From the NCBI GenBank assembly GCA_025457615.1, contig JALOTZ010000019.1, positions 1 to 64,000 of the forward strand: DNA of 64,000 nt, given 5' to 3'. Source of the stretch: Verrucomicrobiota bacterium (GTDB lineage: Bacteria; Verrucomicrobiota; Verrucomicrobiia; Limisphaerales; DSYF01). Both the position numbers and the translations under genes were made by a program. The notes beneath the pieces are model-generated. The model was given only the letters and a program-made list of their open reading frames with translations. It did not search any database and had not been told where the DNA came from. Of the stretch, positions 1 to 64,000 are shown in pieces; the first letter of the stretch is position 1; each line of letters begins with the position of its first letter.

Positions 1-816
1 GAGCAGATCGTCGGATTGATTCGAGACCCACCAGAGCGCGGCGCGTTCGCGCAGGAAGTAGCCGCGCAGATCGGGCAGGGGGAAAGCGGTTTCCTGGAAC
101 GCGAGTTCAGGCAACTCGACGCGGACCGGCACCGGTGGTGCGGGAAGACGTTCGATCCGTGCGGCGGCCGGGGTTGGTCGAACCGGCTCGGTTGTGTGCC
201 TGGCTGTCTTGCGTGCGGCGGCGGCGCGTTGCTCGCGTTGACGGCGCTGCTCGGCGAGGCGGGCCATCGCTTCCTGTCGGCGTTCCTCCGCTTCGGTTCG
301 CTTTTGTTCCTTGCGCAGTTGGCGGCGTTCGTAACTTTCGAACTCGGCCAGTGCCACCGGATCAGTTTGCGACATCACCCGCCCCGGCGGTGAGAACTGG
401 AATCGCAACGCCTCAGCCATGCCCACCAAATTGTTCTCCACCCAGGCGAGCGGGGACTCGCGTGGTCCGAACGGCGGTTCCTGATCGATGATCGGCTTGT
501 CCCCGCGCGGATTGGGCTTAATCCAGAACCCGGTGAAGGTGCTGCCGTTGGGGGGGAACTGCTTGATCCAGGTGTTGAGTTTGGCGCGAATGGAATTGCG
601 ATGGAACGAGGTCACCGACGCCTGCTGTTGCCCGTTGCTCTCCAGGGTCCAGGTCAATTGTTCCCCCCCGGTGACCCGCACCAGCACTCGGGCAACCACG
701 CCTCGATCCCGTGGGGACCTCCAGACCAACTCGGCAAGGTTTTTGACTTGGTCGAAGGTCACGCGCAAGCTCAGCGGCGCGGAATCCAGACTCGATGAAC
801 CTTGCGTGTGCGGCAT
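1..816 (-). CDS. hypothetical protein, partial (C-terminus beyond left edge)
   Basis: Manual minus-strand translation from ATG at 816 is open to base 1: MPHTQGSSSLDSAPLSLRVTFDQVKNLAELVWRSPRDRGVVARVLVRVTGG...WIKQFPPNGSTFTGFWIKPNPRGDKPIIDQEPPFGPRESPLAWVENN... followed by a charged Arg/Gln/Glu-rich segment. It has no stop in the window, so it is absent from the ORF track. Confidence 0.7.
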   Translation of the reverse strand, partial: MPHTQGSSSLDSAPLSLRVTFDQVKNLAELVWRSPRDRGVVARVLVRVTGGEQLTWTLESNGQQQASVTSFHRNSIRAKLNTWIKQFPPNGSTFTGFWIKPNPRGDKPIIDQEPPFGPRESPLAWVENNLVGMAEALRFQFSPPGRVMSQTDPVALAEFESYERRQLRKEQKRTEAEERRQEAMARLAEQRRQREQRAAAARKTARHTTEPVRPTPAAARIERLPAPPVPVRVELPELAFQETAFPLPDLRGYFLRERAALWWVSNQSDDLL

Positions 817-1367
817 CCGGGAAAGGGTGCGGAATCCTTTGCGACCGAAGCAACGGAAAAGGCGGCGGGGGCGGGCACGCGAACGCCTTGGAAATCTGGA
901 GCGCAAAATTCATTCCGCCCCGCTGGCAGACTGAAGTCCACGCGCGGCTGGACAGCAAAGGTGCGTCACCATGGAAATCAAGGCCCAGTCCCGGGTGGGG
1001 GAACTTGTCCGAGCGCAACAGTGACAACCGCGCCTCGCGCAAGGCTTGGGGGCGCGCGCTCCTGCTCCTATCTTACCGGTTCAAGGTGGATAAGATTCAG
1101 GCGAACGATGATTGTGAAGTTGCGCCGGAGTGGTGAGCTTGCCTGTGGGAAAGCGCCAGAGGGCTGGCGCAGTCCAAAACCTGGCGGATTCTCGGACGCC
1201 CCCAAGTTGCGCGAAGCGTCCTGGACTGCGGCAGTCCTCTGCCGCTTTTCAACGCGCCCATTCCTCCCCCAACGGCAACCCAGGCGCATGGATGACTTTG
1301 AGGCTGCTCCAGGCACCCGACGATTCGTGGTGGACGAACTCGGGTAGGTTTCCCTAGCGTTTGCCTC

Positions 1368-1871
1368 ATGAATCCATCCGGCGCCGATCTGCGGAAGCTG
1401 TCGCCCGAACAACTCGAACAACTCGGCCAGGACAGCCTGCGCGAACATCTGCTGGCCCAGGCCGTGGTGGCACATCAAAAGTACTGCCCGCTGACCTTCG
1501 ACAAGCTCGACGCCCTGCTGCACGACCCGGACTGCGTGCGTTACCCGGTCCGGCTGGTTTACGAGTTCGGGGAGATGGCCCCGCACCAGTTCGCCCAGCC
1601 GGATGTGGATCCCCGAAGCCAGGACCAAGGCGGACGGGTGCTGTATCTGCGACCCCTGTTGCGGGACCACCCGGACAAGGTGGTGCTGGCGGTGGCCTAC
1701 ATGATTCCCCTGATCAACTACGGCCAGATCATAAACGACGATCACTGTTGCCTTTACGGCGCCACCCTTCTGGGCCGGCTCGAATCGGAGTTCTACCGCG
1801 AGATCTGCGCCTTGGCCGACTTGGTCGGCGCCGAGATGCGTGTGCAACCTGAAGCCCGGCCCTGCACGTAG
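1368..1871 (+). CDS. conserved-looking hypothetical protein
   Basis: 167 aa ORF of well-behaved composition (MNPSGADLRKLSPEQLEQLGQDSLREHLLAQAVVAHQKYCPLTFDKLDALL...); the overlapping antisense ORF is low-complexity. Confidence 0.7.
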   Translation: MNPSGADLRKLSPEQLEQLGQDSLREHLLAQAVVAHQKYCPLTFDKLDALLHDPDCVRYPVRLVYEFGEMAPHQFAQPDVDPRSQDQGGRVLYLRPLLRDHPDKVVLAVAYMIPLINYGQIINDDHCCLYGATLLGRLESEFYREICALADLVGAEMRVQPEARPCT

Positions 1872-2214
1872 GCCGGGGACTTCGAGCCAAAGCCTGGGGT
1901 TTCTCAAGTGAATGCTCTCGGGACGCCGGCTTCAATCGGCGGCAGGCTTCCGATTGTGCCGTGGTTTGCACAGGCCTCGATGCCCGTCCGGCTGGCGCGG
2001 GTTGCTACCAAATGGATCTCGCGTTCCTGCGCGCTTTTCCCAGCCCATCGAGCCGCCCACACTCTGGCCCAAGCCAGAACCCGAGATTTGCCTCTGTGAA
2101 TAGCTGTGAATAACTTTGTGTTGCCTTCTCAAAGATGGGTGGGACGGTAAACCCAGCAGTAAAACCGTAACCCTTAGCAGCACGGAAGTAATCCGTTCAA
2201 ACCGCAGGTGACTT

Positions 2215-2952
2215 ATGACGAAAGAATTTAGCAAGTGCAGTGCCTTCATGGGACTTTCCTTGGGCGTTGCTCTCTACATCGCTGGTTCGGCAACCCTTCC
2301 GGCGGATATTCCCACCATAATCGCCTATAAGGCGAATGCGCCGCAGGGAGCGGTGACCAATGCGTTTTCGGCTGGTGATTTCCAACAGACTTCGGAGGGC
2401 CTGCTGGCGTTGACTCATTCCGTCACAAACGCGGGAATTTGGGGTGGGACTGCGGATTTTGCGGTTCAAGAGCTTAGGTACGACCTGGATCCGATCGTCT
2501 ATAACAACATCCTGATGTGGAATAATTCGGCGGTTGATCAGGCGTACGTCGTCACGATCACCCTACCAACCACGTTCGCGGCACCGAACCAGATTCGCGG
2601 GAGCATTGACACCTCGGTTATCGGCACCGGTACGCTAATCTCGGCCCCGGTGGGCGGTGCGATCTACTCGGCCTTGATTGATGGCAACTTGGTCGAAACC
2701 CTCCAAGATTATCCCTTCACCTTGGGAACGTCGCAGCCCGCTACCAGTTCCTCGGCCGCATTCGGTTGGGATCTGAGCAATATCCCGGTCAACACCTCGA
2801 TTGGAATCAGGCTGGAATTCACCCTGTCACCGGGCGATTACGCCGCGATTATCAGCGACTTCGAGGTGGTGGACGTGATTCCCGAGCCCAGCACGTTCGC
2901 TCTGCTTGGTCTTGGGTTCATGACACTGGCCATGGCTCGCCGGCGCGCCTGA
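2215..2952 (+). CDS. PEP-CTERM sorting domain-containing secreted protein
   Basis: Hydrophobic N-terminal signal; C-terminus VIPEPSTFALLGLGFMTLAMARRRA is a canonical PEP-CTERM signal (PEPS motif, TM helix, basic tail). Confidence 0.9.
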   Translation: MTKEFSKCSAFMGLSLGVALYIAGSATLPADIPTIIAYKANAPQGAVTNAFSAGDFQQTSEGLLALTHSVTNAGIWGGTADFAVQELRYDLDPIVYNNILMWNNSAVDQAYVVTITLPTTFAAPNQIRGSIDTSVIGTGTLISAPVGGAIYSALIDGNLVETLQDYPFTLGTSQPATSSSAAFGWDLSNIPVNTSIGIRLEFTLSPGDYAAIISDFEVVDVIPEPSTFALLGLGFMTLAMARRRA

Positions 2953-2975
2953 ACTGTTCACCCCTTTCGCATCAG

Positions 2976-3008
2976 CCCGTCAACCACCTTCCGGTTGGCG
3001 GGTTTTTT
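2976..3008 (+). terminator. Rho-independent terminator
   Basis: CCCGTCAACC-ACCTTCC-GGTTGGCGGG stem-loop followed by TTTTTT, 24 bp after the PEP-CTERM stop. Confidence 0.85.
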
Positions 3009-3354
3009 GTTTTTCGAACCAGCCAGGCCCGGGGATTTACCGGTGTGCGCTCCGCATTCGTTGTTCTGGCTTTCCGGGCCGACTTGAGCAAGCTTGGAGT
3101 CGTTCAAACCAAACCCAGTTGAGTTTGAGCCACCAAGATCCGGGCGCGCCGCCCACGGACCACCGCTGCGAAGACTTCCTTTCTCCGCCCCAGACTGTCC
3201 CGGACAATTGCGAACTCCCGTGCCCCCTTTTCTGCCGCCTGGAGCACAAGGTTGCAGACGGCTGATTGGGAGAACCATGCAATCAAGGCGGTGATGGCCG
3301 GGTGGTCGTGAAGGGCTGTCGATTGGTGGCGAGTGGTCGAATCGAGCCCCCAAA

Positions 3355-3387
3355 CGCAGACCGCCCCGGCTTCCCGGGGCGGCTGCG
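3355..3387 (-). terminator. strong hairpin downstream of ppdK, putative terminator
   Basis: CGCAG-A-CCGCCCCGG-CTTC-CCGGGGCGG-CTGCG; a short T-run follows on the minus strand. Confidence 0.55.
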
Positions 3388-3435
3388 TGAACCCAATAAG
3401 GGGCGGTGAGACCCGGCCCCGCATTGAGAAAGGTC

Positions 3436-6177
<2,742 letters not shown>

Positions 6178-6382
6178 AGAATAGTGTAGGTGTCGTGCTT
6201 AGATTTCCTGGGAAATGTCCTCAGAAAAGGTGAGCAATTCTAAGGACCTCCGAACCGCTGTCAACGCATGTTTCCCCCTGCCCACCCATTCTGGCCCGGC
6301 GCGGCTCCCTGCGCCGCAGCACCCCCGCCGCGGAAGGCGATTCTCGATATTCCAGCGACCTGATTCCAGGCGAAGCGGCTGC

Positions 6383-6431
6383 GGGTCGCCCGTCCTCCGT
6401 GGCAGAGCCACTGCGGAGGGTGGACGGACCC
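6383..6431. repeat. long imperfect palindrome / hairpin upstream of metH
   Basis: GGGTCGCCCGTCCTCCGTGGC-AGA-GCCACTGCGGAGGGTGGACGGACCC; arms pair as GGGT/ACCC, CCGTCC/GGACGG, CCTCCG/CGGAGG and TGGC/GCCA. Confidence 0.6.
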
Positions 6432-6492
6432 GCGCTCCAAATGAGAAGGGCTGGCCCCCGGCAACCCGGCGGGGCACTCCCACGGGCAGCGT

Positions 6493-6518
6493 TCATATCT
6501 ACGCATCTCGATATGATG
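6493..6518. promoter_or_regulatory. inverted repeats in metH leader (candidate operator or RNA stem)
   Basis: TCATATC-N10-GATATGA with an overlapping CATC-TCGATAT-GATG; AT-rich island in a GC-rich leader, 42-67 nt before the metH ATG. Confidence 0.4.
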
Positions 6519-6559
6519 ATTTGACAAGGTGGAATTCCTCCTTAGGCTTTGACCCCTAA

Positions 6560-9500
6560 ATGAATGCAGCCACCAGCCAGAGGGACCGGGGCGCGACCGA
6601 GGCGCTCCGCGCCCTGTTGCGTGAGCGCATTGTGGTGCTGGACGGGGCGATGGGCACGGTGCTGCAGGGGTACAAGCTGGATGAAGCCGCCTTCCGGGGC
6701 GAGCGCTTCGCCGATTGGACCGGCAAGGATCTCAAGGGCAATAACGAACTGCTCCAATTAACCCGGCCGGAGGTCATCGAAGAGGTGCATCGCCGCTATC
6801 TCGAGGCGGGCGCCGACATCATCGAGACCAACACCTTCTCGGCCACGACCATCGGCCAGCATGATTTCTTCTTCCGGCATGCCGAGGGGCGGAAGGATCA
6901 GGCCTATTTCGATCAAGTCATCAACGACCCCACCCTGCGGGAGCTGGCCCGGGACCTGAACCTGGCCGGCGTCAGGGTGGCGCGCAAAGCCGCCGACGAA
7001 GTCGCTGCGCGGACCCGCCAGCGGCGGTTCGTCGCGGGCACCATCGGTCCCCTGCCCGTCACCTGTTCCCTGTCACCGGACGTGAACGACCCTGGTTTCC
7101 GCTCCGTCCGGTTTACCCAGCTTTGCCAGGCTTACCGCGAACAAGTCGAGTCCTTGCTGGACGGAGGTGTCGATCTGTTGCTCGTGGAAACGATCTTCGA
7201 CACGCTCAACGCCAAAGCCGCGTTGTTCGCCATCGAAGAGGTCTTCGCCGCCAGAGCCCTCCGCGCTCCGCACGCCGCGTTCCGCGTTCCAATCATGATT
7301 TCCGGCACGATCACCGACCGGGCCGGCCGCACCCTGAGCGGACAGACGGTCGAAGCGTTCTGGAATTCCGTGGCCCACGCCAATCCAATCAGCGTCGGGT
7401 TCAACTGCGCGTTGGGACCGGACCTGCTACGGCCCTACGTGGAGGAGATCGCGCGCCTGGCGGACACGCAGGTCTGCATCTATCCCAATGCGGGCCTGCC
7501 GGATCCCCTCTCCCGCACCGGTTTTCCGGAGACGCCGGAAACACTCGCCCCGCAGATCCGCGGCTGGGCGGAGAACGGCTGGCTGAACATCGTGGGCGGC
7601 TGCTGCGGCACCACGCCGGACCATATCCGGGCCATAGCCGAGGCGATCCGCGGCCTGCCGCCCCGAGCCATCCCCCACCGGGAGCCGGCCCTGCGGCTCA
7701 GCGGCATGGAGGCCTTCACCCAGACTCCGGAATCGAACTTCCTTAACATCGGCGAGCGCACCAACGTGGCCGGGTCACCCAAGTTCAAGAAACTGATCCT
7801 CGACGGGCATTTCGAGGAATCCTTGTCCATCGCCAAGCAGCAGGTGGAGAACGGGGCCCAGGTCATCGACGTCTGCATGGACGAGGGCATGCTCGATGGC
7901 GCGGCCGCCATGACGCGCTTCCTCAACATGGTCGCGTCCGAGCCGGACATCGCCAGGGTGCCCGTGATGGTGGACTCGTCAAAATGGAGCGTGCTTGAAG
8001 CCGGCCTGCGCGTCCTCCAGGGCAAGGGCATCGTCAATTCCATCTCGCTCAAGGAGGGCGAGGACAGGTTCCTGGAACAGGCCCGCCTGGTACGGCGCTA
8101 CGGCGCGGCAGTGGTGGTGATGGCCTTTGACGAGCGGGGGCAGTCCGATTCGTTCGAGCGGCGGATCGAAGTCTGCAAACGCAGTTACGACCTTCTGGTG
8201 GAAAAGGCCGGCTTCCCGCCGCAGGACATCATCTTCGACCCGAACGTTCTCACGGTGGGCACCGGCATCGAGGAACACAACAACTACGCGGTGGATTTCA
8301 TCCGGGCCACCCACTGGATCAAACACCATCTGCCCCATGCCAAGGTGAGCGGGGGCATCAGCAATGTGAGTTTCAGCTTCCGCGGGAACAACGCGGTGCG
8401 CGAAGCCATGCACTCGGCTTTCCTCTTCCATGCCATCCAGGCCGGATTGGACATGGGCATTGTCAACCCGGGCATGCTGGCGGTTTATGAAGAGATCGAG
8501 CCCGAACTGCGCGAACTCGTGGAGGACGTCCTGCTGAACCGGCGCGCCGAGGCCACGGAGCGACTCGTGAATTTCGGCGAACGGCTCAAGTCCCAGGCGT
8601 CCCAGGCATCGCAGGAGCCACAGACCGAGGCCTGGCGCCGTGAAGCGGTCGAAAAGCGTCTGGAGCACGCGCTGGTCAAGGGCATCGACACCTACATCCA
8701 CGAAGACACCGAGGAAGCCCGCGCCAAGCTCGGCAAGCCCCTCCTCGTGATCGAAGGGCCGCTCATGAACGGCATGAATGTGGTCGGCGACCTGTTCGGC
8801 TCCGGAAAGATGTTCCTGCCCCAGGTGGTCAAGTCTGCCCGGGTGATGAAGAAGGCGGTGGCCTATCTGACCCCGTTCATGGAAGCCGAGAAAGCCGCGC
8901 AAGCGGCAGCCGGCCAGGCGGTCAAGGCCCAGGGCAAGGTGCTCCTGGCCACCGTCAAGGGCGATGTCCACGACATCGGCAAGAACATCGTGGGCGTCGT
9001 CCTGGCCTGCAACAACTACGAGGTCATCGACCTGGGCGTCATGGTGCCCTGCGAAAAGATCCTGGAGATCGCCTCGAAGGAGCAGGTGGAAATCATCGGC
9101 CTGAGCGGGCTGATTACCCCATCCTTGGACGAGATGCAGCATGTGGCGCGCGAGATGGAACGCCTGGGATTCAAAGTCCCTCTGCTCATCGGCGGCGCCA
9201 CCACCAGCAAGGCCCACACGGCGGTCAAGATTGCCCCCAGCTATAGCGCACCCGTGGTGCACGTTCTCGATGCCAGCCGCGCCGTGCCGGTCGTCAGCAG
9301 CCTCATCTCGCCCGAGCTCAAGCCCGCCTTCGTGCAGCAGGTGCGCGAGGACTACGACAAGGCCCGCGCCGCCCACGGCGGCCAGCCGCAGAAGCTGCTC
9401 AGCCTCGATCAAGCCCGCGCCAACAAACCGAAGCTGAACTACACCGTCCTCCCCCACCCCGAGTTCACCGGCCTCCGGATCCTCACTTCCGGGCCCATCT

Positions 9501-10447
9501 CCGATCCCCGATCTCCCCTTTCCGAAATCCGTCTGGCAGACGTGGTTCCCTTCATCGACTGGACCCCGTTCTTCCACACCTGGGAGCTGCGCGGCGTTTA
9601 TCCCAAGATTCTCGATCACGAACGGCACGGCCAGGAAGCCCGCAGACTCTTTGCCGACGCCCAGGAACTCCTCGCTGAGATCGTCAGCCGGAACCTCCTC
9701 CAGCTCCGCGCCGTTTACGGCTTGTTCCCCGCCAACGCGGTCGGCGACGACGTGGAACTCTACACCGACGAGACCCGCACGCAGCCACTGGCCACCTTCC
9801 ACTTCCTGCGCCAGCAATTGGATAAGGAGGACGGCAGCCCGAACTGGTGCCTCGCGGACTTTGTGGCTCCGCGATCCTCCCCGATCTCCGATCTCAAGTC
9901 TCAGATTTCAACTCCCCCATCGCCCGCCCCCGCCGACCATATCGGCGCCTTCGCGGTGACGGCGGGCATCGGCCTGGACGACCTCGTCAAGCGCTTCAAG
10001 GCTGGACACGACGATTACAACGCCATCATGGCCGAGGCGCTCGCGGACCGTTTGGCCGAAGCCTTGGCCGAATACCTGCACAAGCGCGTACGCGACGAAT
10101 GGAGTTACGGCCGGACCGAACTGCTCGGCACCGAGGACCTGATCGCCGAGAAATATCTCGGCATCCGGCCCGCTGCGGGCTATCCCGCCTGCCCCGACCA
10201 CACGGAGAAGGGTATTCTCTGGGAACTGCTCGAGGTCGAGAAACACACCGGCATGAAACTCACCGAAAGCTTCGCCATGTGGCCCGGCAGCAGCGTCAGC
10301 GGACTCTACTTCGCCCACCCGGAGTCAAAATACTTCGCCGTCGGCAAACTCGATCGGAATCAACTCGAGGACTACGCCCGGCGCAAGGGCAAGACGGTGG
10401 AAGAGATGGAGCGCTGGCTCGGCCCCTGGCTCGGCTACACGCCGTGA
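6560..10447 (+). CDS. metH: cobalamin-dependent methionine synthase
   Basis: 1295 aa; Hcy domain ([11 protein letters not shown]), pterin domain ([15 protein letters not shown]), B12 domain ([14 protein letters not shown]), AdoMet activation domain ([14 protein letters not shown]). Confidence 0.98.
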
Positions 10448-11563
10448 GCCGGGACTGCCGGCTGCCTCCCATGACCCGCCTGGAAAAGTAACTGAGCATA
10501 GCTCACGTAAACCCCAGCGCGCGGCGTCCTTCTTCCCGGTCGTCCTTGTTGCTTTTGTCCTTAACGTGTCCGCCGCCCCGCGCCCGACCTGGCCGCCGTG
10601 GCTGTAGCCAGAGCTGGCGCTCCACCGCTTCGACGAGTTGGAGTGGCATCCACCCATGCGCACCAATTTGAACCACATTAAGTGGCCCACGCGACTCAGG
10701 AATCAATAAGTCGAAGACGTCCATTCGACAATCCGACCCAATAACTGCACTTCTTACAACGGCACTGCGGCACTTAACACGTGCACACCGTCCTTATCCC
10801 GGCAACTCCTTGGGTTGGCTCAGGAACACACGCCCATCTCCGAGCCCCAACAGTGGCCACCCGCCGTACGCCAAAGTAACTGTTACCCGGGAGGGTGATA
10901 CCTAGCCCCAGGTAGGCGCTCATGGTTTGACTGTGATCATCGCTGACGCATATTGGTGGTGATGCTGCGATCGGCCAGCAGCGGCAAGGGGTCGCAGTGT
11001 GGCGAGGAGTGGCTGCTCACTTGTCTCGTCCTTTCAGACAGGGCGAAGCGTTTCGGACGTAGAGATTGGGGTCTTGGCATCAATCGTCGCCCTGTCATTG
11101 ACGGCATGACCTGTTGGACATAGGTTCACGCTGTTGGCGGCAACCACGGGAAGTCGGGCACTAGTTAGGCAAGGGTTCGTAGGACGTGCACCATCTCCGC
11201 CCGCTGTTGAATGCGAACTCATTCAACACTGCATTCTGCCTTCTGAAATCCGACATCCTCTCGCCCCGGTGTCTACGGATGTCACACCCCTCCTGATAGA
11301 ATCGGCGCATGAAAAATCCAGAGGACCGCACCTCGCGCCGGAGTTTCCTGGGGTTCCTGGCCAGGTTGCCGCTGGTCCCCGCATGCCTGCTCGCACCCAA
11401 GGCTCGGGCACTGTCGCCTGCCGCACCCCGTGCCTGCCTGATGAACGATTGTCCCATTGCGGGCTACCAATCGTTGAGTGCGATAGCCTTTGAGACGGCC
11501 AAAAGGCTTGCAGACAAACTTCGGTTCCGGCAAAAGGAAGCAACGCCAGAGAACATCCCGATC

Positions 11564-11785
11564 ATGAAGACGCCGAGCTTGTTCTGCCGTGTTCTCTGCT
11601 GTTACTTCTCAGCCCACCTGGCGTTGCCCTCAGGTGTCCTGGCCCAGACACCCTTCTACCTGGACCCGCCCACCTTCCCAGCCACGAACACGGTGCGGGT
11701 GACGGTGGCGGACGCGCCGACCAACGTGGCGGTGACGGTCTATTCGACAAAGACAAGGCAACTTTCTGGTCGCTCCCAATGCTAG
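11564..11785 (+). pseudogene. N-terminal head of an RHS/YD-repeat secreted protein, truncated
   Basis: MKTPSLFCRVLCCYFSAHLALPSGVLAQTPFYLDPPTFPATNTVRVTVADAPTNVAVTVYST, then abrupt loss of frame. Confidence 0.5.
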
Positions 11786-12063
11786 CACCGCAAGAGACAG
11801 GCGTGACGGCTGCTCAAGTTAGACAAGGCTTGGCAGCCTTGCGTGCCGCAGTTGATGCGGACTTAACAGAGATGTCATTCCCGAGGAGCTTGGATCGCGA
11901 TCTGAACCGCGCGATTGTGCAAATGAGTGAGCGTCTAACGCCAATGGTGGCTGGAGGAGGTGTGGTGCAAGGGGGCAATGTGCTAAGGGAACATGTTGGT
12001 GCTGGGCGTTACGCCTTCAGGTTAGATCTCGAGAACCTCAGAGGACACAACTTGCGACAATGA
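11779..12063 (+). CDS. possible orphan C-terminal tip of a polymorphic (RHS) toxin
   Basis: Frame is open upstream (FDKDKATFWSLP-MLAPQETGV...), joined out of frame to the RHS head; ATGA overlap with the next small ORF. Confidence 0.4.
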   Translation: MLAPQETGVTAAQVRQGLAALRAAVDADLTEMSFPRSLDRDLNRAIVQMSERLTPMVAGGGVVQGGNVLREHVGAGRYAFRLDLENLRGHNLRQ

Positions 12064-12362
12064 AAGAACACAGCCTTGACCATCAAATGCTGCTCCTGTG
12101 GTTGGACCTGTCATCTGCAACGAAAGCTTATGCGGAGGCCAACGATCTAGTTTTGTCCGATATCGAACCTTGGAAGTGTGAGTCCGATGCCATTCAACTA
12201 ATTTGGCAAAAAATCACGCACCCCGACCATCTAGGGTATTTGCATGATCACCTTAGGTGCGTTCAAGAGCAGGAGACCAATCCAAGGCTTAAAGCAATTC
12301 TCGTGAGGCGGGCTCAAGCTGCATTGGACGACTGCATGCTACGCTGCAAGACTGCGCAATGA
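12060..12362 (+). CDS. hypothetical small protein, candidate immunity protein
   Basis: 100 aa, start overlaps the upstream stop by 4 nt (ATGA); lower GC than neighbours; lies between RHS fragments. Confidence 0.45.
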   Translation: MKEHSLDHQMLLLWLDLSSATKAYAEANDLVLSDIEPWKCESDAIQLIWQKITHPDHLGYLHDHLRCVQEQETNPRLKAILVRRAQAALDDCMLRCKTAQ

Positions 12363-12928
12363 TCCTGAACAGCTTCGCCTACAAACTGGCACCAGCCGGC
12401 AACCGGACCAACCTGAGCGAGACCATCGGAGGCAACAACCGAATCTTTACGTGGCAGTATGATGCGCTTTACCGCCTGACCAACGAGACCATCACCGGCA
12501 CCGCACCCGCCGGCACGATCAGCTACCTCTACGACGCAGTCGGCAATCGCACCAACCGGACCAGCAGCGTCAGCGGCATCACCAACCAAACATTCGCTTA
12601 CACGGTCAACGACCGGCTGACCACCGACGGGTATGATGCCAACGGCAACACCACCAACTCCACCGCGAACACCTACCGGTATGACGTGGAGAACCGGCTG
12701 ACCAACGCGGTGGTCGGTGGCACCACCATCACCTACGTGTATGACGGCGACGGCAACCGGGTGCGGAAGATCGTGGGCACGGCCACCAACACGTACCTGG
12801 TGTGCCGCCAGAACCTCACCGGCTACGCACAGGTGCTGGAGGAAACCGTCAATGGAAGCTTGTCCAAAGTCTATGCCTACGGGCTGGATCTGATCGCCCA
12901 GCGCGACGTTGGCGGATCAACCTACTAA
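12359..12928 (+). pseudogene. RHS/YD-repeat core fragment
   Basis: Multiple YD-type repeats: WQYDALYRLTNETI, YLYDAVGNRTNRT, YDANGNTTNS, YRYDVENRLTNAV, YVYDGDGNRVRKIVG; ends abruptly at GGSTY*. Confidence 0.75.
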
Positions 12929-13295
12929 AAAAATGAACTCCACACGCCAACCAATGCACCAGCCGTGCCATGGAAATATGCACTGGCGCGGCTTCTCGGC
13001 CTGCGAACCCTCTCGTGCGAGGAAAGCAAAGCTCGGCCTACGTCAACTGAACATCCCAACAGCTTGCCCACCTCGTGGCACTGCCTGTCCCGCCGTAGCA
13101 ACTCTGCGAAGGCGGATGCCGGTCAACACAGGAGCGTGGTTTGACGAGTCTCTTTCACCTCAGCACGCTCCTTTCGTCTTCAGTCAGGGATGCGACCGCG
13201 CCAGTTATGTCGCCTGAAGGATTCCCATCCGCTTCGCTGCTGGCAACGGGGAACTTGTCTTGTCGCCCCCGCGTCACGATTGGTAACGTCCGGGC

Positions 13296-14858
13296 ATGAC
13301 GAAACGCGCTTCCTCCAGCCCGCGTACCAAGGAAAAAGGCGGCTCCACCGCCCGGCTGCGGGAGGAGCCACCACCCTACGTCACCGCCGGACGTCCGTCG
13401 GCGCTGGTGGACACCCGCGTCGTCTATTGCGGCGACAACCTGGAGCAACTCCAGAAGCTGCCCGACGCCTGCGTGGACCTGATCTACATTGACCCGCCGT
13501 TCAACTCGAACCGCAACTACGAGGTGTTCTGGGGCGAGACGAAGGAGAAACGCGCGTTCGAGGATCGCCACGCCAACACGCAGGCCTACCTCGACTACAT
13601 GCGCCCGCGCTGCGTCGAACTGGCCCGCGTGCTCAAGAGGACGGGCAGCTTCTACTACCACTGCGACTGGCACGCCTCCCATTACGTCAAAGTCATGCTC
13701 GACCAGATTCTCGGGGAGAACAATTTCATCAACGAGATCGTCTGGAAACGCAGTGACGCGAAAAGCGATGTGGGGCAGGGCGCCAAGCACTTTGGACGCG
13801 TGCATGACAGCATTTTCTATTACGCGGGCAGTGCGGAGTACACCTTCAATCCCAAGTTCACGCCACTGCCTCAGTCCACCATTGATTCATGGTACAAGCA
13901 CGTCGAGGAGGGCACGGGCCGGCGATACAACAAGGCCGATGTAACCGGTCCGGGAGGAGCGGCCAAGGGCTGCCCGGTTTACGAGTGGCATGGGATCACG
14001 CGCGCTTGGCGCTACAGCAGAGAGAACATGGAACGGCTGGAGCGGGAAGGGCGACTCGTTTACAGCAAGACCGGGATGGCTTACCAGAAGCGCTACCTCG
14101 ACGAAAGCAAGGGGGTGGCGCTCAGCAGTTGGTGGGATGACATCGACATGCTCCGTGGGATTAGCGGTGCCGGGGAGCGTCTCGGCTATCCGACACAGAA
14201 ACCCTTGAAGTTGCTCGAACGGATCATCGAAGTCAGCAGCCACGAGAACGACATCGTGCTGGACGCCTTCTGCGGCTGCGGCACCGCGCTGGTGGCAGCG
14301 CAGAAACTCAAGCGCCAGTGGATCGGCATTGACATCTCACCCACAGCCTGCCGCGTCATGGCCAAGCGCCTGCGGGACGTTTGCGGAGTGCCGGAAGATG
14401 AGTCGCTCTGGAAGGCCGGGCGCGGGTTCGTGGTGCGGGACCTGCCTTGGACTGAGGACAAGCTGCGCGCCATCCCACCGTTCGAGTTCGAGAACTGGGC
14501 GGTCATCGCCTTGGGCGGCATCCCGAACAAGACCAAGGTAGGCGATTACGGCATTGATGGCCGCATCTTTCCCGTCGGCGCCGAACCGGCGGCGTTGCGG
14601 GAAGGCGAACTGCAACTCACCGAGCGCTGGTATCCGATTCAGGTGAAGCAGAAGGACCGGGTGGGCCGTCCGGACATTGACGCCTTCCAGACGGCGATGC
14701 GCCGGAGCAAGCGGGACAAGGGCTTCTTCGTGGCGTTCGACTACACGGAGGACGCCTTGCGCGAGATTGACCGCTTCTTCAAGGCCGACCACGCCGTCAT
14801 CGTTCCGCTGACGGTCCAGGAAATCCTGGACGAGCAGATCGCGAGGAAACTGGCTTAA
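13296..14858 (+). CDS. beta-class adenine-type DNA methyltransferase with C-terminal Mrr/PD-(D/E)XK-like domain
   Basis: Motif IV DPPFNSNRNYE precedes motif I DAFCGCGTAL (beta-class order); C-terminus has GDYGIDGRIFP...WYPIQVKQKDRVGRPDIDAFQ, resembling D-(Q)xK nuclease motifs. Confidence 0.88.
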   Translation: MTKRASSSPRTKEKGGSTARLREEPPPYVTAGRPSALVDTRVVYCGDNLEQLQKLPDACVDLIYIDPPFNSNRNYEVFWGETKEKRAFEDRHANTQAYLDYMRPRCVELARVLKRTGSFYYHCDWHASHYVKVMLDQILGENNFINEIVWKRSDAKSDVGQGAKHFGRVHDSIFYYAGSAEYTFNPKFTPLPQSTIDSWYKHVEEGTGRRYNKADVTGPGGAAKGCPVYEWHGITRAWRYSRENMERLEREGRLVYSKTGMAYQKRYLDESKGVALSSWWDDIDMLRGISGAGERLGYPTQKPLKLLERIIEVSSHENDIVLDAFCGCGTALVAAQKLKRQWIGIDISPTACRVMAKRLRDVCGVPEDESLWKAGRGFVVRDLPWTEDKLRAIPPFEFENWAVIALGGIPNKTKVGDYGIDGRIFPVGAEPAALREGELQLTERWYPIQVKQKDRVGRPDIDAFQTAMRRSKRDKGFFVAFDYTEDALREIDRFFKADHAVIVPLTVQEILDEQIARKLA

Positions 14859-14873
14859 CAACAGTCCGTCGAT

Positions 14874-15040
14874 ATGGGTGAGTGGTCCAAAAAAGTTGGC
14901 GACCTCGGTGAAAAAGTTGCTGGCGGGTTCCTGCGTTTGATCGGCTGGGGGGCTGGCGATTCTGGCCTTGCGTTGCCGTGCACTCGTCCGGACACCCATC
15001 AGCGAGCCGACCATCCCCGCACGACCCACGGCATTGATTA
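14874..15040 (+). pseudogene. truncated N-terminal fragment of a possible defence-associated protein
   Basis: MGEWSKKVGDLGEKVAGGFLRLIGWGAGDSGLALPCTRPDTHQRADHPRTTHGIDYL, then apparently non-coding sequence; recalled similarity only. Confidence 0.35.
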
Positions 15041-15295
15041 CCTGGTGCCGCTGCGATCAGGTTTTGAGAAAGGGGGAAGGAGATCGAGGGTGTCGGGGGC
15101 CAGGCGGACAACTTGGCCGAATTGGTGAACAATCCGGCCAACCAGGTCTGGAGGTTGGAGCGTTCCACCAACAGGCACGATTGGACTCCGCTGGCCACCT
15201 TGCGAGTGCATAGCGGAATGGCGCGGCAGGTGGCCATCGGCGTTGGCTGTCCCGGCAAGCTTGTGTTTTCATCGCCCGCGAAATAGATTCGCCGC

Positions 15296-15748
15296 ATGAG
15301 CAGCGACGTCGTCCCGGTGGAAATTCGCGCCATTCGTCCCGATCGGTCCTGGTATGCCCTTTACCTGGGCGCGGATTCCAAGGTCTTCGTGATGGTGGTC
15401 GAATCCCATGTGGGCTCGGCCATCGAACGTTACCTGTTCGGCCAGAAATCCGACCGTCCGCAGACCCACGACCTCATCCAACTGGTTTTCAAGGGCCTGG
15501 GGGTCACGGTGGAACGGGTGGTGATCTCGGAGGTGAAGGATTCGGTCTATTACGCGCGCCTGATTCTTCAGCAGAACAACGAACTGGGACGCAAGGTCAT
15601 CGAGTTGGATGCGCGTCCCAGCGATTGCCTCGCGCTGGCCACGGCCCTGAAACGCCCGATCTTCGTGACCCGCAAGGTGCTGGATCAGGTGAATGACCAA
15701 AGCGACAGCCTGGAACGCAGCGGCGATTGGGAGAACCCGCAGGAATAG
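15296..15748 (+). CDS. bifunctional nuclease family protein (DUF151)
   Basis: 150 aa; LDARPSDCLALATALKRPIFVTRKVLDQ typical of the DUF151 family. Confidence 0.88.
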   Translation: MSSDVVPVEIRAIRPDRSWYALYLGADSKVFVMVVESHVGSAIERYLFGQKSDRPQTHDLIQLVFKGLGVTVERVVISEVKDSVYYARLILQQNNELGRKVIELDARPSDCLALATALKRPIFVTRKVLDQVNDQSDSLERSGDWENPQE

Positions 15749-15751
15749 GGC

Positions 15752-16909
15752 ATGCCCCCCGCCACTTCCAAAGGCGCCCCATCCGTCTGCCTGATCCATG
15801 GCGAGGACGATTTCAGCGTCAAACAGAAGGCGCGCGCCCTGTTCGCCGAGTGGGCCGCCGGCCTCGAGAGCATGGACCAGGAGACCATCGACGCCACCGC
15901 CGGCCATTCGGAGGAAGCCCTGCGCGCGCTGGGCCGGCTTCGCGAAGCTCTCAACACCCTGCCCTTCTTCGGCGGCAGCAAGCTGGTGTGGTTCAAGGAT
16001 TGCAACTTCCTCGGGGACGACCGCACCGCCTCCGCGCAATCGGTGACGGAGGCGCTGGGTGAACTTGCGGATGAACTCAAGGGGTTCTCCTGGCAGGGCG
16101 TCCGGCTCCTGATCAGCGCCGGCAAGGTGGACAAGCGCCGCACCCTGTTCAAGACCCTCGACAAACTCGGCGCGGTCGAGGAATGCCACGGGTGGTCGGT
16201 CAACGACAAAGACTGGGCCGCGCAAGCCGAAGCCTGGGCCCTGCAGGCGATCCGCTCGCAGAACAAGCAGATCCAGGACGACGCTCTCGGTGAACTGATC
16301 GAACGCGCCGGGGGGCAACCCCAGCAACTGGCCTCCGAGGTCGAGAAGCTCGTACTGTATGTCGGCCAACGGGCGGGGATCACCCGTCAGGATGTCGAGG
16401 CCATCTGCCTGCGCAGCAAACAGGCCCGAGCCTACGCCCTCGGGGACGCCCTGGGAGATCGCGATCTCCCCACCCTGCTCCGCCGGCTTGACGAGGAATT
16501 GTGGGAGGTCAAACTGGACACGCAAAAGTCCGAGATCGGGTTGCTCTACGGAATCATCTCGAAAGTGCGATCGATGTTGCTGCTCAAAGAAATGCTCAGA
16601 CAGAAGTGGCTCCGGCCCTGCAAAGACTTCTCCTCCTTCAAATCCCAACTGGAACGCATCCCGACCGACCGCCTGCCCGAGGACCGGCGCTACAGCCCCT
16701 TGGGAGTGAATCCCTACGTCCTGTTCAAAGCCCTCCCGCAAGCCGCCCATTACACGACCGAGGAACTGGTGAAGGCCATGGGCCTGCTGCTCCAGTGCAA
16801 CCGCCGCCTCGTCGGCAGCGGCATCCATCCGGCCCTGCTGATCCAGCAAACCTTGGTACAGATCGTCGGCACCGGGGCCCTCCCACGCCCGAAAGGCCGC
16901 CCCGCATGA
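15752..16909 (+). CDS. holA: DNA polymerase III subunit delta
   Basis: 385 aa; LIHGEDDFSVKQKARALF, RAGGQPQQLASEVEKLVLYVG, and C-terminal LLLQCNRRLVGSG. Confidence 0.88.
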   Translation: MPPATSKGAPSVCLIHGEDDFSVKQKARALFAEWAAGLESMDQETIDATAGHSEEALRALGRLREALNTLPFFGGSKLVWFKDCNFLGDDRTASAQSVTEALGELADELKGFSWQGVRLLISAGKVDKRRTLFKTLDKLGAVEECHGWSVNDKDWAAQAEAWALQAIRSQNKQIQDDALGELIERAGGQPQQLASEVEKLVLYVGQRAGITRQDVEAICLRSKQARAYALGDALGDRDLPTLLRRLDEELWEVKLDTQKSEIGLLYGIISKVRSMLLLKEMLRQKWLRPCKDFSSFKSQLERIPTDRLPEDRRYSPLGVNPYVLFKALPQAAHYTTEELVKAMGLLLQCNRRLVGSGIHPALLIQQTLVQIVGTGALPRPKGRPA

Positions 16910-17430
16910 ACCGCCCGGCCCCCGAGATCCTGGTTTGCGCCGACGGCACCAGCGTCTGCATCCGCATCCGCGGACGCGCGGACGTCACCATCAGCGTGGG
17001 ATTCAAGGAATTGCTGACGGGGCTCCATGAGCGGGGGTTTCAGCATTACGAACTGGAGTTGTCCGAGTGCCAGGTCATGGACAGCACGTTCCTGGGCGTG
17101 TTGTGCGGGTTCGCCCAGCGTCGTGAGGCCGGAAGCGACGGGAGGTACGAGAAACCGATTCTACTGAACGCGAACGAACGGATCACGGGCCTGCTCACCA
17201 GCCTGGGGGTGAGCGAAATGTTCGTGTTCCGGACCGGACGTCCGTCCGACGAGGGGCCCTGTGCAGCGGTTCCCCCAGGCCCGGGACGTCCGAGCCGCGA
17301 GGATCTGGACAGCACCTCGCTCGAGGCTCACCAGACCTTGATGGCCCTGAACCCGGACAACATCCCCCGGTTCAAGGATCTGACCGAGTTCCTGGCCGAG
17401 GATCTAAAGAAGTTGAGGAGCTCCCAGTGA
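16906..17430 (+). CDS. STAS-domain protein (anti-sigma-factor-antagonist-like)
   Basis: ATG overlaps the holA stop (ATGA); ELELSECQVMDSTFLGVLCGFAQRR is STAS-like with the D-S-T phospho-site region. Start trimmed from the longer ORF. Confidence 0.82.
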   Translation: MNRPAPEILVCADGTSVCIRIRGRADVTISVGFKELLTGLHERGFQHYELELSECQVMDSTFLGVLCGFAQRREAGSDGRYEKPILLNANERITGLLTSLGVSEMFVFRTGRPSDEGPCAAVPPGPGRPSREDLDSTSLEAHQTLMALNPDNIPRFKDLTEFLAEDLKKLRSSQ

Positions 17431-18899
17431 GCGGCGCCTTCCTGGTGCAGGCCGGCCTGCTGGGGGCCATCGAAGGGATGGCCGCGCTCTGGGCGACACT
17501 CTTTTTCGCCGCCTGCGGCCTGGTGGCTCTCCTGCGCCTCAAGCTCAACGCGGAACAAACGCGCGCCAGGGAACTCGAAGTTCTTGTGGACTTCGCCGCC
17601 CGCCGGCGGCGTCTGGCCATGGAACTGTTCCAGGTCCTCGGGTCAGCCTTCGAGACCCGGGTCAGCCTGGACAACCTGCTTCGCTCCACCGCGGTTTTCT
17701 TCATGCGCATCGCCCAGGCCACCGGCGCCATCGTGTACGTGCTCGATCGCGAGCGGGAACGGCTGAAACCCGCCGCCCTCTGCGGCACGCTGGGCGGGTC
17801 GATCGGGTCCGGCGCCGCCCGGCTCCAGCAGGAATCGCCCGGCATTCCCCTCGGCGAGGGGATCCTCGGCGAGGCCGCGCTCTACGGCCGCCCGGTGTTC
17901 ATCAACGATTGCTCGACCGACACGCGCCTGGAGTTTCTCGGCACTTCCACCCTGCGAATTGAGAACGCGATGGTGGTCCCTCTCCGGTTTCGCGACCGTT
18001 CCCTCGGAGTGCTGGTGGTGGTGAATCACATGGGCGAGGACGGCACCGTGGGCAAGCCCTTCGGCCGGGTTGAGTTTCAACTGCTGGAAGCGCTGGCCAT
18101 GTACGCCGCCGGAGCCCTCTACCTCGCGCTCACCTACCTCGAGCAGGCCGAGAAACAGCGGCTGGACTTCGACCTGGGCGTGGCCAGCGAAATCCAGCGC
18201 ATGCTCCAACCACAACATTCCCCGGTGCTGCGCAATCTCTCCGTCGTGGGCCAAAGCCGTCCGGCTTATCGCGTGGGCGGGGATCACTATGATTTCATCG
18301 AACTCGGCGGCTCCCGCCTGGGGGTGCTTATCGCAGACGTGTCCGGCAAGGGCGTCACCGGGGCGCTGGTCATGGCCATCTGCCACGCCATCGTCCGCAC
18401 CCACGCCGCCCGCCATTTGCAGCCAGCCGACGCCGTCAAAGAATTCCGCCGGCTCCTGATCGAGGACATTCCCGAGGACCGGTTCATCACCCTGACCTAC
18501 GGCATCCTCGACACCGAGACCCGTGAGTTCCGGTTCGCCCGCGCCGGTCACGATCCCCTGCTCTGCTACCGTGCCGCCTCCGGCGCGGTGGAGGTCCTGT
18601 CCCCCAAAGGCGGCGCGATCGGACTGGATCGCACTGACCGCTTTGATCGCAGCCTCGAACAACAATCCATCACCCTCGCGCCCGGAGACACGATTGTGTT
18701 GTTCACGGACGGGCTGACCGAGGCGGAGAATCCAGAGGGAGACGAGTTCAGTCTGAACCGGCTCAAAGCGTTGATCGCCGAGCGGGGAAGTTACACCGCC
18801 GCAGACTTGGGCCGGGTCATTTACGAGGGCGTGGAGGCGTTCGCCAAGGGCGCCCCTCCCTTGGACGATCAAACCCTCGTGGTGATCAAGGCCCGCTGA
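17427..18899 (+). CDS. GAF-SpoIIE family PP2C-type serine phosphatase
   Basis: GTG start overlaps the STAS stop; GGDHYDFIELGGSRLGVLIADVSGKGVTGAL...RFARAGHDPLL...LFTDGLTEAENPEGDEF. Confidence 0.93.
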   Translation: MSGAFLVQAGLLGAIEGMAALWATLFFAACGLVALLRLKLNAEQTRARELEVLVDFAARRRRLAMELFQVLGSAFETRVSLDNLLRSTAVFFMRIAQATGAIVYVLDRERERLKPAALCGTLGGSIGSGAARLQQESPGIPLGEGILGEAALYGRPVFINDCSTDTRLEFLGTSTLRIENAMVVPLRFRDRSLGVLVVVNHMGEDGTVGKPFGRVEFQLLEALAMYAAGALYLALTYLEQAEKQRLDFDLGVASEIQRMLQPQHSPVLRNLSVVGQSRPAYRVGGDHYDFIELGGSRLGVLIADVSGKGVTGALVMAICHAIVRTHAARHLQPADAVKEFRRLLIEDIPEDRFITLTYGILDTETREFRFARAGHDPLLCYRAASGAVEVLSPKGGAIGLDRTDRFDRSLEQQSITLAPGDTIVLFTDGLTEAENPEGDEFSLNRLKALIAERGSYTAADLGRVIYEGVEAFAKGAPPLDDQTLVVIKAR

Positions 18900-18908
18900 A
18901 GATTTCCC

Positions 18909-20168
18909 TTGAACCCGGATCCCTCCGCACGCCTTTTTCCACCCCGCCGCTCGGCCCATCCGCGCCGCGTGGTGGTGACCGGAGGCGGCGTGATCACAGC
19001 GCTGGGCCAGGGCTGGGCACCCAACGCCGCCGGATTTCGCGCCGGTCACTGCGGCATCCGCCCGGTCTCGCTCTTCGATGTCTCAGGCCAGCGGGTCAAG
19101 GTGGCCGCGGAGGCGGTGGTTCCCGAAACCATCCCGGGCTCGCGCCTTTCCCCAAAGCGTCTCTCCCGCTCGGACCGGGCCACCCGACTGCTCCTGACCG
19201 CCGGTCATGAGGCTTGGACCCAGTCGGGCTGGGAGACGACAGACCGCCTGCCCTTGATCCTCGCCACCACCAGCGGCGGGATGCCCCTGGGCGAAGCTTA
19301 CTATCGCGACACCCTCACCCACCCGACGCATCGGCGCCAGCAACCCACGCGCATCCTCAGCTACCAGGCCCAGCGCCAAGGCATCGATCTGCTGGACTCC
19401 CTGGGCTGCTCCGGATCCGTCTCGATCATCGCCAATGCCTGCGCCTCCGGCTCGAACGCCATCGGTCACGCGTGGGAAACCGTGCGGTCCGGACAGGCCG
19501 ATCGGGTGCTGGCCGGCGGTTACGACGGACTGTGCCATCTGGTCTTTGCCGGCTTCGACTCGCTGCAGGCGCTGTCCCCCACGCAGTGCCGTCCGTTCGA
19601 TGCCGCCCGGGACGGGCTGGCCTTGGGCGAAGGAGCGGCCGTGCTGGCGTTGGAAACCCTCGAGTCCGCCCGCCACCGCTCAGCCGACATCCTCGGCGAA
19701 ATCATCGGTTACGGTGCTTCGACCGACACGCACCACCTCACCCAACCGCACCCCGAAGGCGCTGCCGCGCTCGCCTCCATGCACCAAGCCACGCAGGTCG
19801 CCGGCATCCACCCTTCCGAAGTCCACTACATCAACGCCCACGGCACGGGCACCGTCCTGAACGACGCCGCCGAAGCCGCCGCCCTCAATGCCTGGGCTGG
19901 CGAGGCGGTTTCCCATCTCCACGTCAGTTCCACCAAGGCGTCCGTGGGACATCTGCTGGGCGCGGCGGGCGCCGTCGAAGCCGCCGTCTGCCTGATGGCG
20001 CTCGACGGACAATGGCTGCCGCCCTCGCTCTCCACAGTCACCGTCGATCCCGCCTGCCGGTTCCAGGTGATCACCCAACCCGCCCAAGCCAGCCTCAACA
20101 TCGCGCTGTCCAACTCGTTCGGCTTCGGCGGCGCCAACGCCACGTTGATCTTCAGGAGGTGGACATGA
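18909..20168 (+). CDS. beta-ketoacyl-ACP synthase (FabF-type), catalytic
   Basis: Intact Cys-His-His triad: NACASGSNAIGHA, NAHGTGTVLND, KASVGHLLGAAGAVEA; TTG start. Confidence 0.92.
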   Translation: MNPDPSARLFPPRRSAHPRRVVVTGGGVITALGQGWAPNAAGFRAGHCGIRPVSLFDVSGQRVKVAAEAVVPETIPGSRLSPKRLSRSDRATRLLLTAGHEAWTQSGWETTDRLPLILATTSGGMPLGEAYYRDTLTHPTHRRQQPTRILSYQAQRQGIDLLDSLGCSGSVSIIANACASGSNAIGHAWETVRSGQADRVLAGGYDGLCHLVFAGFDSLQALSPTQCRPFDAARDGLALGEGAAVLALETLESARHRSADILGEIIGYGASTDTHHLTQPHPEGAAALASMHQATQVAGIHPSEVHYINAHGTGTVLNDAAEAAALNAWAGEAVSHLHVSSTKASVGHLLGAAGAVEAAVCLMALDGQWLPPSLSTVTVDPACRFQVITQPAQASLNIALSNSFGFGGANATLIFRRWT

Positions 20169-21190
20169 GCGGCATCCGAGTAACCGGTTGGGGCGCGGTC
20201 TCGCCCGCAGGCTGGGGTGTTCTGCCGCTCATCGAAGTGTGCACGAACGCCCAGCCCTGCGAGACGGCACCTCTAACCTGTCCCGGCTGGCCGAAACCGA
20301 TCCCCGTCCGCCGGGTCCCCCCTCCGACGCCACGACCGACCTTCCTGGCGCACCCACGCCTTCGACGCAGCAGTTCCATCTCGCTCCACACGGCGGCCGC
20401 CGCGCTCGAGGCGTTGGGGCCTCGACTCGAGGCGATCCAATCCGGCCAACGCAGACTGGGGATCGTGTTTACTTCGCTCACCGGCTGTGTTTCCTATTCG
20501 CGCCGGTTCTACGATGAGGTGCTGAAGGATCCCGCCACCGCCAGCCCGATCCTCTTTCCGGAAACCGTCTTCAACGCGCCGTCCAGCCACCTCGCGGCGT
20601 ACCTAAACACCCAGGCCATCAACTACACCATGATCGGAGACCCCGGCACGTTCCTGCAAGGACTGGCCGTCGCGGCCGGTTGGCTCCTGGATGGACGGGT
20701 GGACCTCGGCCTCGTGATCGGCGCGGAGGAACTCGATTGGCTGGTCGCCACCGCCCAGCGCCGCTTCAGTTCGGACGTGGTGATCAGTGAAGGCGCCGGT
20801 GCGCTCGTGATCGAGCGAGCGGAGGCATCCGGACCCGGCATCGAAATCGACCGCATCAGCGAGCCCGTGCTCTACACCGCCGCAACCTCCCAGGCGGCCG
20901 CGGTCCGGCGGGTTCGGAACGAGGCGGGCGTGGACAACGCTGACACGGTCTTGGTGGACAGCCTGACCGGCGCCCCACACGTGGACCGGGCTGAGGCGAA
21001 CGCCTGGTCCGATTGGACCGGGCCGCGAATCTCGGTGAAGAAGCTTCTGGGCGAACCCTTCGCGGCGGGCAGCGCCTGGCAATGCGTGGTGGCCGCCGAG
21101 CACCTTTCTCGCGGACGGCACTCCAGCGCCATCGTCAATGTCGTCGGCTGCAACCAGCAAGCCATCGCCGCCCGGCTGGTGGCCCGATAG
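20165..21190 (+). CDS. degenerate ketosynthase homologue (chain-length-factor-like)
   Basis: ATG overlaps the previous stop; KS fold retained (MSGIRVTGWGAVSPAGWG...) but Cys and both His motifs are replaced. Confidence 0.8.
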   Translation: MSGIRVTGWGAVSPAGWGVLPLIEVCTNAQPCETAPLTCPGWPKPIPVRRVPPPTPRPTFLAHPRLRRSSSISLHTAAAALEALGPRLEAIQSGQRRLGIVFTSLTGCVSYSRRFYDEVLKDPATASPILFPETVFNAPSSHLAAYLNTQAINYTMIGDPGTFLQGLAVAAGWLLDGRVDLGLVIGAEELDWLVATAQRRFSSDVVISEGAGALVIERAEASGPGIEIDRISEPVLYTAATSQAAAVRRVRNEAGVDNADTVLVDSLTGAPHVDRAEANAWSDWTGPRISVKKLLGEPFAAGSAWQCVVAAEHLSRGRHSSAIVNVVGCNQQAIAARLVAR

Positions 21191-21375
21191 CCCTTCGGGT
21201 TCCAGCTTGGGGTCGCATCTTCACATTCCATTTGAACCGCTTCCTGACCGGCCTCCGAACCTCGCCTCTCGCCGTGATCTCACGAATGCAGAATGCGGAT
21301 TTCAGGCTTGTCCGGACCGGTCTTCCAGCACAGGCTTCGCGCTCGGGTTGGATTGGCAGCCCCTTCAACGAGACC

Positions 21376-21645
21376 ATGGACGACATTGCCGCACTGAAGA
21401 CGCGCATCAAGGAATTGATGGTCGAAAACCTCATGCTGCAGATTCCGGCCGCCGGGATTGCGGATGACCAGGCGCTGTTCGGCCCGGACAGCCTCGGTCT
21501 GGATTCGGTGGACGCCCTGCAACTGGTCGTGGCCCTGGACAAGAACTTCGGCCTCAAGGTGCCCAATCCGGAAGCCGCCCGCCTGGTGCTCGCGTCCGTC
21601 AACGCCATGGCGGAAGCCGTCCGACAGAAGCAGGCCGGGGGCTGA
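21376..21645 (+). CDS. acyl carrier protein
   Basis: 89 aa; phosphopantetheine attachment motif FGPDSLGLDSVDALQLVVAL. Start trimmed to MDDIAALKTRIKEL. Confidence 0.9.
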   Translation: MDDIAALKTRIKELMVENLMLQIPAAGIADDQALFGPDSLGLDSVDALQLVVALDKNFGLKVPNPEAARLVLASVNAMAEAVRQKQAGG

Positions 21646-21665
21646 GCGCACACTTCGCACCGACC

Positions 21666-22922
21666 ATGAGCCAACCCGAATACGACGCCATTATCATCGG
21701 GGGCGGCCCCGGCGGCAGCGCGGCGGCCACCTATCTGGCCAAGGCTGGACGCAAGGTGCTGGTTCTCGAAAAAGCCCGGTTCCCCCGGTTTCACATCGGC
21801 GAGTCGCTCCTGCCCTACAACCGCGAGGTGTTCGAGGAAATGGGCGTGCTGCCCGCGCTTGAACGAGCCGGTTTTCCCACCAAGCACGGAGCCCAGTTTC
21901 ACCTGGGTAATTCCAGCGTGCAACTGAAGCTCAAGTTTCAGAACGGCGCCTTCACCCGCCACACCACCGCCTTCCAGGTCGATCGCGCCACCTTCGACCA
22001 CATCCTGCTGCAACACGCCGAAGAATCCGGCGCCACGGTGCGCGAAGGCTGGACGGTCACCGACTTTCAGAACCAAGGTGACTGGGTCCGCGTCGAGGCG
22101 CGCAACGGCGACCCGCACCCACGCTCGTTCACAGCGAGCTACCTGGTGGATTGCAGCGGCCGCGCCAACCTGACGGGCAACCAGGAGCAGCTTCGCATCC
22201 CCCACCAGGCGCTGCGCAAGGTGGCGGTGTTCGGCCACTTCGACGGCGTCAAACTGGACGATGGCCCCACGGCGGGCGACACACTGATCATCCGGCTGGA
22301 GAACAAATGGTTCTGGATCATCCCCACCGGCCCACAACGCATCAGCGTGGGCCTGGTGATCGATCAGGAGGAGTTCGCCCGCAGCCGGCAATCCCCGGCC
22401 GCCGTATTCGAACAGGTGGTCCAATCCAGCGCCGAAATGCGCGACCGGATGAACTCAGCACGCCTGCTCACGTCCATTCAGGTCACCACAGACTTCTCGT
22501 ATTACAACCGGCGCCTGGTCGGGCCGCGGCTGCTCCGGGTGGGAGACGCCGCCGGGTTCATGGACCCGATCTTCTCGGCCGGTGTCTATCTGGCCATGTA
22601 TTCCGGACGTCTGGCCGCGCGGACGGTCATGGCATGCCTGGCGTCCGAGGGGAGCGCCGCGAAGCACCTGGCCCGGTATGAAAGGCGGATCTTCGCCGCG
22701 CTGCGTTATTACTGGGACCTGTCCCTGGGTTTCTACGACCCCGCTTTTCTGGAACTGTTCATGCAACCCCGCGAAGTGGCGCGCGTGCGGGACGCGATCG
22801 TGGCCATGCTGGCCGGGGAGATCGAAGGCGGCTGGAAACTGCGCTGGCGCCGTGCCTTCTTCTTCCTCCTCGTCCGCCTGCAACGCTACCGCGCGCTGGT
22901 GCCCCGACTCTCGTTCCACTGA
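21666..22922 (+). CDS. FAD-dependent oxidoreductase / flavin-dependent halogenase-like
   Basis: GGGPGGSAAATYLAKAG, FPRFHIGESLLP, K73 in TKHGAQFHLG, and WFWIIP (WxWxIP motif). Confidence 0.88.
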   Translation: MSQPEYDAIIIGGGPGGSAAATYLAKAGRKVLVLEKARFPRFHIGESLLPYNREVFEEMGVLPALERAGFPTKHGAQFHLGNSSVQLKLKFQNGAFTRHTTAFQVDRATFDHILLQHAEESGATVREGWTVTDFQNQGDWVRVEARNGDPHPRSFTASYLVDCSGRANLTGNQEQLRIPHQALRKVAVFGHFDGVKLDDGPTAGDTLIIRLENKWFWIIPTGPQRISVGLVIDQEEFARSRQSPAAVFEQVVQSSAEMRDRMNSARLLTSIQVTTDFSYYNRRLVGPRLLRVGDAAGFMDPIFSAGVYLAMYSGRLAARTVMACLASEGSAAKHLARYERRIFAALRYYWDLSLGFYDPAFLELFMQPREVARVRDAIVAMLAGEIEGGWKLRWRRAFFFLLVRLQRYRALVPRLSFH

Positions 22923-22955
22923 ACCCAAACTGGAGTTCGATGTCCGGTGTCTTGA

Positions 22956-23687
22956 ATGTCTGGTTCCCTGCCAACCCTCGACCTGACCCTGCCTTCCCCC
23001 GCCGAGAACCTCGCGCTGGACGAAGCGCTGCTGCTCGAGGCCGAAGGGAGCCAGGGACCGGAGGTGCTCCGCTTCTGGATGTCCTCCACCCCGTTCGTCG
23101 TGATCGGACTCGGGGCGAAGGCGCGTGAGGAGGTGAATCTGGAATCGTGCTGTCGGCGCGACATCCCGGTGCTGCGCCGCTGCAGCGGCGGCGGAACCGT
23201 GGTGCAAGGGCCCGGCTGCCTGAGCTATTCGCTGGTCCTGCGCATCCCGGAATCGGGCCCCCTGGCCGGCATCACCGCCACCAATCGATTCATCATGAAC
23301 CGTCACGCGACCGCGCTCGCGGCGGTCCTCGGACGGCATGTCACGGTGGAAGGCCACACCGACCTGGCCCTTGACCACCTCAAGGTGTCCGGCAACGCCC
23401 AGCGGCGGATGCGTCGTCACCTGCTCTTCCACGGCACGTTCCTCCTGGACTTCGATCTGGACCTGATCACGGAACTGCTGCCGGAGCCGGCGCTCCAGCC
23501 GGCCTACCGCCACCGCCGATCCCATCATCATTTCTTGCGAAACCTGAATCTGCCGGAGGCCAACCTGAAACAGGCCTTGCGGGAAACCTGGCAAACGAGC
23601 GGAGTGTTTGAGCCGATTCCCCGGCAGCAGGTGGCCGGGCTGGTCACGGAGCGTTATGGCCGGCCCGACTGGAACTTTCGCAGATGA
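22956..23687 (+). CDS. lipoate-protein ligase / BPL_LplA family protein
   Basis: RRCSGGGTVVQGPGCLSYSLVL and LKVSGNAQRRMRRHLLFHGTFLLDFD. Confidence 0.88.
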   Translation: MSGSLPTLDLTLPSPAENLALDEALLLEAEGSQGPEVLRFWMSSTPFVVIGLGAKAREEVNLESCCRRDIPVLRRCSGGGTVVQGPGCLSYSLVLRIPESGPLAGITATNRFIMNRHATALAAVLGRHVTVEGHTDLALDHLKVSGNAQRRMRRHLLFHGTFLLDFDLDLITELLPEPALQPAYRHRRSHHHFLRNLNLPEANLKQALRETWQTSGVFEPIPRQQVAGLVTERYGRPDWNFRR

Positions 23688-23849
23688 GCAGGCCGGGGCA
23701 GCGACCGTTTCAGTCGTGACTCGCAGGCCACACACCAGCCCCCAGGAGAAAGACACGCTGTCACCACCCGGTCGAGCCGCGCGCACTTCGGGCAATTCCA
23801 TTCACGCCCGGCCCTGCCCGGCTCGCGGGCTTGGCGACCAAATCCAGGA

Positions 23850-25739
23850 TCACGGCTTCTTCACCTCCAACCGGAAGAATTCCGCGGTCGCGGCGGGATT
23901 CACCGGATGGGTGAAGGACTGGATGCTGGCGGGCAGATCAATTGCGCCGGGCAATGCGCTGTAGTTGCCGGCCGCGTTGGTGCTGTTCCGAACGGTATAG
24001 ACCCGGCCGGTCACGGTTTCCCAGGTCATCAGCACGTTCGTCTGGCCCGGCCAGGCAAGACTGGTGAAGCGCAACTGGCTCGCCGGATTCGTGGGCACCA
24101 GGCCGGCAATGTACGATTGCCAGAGCGGATACCCGTTCGCGCCGGTGTTGGTGACGACGGTTTCCTGGTTGCTGGTGTAACCGTATTGCGCCAGCCACCA
24201 GTAGGGCGTGGGATGATTGGTGGTGAACCTTTCCGCGAACAGCGCTGTCACATTCAGGTTCGAACTGACGGTGACCGGCACCGGGTTGTTCGTGCCGTTC
24301 AAACCGCCGGACCAATGGTTGAAAAGGAAATACGGGGCGGGCGTGGCCGCAAAGGACACCTGGCCCCCCACGGGATAGAACCCGCTGGGTGGACTCACGC
24401 TGCCCCAGGTCAATTCGTTGACGCTGGTGAGGATTTGCGCCTGCAACGTGCCGCCCCAGGCCAGCGCGTAGTCCGTGCTGGAAATGGTGCTGGTGACCTC
24501 CAACGCGTAGCGCCCCGGTCCCAGCGAGGTGTAGATGTGCTCGACGTTCTGGAGCGTGCTGACACTGCTGTCCAGTTGCGTGCCCAAGGTGAACCCGGTG
24601 GCCGCGTAAAGCCGGAGATTCATGTCGGCCACCGTCACCTGCAGGTTGCCGAACCCCGAACCCACTCCGTCCGAGACCTTGCGGTTCCAGGTCAGGATCA
24701 CGGAGAAATTCGTCAGCGCGAATCCAGTTGGCACGTCAAAAAAGTATCGCGCCGGGCTGGCGCCGGAGGTGGCAAAATCCCAGCCACGATTGGAGACGGT
24801 GACGGAACTGCTCGAGGCGTACTCGCCCGCCACCAGGAGGTGATAACTGTTCTGGATGTTAAGCTGCCCCGCGCCGTAGGTCTGGTCCAGCGGCTGCGTG
24901 GGAGTGCGCGTCCAACCCGGGAACGGGCTCTTGGTGGCGCCGGCCAACAGCAGGGCTTTGATGACTTCGGAGTTGGCCCGTGCGTTGACGAGCCCGGACG
25001 ATCCGTCGGCGGTTTGCAGCAGCAAGGCCGCCGCGCCCGACACCGTGCCGCACGAGTAACTCACGGCATAAAAGGCGGACGGCGCCACGATCTCCGGCTT
25101 GATGCGCCCCGCCACGTCGAAGGTGGTGCCCCCCGAGCTGTGGTTGCCGCTGGGCACACCCACCGAGATCGCATTGTAGGCATGCGCCATCAACGCCGGC
25201 ACCGGATTCGTGGTGAAATTGTTCACCCCCACCACGGCCACAAAACCATCCCGCTGGATGGCATAGTCGAAGCGGCGCAGGATCTCCTGGTCGGTGGACT
25301 GGCCGAAGGTGTTGTAAACCCAACTGTGGTTCTGAATACGTCGGTTTTCCGTGTAGGGTTCCACATTGGTGCCGTATCTGAGAAAGTCTTCTTGCAACCA
25401 CCCGCTGGCGTAATACGCGTCGATCTGCGTCATGCCCGGAGCGACGCCATTGGTGCTTCCGCAATAACTGCGCGCCACGGTGGTCGCATGGCCGGAAACC
25501 CCACTGGCTCCGGACTTCAAGGTGACCGTCTTGCCTGCCAGCTCTCCGTTGCTGGCGTCGGCCGGGTAGTTGCCTTGTTGGTCGAGCGCTTCCACCTGGC
25601 TCACACTGATGCCCGCCCCGGTGGGAGCGCCGGCGCCGAGCTCCGCCAGCAACGCCGTCAGACCAATGTCGTCCTTGTGACCCGCCCACCCGGCCGGAAC
25701 CGCGGCGACCAGGATCAAGCTCACCCCCACCCGCCGCAT
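23850..25739 (-). CDS. secreted subtilase-like (S8) protein with C-terminal InlB-type repeat
   Basis: Signal peptide MRRVGVSLILVAAVPAGWAG (start trimmed); VSGHATTVARSYCG, NHSWV, AVSYSCGTVSGAAALLL; C-terminal GGQVSFAATPAPYFLFNHWSGGLNGTNNPVPVTVSSNLNVTALFAE. Confidence 0.8.
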   Translation of the reverse strand: MRRVGVSLILVAAVPAGWAGHKDDIGLTALLAELGAGAPTGAGISVSQVEALDQQGNYPADASNGELAGKTVTLKSGASGVSGHATTVARSYCGSTNGVAPGMTQIDAYYASGWLQEDFLRYGTNVEPYTENRRIQNHSWVYNTFGQSTDQEILRRFDYAIQRDGFVAVVGVNNFTTNPVPALMAHAYNAISVGVPSGNHSSGGTTFDVAGRIKPEIVAPSAFYAVSYSCGTVSGAAALLLQTADGSSGLVNARANSEVIKALLLAGATKSPFPGWTRTPTQPLDQTYGAGQLNIQNSYHLLVAGEYASSSSVTVSNRGWDFATSGASPARYFFDVPTGFALTNFSVILTWNRKVSDGVGSGFGNLQVTVADMNLRLYAATGFTLGTQLDSSVSTLQNVEHIYTSLGPGRYALEVTSTISSTDYALAWGGTLQAQILTSVNELTWGSVSPPSGFYPVGGQVSFAATPAPYFLFNHWSGGLNGTNNPVPVTVSSNLNVTALFAERFTTNHPTPYWWLAQYGYTSNQETVVTNTGANGYPLWQSYIAGLVPTNPASQLRFTSLAWPGQTNVLMTWETVTGRVYTVRNSTNAAGNYSALPGAIDLPASIQSFTHPVNPAATAEFFRLEVKKP

Positions 25740-25881
25740 GAACGGCAGGCTCCTCACGTCTGTGGGGGGAGATGCGACCCACGCATCCGGTTTGGGTAAC
25801 GACTTTTCTTGAACATGAGTACGGCTTGAATCGAGACTGACCCCAAACCCCACCCCCCGGCCAGCAGACCAACCCCAAGAC

Positions 25882-26319
25882 CTACTTGCCCTTCAACTTG
25901 TCCAGTTCCGCGATGAAGGCCTTCGGGCCCCCTTTCATGTAGCCCAGTTCCCCCACCTGCTTCCCTTGACTGTTCAGCACAATGATCGTGGGATAACCCC
26001 GTACGCGGAATCGCTCCTGGAGGGCCTGGTTGGCCGCCTTGAGTTCCTTGCTTTGCTGCTTCTTGCGCGGGAAATCCACTTCCACCAGAACGAGGTTCTG
26101 GGCCGCATACTCGGCGAACTCCGGCTGTGAAAAGACTTCCTTGTTCAGCTTGATGCACCAGCCGCACCAATCGGACCCGGTGAAGTCCATCATCACCAGC
26201 TTGTTGTCCGCCTTGGCCTTGGCTTGGGCGTCCGGCAAACTCGTGAGCCAGTTCAACTCGGCCGCATTCGCAGCCACCACCACCATCGAAAACAGCAATG
26301 TCAGCATCCATTTCTTCAT
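25882..26319 (-). CDS. thioredoxin family protein, periplasmic
   Basis: Signal peptide MKKWMLTLLFSMVVVAANAA; WCGWC redox motif; RGYPTIIVLNSQGK. Confidence 0.92.
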   Translation of the reverse strand: MKKWMLTLLFSMVVVAANAAELNWLTSLPDAQAKAKADNKLVMMDFTGSDWCGWCIKLNKEVFSQPEFAEYAAQNLVLVEVDFPRKKQQSKELKAANQALQERFRVRGYPTIIVLNSQGKQVGELGYMKGGPKAFIAELDKLKGK

Positions 26320-26343
26320 AGTCTTGATTCCTTTCGTCTGGCG

Positions 26344-27732
26344 TTAGACGGCCACCGTCGCGCCTTGTTCAATCCAAACCGGCTTGCCCGCGACCAGAGT
26401 CGCCACCGCCCGACCCCGCAGCGTCCAGCCGTGGAACGGGCTGTTGGACGATTTGCTGGCCGATTGCCCCACATCATAAACCCAGGAACGGTCCGGGTCC
26501 ATCACCGTGATGTCCGCGTCCGCCCCCACACTGAGCGTGCCCTTGGACAGGTGCAGGAGCCGCGCCGGGTTCACCGTGAACTTGGCGATCACCTGGCTCA
26601 ATCCGAGCCGACCGCCATGATAAAGCTGCATGAGAGACAGCGCCAGTTCGGTTTCCAGCCCGAGAATCCCGAACGGGGCGTAGTCGAACTCGACTTCCTT
26701 CTCGAAATTGCAGTGCGGCGCGTGATCGCTGCACAGGATCTCGATCGTGCCGTCGGTCAAGGCGTCCAGAATGGCCGCCCGATCCGCCGCCGCTCGCAAC
26801 GGCGGGTTCATCTTGAACCGGGTGTCGTAGGCGGGCCAGGACGGAAGTTCCCCGCCGGAACCACCCATCCCATACACCCCCTGCCCATCCGCCGGCCAGA
26901 ACTTGTGGGAGCCCGCCACCGCGGAATCGGTGAGCGTGAAATGATGCGGACACGCCTCGCCGGAAATGGGCACACCCCGGCTCCGGGCATCGCGCAACAG
27001 CCGCACGCTCCCGGCGGCGCTGAGGTGCTGACAGTGCACATGCGACCCCGTTGTCTCGGCCAGCAGGATGTTGCGGGCGACAATCAGTTCCTCGCCCGCC
27101 GCGGGCCATCCGCGCAATCCCAGCAACGTGCTCACATAGCCCTCGTGCATCACCCCCTCCGTCACCAGCGAATAGTCCTGGCAATGGTCCATCACCGGCA
27201 GATCGAACATCTGCGCGTACTCCAGCGCCCGGCGCATCAGTTCATGATTCTGGATGCAGTGGCCGTCATCGGTGATCGCCACCACCCCGGCTTTCTTGAG
27301 CGACCCGATGGAGGCCAGTTCCTCGCCGGCGATGCCCTTGGTGATGGCCCCCGCCACGAACACGTTCACCACGCCCCGCTGGGCCGCCCGTTCCTGGATC
27401 AATGCCACCGTGCCCGAGTTGTCGATGGCCGGGGAGGTGTTGGGCATGCAGACCACGGACGTAAACCCGCCGCGGGCGGCGGCGCGCGTGCCGCTGGCCA
27501 TGTCTTCCTTGGCCGTCTGGCCGGGATCCCGCAGGTGCACATGCAGATCGATCAACCCCGGACACACCACCTGTCCGGTGACATCCATGATCTCGGCATC
27601 CGCCGGGGCCTGGGCGCGGGCCGCGGGACCGACGGCCGCGATCCTGCCCTCGCGCACCAAAACGTCAGCCGGGGCATCCAGGTGATTGGCGGGATCCACT
27701 ACGCGCCCGCCGCGCAGGAGCAGCGCGTTCAT
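26344..27732 (-). CDS. pyrC: dihydroorotase
   Basis: MNALLLRGGRVVDPANHLDAPADVLV...CPGLIDLHVHLRDPGQTAKEDMASGTRAAARGGFTSV...CSDHAPHCNFEKEVEFDYAPFGILGLET. Start trimmed. Confidence 0.94.
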   Translation of the reverse strand: MNALLLRGGRVVDPANHLDAPADVLVREGRIAAVGPAARAQAPADAEIMDVTGQVVCPGLIDLHVHLRDPGQTAKEDMASGTRAAARGGFTSVVCMPNTSPAIDNSGTVALIQERAAQRGVVNVFVAGAITKGIAGEELASIGSLKKAGVVAITDDGHCIQNHELMRRALEYAQMFDLPVMDHCQDYSLVTEGVMHEGYVSTLLGLRGWPAAGEELIVARNILLAETTGSHVHCQHLSAAGSVRLLRDARSRGVPISGEACPHHFTLTDSAVAGSHKFWPADGQGVYGMGGSGGELPSWPAYDTRFKMNPPLRAAADRAAILDALTDGTIEILCSDHAPHCNFEKEVEFDYAPFGILGLETELALSLMQLYHGGRLGLSQVIAKFTVNPARLLHLSKGTLSVGADADITVMDPDRSWVYDVGQSASKSSNSPFHGWTLRGRAVATLVAGKPVWIEQGATVAV

Positions 27733-27865
27733 TGGCGTGGGAGGATACGGCCCGGCGGATTGACAAGGCAAGCATGCGCGATATGATTCGGACGCGTTCC
27801 GACCAGCCGCTTTCCGGCGTCGCCGGAGGCTGGACCGCACCGGGGCAAGGCTTTGGCACACGGAC

Positions 27866-27939
27866 GCGGGCGTAGTTCAATGGTAGAACGGCAGCCTTCC
27901 AAGCTGCACACGAGGGTTCGATTCCCTTCGCCCGCTCCA
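27866..27939 (+). tRNA. tRNA-Gly (anticodon TCC)
   Basis: Cloverleaf GCGGGCG...GTTCAATGGTAGAAC..GCAGC-CTTCCAA-GCTGC..GAGGGTTCGATTCCCTTC-CGCCCGC-T-CCA. Confidence 0.95.
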
Positions 27940-27987
27940 TTCCTCCTAAGTTCTTGGGAGAGGAGCGGAACTCGAAACGGAGGCCGC

Positions 27988-28929
27988 ATGAGGAGGGCAA
28001 ACAGGACATCCGCAATGCCACGAACCGCGGGTCTGCGTCTGGGGTTGTGTTGTCAATTCGCCGCCGAGCCGATCAAGTTCCGCACGACGACGGCGACGGC
28101 GATGCTGCGTCTGGGAAGGCGCGATCGGCTGGCGCGGCTGGCGCAACTGTGCCAATCCAACGCCAAGGCATTGAGGCAGTCGCTGGAATTTTGCGCCGGT
28201 CACCACATTGGCGCATTCCGGATCAACAGCCAGATCCTGCCGGTGAAGACGCACGCGGAGGCTGGCTACCAGATCGAGGAGCTGCCAGGGAACGCGGACA
28301 TCATCGCGCGCTTTCAGGAGTGCGGCGAGTTCGCCCGCGCGACTGATCTGCGGCTGTCGTTTCATCCGGACCAATTCGTGGTGCTCAATTCGCCGAACCC
28401 CCAAACGCTCGCGCATTCGCTGGCGGAACTCAGCTATCAGGCCGAGGTCGCGGAGTGGGTCGGCGCGGACACGGTGAACATCCACGGCGGCGGGGCGTAT
28501 GGCGACAAGGCGGCGGCGCTGCGCGTGCTGCGCGAAAACATCGAGCGCCTGCCCGAACCGGTGCGGTCGCGCCTCACGCTGGAGAACGATGACCGGGTTT
28601 ACACGCCGGGGGACTTGCTGCCCGTCTGCGCGGACACCGGCGTGCCGCTGGTTTACGACGTGCATCATCATCGCTGCCTGCCGGACGGCTTGAGCGTGAT
28701 CCAGGCCACGGAACGGGCGCGGAAAACATGGAAGACCGAGCCGCTGTTTCACATTTCCAGCCCGATCGAGGGCTGGGACGGACCAAAACCGGAACGGCAT
28801 CATGACTACATCAACGCGGCGGATTTTCCGAAAGCGTGGCTGGGCTGGCCACTGACGGTGGAAGTCGAAGCGAAGGCGAAGGAACTGGCCGTGGCCAAAC
28901 TCAGCGCCGATCTTAATCGCCAAGCATAG
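27988..28929 (+). CDS. uvsE: UV DNA damage repair endonuclease
   Basis: LGLCCQFAAEPIKFRTTT, FRINSQILPV, DLRLSFHPDQFVVLNSP, NIHGGGAYGDKAAAL, VYDVHHHRCLPD. Confidence 0.92.
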   Translation: MRRANRTSAMPRTAGLRLGLCCQFAAEPIKFRTTTATAMLRLGRRDRLARLAQLCQSNAKALRQSLEFCAGHHIGAFRINSQILPVKTHAEAGYQIEELPGNADIIARFQECGEFARATDLRLSFHPDQFVVLNSPNPQTLAHSLAELSYQAEVAEWVGADTVNIHGGGAYGDKAAALRVLRENIERLPEPVRSRLTLENDDRVYTPGDLLPVCADTGVPLVYDVHHHRCLPDGLSVIQATERARKTWKTEPLFHISSPIEGWDGPKPERHHDYINAADFPKAWLGWPLTVEVEAKAKELAVAKLSADLNRQA

Positions 28930-28933
28930 TCAA

Positions 28934-30379
28934 ATGTCACCAGCCAAGACCATCCTTGTCACTGGCGCGACCGGCTACGTCGGCGGCAGATTATTGCCGC
29001 TGTTGGTGGAGGATGGCTGGCGAGTGAGATGCCTGGCGCGGCAGCCGCAACGCTTGTCGTCGCGCGTGCCGGCGGGCGTGGAGGTGGTTGCTGGCGATGT
29101 GTTGGATGCCGCTTCATTGTCCGCGGCCATGCAGGGCGTCGAGGCGGCCTATTATCTGGTTCATTCGCTGGGCGCGACGGGCGATTTTGAAGCGCAGGAC
29201 CGTCTGGCCGCGGAGAATTTCGCCGCCGCCGCTCGCGCCGCGGGCGTGCAGCGGATCATCTATCTCGGAGGCTTGGGCGCAGTTGAGCCGGACCTGTCGG
29301 CACACCTGCGCAGCCGGCACGAGGTGGGCGAGCGATTGCGGGCGCACGCTGTGCCGGTGATCGAGTTCCGGGCATCCATCATCATCGGCTCGGGCAGCTT
29401 GTCCTATGAAATGATCCGGGCATTGGTGGAGCGGCTGCCAGTCATGGTGACGCCGCGCTGGGTGCGGGTAACGGCGCAACCCATCGCCATCGGCGACGTG
29501 CTGGCCTATCTCCGGGCGGCACTGTCCCTCAAGCTGGAGGGCAGCGTCGTCGTCGAGATCGGCGGGCCGGACCAGGTTTCGTATGGCGAGCTGATGCGCG
29601 AATACGCGCGGCAGCGCGGGCTGCGGCGACTGATGATTCCCGTCCCGCTGCTGACGCCGCGACTTTCGAGTTTGTGGCTGGGCCTGGTGACGCCGCTGTA
29701 TGCCCGCGTGGGTCGCAAGCTGGTGGACAGCCTCCGCCATTCGACCGTGGTGCGCGACGATTCTGCGCAACGCTTGTTTGCCATCAGACCGATTGGCGTG
29801 CAGGAGGCGATTGCGAGCGCCCTGAGAAACGAGGACTCAGCCTTCGCGCAAACCCGGTGGTCGGACGCATTATCCGCCGGGGGCACCCCCCGGCAGTGGG
29901 GCGGCACACGATTCGGCAACCGGCTGGTGGACTTGCGGTCGGCGCAGGTGGTAGTGTCGCCGGCAAAGGTGTTTACTGCTGTCGAACGCATCGGCGGCTC
30001 AAGGGGCTGGTATTATGCGAACTGGCTTTGGTGGTTGCGAGGCTGGCTGGACCTGCTCATGGGCGGGGTGGGAATGCGCCGTGGTCGCCGTGATCCGGAG
30101 CACCTGCGGGCGGGCGACACGCTGGACTGCTGGCGCGTGGAGAGCATCGAGGCGGGGCAGCGATTGCGCCTTTCTGCCGAGATGAAACTGCCGGGCCGGG
30201 CGTGGCTGGAGTTTGAGGTGCAACCGGATGGAAACGGGGCGCGGCTGCACCAGACGGCGACGTTTGATCCACTGGGATTATGGGGGCTGGCCTATTGGTA
30301 TGGCGTCTGGCCATTGCACCAGCTTGTGTTCGCCGGGATGCTGCGCGGCATCGCCAAAGCGGCGGAGGAACGCAAATGA
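28934..30379 (+). CDS. NAD(P)H-binding SDR-type protein with DUF2867 region
   Basis: MSPAKTILVTGATGYVGGRLLPLLVEDGWRVRCLARQPQ; C-terminal GDTLDCWRVESIEAGQRLRLSAEMKLPGRAWLEFEVQ. Confidence 0.9.
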   Translation: MSPAKTILVTGATGYVGGRLLPLLVEDGWRVRCLARQPQRLSSRVPAGVEVVAGDVLDAASLSAAMQGVEAAYYLVHSLGATGDFEAQDRLAAENFAAAARAAGVQRIIYLGGLGAVEPDLSAHLRSRHEVGERLRAHAVPVIEFRASIIIGSGSLSYEMIRALVERLPVMVTPRWVRVTAQPIAIGDVLAYLRAALSLKLEGSVVVEIGGPDQVSYGELMREYARQRGLRRLMIPVPLLTPRLSSLWLGLVTPLYARVGRKLVDSLRHSTVVRDDSAQRLFAIRPIGVQEAIASALRNEDSAFAQTRWSDALSAGGTPRQWGGTRFGNRLVDLRSAQVVVSPAKVFTAVERIGGSRGWYYANWLWWLRGWLDLLMGGVGMRRGRRDPEHLRAGDTLDCWRVESIEAGQRLRLSAEMKLPGRAWLEFEVQPDGNGARLHQTATFDPLGLWGLAYWYGVWPLHQLVFAGMLRGIAKAAEERK

Positions 30380-30688
30380 TGTCGATTCCACCCAGCCTCT
30401 CCCACGGGGAGAGGAGGCGGGCAGCCCGTTAAAACACTTCCGTCGCCCTCAAGACGGGCGCTCCGGACGGCACGCCGAGCAGTTTCTCAGACAGGCCAGC
30501 CGCCAACCGGGGTTCCGGCCTGGATTCGGGGATAAAGGCCTCTGACAGCAGCCGGTCCAGTTGCCCCGCCAGGCACAAAGGCAATGACAGGAGTCGCAGC
30601 GTTTGCGACTCGTCCCCCGACAGTTTCAGGACTTCCAATGTCAGGGCAACATGCCCCGCGCCGGCACCGCTACGCAACCGTTGCGCGA

Positions 30689-31864
30689 TTAGTATTGTCC
30701 CGCCGCCGCGCCCAGTTCCGCTTGGAGCAGCGCGGCGATTTCGATGGGCTTGCCATGAATCGCCCCCCGCTCTTCACGCTCCGGGGCCGACAAGCTTTGC
30801 TCAGCCGCCTCCAGCACCACCGTGGTCCAGAACCCCAGCTCGACCGGGTTCATCAGGCGCTGGCGTTCGGCCTCCTCCAACGTTCCGTTGCGCGCCCTGA
30901 GGATCTTCTGGTAGAGCCGTCCCGGATGGCTGATGCCGTAACCGGTCACCAGGCCGTCAGCCTCGAAATTGCGGAACAACGGGTTGCGCTCCTGAATGCC
31001 TTCCCGGCCCAGCTCGTGGTAACCGGGCATGTCGAGGTCCAGATCGAGCATCCCTTCCGTGCAAATGATGCGGGCCGACTGGACAGTGGTCGAGTGCGCC
31101 GCATTGGGCAGGTGCCAGCCCGTCACAATATGGGCCACCCCGCCGTTCTCGAACGTCACCTCCGTGTCACACAGGTCATAACCGTGGACCGCAATCGGCG
31201 CCAGGCTGGGCAGCTTCTGCCGCCAGCCATTGGCCCGCACCCGGACGGGCTTCAGGTTGACGATCCGGATGAACGCATCCGCCATGTGCACGGTCAGGAA
31301 CGAGATCGGCGAGTTCTTCGCCGCGAAATCCGACGACGCAAAAAAGCGCGGGACATGGTTCGGGTCGGCCACCAGCAACTTGTCGAGCATGTACCACACC
31401 GCCGCCTGAAATGTCCCATACTCGCCCCGCTGATACCGCGCGGCGGCTTCCTTGATCCGCGGATCGTCCCGCTTGTGAAAATCCACCCCCAGCAACCGCC
31501 CGCTGGCCCGCGCCGCCTCGATCATCCGGTGGGCCGATTGGATCGAGTCCGACAGCGGTTTGGGCACCACGACATCCAACCCCGCCTCGAGCGCGTGTAT
31601 CGTCGGCTGCTCGTGCAGGTGGTCCGGCGTGTTGACCTGCACCGCGTCGAGCCTCACCCGGTCGAGCATCTCCTCGTAGCTGCCGAACCGCCGCTCGGGA
31701 GGGATGGCGTACTGGTCGCAAAACTCGTTCAGACCCTTTTCATAGGGATCGGCCGCCGCCTCGATCGAGAGCCGGGGGGCATATTCACTGTGGAAATAGA
31801 GGTGACGATAGATCTCGCGCACGACGGATCCCGTCCCGATGACACCAATACGCAGTTTCTCCAT
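30689..31864 (-). CDS. Gfo/Idh/MocA family oxidoreductase
   Basis: MEKLRIGVIGTGSVVREIYRHL...VNTPDHLHEQPTIHALEAGLDVVVPKPLS. Confidence 0.93.
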   Translation of the reverse strand: MEKLRIGVIGTGSVVREIYRHLYFHSEYAPRLSIEAAADPYEKGLNEFCDQYAIPPERRFGSYEEMLDRVRLDAVQVNTPDHLHEQPTIHALEAGLDVVVPKPLSDSIQSAHRMIEAARASGRLLGVDFHKRDDPRIKEAAARYQRGEYGTFQAAVWYMLDKLLVADPNHVPRFFASSDFAAKNSPISFLTVHMADAFIRIVNLKPVRVRANGWRQKLPSLAPIAVHGYDLCDTEVTFENGGVAHIVTGWHLPNAAHSTTVQSARIICTEGMLDLDLDMPGYHELGREGIQERNPLFRNFEADGLVTGYGISHPGRLYQKILRARNGTLEEAERQRLMNPVELGFWTTVVLEAAEQSLSAPEREERGAIHGKPIEIAALLQAELGAAAGQY

Positions 31865-31869
31865 AGAGG

Positions 31870-33615
31870 TTACGTGGCTTTGCCGCCCGGGCGGCCCGGG
31901 GATTCTTGATGCGGACGTGGGGCGGTCCCCACATGCTGCAGAATGAACAGCGCCAGGAACTCGGTGAATCTCACCATCTCGGCAATCTCAATTTGCTCGT
32001 GATCGGCATGCGCGTGGGCCAGATGCCCCGGGCCGCTGGTGAGCACCGTCAAGTCCGGGTGCTCCGTGGCAAACAAGCGCGCGTCGCAGGATACGTCCCA
32101 GCCCCGCACCGGTCCGTCATCCCAAATCCCCGACGCCCGGGCCGCGGCGATGGCATCGCTCATCGCCGGCGAGTCGGGTCGCCCGGCAAAGGCCGCGTTG
32201 TGCAGCTTGTCAAAGCTCACCTGAAAGACCGGGGACGCCGCATCGTTGCGGCCCATCCGCCCGAGATACCGCGCCGCGCCGCGCCACACCGCCTGCCGCA
32301 GCCGCTCCTGAACCTCGGACATCGGATGCGTTGGCAGGAACCCCTGCCCTCCCTCCATCACCAGGTGCGAGACATCCGCCCAGCCCGCCAGAGCCAGTTC
32401 CATGCTGGCGCCGGCCATCCGTTCCAAAGCCGCCCGGCTGGCGACCAGGGACCGCACCAACGCCGCCAGCTTGGTGATGGCCCCGTCATTCTGCAGAATT
32501 GAACCCATGTGGCCCGTTGAGCCGTGCACCGCCACCTGGTAGCAGCCAGCCGCCGGCTCCGTCAGATCGTAGTGGCGTTCGACCTTGGGCTTGCCGGTGG
32601 CCGGGTCGTTGACCTGGGTCTTGTCCCCATACCACCCGACATACTGCCGCAAGCCTTCGGCGAGCACGTCCTCGATCATCGCGCGCACGGGCGGCGTGGG
32701 CACGACGCCCTTGAACCGGATTTCGAACTCGACGCGCCCGCAGATGCGCGAGGGATGCTCACCCCAATGGCCCAGAATCCCATGACAGGTTTGCACCGGA
32801 CGGTGAGGAAAGAGGTCGTGCCGGCTCTCGGCCCGCAGTGCCAGCCCCTCCCACTCGATCTCCTCGATGATGAAGGCCGACGCCTCGAACAGGTTCGCCC
32901 CCGCCAGGCGCGCCTCGACCTTGTACCAAAGCGCTCCACGGTTGCCGGGGTGGATCTGGCTCGAGCAGCATTCCAAGACCATCAAGGTGTCGTAACGCCG
33001 CCGCAGCTCCCGGTCCAGCGCCAGGGACAACGACCCGTTGCCGCCGGTCTCCTCCTCAATCACAAACATCGCGGTCAATGAGTTGGCCAGCTCCACAGCC
33101 CCCGCACCCCCTGCCCCCCGCACCAGCTTCATCGCTCCCAGCAGACAGACCAGCGGCCCCTTGTCATCGCAGGCACCACGGCCATGCACCCGCCCACCCT
33201 CGACCCGCGGCGGGATGTAGGGCGGCACCACGTCCACGTGGGCATTGAAGGCCAGCGCCGTCCCGCCGCCGCCTGCCCCTTCCACGGTGGCCACCAGGTT
33301 GGATCGTCCCGCGTATGCCTCCACGACCGGGATCGCCCCGGCACCGGTCGGACGCGCCGTGTAATAAGGGATCGAGTAGAACGGGTGCGCCGCGATCGCC
33401 GGGTTGATGGGTACGCGACGCAGGCCCAGGCCCGGCCATTGGAGCTTGCGCAGGTGTCTTTCGACGATGCGCAACGCCTCATCCTCCGCGGCGCGATAAG
33501 CTGCCACATCCGCTCTGGCCGTGGTATCCACCCGGCAAAGTTCCACCAGCAGATCCACCAGGTACTGACGAAACCCCTCGCTCCGGGCTTCCTGCTGGAG
33601 CTTGGCAATATTCAT
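31870..33615 (-). CDS. M20 family metallopeptidase / deacylase
   Basis: LAFNAHVDVVPPYIPPRVEGGRVHGRGACDDKGPLVCLLGAMK...EEETGGNGSLSL. Confidence 0.92.
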   Translation of the reverse strand: MNIAKLQQEARSEGFRQYLVDLLVELCRVDTTARADVAAYRAAEDEALRIVERHLRKLQWPGLGLRRVPINPAIAAHPFYSIPYYTARPTGAGAIPVVEAYAGRSNLVATVEGAGGGGTALAFNAHVDVVPPYIPPRVEGGRVHGRGACDDKGPLVCLLGAMKLVRGAGGAGAVELANSLTAMFVIEEETGGNGSLSLALDRELRRRYDTLMVLECCSSQIHPGNRGALWYKVEARLAGANLFEASAFIIEEIEWEGLALRAESRHDLFPHRPVQTCHGILGHWGEHPSRICGRVEFEIRFKGVVPTPPVRAMIEDVLAEGLRQYVGWYGDKTQVNDPATGKPKVERHYDLTEPAAGCYQVAVHGSTGHMGSILQNDGAITKLAALVRSLVASRAALERMAGASMELALAGWADVSHLVMEGGQGFLPTHPMSEVQERLRQAVWRGAARYLGRMGRNDAASPVFQVSFDKLHNAAFAGRPDSPAMSDAIAAARASGIWDDGPVRGWDVSCDARLFATEHPDLTVLTSGPGHLAHAHADHEQIEIAEMVRFTEFLALFILQHVGTAPRPHQESPGRPGGKAT

Positions 33616-33637
33616 GGGCGCTTTGCGAGCAAAGGAC

Positions 33638-35017
33638 TCAGCACCTTCGAAGCGCCGCAGCGAAGCATTCCTCGATCACCGCCATCGCCTCGCGCAGCGC
33701 GTCTTCCTCGATCACCAGCGGGGGACTGAGCTTCACGCTGGCGCCGCCGTAGCCCACCGGGGCGAACAGCATCACCCCGCTCTGCACCGCGCGCCCCACC
33801 ACCTCCCACGCCAGCCGCGCATCCGGCTGCTTGCCCCCCGCTTGGACACAGTGCAGGGAGGCCACCAACCCGCGGCCGTGATGGGCCACAATCCGATCCC
33901 GAAACCGCCGCTGAATTTGCGCCGCCATGGACTGCATCACCGGACCCGTTGCCGCCGCCCGCTTCGCCAGCTCTTCCCCGAGGATAATTTTGAGGTTGGC
34001 CAGCGCGACCGCGCAGCAGATCGGGTTCCCCGAATGCGTGCTCGTCATCGAGCCCGGCGGAAACTGGTCCATGATCTCGCGACGTCCGATGACCGCGCTC
34101 AACGGCAGCGATCCGGTGATGCCTTTGCCACAGGCGATCAGGTCCGGGACAATCCCATAGTGCTCGAATCCCCAGAACCGGCCCGTCCGCCCAAACCCGG
34201 CCTGCACCTCGTCCATGATCAGGAGCGCGTCGTGACGGTCACACCATTGCCGCAACGCCTGCATGTACTCCGCCGGGGCAAAACTCGAATTGCCGCCCTG
34301 GTAGGTCTCCGTCAAGACCCCACACACCCGCCCGGGCGCAATGCCCTGGCGCTCGAGCGAACGCAGAAAGGCGGGAAATTCGTTGTCCTCCGGCGCACAC
34401 CGCACCCCGCCGTCGGGGAACGGCACCTGGATGAAATGCTCGTCCGGATAGCCGATCCATTCCTTGAGCCCGGGGATGCCACCGGCCAGTTGCGACCCCA
34501 GCGTGCGCCCGTGAAATGCGTTGTGAAAACTCACCAGCACCGGATTCTTCTTGCCCGCCCGCCGGCCGTGCTCGCGCGCCAGTTTCAGGCACAGTTCGTC
34601 GGCCTCCGACCCGGTGCTCAACAACATGACCTTGTCATCCGGGCGCGGCGCCTGCTGCCGGAGCAGTTCCACCAACTCGGCCCGGATCCGGTGCGGAAAA
34701 CAGTAGGTCGTCAGCAACGGCTTCCGGGCCTGGCTGACCATGGCCTCGACCATCGGCTGCCGCCCATGACCCGCGTTGGTGATCAGCACGCCGGAGGACA
34801 GGTCGATCCAGCGGTTGCCCCAGGCGTCGAACACGCTCGCCATCTCCGCCCGATCCCACACAATCGGCGGCTGGCCCTCCATGCAAAGCGGCTCGATCTC
34901 CCGCAACCGCTCCAGCAGCGGAACCGATTCCGGATGGGGAATCGGCGAGGCGATTCTCCGGTGTTTGGTCTCCACGCGCGGCACCTCGACCGGCGTGATC
35001 GAATAGGCATCTCCCAT
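33638..35017 (-). CDS. class-III aminotransferase, PLP-dependent
   Basis: SGVLITNAGHGRQPMVEAM, SFHNAFHGRTLGS, LIMDEVQAGFGRTGRFWGFEHYGIVPDLIACGKGITG, STHSGNPICCAVAL. Confidence 0.95.
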   Translation of the reverse strand: MGDAYSITPVEVPRVETKHRRIASPIPHPESVPLLERLREIEPLCMEGQPPIVWDRAEMASVFDAWGNRWIDLSSGVLITNAGHGRQPMVEAMVSQARKPLLTTYCFPHRIRAELVELLRQQAPRPDDKVMLLSTGSEADELCLKLAREHGRRAGKKNPVLVSFHNAFHGRTLGSQLAGGIPGLKEWIGYPDEHFIQVPFPDGGVRCAPEDNEFPAFLRSLERQGIAPGRVCGVLTETYQGGNSSFAPAEYMQALRQWCDRHDALLIMDEVQAGFGRTGRFWGFEHYGIVPDLIACGKGITGSLPLSAVIGRREIMDQFPPGSMTSTHSGNPICCAVALANLKIILGEELAKRAAATGPVMQSMAAQIQRRFRDRIVAHHGRGLVASLHCVQAGGKQPDARLAWEVVGRAVQSGVMLFAPVGYGGASVKLSPPLVIEEDALREAMAVIEECFAAALRRC

Positions 35018-35053
35018 AGCGTTTAGTGTAGTGTCTGTTTGGGCTTTCGGATC

Positions 35054-36094
35054 CTAGGCCGACTCGCGAACCACCAGTTTGGGCTGCACCACGCGCGTCC
35101 GCTCCGCCCGGGACAACGGCTTTCCATCCAGCGTCGCCAGCAACAGATCCACAGCCGCCCTCGCGAAATCCACGTTGTTTTGATCAATGGTCGTCAAGGA
35201 CGGATCGAACAGCGCCCCCGCTTCGAGGTTGTCGAACCCCACCACGGCCACCTCGCCGGGCACGTCCAGCCCGCGACGCCGCAGCGCCTTGATCAGATCA
35301 ACGGCCCAAATGTCATTGGACGCCACAATGGCATCGGCACCCCCGCGAACCACGAGCGCGTCCACCGCGCCATCCAGAACCTCTCTCGAGGGCGGAAACT
35401 CGCCAGTCCCGGACCAAATCAACGAACGCGAGCGCTCGCCGTCCGGATCCCCGACACCGGCGAGGTAGCCGCGCCGGCGATCCTCCATCAGGCTGTCGGT
35501 CTCGGGAGCCGCATTGAGGGCCAAGGCCACCCGCCGGCGACCGCGCCCGAGCAAATAGGTCACCGCTTCGCGAACCCCCGCCGCGCGGTCCACATCCACG
35601 CAGCAGGCCCCCTGCACCAACGACACCGTCTGGAACACCAGCGCCCGGGTCTGCGCCAGCAGATCCATCACCTCCGGATTCGAGGGCATCAACGGATTGT
35701 GAAAGCAGACCAGCGCCCCGATCCCCCGCGACAGAAAATCGTTGATGTAACCCGCCGTATGCGCGGCGTCGTTGTGGAACTGCCCGATCATCAGCCGGTA
35801 GCCCCGCCCGTAAGCCTCCCGCTCGATCGCCGCCAGCCGCCCATAGTTGGCCGCCGTCGATTCGGCACCAATCATCACCCCGATCACATCGTGCTTGCGC
35901 CCCTTGAGCATCTGGGCCGCCATGTTGGGGCGGAACTGCATCCGGCGGGCAACCCGCCGGACCTTCTCGGCCGTCTTGTCGCCGACCCGGATGGTGCCGC
36001 GGGAACCGCCCCGCAACGCCACCGACGCCACGGCGATCGACACGCCGGCGCGCTCGGCGACATCGCTCAAACGGGGCGCCCGGAATTGCATCAT
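35054..36094 (-). CDS. LacI family transcriptional regulator
   Basis: N-terminal HTH RLSDVAERAGVSIAVASVALRGGSRGTIRVGDKTAEKVRRVARRMQFRPN with C-terminal periplasmic-binding-like domain. Confidence 0.95.
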   Translation of the reverse strand: MMQFRAPRLSDVAERAGVSIAVASVALRGGSRGTIRVGDKTAEKVRRVARRMQFRPNMAAQMLKGRKHDVIGVMIGAESTAANYGRLAAIEREAYGRGYRLMIGQFHNDAAHTAGYINDFLSRGIGALVCFHNPLMPSNPEVMDLLAQTRALVFQTVSLVQGACCVDVDRAAGVREAVTYLLGRGRRRVALALNAAPETDSLMEDRRRGYLAGVGDPDGERSRSLIWSGTGEFPPSREVLDGAVDALVVRGGADAIVASNDIWAVDLIKALRRRGLDVPGEVAVVGFDNLEAGALFDPSLTTIDQNNVDFARAAVDLLLATLDGKPLSRAERTRVVQPKLVVRESA

Positions 36095-36124
36095 GGCGCC
36101 AAAGAATCAGATTAAACAATTAAG

Positions 36125-36153
36125 CGCAATGATTAAATTATTAATCGATTGCG
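36125..36153. promoter_or_regulatory. candidate operator upstream of lacI-family gene
   Basis: CGCAATGATTAA-ATTA-TTAATC(G)ATTGCG: 12-bp inverted arms with a 1-nt bulge in an AT-rich intergenic island. Confidence 0.5.
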
Positions 36154-36317
36154 TGGCGAAAGAACCGGCTGCCGGCGGTCTCTCCGGTCATTGCCAGCCC
36201 GGCCCGGTCTGCCGAACAGCCAGGGTCCCCACCAGGTCCGAAGCCCAAAAGCCGAAGTCCGAAACAAATCCGAATGCCGAGGTTGAAGTCCGATGGACAC
36301 CCTGGCCGCAAAAGCAT

Positions 36318-36785
36318 TCAAGAGGAGGCGAAAGAGTGCAGCGCACCCACGCAGGTGTGCGGGCCGCCGGCAAACGCGAGAATGCAAAACCCGGTCATTT
36401 CCTCGCGGGTGAGCCGTCGGCACGCCCCCCCCCTCGATCAGGGCGTGGATCTGCCCCTGCATCCACACCTCACGCAGGCGGTTGAAGAAGGGCTCGATGC
36501 GCCGCCGGTATTCGGTGTGGTCCGGCGGGTTGGTCTCGATCGGCAACTGACGGACCGCGCGCACGGCTTCCTCCGAGGGAATCGGCACGCGAAAGGGCGC
36601 ATCCGAGCTGAAGGTCTTCCAGTCGTGGGCCGCCTCGCGCACGTCCTTGTGGCGGAGGAGCATGGGCACCGGCTGGCCCTGGAACTCACAGTGTGCGGCC
36701 GGACCGGTCTCGCGGGCTTCCTGGAAGGGATCGGGCGTGGGGGGGCGGGGACATAATCAATGGATGGTGGGAGGGGAATGTGCAT
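36318..36785 (-). pseudogene. cytochrome P450 N-terminal remnant with frameshifts
   Basis: MHIPLPPSIDYVPAPP / PDPFQEARETGPAAHCEFQGQPVPMLLRHKDVREAAHDWKTFSSDAPFRVP...IETNPPDHTEYRRRIEPFF / LTREEMTGFCILAFAGGPHTC read in three frames, switching at poly-C/G runs. Confidence 0.8.
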
Positions 36786-36790
36786 CGGGG

Positions 36791-37390
36791 TCATGCGCGT
36801 ATCCACTGCGCGGTGCGCGGGTCGTAGGTTCGGAGGACACGGGCGGGAACGCCGGCGGCGACCGAATGGGGCGGCACATCCTTGGTCACCACCGAATTGC
36901 TGCCGATCACGCTGTGCCGGCCGATGGTGACACCGGGCAGGACGCACACGTTTTCGCCCAGCCAGACTTCGTCCTGAATCTCCACCGGACGATGCACCAG
37001 CGGTTGCGCCAGCATGGGCTTCGTTACATCTTCATAGCCGTGGAGATTGTCGGAGATGTACACCCGATCCGCGATCAGCACGTGCCGTCCGATTTTCATG
37101 TGCCCCACCACCATGATGTGGCTGTGGTAGCCGATCATGGTGTCCGCGCCGATCTCCAGGCGGGGGGTGAACTGCTGTCCGCTAAACGGATATTCCTTGA
37201 AACAATCAATCCAGGCATCCGCGCCGATAAACACCCGGTCGCCCAGGAAAATGTCGCCGGGATTGGTGCAGCGCATGGTGGCCTGGACGATGCAGTCCCG
37301 GCCCATCGCGCCAAAGCTGCGCCGCACCAGGCGGGTGTGGAGTTTGTGTTTCTTTTCCAGGAACCATTGCTGAAACTTGAAGTAGCTCAT
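36791..37390 (-). CDS. hexapeptide-repeat acyltransferase
   Basis: MIGYHSHIMVVGHMKIGRHVLIADRVYISDNLHGYEDV...VWLGENVCVLPGVTIGRHSVIGSNSVVTKDVPPHSVAAGVPARVLR. Confidence 0.92.
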   Translation of the reverse strand: MSYFKFQQWFLEKKHKLHTRLVRRSFGAMGRDCIVQATMRCTNPGDIFLGDRVFIGADAWIDCFKEYPFSGQQFTPRLEIGADTMIGYHSHIMVVGHMKIGRHVLIADRVYISDNLHGYEDVTKPMLAQPLVHRPVEIQDEVWLGENVCVLPGVTIGRHSVIGSNSVVTKDVPPHSVAAGVPARVLRTYDPRTAQWIRA

Positions 37391-37403
37391 CGTGTATCCT
37401 TTC

Positions 37404-39098
37404 TCAGTCGGTGTTTCCCAAGGGTTTCAACAGGCGCCGCCCCAACAGCCAGGCGAGCACCGCGCAGACCAGCAGGGCCTGAAACGCCGCGGCGAAGTGG
37501 CCGGTCTTGAACAGGAGGCCGCTCAGGGGAAAGGCCACCGAGGGCGCGCTGAATTGCACGAGGCGAAAGGCCGAGAAATGGCCCGCGCGCCGCTCCGGCG
37601 GACTCAGGTGATACATCAGCGTTTCCAACCCGACCCCCAGCCCGCTGAAAGCAAGTCCCCAGCAGGCGGCCAGGCCGATCACCCGCCAGGCTTCCCGGGG
37701 CGAATGGCCGTTGCCGTCCTGGTCCAGCATCCGCCCGGCCTCGTCGTAAACATACGGCTGGACCGAGAGACGATAACGCCCATCCCGCTGAGCTTCGGAA
37801 GGCAACGAGACAATCCAGTCGCGGGCATCGCCCTCGGCCGGCGCAACGCGGGTCACCGCCAACCGCCGGCCCGTCGAGTCCTGAACCACGACATCGTTCA
37901 CGTTGAAGGTGGAGGCATCCACCTTCCGGTTGAACCGGATCACCAGGCTCCGCCCTCCTTCAAGGCTCAACACGCAAAAAGAATCCCCGGAGCGGTCTGC
38001 CGTCTCGCCCTCGCCGGACGTCGCCGCAAATTGGCCCGAACTGGCCGTGTAGGCGCCGGTGAAGGTGTCGGCGCGGAATGCGGCGGACACCGGCCAGGCC
38101 GCCAGCACCAGACCCAACGGAAGGGCGGCGAAGCAGGCCAAAATGGCCCGGGGATAACCAAACCGTTGGCCGAGAAATCCAGCCAGCGCCGCTCCACAAA
38201 GCATGGCCAGGCTCTGGACCGTGGCGGCGGCGGAAGCCACCCAGTCCGGACAACCCCATTCCCGAATGCCCAGCAATTGGATGAATTGGCTGGGCAGGAG
38301 GGCGGCCATCCAAAGGACCAGCGCGGCGCCCAGCAGGCTGCGAAAGCGCGGATGGGTCCGCACCGCATGCAACGCCGGCTTCCAAAACGGTTCGACTGGA
38401 GGACTCGGAGCCGGGGTTTCGCGAGCGAACAGGGAGAGGACAGTGCCCGATAGGGCCAGCGCGTAGGCCGCCAGGAAAGCCACCGCATAACGGGCCGGCA
38501 CGCCCACCGCGCTGATCACCCAGGTGATCGCCCCCGCCCCGGCCAACCCCAGCAACCCGGCCATCGACTGCTGCAGGCTGATGAACCGGCCGATGTGCGA
38601 CTTGGGAATGCAATTGGCGATGTATTCGCTTTGCGGTCCCAGCGTCCAACCCGCAGCCAGCGGCCAGAAGATCAAAAGCCCAATCGTCGCAGGCAAAAGC
38701 CAGGCGAATGAATGCGTCCACAGGGCGACGACCACGCAGAGTCCCAGCAGCAAATCGGCCCCCAGATAAGGCATGGCCACCAGGAATTGCAGCCATTTTT
38801 TCCGGGGAAAGCGGCGGGACAGCCACGGCGCCAGGAAGTTCCCGATGAGGCACAGAGCCCAGGCCGAGCCGAGCAGGCCATAGGTCTGGTTGCTCATCCC
38901 CAGCCAGTTGACATACGGCACGCGTGTCACCCCGGGCATCGCCCAACCGAAACTGAAGACGGATGCCCCCGCCAGCAGCAGGATGAAGTTCCGGCGACTG
39001 GCCGCATCCCACGGCATGGCGCCCGGTTCCGCCGGGGGAAGGTTCACGCCCGCGTTCGCGGCGGTGGTCGCACAGGTTTGGGAACGGTTGGAAGTCAT
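37404..39098 (-). CDS. MFS transporter with inserted Ig-like soluble domain
   Basis: TM-rich N-half (NFILLLAGASVFSFGWAMPGVTRVPYVNWLG...) and C-half (VIGLAACWGLAFSGLGVGLETLMYHLSPPERRAGHFS) separated by ~130 aa soluble region at about aa 340-468. Confidence 0.85.
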   Translation of the reverse strand: MTSNRSQTCATTAANAGVNLPPAEPGAMPWDAASRRNFILLLAGASVFSFGWAMPGVTRVPYVNWLGMSNQTYGLLGSAWALCLIGNFLAPWLSRRFPRKKWLQFLVAMPYLGADLLLGLCVVVALWTHSFAWLLPATIGLLIFWPLAAGWTLGPQSEYIANCIPKSHIGRFISLQQSMAGLLGLAGAGAITWVISAVGVPARYAVAFLAAYALALSGTVLSLFARETPAPSPPVEPFWKPALHAVRTHPRFRSLLGAALVLWMAALLPSQFIQLLGIREWGCPDWVASAAATVQSLAMLCGAALAGFLGQRFGYPRAILACFAALPLGLVLAAWPVSAAFRADTFTGAYTASSGQFAATSGEGETADRSGDSFCVLSLEGGRSLVIRFNRKVDASTFNVNDVVVQDSTGRRLAVTRVAPAEGDARDWIVSLPSEAQRDGRYRLSVQPYVYDEAGRMLDQDGNGHSPREAWRVIGLAACWGLAFSGLGVGLETLMYHLSPPERRAGHFSAFRLVQFSAPSVAFPLSGLLFKTGHFAAAFQALLVCAVLAWLLGRRLLKPLGNTD

Positions 39099-39111
39099 TG
39101 GGGTGTGCCAG

Positions 39112-40092
39112 CTACCTGGCGCCCAGCAACAGCCGGCGCATCAAGCGTGAAGTGCCCACCGGATCGCCGGCAGCAATCGCCTGGTCCAAGTCCGCCCGGT
39201 GCCGGTCCACGATGGCCTGAAACGCGACGAGCCATTGAATGCTCTCACCAATCGCTCCCGCTGCGTCTTCGCGATAGGGATACTGATCCATGGAGAGCCA
39301 GCCCGCGTAACCGCAGCGGTCGAGCCAATAGAGCAGTTCCAGAAACACCACGCTATGGACCGACCCGACAATCATGTCGTCGTCCCAACAGGCATGATTG
39401 TCGTTGAAATGCATGTGGAACAGACGGTTGCCGGCACGTTTGGCCAGCACCACCGCCTCGGCGGGGTTTTCTCCCGCGACGAAGGCGTGGCCGGTGTCCA
39501 TGGTCACACCGACGTTGGCGCAACCGGTTTCCTGCGCCATGAGGATGGTGTCCGCCATGCGGGCCAGGTAACAGCGGGTGCGCGGTTCCTTGGGTTTGTA
39601 TTCCAGGGCGAAGCGAAGCTGCGGATACGCTTTGGCCAGTTCCGCGACTGCCTCGCATTCCAGGCTGCGCTCCTTGTCGTAATCTGCGGCGAAGAGATAG
39701 TCATAGCCATCCTGCCCGGGCCAAAGGTTGAGCATGCCGCAGCCGATTTCGAGGGCGATATCGCACATGCGCCGGGTCTCGTCCACCGCCAGGCGGCGAC
39801 ATTTCGGATCGGGATTGGAGTAAGCCCCCTTGCCGAACTCGGGCCGGGTGAAAACATCCGGGATGATGGACACGCAGGCGATGCCCAGGTCGGCCAGGGC
39901 CTGCTTCATTTGTTTGGCGTTGTCGGGCCGGATGTCCCAGGTGCCCACCAGTTCGATGCCGGTGACGTGCGGGATGGCCGCGGCCGCCTTGAGCATTTCC
40001 AGCGCGGGCGGGTTGTTTTTGTAGCTTCGGCAGAACCGGTCGCAGGTGTTGCCGAGGTTTCCGAGGATGACGGAGTATTTGTGTGTTTTCAT
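39112..40092 (-). CDS. sugar phosphate isomerase/epimerase (TIM-barrel)
   Basis: MKTHKYSVILGNLGNTCDRFCRSYKNN...CANVGVTMDTGHAFVAGENPAEAVVLAKRAGNRLFHMHFNDNHACWDDD; start trimmed. Confidence 0.9.
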   Translation of the reverse strand: MKTHKYSVILGNLGNTCDRFCRSYKNNPPALEMLKAAAAIPHVTGIELVGTWDIRPDNAKQMKQALADLGIACVSIIPDVFTRPEFGKGAYSNPDPKCRRLAVDETRRMCDIALEIGCGMLNLWPGQDGYDYLFAADYDKERSLECEAVAELAKAYPQLRFALEYKPKEPRTRCYLARMADTILMAQETGCANVGVTMDTGHAFVAGENPAEAVVLAKRAGNRLFHMHFNDNHACWDDDMIVGSVHSVVFLELLYWLDRCGYAGWLSMDQYPYREDAAGAIGESIQWLVAFQAIVDRHRADLDQAIAAGDPVGTSRLMRRLLLGAR

Positions 40093-40321
40093 GGTAAGAA
40101 AGCTAGTGACAGGCAACGAATTCGATGGAGTTATGGTTCATAGTTCAACAACCGCGACCGCAGTGCTGGGGTGCGTTGATTGCGCGTGCGAATTGGGCGG
40201 GAGTGCCTTCGCCGCGGGCGGCATCATGCGCGAGTGAAGTTCCCACCGCCTTTGGCGATGGGTTGTGAGTCAACTCCAGCGCAAACCAATTTGAAGGCAG
40301 GTGATTCATGCAGGGCCTCTC

Positions 40322-41080
40322 TCACACGGTGTAAATTCCGCCATCCACGCGGATGGTTTCGCCATGCAAATAGCGCGGACCGAACAAGGCGAAGGCCACG
40401 CACTCGGCGACTTCTTCCGGTTTGCCCCATCGCTGTTCGAGGGGAATCGAGGCGGCGACAGCGCGCACGTGTTCCGGGGTTTTCCCGAGCGTGTCGGTAA
40501 CCTCCGCGAGCAACTCGGTCTCGATGCCGCCGGGGCTGACGTTGTTGATGCGGACGCCGCGCGGGCCGGTTTCCGTGGCGACATGCCGGGTGAAACAGTC
40601 GAGAAATGCCTTCGACGAGGCGTAGAAGGCATAGGTCGGATGCGGGCGATGCGCGGCCACGGATGAGATGTTCACGACCGCGCCGCGGTTGCGCTCCAGC
40701 GCGGACAGGCAGACTTTGGTCATGAGCATGGGCGCGCGCATGTTGACCCGCCAGGTCTGCTCGATTTCCTCGGGTGAAATGTCGGCGAGCGATTTGTGCA
40801 AGGCCACGGCGGCGTTGTTGACCAGACCATCCAGCCCCTCGCACAGCCAGGGATGCTTGGCGAATCCCTTCAGAATGGCCTCGGCGTCCGAGAGGTCCAT
40901 AACCTGGCTCTCGACGCGACCGGGATACTCCCGCTCGAACCCGGACGTGGTGGCGGCCAGGCGTTCCTCGTTGCGGTCGATGAGGAGAACCTGACATCCG
41001 CTTTCCAGCAGGTGCCCGGCGATCGCGCGGCCAATGCCGCGGGCGGCGCCGGTGACGATTATTCGTTGGGGAACGGGCAT
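40322..41080 (-). CDS. SDR family oxidoreductase
   Basis: MPVPQRIIVTGAARGIGRAIAGHLL...GLVNNAAVALHKSLADIS...YAFYASSKAFLDCF; start trimmed. Confidence 0.93.
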   Translation of the reverse strand: MPVPQRIIVTGAARGIGRAIAGHLLESGCQVLLIDRNEERLAATTSGFEREYPGRVESQVMDLSDAEAILKGFAKHPWLCEGLDGLVNNAAVALHKSLADISPEEIEQTWRVNMRAPMLMTKVCLSALERNRGAVVNISSVAAHRPHPTYAFYASSKAFLDCFTRHVATETGPRGVRINNVSPGGIETELLAEVTDTLGKTPEHVRAVAASIPLEQRWGKPEEVAECVAFALFGPRYLHGETIRVDGGIYTV

Positions 41081-42231
41081 GGCAGGGAAACTGTATCGGA
41101 TTGTTCGGGATGATGGAACTCGATTATGGCGGCAGGGTCGGGATCGTTTCCGAACCCCGGCGCCTGGGGCACGAATTCGCAGCCGCCCTCGATGCGCGGC
41201 GGCTTCCCGGAGAGGCGCCACCACGCGAGGTCCGAGAACTCGATCATCACGGTGCAGCCCAGACCGGCCGCGGCCTGGATGTTCTGCTCCATGATCGAAT
41301 TGCCGTAATAAACCGGGAGGCCGTAATGCGCCCCGAGTTCCGCAATGCGCACCTGATGGGCCGTGTCCTGGCCGCTGCGGAAAAAATCATACAGGCGCGC
41401 CTCCGCCGCCCGTTCGTATTGTGCGATCTCCGTGAAATAATCATGCGCGGCGACGGGCACCGGGGATTGCACGCGCAGCAAGGCATATCCCTCCCAATCA
41501 CCGCGCGGAAGCGGGTCCTCGATGTAACCGAGACGGATGCCGGCTTGTTCATAATCGCGCAGCCGCCTCAGGCATATCTCCGCGTCCCATGCCTCGTTGG
41601 CGTCGGCCGTAAGGGTCACGTGTTCGCCCGCCGCCTCGCGGATGGCGAGGAGGCGGCGGATGTCGCGTCGGACGTCCGGCGCGCCGACCTTGACCTTGAT
41701 CCGTCCGATGCCCATCCCGGCGTATTTTGCCGCCAGCGACTGCGCGTCGGCTTCTGTGGATGGATAATCCAGCGTGCTGCCGTAGCACGGCACTTTCGTT
41801 TGGGGCACGGCTCCGCGCCTGCCGGCCAGCAGGGCCGCGACGGATTTCCCCGCCGCCTTGGCTGCCAGATCCCAGAGCGCCATGCGCAACGCATCCTTGA
41901 GAAAGCCGGCCTGCGATGGGTCAAACGCAAGCGCCTCGCCCAGCGAACGCGCGCCACGCAGGTGTGGCAACAAGCGGGAGGCCCACAACCCGCGGAGCGA
42001 ATCCTCCGAGGGCGTGGGCGTGATCCACCAGCCGGTGCGCTTGAAATAGCCGACCGGTGTCGCGCAGGCATAGCCCCATGCGGCGGGCGCGGCATCCGCG
42101 TCCAGCCTCAGCGCGAGGATATCCATCACCTCATAGGCGCAGCCATTGTCACCCACGCTGCGGCCCAGCGGGATGCGGAGCTTGTGGACACATCCGTCGG
42201 TGATCGCGGGAAGTGGGATGGGAGTAATCAT
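41059..42231 (-). CDS. mandelate racemase / muconate lactonizing enzyme family protein (copy 1)
   Basis: GRIKVKVGAPD, VTLTADANEAWDAE, GYIEDPLPRGDWEG, PVAAHDYFTE. Confidence 0.9.
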   Translation of the reverse strand: MITPIPLPAITDGCVHKLRIPLGRSVGDNGCAYEVMDILALRLDADAAPAAWGYACATPVGYFKRTGWWITPTPSEDSLRGLWASRLLPHLRGARSLGEALAFDPSQAGFLKDALRMALWDLAAKAAGKSVAALLAGRRGAVPQTKVPCYGSTLDYPSTEADAQSLAAKYAGMGIGRIKVKVGAPDVRRDIRRLLAIREAAGEHVTLTADANEAWDAEICLRRLRDYEQAGIRLGYIEDPLPRGDWEGYALLRVQSPVPVAAHDYFTEIAQYERAAEARLYDFFRSGQDTAHQVRIAELGAHYGLPVYYGNSIMEQNIQAAAGLGCTVMIEFSDLAWWRLSGKPPRIEGGCEFVPQAPGFGNDPDPAAIIEFHHPEQSDTVSLPCPFPNE

Positions 42232-42237
42232 TCCGTT

Positions 42238-43251
42238 TCAAGCCGAGAGGCGTTGCATCACGGAGCGCACCATGCTCTCCACATCCGCGGGCGACGGGGC
42301 GGCGGACAAGGGAACGACTCCGGAGGCGGCGCGGCAGGAGCCGGCGGCTTCGGGAAACCCGCATTCGGCGAGCACGCAGGCGATGCGCGAGCGGACCTCC
42401 TCCATGATCGCAAGTTCGCCTTGCGAGAGCGGAAAGCGGGCGCGTCCGGGAGCGAACCCGCGCACCTCGTAGCCCGCGCGGAAGCCCTCGGGAAAATTCG
42501 GCGCGTTGACCATCAGGGAAAACAAGTCGAGCAGCTTGAACTGCGCGCGCTTGGCTTGGACCCAGTCGCCGGCGCGGGCATCCTGATGGATTTTCATGAT
42601 GACTTCCGGCACGACCCCGGCGCTGGACAGCGTGCCACCGTCCCCGCCCATGAAGAGCGAGGCGCAGAGGAGTTCCTCCCAGCCGATGAGCACGGAGAAC
42701 TCCGGGCGCTGCGGTTTGATTTCATGCAGCACCTGCTGGAAGCGCGGCATGTCGCGCGAGGTGTCCTTGGTGCCGATGACGCGCGGGCAGTCGAGCGCCA
42801 GCCGCTTGAGCACGGGCACGCTGATCTCGTTGGCAAAGGCCGGGATGTTGTAGATGACAATGTCGATCGGCGACTTGGCCGCCAGTTCGCGGAAGTAGGC
42901 TTCAATGCTCTCCTGCGTCAGCTTGTAATAATAGGGTCCGGTGATGGAAACCGCGCGGCAGCCGAGGTCGGCGCAATAGCGGCACATTTCCAATACCAGA
43001 TCCACATTCGGCTCGGCGGCGCCGGCGAGGACGGGTTTGCCCGCTGACTCCTCGACGACGATTTTCAGCACGCGTTTGCGCTCTTCGTAGCTGAGGCGGA
43101 TGAACTCGCCCATGCTGCCATTCGGGTAAAACCCGGTGACGCCCTTGCCCGCGAGCCAACGGATGATGCGACGGAGCTCTTCTTCGTGGATGCGTCCCTG
43201 CGCGTCGTAGGGGACGATGTTGGGGACAAAAATGCCGCAGAGATGCGTCAT
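42238..43251 (-). CDS. dihydrodipicolinate synthase family protein
   Basis: GKGVTGFYPNGSMGEFIRLSYEERKRVLKIVVEESAGKPVLAG...GPYYYKLTQESI...VIGTKDTSRDM. Confidence 0.93.
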   Translation of the reverse strand: MTHLCGIFVPNIVPYDAQGRIHEEELRRIIRWLAGKGVTGFYPNGSMGEFIRLSYEERKRVLKIVVEESAGKPVLAGAAEPNVDLVLEMCRYCADLGCRAVSITGPYYYKLTQESIEAYFRELAAKSPIDIVIYNIPAFANEISVPVLKRLALDCPRVIGTKDTSRDMPRFQQVLHEIKPQRPEFSVLIGWEELLCASLFMGGDGGTLSSAGVVPEVIMKIHQDARAGDWVQAKRAQFKLLDLFSLMVNAPNFPEGFRAGYEVRGFAPGRARFPLSQGELAIMEEVRSRIACVLAECGFPEAAGSCRAASGVVPLSAAPSPADVESMVRSVMQRLSA

Positions 43252-43254
43252 GCT

Positions 43255-44094
43255 TCAGAGGTGGTAAATGCGCTGCGCGTTGCCGGCGAGAAAGGCGTCC
43301 CGCTGCTCCGGCGCTGCGGATGAGAGATTCAAAAGGTCATGGGTCACATCCACCCAGCGCGCAAGCGGCACGGCGAGTGTGCAGACCGGCCAGTCGCCGC
43401 CCCAGACGAGACGCTCCCAGCCGAAGCATTCCACGACAGACCCGAACCACGGACGCACTCCCGCGGCCGTGCGCTGGTCCTCCGCCGCGTAGAGCAGCAA
43501 GCCGGACACTTTGCAGGCCACATTCGGACAAGCCGCCAGCAGGGCGATGTGTTTCCGCCAGAACTCCGGCGCGCGCGCGGCGATGTCAGGCACGCCGCAA
43601 TGGTCGAGGACGAAGGTCACATCCGGGCATTGCCGCACCAGTGCAAGCGCGAACGGCAACTGGCGTTCCAGCACGCACAGATCGAACACAAGCCCGAGCG
43701 GACCGAGTCGCTTCACGTTTTCCACAAACAGGGACGATTGCGACAACCCATCCGGCTCGGTGTGCAGCACGCGGCGGAGGCCCTTGAGCGAGGGATGCGC
43801 CGCGATGCGATCGAGATCGCGGGCAAAGTCCACCCGCTCCGGCCAGACCGAGGCGACGACGCCGGCGATGCCGCTGGCGGGATCAGCCGCCAGATCGAGA
43901 ATCCAATTTGCTTCCCGCCGGGTGCTATCCGCGTCCGCCGCGCATTCGACAAAGACGCTGCCGGTGATGCCGCAGTCCTGCGCCGCCGCGCGGTAGTCAT
44001 CGAGCAGGAACGGACGGTTGAGCGCCGGGATGCCTTCCAGCCAGGGATACTTCAGCGCGGGCGGATTCCACAGGTGCTGATGGGTGTCGATCAT
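43255..44094 (-). CDS. amidohydrolase family protein (sugar-lactonase-like, COG3618 type)
   Basis: MIDTHQHLWNPPALKYPWLEGIPALNRPFLLDDYRAAAQ...FVLDHCGVPDIA...RLVWGGDWPVC. Confidence 0.9.
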   Translation of the reverse strand: MIDTHQHLWNPPALKYPWLEGIPALNRPFLLDDYRAAAQDCGITGSVFVECAADADSTRREANWILDLAADPASGIAGVVASVWPERVDFARDLDRIAAHPSLKGLRRVLHTEPDGLSQSSLFVENVKRLGPLGLVFDLCVLERQLPFALALVRQCPDVTFVLDHCGVPDIAARAPEFWRKHIALLAACPNVACKVSGLLLYAAEDQRTAAGVRPWFGSVVECFGWERLVWGGDWPVCTLAVPLARWVDVTHDLLNLSSAAPEQRDAFLAGNAQRIYHL

Positions 44095-44101
44095 GGCCGG
44101 C

Positions 44102-44782
44102 TCAGAATTTCCCGTATTTCAGATAGGCTTCCTGCGGGTCCACGCCTTGGAGGATCGCGGTGCGGACCTTGTTTTCCGTGCGCATGACCTTTTCGGTTTG
44201 GGTGACCACTTTGTCCACCAGCGCGGCGGGGATGATCACCGCGCCGTCGCGGTCGGCCAGCAGGTAATCGCCGGTCTCGATGCGCACGCCGCCGATTTCA
44301 ATCGGCTCGCCGAAGGTCTCCGCGGCCCAGCGGCCGACGACATCCACGGGCGTCTTGTAGCGGCAGAAGACCGGGAAGCCGAGGCGCAGGATGAACTCCG
44401 TGTCGCGGCATCCTCCATCCACCACGTAGCCTTTCACTCCGCGATACGTGAGGGTTTCCGCGGATAGCTCGCCCATGTGCGCGAGCGTGGAATCGTTCGG
44501 CTGACAAACCACGATGGCGCCCTTGGGTGCCTTGGAAAGCAGGGCGGTCCAGCGGAGCAGCGTTTCATGGGCGTCGAGTTCCGGCGCGGGCCTGCCGCTC
44601 ACGGTGTAGATCACGCCGGCGAGTTTGCTTTCCGGATTGAGCGCGGTGATTCCGGAAGGCAGCGCCTGACGGCGATGGCCCATGCCGCGCAGCACGTCAT
44701 AGACGGCTCCGGTATAACAGGGGGCGAGACGGTCGGAATAATCCTCCACTGGTTTCCCGGCGGGTGCGGGTTTGCGTTTCAT
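44102..44782 (-). CDS. RraA family protein (aldolase/methyltransferase-like)
   Basis: YTGAVYDVLRGMGHRRQALP...TYRGVKGYVVDGGCRDTEFILRLGFPVFCRYKTPVDVVGRW; start trimmed to MKRKPAPAGKP. Confidence 0.92.
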   Translation of the reverse strand: MKRKPAPAGKPVEDYSDRLAPCYTGAVYDVLRGMGHRRQALPSGITALNPESKLAGVIYTVSGRPAPELDAHETLLRWTALLSKAPKGAIVVCQPNDSTLAHMGELSAETLTYRGVKGYVVDGGCRDTEFILRLGFPVFCRYKTPVDVVGRWAAETFGEPIEIGGVRIETGDYLLADRDGAVIIPAALVDKVVTQTEKVMRTENKVRTAILQGVDPQEAYLKYGKF

Positions 44783-46383
44783 GGGATGGGATGGCGGGTG
44801 AGTTCGTTGTTGATGAGGCGCATGATGCCGGACGGGTTGGCATTCCGGAGTTCGGGCGGCAGCAGGGCTTCCGGACAATCCTGCCAGGTGACCGGACGCA
44901 CAAAGCGCAGCATGGCCGCGGTGCCGACCGAGGTGAATCGGGCATCGGTGGTGGCGGGATAGGGTCCGCCATGGGTCATTGCGGGACACACTTCCACCCC
45001 GGTCGGGAAGCCGTTCACGATCAGCCGTCCCGCCTTGCGCTGAAGGACAGCCACCAAGTCGCCGGCTGCCGCGAGATCATCCGCGCTTCCGTGCAGTGTC
45101 GCGGTGAGTTGGCCGGTGAGGCTTTCGGCCAATGCCATCAGCTCGTTGGTCGAATCCGCGACCACCACAAGGCTGAAGGGGCCAAACACCTCGGTTTCGC
45201 GCAGCGTTGGCCGGGCGAGGAAACTGGCGGCGCTGGTTTGCAGCACCAAGGCTGCGCCCTCGGTGGCCTCCGCTTTGGCCGGAGTGCCGGCACGGGCAAG
45301 CACGCTCACGCCCGGCACGGCGGATAGATCGGCGGCATCTGCATGATAACTCTCGCAAATCCCCGGGTGCAGCATCGTCGCCGGGGCGGCGGCTTTGATG
45401 GCTGCGGCAAAATGTGCGAGGAAGTTGTCCAGCCCCGCCGAGCGGAGCGCAAAAACAAGACCCGGCTTGGTGCAGAACTGCCCGACACCCAGCATCACCG
45501 AATTTTTCAAGCCGGTCGCGAGCGCCTTCGTATCGCCGCTCAAGGCGCCCGGCAGCAGGATGACCGGGTTGAGGCTCGCCATTTCCGCAAAGACCGGGAT
45601 GGGATCGGGACGCGCGGCGGCCACGTCGAACAGCGCGCGCCCGGCGGCCTGCGAGCCGGTGAAACCGACCGCCCGCACCCGCGGGTCACGCGCCAGCGCG
45701 GTGCCGACAATCTGGCCGCGACCATGCAGCATCGAAAAGACTCCCGGCGGCAGGCCGCAGGCGCGCACGGCGCGCGCGACGGCTTCGGCCACCATCTCGG
45801 AGGTGCCGGGATGCGCGCTGTGGGCTTTGACGATCACTGGATTCCCGGCGGCCAGGGCGGAGGCGGTGTCACCCCCGGCGACCGAGAAGGCCAGGGGGAA
45901 ATTGCTCGATCCGAAAACCACCACCGGGCCGAGTGGCACAAGCATCCGGCGCAGGTCGGCGCGGGGCAGCGGCTGACGGTCCGGCTGCGCGGGGTCGATC
46001 CGCGCATCCACCCAGGATCCTTCGCGGACGACCGCGGCAAAGAGGCGGAGCTGGCCGCAGGTGCGCCCGCGCTCGCCCCTGAGGCGCTCCAGCGGGAGGC
46101 CGGTTTCCCGGTGCGCACGTTCCAACAACCCATCGCCAATGCCTTCGATTTCCGTGGCGATTCGTTCAAGGAAGGCGGCACGCGCGGCCGCAGCCAGTTT
46201 CGAGTATGGTAGAAACGCAGCCTCAGCCGCTTCCGTGGCGCGGCGCACATCGGCCCCGCCGGCCTGATGGATGGGCGGATCGAGCGGCTGGCGGTCGAGC
46301 GGGCTGATCGGCCGCGCGGTGTCGGCTTCATCGGCAGCGGGTTGGCCGGCGATGAGGGATTTTCCGTGAAGTGCTTGGATCAT
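44779..46383 (-). CDS. aldehyde dehydrogenase (ketoglutarate-semialdehyde dehydrogenase-like)
   Basis: VVFGSSNFPLAFSVAGGDTASALAAGNPVIVKAHSAHPGTSE, VGFTGSQAAGRALFDVAAARPDPIPVFAEMASLNPVILLPGAL, GQFCTKPGLVFAL. Confidence 0.93.
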   Translation of the reverse strand: MIQALHGKSLIAGQPAADEADTARPISPLDRQPLDPPIHQAGGADVRRATEAAEAAFLPYSKLAAAARAAFLERIATEIEGIGDGLLERAHRETGLPLERLRGERGRTCGQLRLFAAVVREGSWVDARIDPAQPDRQPLPRADLRRMLVPLGPVVVFGSSNFPLAFSVAGGDTASALAAGNPVIVKAHSAHPGTSEMVAEAVARAVRACGLPPGVFSMLHGRGQIVGTALARDPRVRAVGFTGSQAAGRALFDVAAARPDPIPVFAEMASLNPVILLPGALSGDTKALATGLKNSVMLGVGQFCTKPGLVFALRSAGLDNFLAHFAAAIKAAAPATMLHPGICESYHADAADLSAVPGVSVLARAGTPAKAEATEGAALVLQTSAASFLARPTLRETEVFGPFSLVVVADSTNELMALAESLTGQLTATLHGSADDLAAAGDLVAVLQRKAGRLIVNGFPTGVEVCPAMTHGGPYPATTDARFTSVGTAAMLRFVRPVTWQDCPEALLPPELRNANPSGIMRLINNELTRHPIP

Positions 46384-46388
46384 GGCAT

Positions 46389-47210
46389 TCAGGCGACGGT
46401 GTTTTCGAGCGTGCCAATCGGCGGGATTGTGATGCGGATCGCATCGCCGCTTTGCAGGGTGAATTCATTCGGCGGCACGATGCCGGTGCCGGTGAGCAGA
46501 AAACAGCCCATCGGAAAGCTGAGTTCCCGGTATAGGTATTCGGCCAGCTCGGGGAACGGGCGTTTGATCCGGTCCACCGTGGTGCCGCCGGTGAAGACAG
46601 CCGAGTTCTGCCGCTGGATCTCCATCCGGATTTCCGTGCTGCCCGGCAGCGGCCCGGAGGCGACCAGCACGCAGGGGCCGATCGCGCACGATCCGTCATA
46701 GACTTTCGCCTGCGGAAGATAGAGCGGGTTCTCGCCCTCGATGTCGCGGGAACTCATGTCGTTGCCGATCGAATAGCCGATGATGTGTCCGCGCTTGTTG
46801 ATGACCAGCGTCAGCTCCGGCTCCGGCACATTCCATGTCGCATCACGGCGGATGCGCACCCTGCCGCCCTGGCCCAGCGAGCGGTGCGGCCCGGCCTTGA
46901 AAAACAATTCCGGACGCGGCGCGTCATAGACGCGGTCGTAGAAATCACCGCCGCCGACCGAGGCGGATTCCTCCATCCGCGCGGCCTTGCTGCGCAGATA
47001 GGTCACGCCGGCCGCCCAGACTTCCTGCGCGGATGCCACGGGGAGGAATGCATCCGGGCGACTGATCTCCGTGTGATTGCCCGCCAGATAGTCCGCGAGG
47101 TTGTCATGATTCAACAAGTCGTCCCAGGGCAGCGGAAGCTGGAACAAGCGCTCGTGGTGTTCGAGGCAGGCGCCATTGGGGAGGTGATACAACTTCATGG
47201 TTGAATTCAT
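46389..47210 (-). CDS. fumarylacetoacetate hydrolase family protein
   Basis: YLRSKAARMEES...RPELFFKAGPHRSLGQGGRVRIRRDATWNVPEPELTLVINKRGHIIGYSIGNDMSSRDIEGENPLYLPQAKVYDGSCAIGP; ATGA overlap with upstream gene. Confidence 0.93.
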   Translation of the reverse strand: MNSTMKLYHLPNGACLEHHERLFQLPLPWDDLLNHDNLADYLAGNHTEISRPDAFLPVASAQEVWAAGVTYLRSKAARMEESASVGGGDFYDRVYDAPRPELFFKAGPHRSLGQGGRVRIRRDATWNVPEPELTLVINKRGHIIGYSIGNDMSSRDIEGENPLYLPQAKVYDGSCAIGPCVLVASGPLPGSTEIRMEIQRQNSAVFTGGTTVDRIKRPFPELAEYLYRELSFPMGCFLLTGTGIVPPNEFTLQSGDAIRITIPPIGTLENTVA

Positions 47211-48283
47211 GGACGTGTGAAGGAGATCGGAGTCGCGCCGAAAGCGCTGGATTCGTAGGCGGCCTCGACGAGGGCCATGGTTTGGAAGGCGTCCTCCACG
47301 CTGGTCGGCGCGGGCCGCGAGGGGTCCTCGAGCGCGATCATCACCGAGGCCATCGTGCCGATGAAGCCGTCCGGAAACCAGCTTCCCACAATCGGGATGT
47401 CGATCCACGGCGTGGGCCTGCCATCCTCGAAGATGCACACCTGAAGCTGGTCCGGCAGCCCCTTCGGATAATCCATGAGCAGCCCCATGCGCGCCTTGAT
47501 CGCGCCCTTGGTGCCCTCCCACTTGATGTAACTTTCCTGGTGCTCGAGTCCGTAGGCATGGCCGTGGTTGGTCTGGATGTTGGCGCGCAGGGTGTCGCCG
47601 TAATCGAGGATGATCGAGGAACGCGTCGAGGCGAGTTTCTGCGTGAGCGGGTGTTTGACGCTCTTGGCATAGATGCCGCGGGGATTGCCGAGAAACGAGC
47701 GGACGACATCCAGATAATGAATGCTGTGGACGGCCATTTCCACGCGGTGGAGCGTTTCAAAGTAGGGCCAGAGGTGCCAGGGCGTGTCCACGGTCACGCG
47801 CACTTCCATGTCGTGAACCTCGCCGATTGCGCCGTCCTTGATGAGATGGCGGGCGGCGATCACATACGGGGCGTAGCGCAACTGGAAATTCACCGCCGCG
47901 GTGAGCTGTTTCCTGCGGCAGAGCGCGTGGATCACGGCGGCCTGTTCGAGGTCCTCGCCCATCGGCTTCTGGATCAGAACGCCCCGACCAGCGGGGATTT
48001 TTTCGAGTGTCGCGATGATCACCCCCGGCGGCAGGGCCAGGTCGAAGACCGCATTTGCCGGAGCGAGCGCGATGGCCTCATCCAAGGTGGCCGCAACTTT
48101 CGGGATGCCGAACTCCGCGGCCAGTGCGGCGGCCTTTTCGCGGTCGAGATCGAAGATGGCCTCGGTGGGAAAGCCCGCCTTCCGGTAGGCGGGCAGGTGC
48201 GCGTCCTTCACGATCCCGCCAGCGCCGATGAGCACGATGGGCCGCGCCACGGCGGGCATCGGGGGTGTCTGAATGGTTTTCAT
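47207..48283 (-). CDS. Gfo/Idh/MocA family oxidoreductase
   Basis: RPIVLIGAGGIVKDAHLPAYRKAGFPTEAIFDLD...GRGVLIQKPMGEDLEQAA. Confidence 0.93.
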   Translation of the reverse strand: MKTIQTPPMPAVARPIVLIGAGGIVKDAHLPAYRKAGFPTEAIFDLDREKAAALAAEFGIPKVAATLDEAIALAPANAVFDLALPPGVIIATLEKIPAGRGVLIQKPMGEDLEQAAVIHALCRRKQLTAAVNFQLRYAPYVIAARHLIKDGAIGEVHDMEVRVTVDTPWHLWPYFETLHRVEMAVHSIHYLDVVRSFLGNPRGIYAKSVKHPLTQKLASTRSSIILDYGDTLRANIQTNHGHAYGLEHQESYIKWEGTKGAIKARMGLLMDYPKGLPDQLQVCIFEDGRPTPWIDIPIVGSWFPDGFIGTMASVMIALEDPSRPAPTSVEDAFQTMALVEAAYESSAFGATPISFTRP

Positions 48284-48289
48284 GGCGCT

Positions 48290-48628
48290 TCACGCGGTGT
48301 GAAAGACTTCCTCCATGCACGCCCACCACTCGCCTTCCGCGCGGTCGGGCAGCGGCGCATGGCAGGGTTTGCAGAGGCCCCACCACTTCTGGATGACTTC
48401 CAAAGAGGCCATGCGCGCCATGTCGCCGGCGAAATCGCTGCCGACATATTCGAAGTAGGAAAACAGGTAGTGGTTTCCGTCCGGCAGCTTGCGCAGATAG
48501 ATCGAGTAGTTCGCAATGTTCACCTCGCGGATCGCGTCCACCACCTCCGGCCAGGGGTTGGCATGCAGGCGCTTGTATTCCTCGATCTTGTGCGGATGGA
48601 CTTGAATGACGGAGCCGTATCTCTTCAT
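48290..48628 (-). CDS. L-rhamnose mutarotase-family protein
   Basis: MKRYGSVIQVHPHKIEEYKRLHANPWPEVVDAIREVNIANYSIYLRKLPDGNHYLFSYFEYVGSDFAGDM; start trimmed. Confidence 0.93.
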   Translation of the reverse strand: MKRYGSVIQVHPHKIEEYKRLHANPWPEVVDAIREVNIANYSIYLRKLPDGNHYLFSYFEYVGSDFAGDMARMASLEVIQKWWGLCKPCHAPLPDRAEGEWWACMEEVFHTA

Positions 48629-48642
48629 GGTGGGTTTGTGGT

Positions 48643-49815
48643 TCAGGATGGTTGGAATTCCTTGCGGATGTTTTCGCTGTGCTGCCCCACGCGCGGGGCG
48701 CTTTGCGGGGACTTGTAGATTTCGCCGTCGATGCGGATCGGGCAGCGCGAGGTTTTCATTTCGCTGCCGCCGGCAAGGGTCACCGTCTGCTCCCAATCGA
48801 GCGCCTGATACGCCTCCTCCTTGCGCAGCGCCTCCCAGGACAACACCTCGGCGCACCAGTAGTCGGCGGGAACCAACCGGTCCAACCAGTGCTTCACCGG
48901 CTGTGTCGCAAGGTGGCCGACCAGGATGGCCTTGATCTCATCGCGTTGGGAAAACCAGCTCCCGGGATCCTGGTATTGCACCAGCGCCGGACAATCGAGC
49001 AACTCCCCGAGCCGGGGCACCGATCCCATCGCCAGCGCGAGCCAACGGTCGCGCGTGCGGTAGATCCCGTAGGGCGCGGCCAGATAGGCGTGGGCATTGC
49101 GGACCCGGCTGCGACAGGGCGGCTGGCCGCCGTCGTTCAAGTGCGTGGTCACCACCTCGAATTGCAGATCGAGAATGGACTCCAACAGACTCACTTCGAC
49201 CAGGCCGCCCCTGCCTGTCACGCCGCGGCGCACGAGGCAGGCCAGAATCCCCTGCACCAGATGCGCGCTTGCGGTCAGGTCCGCCACCGACAGCCCCATG
49301 GGCACCGGGCCGTCGCCTTCGTCACCGGACAGCCAGGTGAGCCCGGACCGCGCCTGCGCCAGCAAATCCTGGCCCGGCAGCGCCGCCCACGGGCCGGTCG
49401 TGCCGTATCCGGTGACGACGCCATACACCAAACGCGGATTGAATTCCCGCACGGCCTCGTAACCGAGCCCGATGCGCTCCATCACTCCCGGACGGAAGTT
49501 CTGGATCATCACATCCGCCTTCTCGATCAGGCGCTTCACGAGCGCGAGGTCGTCCGGATTTTTCAAATCCGCCGCCAGCCCTTCCTTGTTGCGGTTGATC
49601 GAGTGAAACAACGTGCTGTCGCCCTCGATGCCGAGATTGGAAATGTAGAGCTGCCGGCAAAGCTCGCCCTGTCCGGGCCGCTCGATCTTGATGACGCGTG
49701 CGCCAAGATCGGCCAGCCGCATGGCTGCGGCCGGACCCGCGAGGAATTGGGAGAAGTCGAGCGCAAGCAGGCCGGCGAGCGGCCTGCCGCTGGACGAACA
49801 TGAAACATTAAACAT
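48643..49815 (-). CDS. CaiB/BaiF CoA-transferase family protein
   Basis: RPLAGLLALDFSQFLAGPAAAMRLADLGARVIKIERPGQGELCRQ...HSINRNKEGLAADLKNPDD...LVYGVVTGYGTTGPWAALPGQDLLAQA. Confidence 0.94.
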   Translation of the reverse strand: MFNVSCSSSGRPLAGLLALDFSQFLAGPAAAMRLADLGARVIKIERPGQGELCRQLYISNLGIEGDSTLFHSINRNKEGLAADLKNPDDLALVKRLIEKADVMIQNFRPGVMERIGLGYEAVREFNPRLVYGVVTGYGTTGPWAALPGQDLLAQARSGLTWLSGDEGDGPVPMGLSVADLTASAHLVQGILACLVRRGVTGRGGLVEVSLLESILDLQFEVVTTHLNDGGQPPCRSRVRNAHAYLAAPYGIYRTRDRWLALAMGSVPRLGELLDCPALVQYQDPGSWFSQRDEIKAILVGHLATQPVKHWLDRLVPADYWCAEVLSWEALRKEEAYQALDWEQTVTLAGGSEMKTSRCPIRIDGEIYKSPQSAPRVGQHSENIRKEFQPS

Positions 49816-49834
49816 GGAACATGAAACGTTAAAG
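49796..49834. repeat. degenerate AT-rich repeat (AACATGAAACATTAA units)
   Basis: GAACATGAAACATTAAACATGGAACATGAAACGTTAAAG overlapping the start codon region of the CoA-transferase gene. Confidence 0.6.
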
Positions 49835-49889
49835 GTTTTTGCCGCGACTGCGGGTGCTGTTGGTTTGGGATGTCTTTTTGAGTTTCATG

Positions 49890-50336
49890 TTACGCCGCCC
49901 GGCGGCGGACCAACAACAGATGCTCACAGACGAGCACGGTCTCATCGTGCTGGTTGACGACTTCCACCAGCTCGCTGACCACGCCCAATTCCGGTTTCTT
50001 GTGGTCGCGTTTCTCCTTGATGCTCACCTTCACGCGGAGGGTGTCACCGATGAACACCGGCTTGATGAAACGCAGGCGGTCGTAGCCGTAGGAGAACGCC
50101 TCGGGGTTGATCACGCCCGCGGTCATGCCCACCGCCACACTGAAGATGAGCGTGCCGTGGGCGACGCGCTGTTTGAAGGGTTCCCAGGTCTTGCACCACT
50201 CGGCGTCCATGTGGTGCGGATAAAAATCGCCGGTCTGCCCGGCGTGCAGGACGATGTCGGTTTCGGTGATCGTGCGCCCGCCGGTTTGGCGGGACGCGCC
50301 AATTTCGTAGTCTTCGAAGAACTGGGATTGGAACAT
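49890..50336 (-). CDS. MaoC family dehydratase
   Basis: [42 protein letters not shown]...[18 protein letters not shown]. Confidence 0.93.
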
Positions 50337-50343
50337 GGGAAAG

Positions 50344-51495
50344 TCAGGAGTTGCGGCACTCGCGGTAGAGTTGGTTGAGTTCGCGCGCGGCAGCGGAGGG
50401 TTTACATTTCCCGCTCATTGCGTCGTGAGCGACAGGCGTTCCAAGATCTTGGAACTTCATATAGCCCGGAAACTTGGGCCGCAGCAGGGCTTCGTCGAGC
50501 GTCTGCAGGCTGTCGCGGAAAAAGCCGTGACTGGCGGCATTCACGGCGTCGTTGGTCCATGCCGCGCGGTAGCCGGGCTGGCCGCCGGATTCGAAATAGA
50601 CGCCCTTCTGCACATCCGGCGACGCCGAGAACATGGCGTAATCCATGCAGGCGCGCGGATGCTTGGTGTGCGCCGAAACCGCCACCCCGGCGCCGCCGAG
50701 TGTGGAACGCAGGCGCTTGCCGGCGAACTCCACCAATCCGCCCGCCTTGAGGGTGTGGCGGGCGTAGAGCGGACGGGAATAGTTCGAGTAACCGTAGGCA
50801 AAGGGGCAGTAACACGCGCGGCGGTCATCGTTCAGGGTCATCCATTCCGCAGTGCGAATCGGGTTCCGTTCGAGGCAGGCCGGATCGCACAGCGAAACGA
50901 GCTTGCGAAGCTCCTCCAGCGCGCCGGCCAGCACGTCGTCGGAAGCCATGCCATCCTCGCGGGTGAACGGAGCCTCGCCGAGCGCGGCGCAGAACATGTA
51001 GCTGTTCATCAACACATCGATGGGAAACGCGGCGACCGAGACAAACCCATCCCGGGCCAGTTCCAGCACGGCGTCCCAGGTGCGCGGCAGGGAAATGCCG
51101 TATCGCTCGACCAGATCCGGCCGCCAGGTGGCGATCGGCGTGGCGGCATCCGTCGCCAGCGTCCATTGTTTGCCATCGAAGCGGTAGCTCTCATGCGATG
51201 CGCCGACCGAGTTGGCTGCCTGGTCCGCGAGGAACTCCGCCGGGAGCCAGTCCTCGAAGGGCAACAGCAATCCCTCCGTGGCGGCCAGCGCGGTGTGCGG
51301 ATGGTCCATCACGATGAGATCGAAGTTCGCCGCCAGTTCGGCCATCGAGGCATCGGCGAAGGCCTGCAGCGACCGCTTCTCCCACTGGATGGAAACGCCC
51401 GGATTCAATTCCTCGAACCGTTGCGCCGTGGCCACCATGGGCACAAATCCCCGCGTGTGGTTCCACGCGATGCCGCGTAAAATGATCTGACTCAT
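50344..51495 (-). CDS. extracellular solute-binding-like protein lacking a signal peptide
   Basis: [85 protein letters not shown] resembles sugar-ABC substrate-binding proteins. Confidence 0.85.
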
Positions 51496-51500
51496 AGGCC

Positions 51501-52679
51501 CTAAATTGTGGGAGTTTGATGGATAAGTTTCCCGGCGACGCGCAGTTCGACCGGAACAAGGTATTCGCGCACGGTTTCAAGCCGGATGTCCATGCCCAGT
51601 CCCGGGCGATCCGGGATAGGGATTTCCCCATCCGGCGTCGGCTCGATTTTTTCGACGGTCAGGTTTCGGGCCAGCGCGCTGCTTTCGGTCGGATACTCGC
51701 AAAGCCGCGAGCTTTCCATGCCGGCGAATGGTTGCAGCGAGGCGCTGAGGGCCAGCGGCGTGGTAAACGTGTGGTTGACGTAGGTGACACCGCTCGCTTC
51801 GGCATGGCGTGCGACTTCATAGGCGGACGTCAGCCCGCCGATGCGGCCGGCGTCGATCTGGACGTAGCCCAGACCGCCGAAGTCCACCAGATTGCGGGCC
51901 ATGAAGGGTTCGTGCGCGCCTTCGCCACCGGCGGTGCGTAGCGGGGCACGCATCCGTCGCCCCAGTTCGTGGTAGGCATGCAAGGCGCCGGAAACAAACG
52001 GTTCCTCCAGCCAGAGCGCGCCGCATTCTTGGAGCACGGGCAGGCGTTTGGCGGCTTCCTCCACGTCCTCGCCCCAGATCGTGCCGGCATCCACCAGCAA
52101 GGCCACATCCGGTCCCAGCCCGGCCCGGGCGGCGCGCACATGCGCCTCGTCGGCCGCGAGGTGGGTGCCGAACGGCCCCCAGCCAAACTTCGCGGCGCGG
52201 AATCCCGCCGCGCGGACTTTCCGCGCTTTGTCTCCGGTTTCCACCGGCGTGTCGCCGAACAACTGGGAGGCGTAGGCGATCTTCGCAAAGGCGCGTTCCC
52301 AGCCCAACAGCTTCCACGCCGGCTCACCGCGTCGTTTGCCGAGCAAATCCCACAGTGCCATGTCCACGCCGGAGAGCGTGTGATCGGCCTGCAAAAGATC
52401 GAAACTGTTTCGCCTCACTTCGCCGGTCAGCGCACGGATGTCCGCCGGGGATTCGATCCGGCGGCCCAACACGGAATGGCTCACCGGCTTGCACGCGCTG
52501 TGCGACATCGGGCAGCACCACGCGGCAATCGACGCCAGCGGCGCGGCCTCGCATTCGCCCCAGCCGACAAGCCCGTTGTCCGCGATCACCCGCACCAGCA
52601 GGGCGTCCTGGCTGCCATCGCCGATGTCCCGGATGACCGGCATCGAGAGATAAAAGAAATCAACGGATTCGATTTTCAT
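51501..52679 (-). CDS. mandelate racemase / muconate lactonizing enzyme family protein (copy 2)
   Basis: LVGWGECEAAPL, DMALWDLLGKRRGEPAWKLLG, ALLVDAGTIWG, WLEEPFVSGALHAY, GYVQIDAGRIGGLTSAYEVA. Confidence 0.92.
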   Translation of the reverse strand: MKIESVDFFYLSMPVIRDIGDGSQDALLVRVIADNGLVGWGECEAAPLASIAAWCCPMSHSACKPVSHSVLGRRIESPADIRALTGEVRRNSFDLLQADHTLSGVDMALWDLLGKRRGEPAWKLLGWERAFAKIAYASQLFGDTPVETGDKARKVRAAGFRAAKFGWGPFGTHLAADEAHVRAARAGLGPDVALLVDAGTIWGEDVEEAAKRLPVLQECGALWLEEPFVSGALHAYHELGRRMRAPLRTAGGEGAHEPFMARNLVDFGGLGYVQIDAGRIGGLTSAYEVARHAEASGVTYVNHTFTTPLALSASLQPFAGMESSRLCEYPTESSALARNLTVEKIEPTPDGEIPIPDRPGLGMDIRLETVREYLVPVELRVAGKLIHQTPTI

Positions 52680-52685
52680 GGGAAA

Positions 52686-53591
52686 TCAGGCCGGCGTGAG
52701 AAATCGCGAGCAATGACGCGGGCAACCGATGACACCGGGGCGTGTGCGGTAGAGCGCCCCGCCCATCGGGCCGGAGGGATCGAACGCGGGCGGCTGATCC
52801 TCGCTCGGCCAGTATTCGCCGGCGCTGGTGATGTAGAGATCCGCGAGATCCTTTCCGCCAAACATCACGCTGCTGACCTGCTGCACGGGGACGCGAAGCC
52901 GTCGCTCGACCTTGCCATCGGGATCGTAGCGGACGACCTCGCCGGCATACCATTGCGCGCTCCACACGAAGCCTTTCGCATCCACGGTCAGGCCATCCGG
53001 CAACCCCTCACCGCGCGGCACATCCACAAACACCCGCCGGTTTTTCAGAATGCCCGAGGCGGCGTCCACGTCGTAGGCGTAAATCTTGCGGTCCATCGTG
53101 TCGGTGAAATACAGCCTGCCGCCGTCGGGGCTGAACCCCAGGCCGTTGGAAAGCAGGATCCCCTCGTCGAGAACCTCGACCGCTGCGTCCGGCCGGATGA
53201 GATAGAGTTTCCCGCGTTTCTCCATGCCGTCCGCGCCCCAGTAAAAGGTGCCGCCATAGACATTGCCACGAGCGTCCACCGTGATGTCGTTGAAAACGAG
53301 CGCCTCTCCGTCGTGTTCGGCACACACGGTTTGCAGGTCCGTCCCGCTTTTCCAGAGCACAAGGCCCTTGCTGCCGGCGAGCAACAGCCGACCGTCGCCG
53401 TTGAGCGCCAGGCCGCACACCGGAAGCCCGTCCGCAAGACGCGCGGATTTTCCGGTCGCCGGGTCGTATTCGAAAATTCCGCCCGTGACGTTGTCCACCC
53501 ACAGCAGGCGCCCTCGTGCGGCATCCCACAGCGGCGATTCCCCGTTGCGGTTTTTTTCGTCGGCTACGGTTTGGATGGCTGGTGCGGTCAT
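52686..53591 (-). CDS. SMP-30/gluconolactonase/LRE family protein
   Basis: GESPLWDAARGRLLWVDNVTGGIFEYD...FNDITVDARGNVYGGT...SNGLGFSPDGGRLYFTDTMDRKIYAYDVD. Confidence 0.94.
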   Translation of the reverse strand: MTAPAIQTVADEKNRNGESPLWDAARGRLLWVDNVTGGIFEYDPATGKSARLADGLPVCGLALNGDGRLLLAGSKGLVLWKSGTDLQTVCAEHDGEALVFNDITVDARGNVYGGTFYWGADGMEKRGKLYLIRPDAAVEVLDEGILLSNGLGFSPDGGRLYFTDTMDRKIYAYDVDAASGILKNRRVFVDVPRGEGLPDGLTVDAKGFVWSAQWYAGEVVRYDPDGKVERRLRVPVQQVSSVMFGGKDLADLYITSAGEYWPSEDQPPAFDPSGPMGGALYRTRPGVIGCPRHCSRFLTPA

Positions 53592-53600
53592 GGTTGTCTG

Positions 53601-54740
53601 CTATTTTGGAAACCGGTGGGCGTTCACGAAGTCCCAGTCCAGGGTGACGCCGAGGCCGGGCGCGGTCGGAACGGCCACGCAACCGTCGGTCTCCACCGGC
53701 AGGCGTTCCCGCGTGGTCTGCCAGCGCAACGGCGACTTGCTGGTGGAAAACTCGAGGATTTCCTCCTTCTCCTGCGCGGCGAGGAAGTGGAGGTTCGCGG
53801 CGATTTCGATGTTCGTCTTGTAGCCGTGGGTGATGACGCGTTTTCCGCGTCCGAAGGCGGCGGCGGCGAGGCGTTGGATCCCGGTGAATCCGCCGACCAT
53901 TGTAATGTCCGGCTGGCAGATGTCGGCGGCACCGGCGTCCATGAACGCGATGAATTCGTCCACATGCGTGAGGCCCAGATCGCCGACGCCGAGAGCGATC
54001 CCGTGTCCGGCCATCTCGCGGTGCCCGGCAAGATCGTCGAGCGGCAGCGGTGCCTCCAGGAACCACAGGCCGATCTCCTTGTAGAATGGATAAAGACTCA
54101 GCCCCTCGGCCACGGTGCGGTAGGCAAGCGCGGCGTCCACGATGAGCCGCGCATCCGGCCCGGCCTCCGTGCGTCCCGCCCGCAGCAGTCCGCCGGTCAG
54201 TTTCAAATCGTCAAACCACCAGGGATCGGCCACCAGCTTGAAGTTGCGCAGGTTCATCGCCTGCGCCTCGCGGACCTGACGCCTCACGCCGTCGGGGGTG
54301 CGCTCTAACGGATAGATCGTCCCGTAGGCGGCCAGGCGGTCGCGCTTTTTGCCGCCAAGCAGGGCGTGCACCGGCTGGCCGAGCGCCTGGCCGTGCAGGT
54401 CCCACAGCGCGAGGTCCACCCCGCCGAGCGCGTGCATCACGATGCCGCGGCGCCCGACATAGTCGGTGGCCTCATAAACTTTCCGCCACAGCCGCGCCGG
54501 GTCGTCGAGGGTTTCGCCCACCAGCAGTTCGCGCAGGCACATCGCATGGTTGTGCGAAGAAGGCCCGTTCACCAGTGCGACAATGGCCGGAGAAAACGAT
54601 TCGACCTCGCCGATGCCCTGTCGCCCGTCATCGGTCGTCACGACGATCAGGCAGTCGTCGTATGACCCATCAAAGAGTCCGATGTTGGGGTCTTCGATTC
54701 GGAGATGAATCGCTTGGATGTCCGTGATTTTCATAGTCAT
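53601..54740 (-). CDS. mandelate racemase / muconate lactonizing enzyme family protein (copy 3)
   Basis: GGVDLALWDLHGQALGQPVHALLGGKKRDRLAAY...RLIVDAALAYRTVAEG...WFLEAPLPLDDL...ADICQPDITMVGGFTGIQR; start trimmed to MTMKITDIQ. Confidence 0.92.
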   Translation of the reverse strand: MTMKITDIQAIHLRIEDPNIGLFDGSYDDCLIVVTTDDGRQGIGEVESFSPAIVALVNGPSSHNHAMCLRELLVGETLDDPARLWRKVYEATDYVGRRGIVMHALGGVDLALWDLHGQALGQPVHALLGGKKRDRLAAYGTIYPLERTPDGVRRQVREAQAMNLRNFKLVADPWWFDDLKLTGGLLRAGRTEAGPDARLIVDAALAYRTVAEGLSLYPFYKEIGLWFLEAPLPLDDLAGHREMAGHGIALGVGDLGLTHVDEFIAFMDAGAADICQPDITMVGGFTGIQRLAAAAFGRGKRVITHGYKTNIEIAANLHFLAAQEKEEILEFSTSKSPLRWQTTRERLPVETDGCVAVPTAPGLGVTLDWDFVNAHRFPK

Positions 54741-55495
54741 TAAAACGTGATCGTCAGTCCGCCGTCCACGGTGAGCACCTGGCCGGTGAGATAGGTGGCG
54801 TCGGGACCGGCGAGGAAGGCGGCGACTCCGGCGATTTCCTCCGGCTTGCCCGGACGGCGCAGGGCGAGATGGCCGCCGGTGACGTAGTTGGATTTGAACC
54901 ACTCGGATTCCAGTTCGTTGACGCCGTTGACGACGCTCATCGGGGTTTCGATGAAGCCGGGGGCGATGGCATTGACGAGGATGCCGTCCTTCGCGAGTTC
55001 GAGCGCCAGCCCGCGACAGAACGAATTGATCGCCGCCTTGGCCATCGCATAGGCGCTGGCATTCGGTTCGGCCCGTTCGCCGTGGATCGAGGTGATGTGG
55101 ATCACGCGTCCGCCGGCAGACATCAGGGGCACGGCGAGACGGGTCATCAGCACCGCGCCATTGACCATGGTGTCGAATGGTCTGCGCCACTCGTCGAGTG
55201 GCGACGCCACGACGGCCGACGGTTGGAACGCCCCGGCAGAATTGACCAAGGCATCAAGGCGGCCCCAGCGCTCATGGAGTTGGTCGCGCAGGGCGGCGGC
55301 AACGGCCGGATCGCTGTAATCGCCGGCGCAGACGAGATGATCGCCCGCAGGAAGTTGTTCCAGCAATTCGCGCAGCGAATCCTGGCGCCGGGCGTTGAGG
55401 CAGACCTCCCAACCGTCCTTGGCGAAGCGGTGGGCGGTGGCGCGGCCAATGCCTGACGATGCCCCGGTGATGAGGACTTTCTTGCGGGATTTCAT
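54740..55495 (-). CDS. SDR family oxidoreductase
   Basis: MKSRKKVLITGASSGIGRATAHRFAKDGWEVCLNAR...SAYAMAKAAINSFCRGLALELAKDGILVNAIAPGFIETPM...TGQVLTVDGGLTITF; start trimmed. Confidence 0.94.
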   Translation of the reverse strand: MKSRKKVLITGASSGIGRATAHRFAKDGWEVCLNARRQDSLRELLEQLPAGDHLVCAGDYSDPAVAAALRDQLHERWGRLDALVNSAGAFQPSAVVASPLDEWRRPFDTMVNGAVLMTRLAVPLMSAGGRVIHITSIHGERAEPNASAYAMAKAAINSFCRGLALELAKDGILVNAIAPGFIETPMSVVNGVNELESEWFKSNYVTGGHLALRRPGKPEEIAGVAAFLAGPDATYLTGQVLTVDGGLTITF

Positions 55496-56418
55496 GGGTT
55501 GGAATTTCTGCAGGCATGGATGGCCACGCGGGTTTCGAGCGATTGGCCGGGCGCGAGCACCGTGCACTGGCCGAGTCCGTCCGCCTGGTTGACCGAGATG
55601 GGCATGGAAGTGCAGGGCTCGAGGATGGCCGTGAAGTGCCCGTCGAATCCGCCATACGAGGCGAACAACCAGGCGTAGGGAAAAACCTTCGTGTCGAATT
55701 CGCAGCGGAATTCCAACCCGGTGCCCGGACGCCGCCATGCCATGCGACCGGCCTCCAGACCGGACAGATAAAAGAAATCGCACTGGTCCCCCGGCTTCGG
55801 AATGACGTTGGCCGCCTGTCCCTGGATCTGCGGCCAGGCGAAGCGTTCGAGTGTGGAAAAGCGCGACCAGGCGAGGTCGGCCACCTGACCGTGGCGCGCC
55901 GGGCATTCGATCACATCCCCCGGCTCGATGGCCAGCGCGGCGTGTAGCTTCCACATGAAATGCCGCGTTTGCCCCGTGGGATTAGCGATCCGGTAGTGCA
56001 GTTCAATACACGGCGAATCCGCGGCCAGGGCCACCCGCTTTTCGTAGCGCAGGCCGGTGAGCGGCAACGTGCTGCGAAGCAGCAGGGCGCCGTCTTCCTT
56101 CGTGCAATCCAGCGCGGTCGTCCACAACTCGCCATGGTCCGGGCACTCCACGCCATCAATACACTCGGGGATGTCATTCGGCAGCAACTCGTCGATGCCG
56201 CCGAAGAAATTGGGATCGTAGGCGGAGCCCGGTGGCATCGCCTGCAAAGCAACCCGGGAGTTCCGCCAGAGGAATTCGTGTCCGGTCCTCTTCTCGATGA
56301 GACTGACCACGCGCCCGCCGATGGCGGGCGCGATATCGACCCGCAAATGTTCGGACTCGATCCGCGTGAGGCGGATGCCGCCGAGTTCCAGCGTGCTCGG
56401 TTGGAAGGTCATGAGCAT
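55492..56418 (-). CDS. aldose 1-epimerase-like protein
   Basis: IESEHLRVDIAPAIGGRVVSLIEKRTGHEFLWRN...FFGGIDELLPNDIPE...TAILEPCTSMPISV. Confidence 0.85.
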   Translation of the reverse strand: MLMTFQPSTLELGGIRLTRIESEHLRVDIAPAIGGRVVSLIEKRTGHEFLWRNSRVALQAMPPGSAYDPNFFGGIDELLPNDIPECIDGVECPDHGELWTTALDCTKEDGALLLRSTLPLTGLRYEKRVALAADSPCIELHYRIANPTGQTRHFMWKLHAALAIEPGDVIECPARHGQVADLAWSRFSTLERFAWPQIQGQAANVIPKPGDQCDFFYLSGLEAGRMAWRRPGTGLEFRCEFDTKVFPYAWLFASYGGFDGHFTAILEPCTSMPISVNQADGLGQCTVLAPGQSLETRVAIHACRNSNP

Positions 56419-57618
56419 TCAAGGCGAAGGCGGTAAAGCGGGCGCAAGGACGTGGACAGGCACGGACTCCGGGGCGCAAACGACCGGACGCCCCTCGTCT
56501 GGGGCCGTCCGGATTGTTGGCTCGCCTGCGCCGCAAGCGGTGACGTCCGAGTCACGCCGCGCCTCCCCCAAGACCTCCAGCAGGAGGGGAATCCGTTCGC
56601 GCCAGTTTGGGGGCAGATCTTCGGAGATTTCAAAAGCAAACGCCCGCGGCCCGGCGCGGCGCAGCTTGTCCGCGACAGCCTCGCGAAAATCCGCCTCGGG
56701 TTTGGCGTAGAGGCCCACATTCACATTGCCCCACAGCACCTTGTCCGGCCAGGCGGCGCGGCACTCCTCGTAGCGCATGTCGCCCTCGGGCGGCTCGGTG
56801 AGGGACTCGACCATGTGGAAGGGAGCCGCGGCAATCTGGTCGGCGATGAGGGAGAGCGCGCCGTCGTAGTGGACCATCACGCGCTTGCCTCCCGCCTCGA
56901 GGATGGGCACCCCCTCGCGATAAACCGGGAGGAGCAGTTCGGCGTAACGCGCGGGGCCGAGCATGCCGATGGTGAGGTTCTCCAGCCACTTCACGTAGCG
57001 GCCGGGTGCCGCCGCGAGGAGTTTCTGCTCGGCGATAAACTGCGTTTTCAGCGCCGCGCAAAGTTCGTGGAGTTCCTCGACCTCCGAGGCCAGATCCATG
57101 CAGAACTGCTCGGTGCCCGCAAGGTCCACGTTGATTTTCATCGCGGGCGTGCGGTGGGTCCAGTTGCCCGCGCCGGTGAGCAGGACCACCCCGCGGTCGC
57201 CGACGGCGGCTTCGGCCTCGTGGCAACGGTTGGGACGCGGGACGAGTTCGGTGTTGTCCACGATCCACTTCCAGGTCGTGTAGTCTGCGGGCTCCTTGAT
57301 CCATTCCTCGTCATGCCAGCCATTGCGCGTAACCTTGCGCACGGTGCCGACCGGCGTGCGCTTGGTGTGGAGGCAAAGCACGTCGGCACCCTCGCGGCGC
57401 TCTTCGATGCTTGTCTCGACCCCGTGCTCGATCGCCTCAACGGCCTCGCAGTGATGAGTGACCAGCAGGCCGCGATCAAACAACTCCCGCCACTCGGGCC
57501 GGTCCATGGCGACGCGCAGGCCGGTGGATGTCGTGGCGCCGAGATTCCAGTCGTAGATGCTCAGCGGGGTGCGCTTTGGCGAGCCGCCTTCAAGAACGGT
57601 GACAAGGCTTTGCTTCAT
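56419..57618 (-). CDS. uroporphyrinogen decarboxylase (URO-D) family protein, copy A
   Basis: MKQSLVTVLEGGSPKRTPLSIYDWNLG...LPVYREGVPILEAGGKRVMVHYDGALSLIADQIAAAPFHMVESLTEPPEGDM. Confidence 0.85.
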   Translation of the reverse strand: MKQSLVTVLEGGSPKRTPLSIYDWNLGATTSTGLRVAMDRPEWRELFDRGLLVTHHCEAVEAIEHGVETSIEERREGADVLCLHTKRTPVGTVRKVTRNGWHDEEWIKEPADYTTWKWIVDNTELVPRPNRCHEAEAAVGDRGVVLLTGAGNWTHRTPAMKINVDLAGTEQFCMDLASEVEELHELCAALKTQFIAEQKLLAAAPGRYVKWLENLTIGMLGPARYAELLLPVYREGVPILEAGGKRVMVHYDGALSLIADQIAAAPFHMVESLTEPPEGDMRYEECRAAWPDKVLWGNVNVGLYAKPEADFREAVADKLRRAGPRAFAFEISEDLPPNWRERIPLLLEVLGEARRDSDVTACGAGEPTIRTAPDEGRPVVCAPESVPVHVLAPALPPSP

Positions 57619-57627
57619 GTCTCGGGA

Positions 57628-58725
57628 TCATTGACCCGCTCCGAATCCGGCGATCATCGCGCGGGCTTCATCCATTTCCTGCGGAGGCACCTTGCCATAC
57701 ATCATGATGCCCGAGGCGTCGCCGAGCTGATCGGCCAGCACTTCCAGCGAGCGCCAGCCCAGTGGATCCTGGTCGGTGAAAAACTGGATGCGTTTTCCGG
57801 CGGCACGGATTTTCCGATAGACGTCCGGCCACTTGGTCACGGGCGGCTGTCCGGCACCCGGCACCCACTGGATGCCTTTCAGTTCCGGGATCTCCAACAA
57901 CGCGTCGAGATGTTTCAAGGCGCCGGGGCCGTCGAGATGGAAGAACGCGTTTCCAAGCCGGCGGCAGGTCGCCGTGATCTCGGGCAGCGCAAACCGCCGG
58001 AAGGCGTCCGTGCCGATCATGAACGAAAAATCGCACTGCAAAATGTAATAGGGCGTCTCCGAGTAAAGCGGCGTCCAGGCCGTGTAGCCGGGGTGCCCCT
58101 GTTGAATGATCGCGCTGATTTCCCCGAAATACTTCCACCACATGTCATGGGCCCGCCGGACGAGGCGCTCGACCTCTTCCGGCGCATCATAGAGGTCCAT
58201 CGCCAGATTGCCGGGTTCGCGGAACGTGGCCACGATGTCGAGGTTGCCGCCGAGATCGGTCATGGACAATTGAACGAGGGCCCCGAAGCGGTCCGCCGCC
58301 GTGCGATAGATTTCGCACACCCGCCGGAACCAGCGGTTGTCGGGGTCGAACTCCATCCTGATCTCGCCCGGTTCGTTGCGCTCCGGCGGCTTGAACCAAA
58401 CCGTCCCCTCGCCGTTCACCAGCTCCAGCCCCATGAAGGCGGCGACCACGCCGGGGCCGAAATTTGGAAGCACCCAGGGAAACGAATCGCCAAGAAACCA
58501 CCGGCCTTCGAGATCGTAAAGCCAGACATCGACAATCTGATCCGGGCTGACGGCATTGTCATAAAAACTCGCGAAGGCATGCAGCGGCAGCACGGGCATC
58601 GGGCGGCCCGGATCGCGGCCATCCGCCGTGAGGTGGATCAGCGGCCTGGTGGATTTCCCGCTCCACCAATCGCGGTGCGCCTCCTCCACAGCCTTCCAAC
58701 GGGTTTGGTCGAAATCAATGTTCAT
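57628..58725 (-). CDS. URO-D family protein, copy B
   Basis: FALPEITATCRRLGNAFFHLDGPGALKHLDALLEIPELKGIQWVPGAGQPPVTKWPDVYRKIRAAGKRIQFF; start trimmed to MNIDFDQTRW. Confidence 0.85.
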   Translation of the reverse strand: MNIDFDQTRWKAVEEAHRDWWSGKSTRPLIHLTADGRDPGRPMPVLPLHAFASFYDNAVSPDQIVDVWLYDLEGRWFLGDSFPWVLPNFGPGVVAAFMGLELVNGEGTVWFKPPERNEPGEIRMEFDPDNRWFRRVCEIYRTAADRFGALVQLSMTDLGGNLDIVATFREPGNLAMDLYDAPEEVERLVRRAHDMWWKYFGEISAIIQQGHPGYTAWTPLYSETPYYILQCDFSFMIGTDAFRRFALPEITATCRRLGNAFFHLDGPGALKHLDALLEIPELKGIQWVPGAGQPPVTKWPDVYRKIRAAGKRIQFFTDQDPLGWRSLEVLADQLGDASGIMMYGKVPPQEMDEARAMIAGFGAGQ

Positions 58726-58738
58726 GGTGCGACGCGGG

Positions 58739-59782
58739 TCAGTGGATTTTTCCGGGCACGGGAAGGTGACGGCAACCTTCCTGCGCGTGGGCTTCCTCGA
58801 TGAAGGCGAGCATGTTTTCCAGCGGCACGTCGCCTTCCACCGCATGGGAGGGCGAGAAGACATAGCCGCCGGCCGCGCCGCGCGCGAGCAGGTCGCGCGA
58901 CTCCGCCCGCACCTCCGCGACTCCTTTGTGCGGCAGCGTGACTTGCGTGGACAACCCGCCCCAGAACGAAAGCCGTCCCCGGTAACGCTCGAGCAAACCG
59001 CGGATGTCCATCGCCTCGGGCTGGAAGGGATTGAAGAGGTTGAGACCGATGCCGGCGAGATCGTCGAACAATTCATCCACGTCGCCGCAGGAATGGATCA
59101 CCTGGAATTTTCCCGCTCCCCTCACCTCGCCATACATGCGTCGCAGTCGCGGATAGATGAATTTCTTCCAGGCGCCGTAGCCCATGATCAGGCCGGCCTG
59201 CTGGCCCCAGTCGTCGCCGAAATACACGGCGTCGATATCATGCTCCAGCGCCCGCTTCACGAGTTCGATGTTGTGGTCGGCGATCGTGTCGAGCAGGTGG
59301 TGCACGAATTCGGGGTTTTCGATGAAATCCGCGAGCAGATCCTCGAAGCCGCGCATCGACCACGCGCGCTCGAACAGCGAGAAATCCACCGGAAACAACC
59401 GGAAACAATCGGGCCGCCTGCTGATGGCGGCGTCGATGCCGCCGAAAATGCGCGGGTCGTCCGCCGCGGGCATGGCCAGCCCGTCGAGCGTGGGTTCCGG
59501 CAAGAGGCAGTTCTCGACGACTCCGATGTCCTTGTCCTGCGTGCGGTTCCAAATCACCCCGAAGCGGTCCTTCACCCGTCCGTCGCCCAAATCCTCCATG
59601 ATCCCCATCTGCCCGCCCACAGCCAGGATGTGACTGTGCAGGTGCGCGTCCAATGCGTCCGCCGCAACCCCGTAATGGGCGCACAAGGTCTCCGCCGCCT
59701 CCGAGGTGAACCAGAACGACCACGGAACGTAGGGCGGTTTCCCGCCGCGCAAAACGGTGCTCACCACTTCTCGTTTCGTCAT
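58739..59782 (-). CDS. URO-D family protein, copy C
   Basis: MTKREVVSTVLRGGKPPYVPWSFWF...VYFGDDWGQQAGLIMGYGAWKKFIYPRLRRMYGEVRGAGKFQVIHSCGDVDELFDDLAGIGLNLFNPFQPEAMDI; start trimmed. Confidence 0.92.
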   Translation of the reverse strand: MTKREVVSTVLRGGKPPYVPWSFWFTSEAAETLCAHYGVAADALDAHLHSHILAVGGQMGIMEDLGDGRVKDRFGVIWNRTQDKDIGVVENCLLPEPTLDGLAMPAADDPRIFGGIDAAISRRPDCFRLFPVDFSLFERAWSMRGFEDLLADFIENPEFVHHLLDTIADHNIELVKRALEHDIDAVYFGDDWGQQAGLIMGYGAWKKFIYPRLRRMYGEVRGAGKFQVIHSCGDVDELFDDLAGIGLNLFNPFQPEAMDIRGLLERYRGRLSFWGGLSTQVTLPHKGVAEVRAESRDLLARGAAGGYVFSPSHAVEGDVPLENMLAFIEEAHAQEGCRHLPVPGKIH

Positions 59783-59884
59783 AGCCAAATCATTCTCGCT
59801 GCGATGCGGAGCGCGCGCCCACTCCCCCCTCCGCTTGTGTGAAGCGTTGCTTCCGCTTCCCCCACGGTCCAATACCCGTCCTTT

Positions 59885-62800
59885 TCAATCAGCCAGCCAC
59901 AGTTCGACCATGCGTTGGCTGGTGCGGAAGTTGAGTTCAAAGTTCGGGCTCCAGGCGAAATACTCGCCGCGCCCGGCGTTGGACCGATAAAGGTTGGCGA
60001 ACACGACGCCGTCGGGTTTGACACCCCCTTCGACCAGCGCCGACAACGGGAAGGCAAAGCTCGCCCGCCAGGCAAAGCGGTCGGAGGTATCGGAGACGGC
60101 CACCGCGCCGCTGTCCCATTTGGCATCGGGCCGGTCATGGGCGACGGCGGCGACCTTGCCGGCAGGGTTGAGCATCAATTGCCGGGGCTGAGCCTGACGC
60201 GACCCGGCAAAGAACACTTCCCAATCGTCGCCGCCCCAGATGGCATCGTTACTCACCAGGCCGGTCGCGTCGCGCAGATGCTCGACTTTGACATAGAGAA
60301 ACTCCCCGTCGTGCGCCCACCAGGCTTTGAGTTGCTGGCCGGACGGGTAGCCGGTGACCGTAAACCAGTCTCCAGTGGTTGCGGCGGCTGGTCGCCAATC
60401 CACCCGCTGGAGATCGCCTTGCGCCGAAGCAATCCGGGGCACGGCCAGCCGGGCCGGGGGCTGCGACTGAAGCCGTCGCCGGGCGGCTTCCTGCGGCTGC
60501 TTGGCAGCGTATGCGGCGGAGGCCTTGACCATCGGCTGCCAGAGTCCTTCCTCGAAGAGGGCCACCCGCTGCCGCGCCAGCGGCGTGTCGGCTTCCGCCT
60601 TGGCGCGGCTGATCAAACCGGCCCACCGCTCCATCCGCGACGGAGTGCCCAGGTATTCCCAGGCGATTTGTTCGGTTTGATGCCATTGGCCCGGCTTGTT
60701 CTGCACGTCCGGCGGGTAATTGGTGGAGGTCATGTACGTCTGCTCGATCTGCTGGTAAAGCTCCTGCATGGCCGAACCGGCCGCGCCGTAGTAGCGCGAG
60801 AAGAATTCGTGGATCAACTGGTTCGCGTCCTGATCCGGGTCGTCCGCCAGCTTCCAGGTCAGGTAGAGTTCCAACTGATCCATCAGGAAGGTCTGTCCAA
60901 ATTCGCCGGAGTGCTCGAGGAAGATGCCCCGAATACCCGCCTGATGGTAGAGTGCCATCTGCTCCGCGACCGTGTGCGCGAAGAATCCGGGGAAGAACTG
61001 CCATCCCTCCGCCCAGGTTTGCAGCGCCGGGAAACAATAATACAGCCAGAGGTAGGTCGGACGCGTGACGCCCTCCCGGGTCCAGTCCGAGAACGTCTTC
61101 CGATCATTCTGCTGGAGAACCGGCGAATACCAGTTGCGCACTTGCAAACAGATCTGCACCGCGAGGTTGGGCTCGAGTGGCAGTCCTTCCGGATAATAGC
61201 CGTACTTGCTGTAGGCCAAGGTGCCAATGAATTTGCCGGGGTGGGTCTTGGCCACTTCCCGCGCCACTTGGTTGGCAAAACCGAAGATGTACTGGCTGGC
61301 CCGGCCATTGATCCACAGCGGATAGTTCTCGCCATAGCGGGGATCGAGTTGGGCCTGGCAGGCCGGGCATTTGCACCAGCTCTCACTGTCCTGCGGGACC
61401 ACGGCGAAGACATCCCCCTGCCCCATCGCGCCCGGCTTCAGGCCCTTGCCATCAAAATAATCCCGCGCATCTTGAACCACCTGCGCCAGCAGGCCTGTGC
61501 TGCTAAAACAAGGCTGCGGTGGCCGCCCCGAGTAGCCCTGCGCAAACCAGTCGGGATGCCTGGCCAGATGATCCTCGAAATACCCGGTGAAGGAGTGGTT
61601 CACCTGATACGGCGCGCCCCCGAGCCGCAGCCGCAGCTTCCAGAGCGTCGCGTCGGCGTCCGAAATCGCCGGCCGGGCCGGACCCGGCAGGTAGAACGGC
61701 GACCACACCATCCAGCGATATTCCATCGCCGGCTTACGACGAAGGTTCGACCCGCTCACCGTCAGCGTGCTGCGGGGCTCCACGCTCGTGCCCAGTTCCC
61801 CCGGCAGATACCACCGGACACCGCACTGGCGTTCCAAAAAGTCGTAGGTGGCGTCCAGTGTCCCGCGATCTTCGAAATACCACGGCGGATCCACGACGCG
61901 CTGGAACCGGCTCTCGTCCCGCGGCGAACCCTGGCCCTCGTCGAAGTTCACCAGCAACGTCGTGTCCGCATCCGCGGCCAGCGGCTGGGCGTTCCAGGGT
62001 TCCTCCGTGCGTCGCGCCCGGCTTGAAACACGCAAACCATCAATCCGTCCGCGCAAGCCGTTGCGCACCTCCGGCCACTCACCCCAATGCTGGGGCGTAA
62101 CGCCCCCCACACTCAGGGCTGCGCCCGCCAGGGCGGTGGGTTTGTAGCTCGCGGGCGCATAAGCCACGCCGTCCACCGCGAGCGTGAGGGTTCCCGCCGT
62201 CGCGCTGTGAGTGGCGCGGACAAAGTGCCACCCCTCCGCCAGGGGCGCGCTGACGGTCAAAGCCCGTTGCCCATCCGGTGAGAGCGCCGAATAGGCAACG
62301 CAATGGTTGGCCAGCGTTTGAACCAGGTGATAGGAAATGGGCGCCCGCCCATTGTTGTCCCGACCCTGCAGCCGGGCGATGGTGCCGTCGTCCACGAAGC
62401 CTTCTTTGGGCCGATACACCCACACTTCAATGGAGCCTTCCCGATCCTCGAAACCGGAATCCGGGACATAGAGGAACTGGCCGCGGTTGAACTCGATCGC
62501 GCCGCCCCACTTGCCTGAAACCCAGGCCGACTGATCAGGCCGGCGCTCCTCCTGGTCGCGTCCCAGCAAGACCACGGTGTCCGGACCCAATTGAATCGCG
62601 TGCTCCTGCGGGGCGAAGTCCGCACCCCGCAGTCCCTGGGCCCGGCTGGCCGCGCTCTCGCCCACAAGAATGCGCGGACCGGAAACCGTCGTCGCCTCCG
62701 TCACCACAGGCAGGTTCGTGCCGGTGATCTTGCGGATATGGTCGTTGAGTTCGCGGACGGCGAACGCCGCCGCCCGGCTGGGCGTCGCGCCCACCACAAT

Positions 62801-62965
62801 CGTGGCCGCCGGAGCGCCTTCGCGCACCAGCGTCATGGGGGGTTCGGCAGCAGCCGTCCTGGGTGCAGGCGGGTGTTGCACGGGCTGCGGACCGCAACCC
62901 GCGGCCAGCAAGGCGATAGCTGCGGACAGTGTCAGTGCTTGTTTCATAAGAATCTTAGGTTTCAT
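59885..62965 (-). CDS. DUF4838-type lipoprotein with nested LamG-like domain
   Basis: Lipobox ALLAAGC; ILVGESAASRAQGLRG...; LamG-like GAIEFNRGQFLYVPDSGFEDREGSIEVWVYRP...; DYLERQ-type TLDATYDFLERQCGVRWYLPGELGT; DSESWCKCPACQAQ. Confidence 0.88.
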   Translation of the reverse strand: MKPKILMKQALTLSAAIALLAAGCGPQPVQHPPAPRTAAAEPPMTLVREGAPAATIVVGATPSRAAAFAVRELNDHIRKITGTNLPVVTEATTVSGPRILVGESAASRAQGLRGADFAPQEHAIQLGPDTVVLLGRDQEERRPDQSAWVSGKWGGAIEFNRGQFLYVPDSGFEDREGSIEVWVYRPKEGFVDDGTIARLQGRDNNGRAPISYHLVQTLANHCVAYSALSPDGQRALTVSAPLAEGWHFVRATHSATAGTLTLAVDGVAYAPASYKPTALAGAALSVGGVTPQHWGEWPEVRNGLRGRIDGLRVSSRARRTEEPWNAQPLAADADTTLLVNFDEGQGSPRDESRFQRVVDPPWYFEDRGTLDATYDFLERQCGVRWYLPGELGTSVEPRSTLTVSGSNLRRKPAMEYRWMVWSPFYLPGPARPAISDADATLWKLRLRLGGAPYQVNHSFTGYFEDHLARHPDWFAQGYSGRPPQPCFSSTGLLAQVVQDARDYFDGKGLKPGAMGQGDVFAVVPQDSESWCKCPACQAQLDPRYGENYPLWINGRASQYIFGFANQVAREVAKTHPGKFIGTLAYSKYGYYPEGLPLEPNLAVQICLQVRNWYSPVLQQNDRKTFSDWTREGVTRPTYLWLYYCFPALQTWAEGWQFFPGFFAHTVAEQMALYHQAGIRGIFLEHSGEFGQTFLMDQLELYLTWKLADDPDQDANQLIHEFFSRYYGAAGSAMQELYQQIEQTYMTSTNYPPDVQNKPGQWHQTEQIAWEYLGTPSRMERWAGLISRAKAEADTPLARQRVALFEEGLWQPMVKASAAYAAKQPQEAARRRLQSQPPARLAVPRIASAQGDLQRVDWRPAAATTGDWFTVTGYPSGQQLKAWWAHDGEFLYVKVEHLRDATGLVSNDAIWGGDDWEVFFAGSRQAQPRQLMLNPAGKVAAVAHDRPDAKWDSGAVAVSDTSDRFAWRASFAFPLSALVEGGVKPDGVVFANLYRSNAGRGEYFAWSPNFELNFRTSQRMVELWLAD

Positions 62966-62968
62966 GTT

Positions 62969-64000
62969 TCAGGTTGGGCTGATTGACGCGGACCCGGGGG
63001 CTTGGGCCGGCTCGCGCTCGAGGACGCGCAGGATGTGGAGCACCAACAGGTTGGCCGCGAGCGCAATCACCGCCGCCACACCGAACCAGATGACTTCCCG
63101 CTCCATGCCCAGCCGCAGCGTCCAACCGGTGCGCAGCCACAACAGCGGCAGGGTGACCAGGGTTTGAATCCCCATCACCATGATCACGCCATGGTGCGGA
63201 ATGCCGTAGCGCGTGTCGGCGCCGGCCGCGCGCGCGCGCGCATCGCGCACCACCCCCCGTACCTGCCAGAGCCAGCCGGCCAGGACCAGGCTGGCGGCTG
63301 GCAGAAACACCAGGGCATGCCACCAGAAGGCCTGCTGCATTCCGCGCTGCTGGAACAACCACAGGAACACCAGGAGCGAGACCAGGAACAGCCCGAAAGC
63401 CGCCGTGAACAGATGCAACGCCACAACCAGCCACTTCGCATGCACGGCCACCGGAACCGCCTTGTCCGACATGTCTTCGTACCCATCCGGACTCCAGGGT
63501 GCGGGGGCCTGATAGTGTTCATCCCCGCCGAGGCGTTTCCATTCCCGATAACTCAGCAGGGTGAACACGGCATAGACGACGGCCAGCGGCCAGATCCAGA
63601 CGAAGAGGAAGCGATAGGCAAAATCGGATCCGTGGCAGAACCCTTTCACCAGGTCAATGAACACCCCGGCCAGCAACCCGGCAATGATCACGCCCACCGA
63701 GCGGATCACGGAAGCCGCCGAACAAAATTGCCCGTAACGCGAGGGCGGCAGCACGCGCATGTACACCGGCACATAGGCATTCTGATTGAGCGTGATGCTG
63801 AAGGTCTGGACGATGATGTTGCCCATGTTCAGCCAGAAGAACACCAGCGCCGGCACCGTCACCGGCACCCAAATCCAGTCCGAATAGTTGACGGTCAGGA
63901 CCCCGAACAGCGCCAGGTAAGCCGTGATGCGCAACGGATGCCAGCGGTCCACGTAGATCGCCGCCACATACATCGCCGCCATGCCCGCCAGCAATCCCAC
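62969..64000 (-). CDS. MFS transporter, partial (N-terminus beyond right edge)
   Basis: Open to the window edge; VPVYMRVLPPSRYGQFCSAASVIRSVGVIIAGLLAGVFIDLVKG and multiple TM segments. Confidence 0.88.
   Translation of the reverse strand: MGLLAGMAAMYVAAIYVDRWHPLRITAYLALFGVLTVNYSDWIWVPVTVPALVFFWLNMGNIIVQTFSITLNQNAYVPVYMRVLPPSRYGQFCSAASVIRSVGVIIAGLLAGVFIDLVKGFCHGSDFAYRFLFVWIWPLAVVYAVFTLLSYREWKRLGGDEHYQAPAPWSPDGYEDMSDKAVPVAVHAKWLVVALHLFTAAFGLFLVSLLVFLWLFQQRGMQQAFWWHALVFLPAASLVLAGWLWQVRGVVRDARARAAGADTRYGIPHHGVIMVMGIQTLVTLPLLWLRTGWTLRLGMEREVIWFGVAAVIALAANLLVLHILRVLEREPAQAPGSASISPT

Follow-up and report, generated by a model that had tools for sequence, protein, structure and literature searches.

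An orphan KS/CLF/ACP/halogenase operon in a Limisphaerales genome as the probable core of a dispersed aryl-polyene-type pathway

The DNA analysed here, referred to as the window, is a stretch of 64,000 nucleotides (contig JALOTZ010000019.1) from a Verrucomicrobiota bacterium of the order Limisphaerales, whose genome assembly comprises 3.3 Mb in 96 contigs and is 94% complete. Positions 18909-23687 hold five genes on the forward strand: a FabF-like ketosynthase alpha (KS; 18909..20168, PF00109/PF02801, with a TTG start codon, the exact start being uncertain), a chain-length-factor-like degenerate ketosynthase (CLF; 20165..21190), an ACP with the phosphopantetheine site GLDSVDAL (21376..21645, PF00550, start codon uncertain), a flavin-dependent halogenase-type enzyme (FDH; 21666..22922, Trp_halogenase PF04820) and a lipoate-protein-ligase-family protein (LplA; 22956..23687, PF21948). 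Two further forward-strand genes precede them: a STAS-domain protein (16906..17430, matching PF13466/PF01740 below the curated cut-offs) and, directly 5′ of the KS, a GAF-SpoIIE (PP2C-type) phosphatase (17427..18899, PF07228, 155 bits). A preliminary description had listed these gene types, and they are real, but its six genes come to five in the interval (six only if SpoIIE is counted). It had also described minimal gaps, which fits the 4 bp overlap of the KS and CLF genes and the 9 bp between SpoIIE and the KS but not the 185 bp that separate the CLF from the ACP.

In a column alignment with known ketosynthases, the KS keeps all of its catalytic residues: Cys (NACASG), His (NAHGTG), Lys (SSTK) and the second His (VGHLLG). 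The CLF, placed in the same alignment, has lost the active-site Cys and both His. Judged by these residues, the two proteins are a heterodimer-type pair, a predicted active KS with a Cys-less and presumably inactive partner. Profile matches of the CLF are to KS-fold proteins only, and its AlphaFold model (pLDDT 88.9, pTM 0.90) has a ketosynthase fold. Among solved structures, that model comes closest to the CLF chains of ishigamide polyene synthase (6kxe, 6kxd and 6kxf; TM 0.83-0.84); the top PDB sequence match of the CLF is 9s5h, and the KS also matches 6kxd_A. Ishigamide synthase is a polyene-forming, highly reducing type II PKS. Its KS/CLF (Iga11-Iga12, PDB 6kxd/6kxe) is thus the closest fold for the CLF, although identity is only about 20% and ishigamide is made by a Streptomyces pathway. 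The picture is similar for proteobacterial pigment enzymes from the two clusters compared: the KS is 33-37% identical to their KSs versus 36% to the FabF of its own genome, and pairwise comparison of the CLF with theirs gives no significant similarity. Because the KS and CLF have no specific sequence kinship to those pigment enzymes, membership in a pigment-type pathway rests on gene content and fold, and the statement that the pair works like those enzymes is firmer than the statement that it is an orthologous member of their family.

The resemblance of the KS to FabF raises the question of whether canonical fatty-acid synthesis genes (fabF/acpP) have been misread as a secondary pathway. The KS does reach 351 bits with the FabF model TIGR03150, but this lies under the 494-bit cut-off, and a normal fabG-acpP-fabF set is found on another contig (C32), so fatty-acid synthesis in this genome has its own genes, separate from those of the window. 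The window ACP is likewise distinct from the AcpP encoded on C32, and the KS is patchily distributed and accompanied by a conserved partner that lacks the Cys. The check for fabF/acpP orthology was therefore negative, in agreement with the preliminary description, and we give the fatty-acid reading next to no weight.

Of 58 genomes of the order (Limisphaerales/Pedosphaerales, Verrucomicrobiota), 22 have a CLF orthologue, the source genome included; a set of 115 genomes sampled from the phylum adds 4 more, each belonging to the same class. Across GTDB genomes there are at least 341 KS-CLF loci. Gene neighbourhoods were read in the best 80 of these (the named loci), most of which have titles that name Limisphaerales, Pedosphaera or another of the Verrucomicrobiota, with a few titled just "bacterium". 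The KS adjoins the CLF in 78 of the 80. Orthologues in relatives are 52-65% identical for the KS and 54-73% identical for the ACP found 3′ of the CLF. The synteny search that had been proposed for this locus thus found the KS-CLF order conserved, and the pairing (22/58 genomes, at least 341 loci) is not due to chance.

What follows the CLF varies. The commonest order in relatives is KS-CLF-KR-ACP: a ketoreductase (KR) lies 3′ of the CLF in 54 of the 80 named loci, and in 16 of the 80 the ACP follows directly without a KR, which is the layout of the window. Here the place that the dedicated KR gene occupies in most relatives is taken by the 185 bp spacer (21191..21375), in which there is neither a KR match nor a KR remnant. 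The window as a whole contains no KR orthologue (just two general SDRs at 30-32% identity), tblastn recognised no further pathway members in it, and no dedicated KR orthologue was found elsewhere in the source genome at E<=1e-55. Descent of all KR-less layouts from one ancestor was considered and set aside: the CLF tree, with low support at its deep nodes, splits these layouts and places the window apart from the other KR-less loci, so that KR loss looks repeated. Since the dedicated KR has been lost, the FabG encoded on C32 is probably the substitute, acting in trans. The earlier proposal that enzymes are supplied in trans by fatty-acid synthesis therefore probably applies to at least the KR.

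The FDH keeps the motifs GxGxxG, GESLLP, WFWIIP and FMDPIFSAG as well as K73. Among 15 FDH orthologues, K73 is invariant and the WFWIIP and FMDPIFSAG motifs are also conserved. Its nearest PDB structures are ChlB4 (7fco), CndH (3e1t) and PltA (5dbj), all of which act on carrier-protein-bound substrates. The window enzyme shares with them near full-length similarity, the catalytic Lys and the WxWxIP and FxDPxFSxG motifs, though it is only distantly similar. In several relatives' loci (e.g., L124, L130, L142 and L161), the ACP is followed directly by the halogenase gene. A link to pigment pathways comes from the plasmid relatives: among those listed, the two top-scoring FDH matches sit in clusters of Azospirillum and Roseomonas whose annotated genes include a KS, a "beta-ketoacyl synthase chain length factor", FabG, MMPL, LolA and an AMP-binding ligase. 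The motifs and the PF04820 match bear out the description of this flavoprotein as halogenase-like, and halogenation is predicted from the motifs; the FDH also matches the QhpG model, and the same motifs may occur in relatives that do not halogenate.

Seen from the window, the operon appears to lack much of what a polyketide pathway would use, and it had been noted that no KR or dehydratase (DH) lies nearby. This holds for the window, where none was recognised, but not for the genome, which encodes a DH, an AMP ligase, an acyltransferase and an exporter elsewhere. A one-locus version of the pathway occurs in two relatives (G025 and G044), in which the genes run FDH-lipoprotein-MMPL/LPLAT-LolA-DH-AMP ligase-...-GT2-rSAM-KS-CLF-KR-ACP; here the MMPL exporter and a lipid acyltransferase form a single fused protein, the dehydratase is FabZ-like and the radical-SAM enzyme is HydE-like. 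In the source genome, the lipoprotein-MMPL/acyltransferase-LolA-DH (FabZ-type) genes lie on contig C10 (about 28334-33316), and the AMP ligase on C53 (7734-8984); C56 encodes the GT2 glycosyltransferase, the HydE-like radical-SAM enzyme and a small conserved protein. The pathway genes are thus spread over four contigs, that of the window included, and each of the four loci is flanked by genes with no match to the pathway, which is not the appearance of one broken cluster. The best model score of the MMPL protein is to the hopanoid transporter HpnN, below the cut-off. The AMP ligase has a general likeness to fatty-acid/MenE-type ligases, and a plasmid search with it returned distant general ligases only. 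No Pfam identity was found for the lipoprotein.

The scattered genes nonetheless travel together. In tests on the 58 genomes, which were treated as independent (nearly each represents a different genus, and shared ancestry is uncorrected), the MMPL exporter is present in 22 of 22 genomes with the CLF versus 5 of 36 without (p=1.4e-11), and the CLF also co-occurs with the FDH (p=1e-7), the AMP ligase (p=3e-7) and the HydE-like enzyme (p=1e-7). Dispersal could also mean that the operon is a decaying remnant of a pathway that is being lost in this lineage and makes nothing. Consistent with such decay, the KR is missing, the genes lie on four contigs, and KS-CLF was not found in a same-genus assembly (G001) that is only 80% complete. 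Yet the catalytic residues of the KS, ACP and FDH are all intact, the exporter, DH and AMP ligase on the other contigs are full-length, and KR-less KS-CLF-ACP arrangements recur in 16 of the 80 loci. Decay is accordingly highly unlikely.

The partners also bear on the suggestion that the locus is a self-contained, undescribed pathway that makes a short modified acyl-ACP under SpoIIE/STAS control and uses the lipoate ligase. Taken alone, the window shows just these genes, tightly spaced, but the partners elsewhere in the genome co-occur with the CLF, and the flanking genes are found apart from KS-CLF in relatives. First, the LplA orthologue is found in 48 of the 58 genomes independently of the CLF (a control comparison, Fisher p=0.42), and it is near KS-CLF in none of the 80 named loci; being widespread and unlinked to KS-CLF elsewhere, it was dropped as a part of the pathway and is probably a housekeeping neighbour. 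Second, no STAS or SpoIIE gene lies near KS-CLF in any of the 80 loci. Where its setting is visible, the pair instead tracks holA: the order holA-STAS-SpoIIE occurs in two related genomes, one of the same genus (in which the contig stops inside SpoIIE) and one of the same family (in which the KS is on a different contig). A conserved link between SpoIIE/STAS and the operon was rejected on these grounds, and the lipoate-ligase, STAS and SpoIIE genes are probably chance neighbours that lie outside the pathway. Co-transcription of SpoIIE and the KS in the window is possible, given the 9 bp gap, but a specific role in gating the operon is unsupported. A self-contained pathway of this kind is very improbable.

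The assembled gene set matches those published for the APE, arcuflavin and xanthomonadin pathways (PMC8253772 Table 1; PMC3949708 Table 1; PMC3691225), and flexirubin provides a further comparison (PMC3992019). The closest parallel is with xanthomonadin/arcuflavin-type clusters (Xanthomonas, Azoarcus BH72 and the Azospirillum and Roseomonas plasmids), which share the KS with a CLF-like partner, KR, DH, ACP, AMP ligase, acyltransferase, GT2, LolA, MMPL exporter and halogenase gene. In xanthomonadin-type clusters the KS is accompanied by an atypical CLF, and their halogenase has been linked to bromination (PMC3691225). The arcuflavin genes of Azoarcus, a halogenase gene among them, occupy two separate loci (PMC3949708 Table 1), so dispersal is shared as well. 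There are also multiple differences: the CLF is about 340 aa here versus about 265 aa there, the KS and CLF show no specific kinship, the exporter and acyltransferase are fused, a HydE-like radical-SAM enzyme is associated, no UbiC was found, and the dedicated KR is missing in the source genome. The APE cluster of E. coli CFT073/Xenorhabdus (apeA-R) shares the ApeO/ApeC-like KS-CLF logic, ACP, DH, KR, AMP ligase, LPLAT, GT, LolA, RND exporter and lipoprotein (PMC8253772 Table 1), the lipoprotein being matched as a type of gene and not by homology to ApeN. It differs in that no second KS (ApeR), second ACP or thioesterase was noticed in the loci read, a halogenase is present here instead, and the genes are dispersed. 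(The APE comparison uses published tables; sequences were compared with the two plasmid clusters from Azospirillum and Roseomonas.) With Bacteroidota flexirubin clusters, the exporter, acyltransferase and GT are shared, and the relatives' KR (203 bits) and LolA match the NCBIfam flexirubin models FlxB and LolA2, both below the cut-offs; no tyrosine ammonia-lyase is found in CLF-bearing genomes, and no dialkylresorcinol genes were noticed in passing near the loci. Predicted aryl-polyene clusters are on record for other Verrucomicrobiota (PMC9865893), and no paper in the literature searched treats aryl polyenes together with Limisphaerales.

Given the conserved gene order, the one-locus relatives, the scattered partners, their co-occurrence and the match to published gene sets, we assign the operon to an aryl-polyene-type pathway: with a probability of roughly 0.8, it encodes the core enzymes that build and tailor the chain in a highly reducing type II PKS, the product being a polyene acid of the aryl-polyene class that is destined for an outer-membrane lipid. 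The set would then be neither an undescribed pathway nor one for a short acyl chain, as had been suggested, but one portion (KS, CLF, ACP and halogenase) of an aryl-polyene-type cluster, the rest of which is scattered through the genome. The AMP ligase would load an aromatic starter on the ACP and the KS/CLF would elongate it with malonyl units; in each cycle the dehydratase, together with a ketoreductase that acts in trans, would leave one double bond. The FDH could halogenate, or otherwise oxidise, the ACP-bound head group, and the acyltransferase, MMPL exporter and LolA would put the product in the outer membrane.

The "aryl" part of this assignment is unproven because neither an aromatic ammonia lyase (PF00221) nor UbiC (PF04345) is present in any CLF-bearing genome. 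The same enzymes might instead use a non-aromatic starter to make a non-aryl polyene or some other type II polyketide that is highly reduced, such as an ishigamide-like chain or an unsaturated membrane lipid. That these two aryl-starter enzymes were not found in these genomes would agree with such a product, as would the nearness of the CLF fold to the ishigamide CLF, the likeness of the AMP ligase to general fatty-acid/MenE-type ligases and that of the MMPL protein to HpnN-type lipid transporters. On the other hand, the accessory set (MMPL, LolA, lipoprotein, LPLAT, GT2, AMP ligase and DH) parallels published aryl-polyene clusters item by item, and relatives of the FDH are located in aryl-polyene clusters; a non-aryl product therefore seems unlikely.

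Under the aryl-polyene-type assignment, this is a known kind of system in variant form, with a distinct KS/CLF lineage, scattered genes, an absent dedicated KR and an exporter-acyltransferase fusion. What is new is a KS/CLF lineage without a close match to proteobacterial pigment enzymes, the scattering, the lack of an aromatic ammonia lyase or UbiC as aryl-starter enzyme and the association with a HydE-like radical-SAM enzyme. A bolder version, which we hold tentatively and with the odds against it, is that Verrucomicrobiota possess a separate lineage of polyene pigment synthases with a distinct KS/CLF, dispersed loci, a fused exporter/acyltransferase and a borrowed KR, in which the head group is made or modified by the HydE/PylB-like radical-SAM enzyme, not by a known lyase, and is then halogenated. 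The assignment places an orphan KS/CLF/ACP/halogenase operon, whose KS/CLF core recurs at 341 or more loci of Limisphaerales-type genomes, in a pathway for outer-membrane polyene pigments. Its scattering in some genomes implies that cluster-based genome mining may see the pathway as unrelated fragments. The source of the starter unit becomes a testable question, for which the co-occurring HydE-like radical-SAM enzyme is a candidate.

A HydE-like radical-SAM gene, found in the window's own genome on contig C56 (G000:C56:27487-28533, the same gene as L208:9487-10533) and in a relative at L077:18522-19616, co-occurs with the CLF orthologue: it is present in 16 of the 22 CLF-bearing genomes vs. 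2 of the 36 without CLF, and in many Limisphaerales it adjoins the KS-CLF or GT2 genes. The HydE/PylB models are the best match for the enzyme, with scores below the model cut-offs. A possible function is to synthesise the head group or alter it; HydE/PylB-like radical-SAM enzymes are not known to have a described role in polyene pigments. In some relatives, KS is directly preceded (upstream) by two B12-type radical-SAM-like genes (L034:5820-8581 and L042:6070-8789; also L175 and L187), and in part of these loci no HydE-like gene was seen nearby.

The AMP ligase and GT2 genes are accompanied by two conserved families of ~235-300 and ~133 aa (L080:1728-2624 and L077:17361-17762, respectively), neither matched in Pfam or NCBIfam; contigs C53 and C56 of the window's genome bear homologues. 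The MMPL exporter and LpxL/HtrB-type acyltransferase form a single protein of ~1100 aa (G000:C10:28756-32037; L077:10833-14153 in a relative), and are two separate halves in some relatives (e.g., genomes G028 and G022).

About 12 of the best 80 KS-CLF loci carry a second halogenase-like flavoprotein, FDH2 (L028:6007-7581; also L123, L152 and others), divergently oriented from KS. It is longer than the first (~480-524 aa), keeping the WxWxIP motif and lacking GESLL. Three loci from MAGs titled “Akkermansia muciniphila” (L133, L170 and L180) have the same KS-CLF operon as Limisphaerales; these titles may be misassigned.
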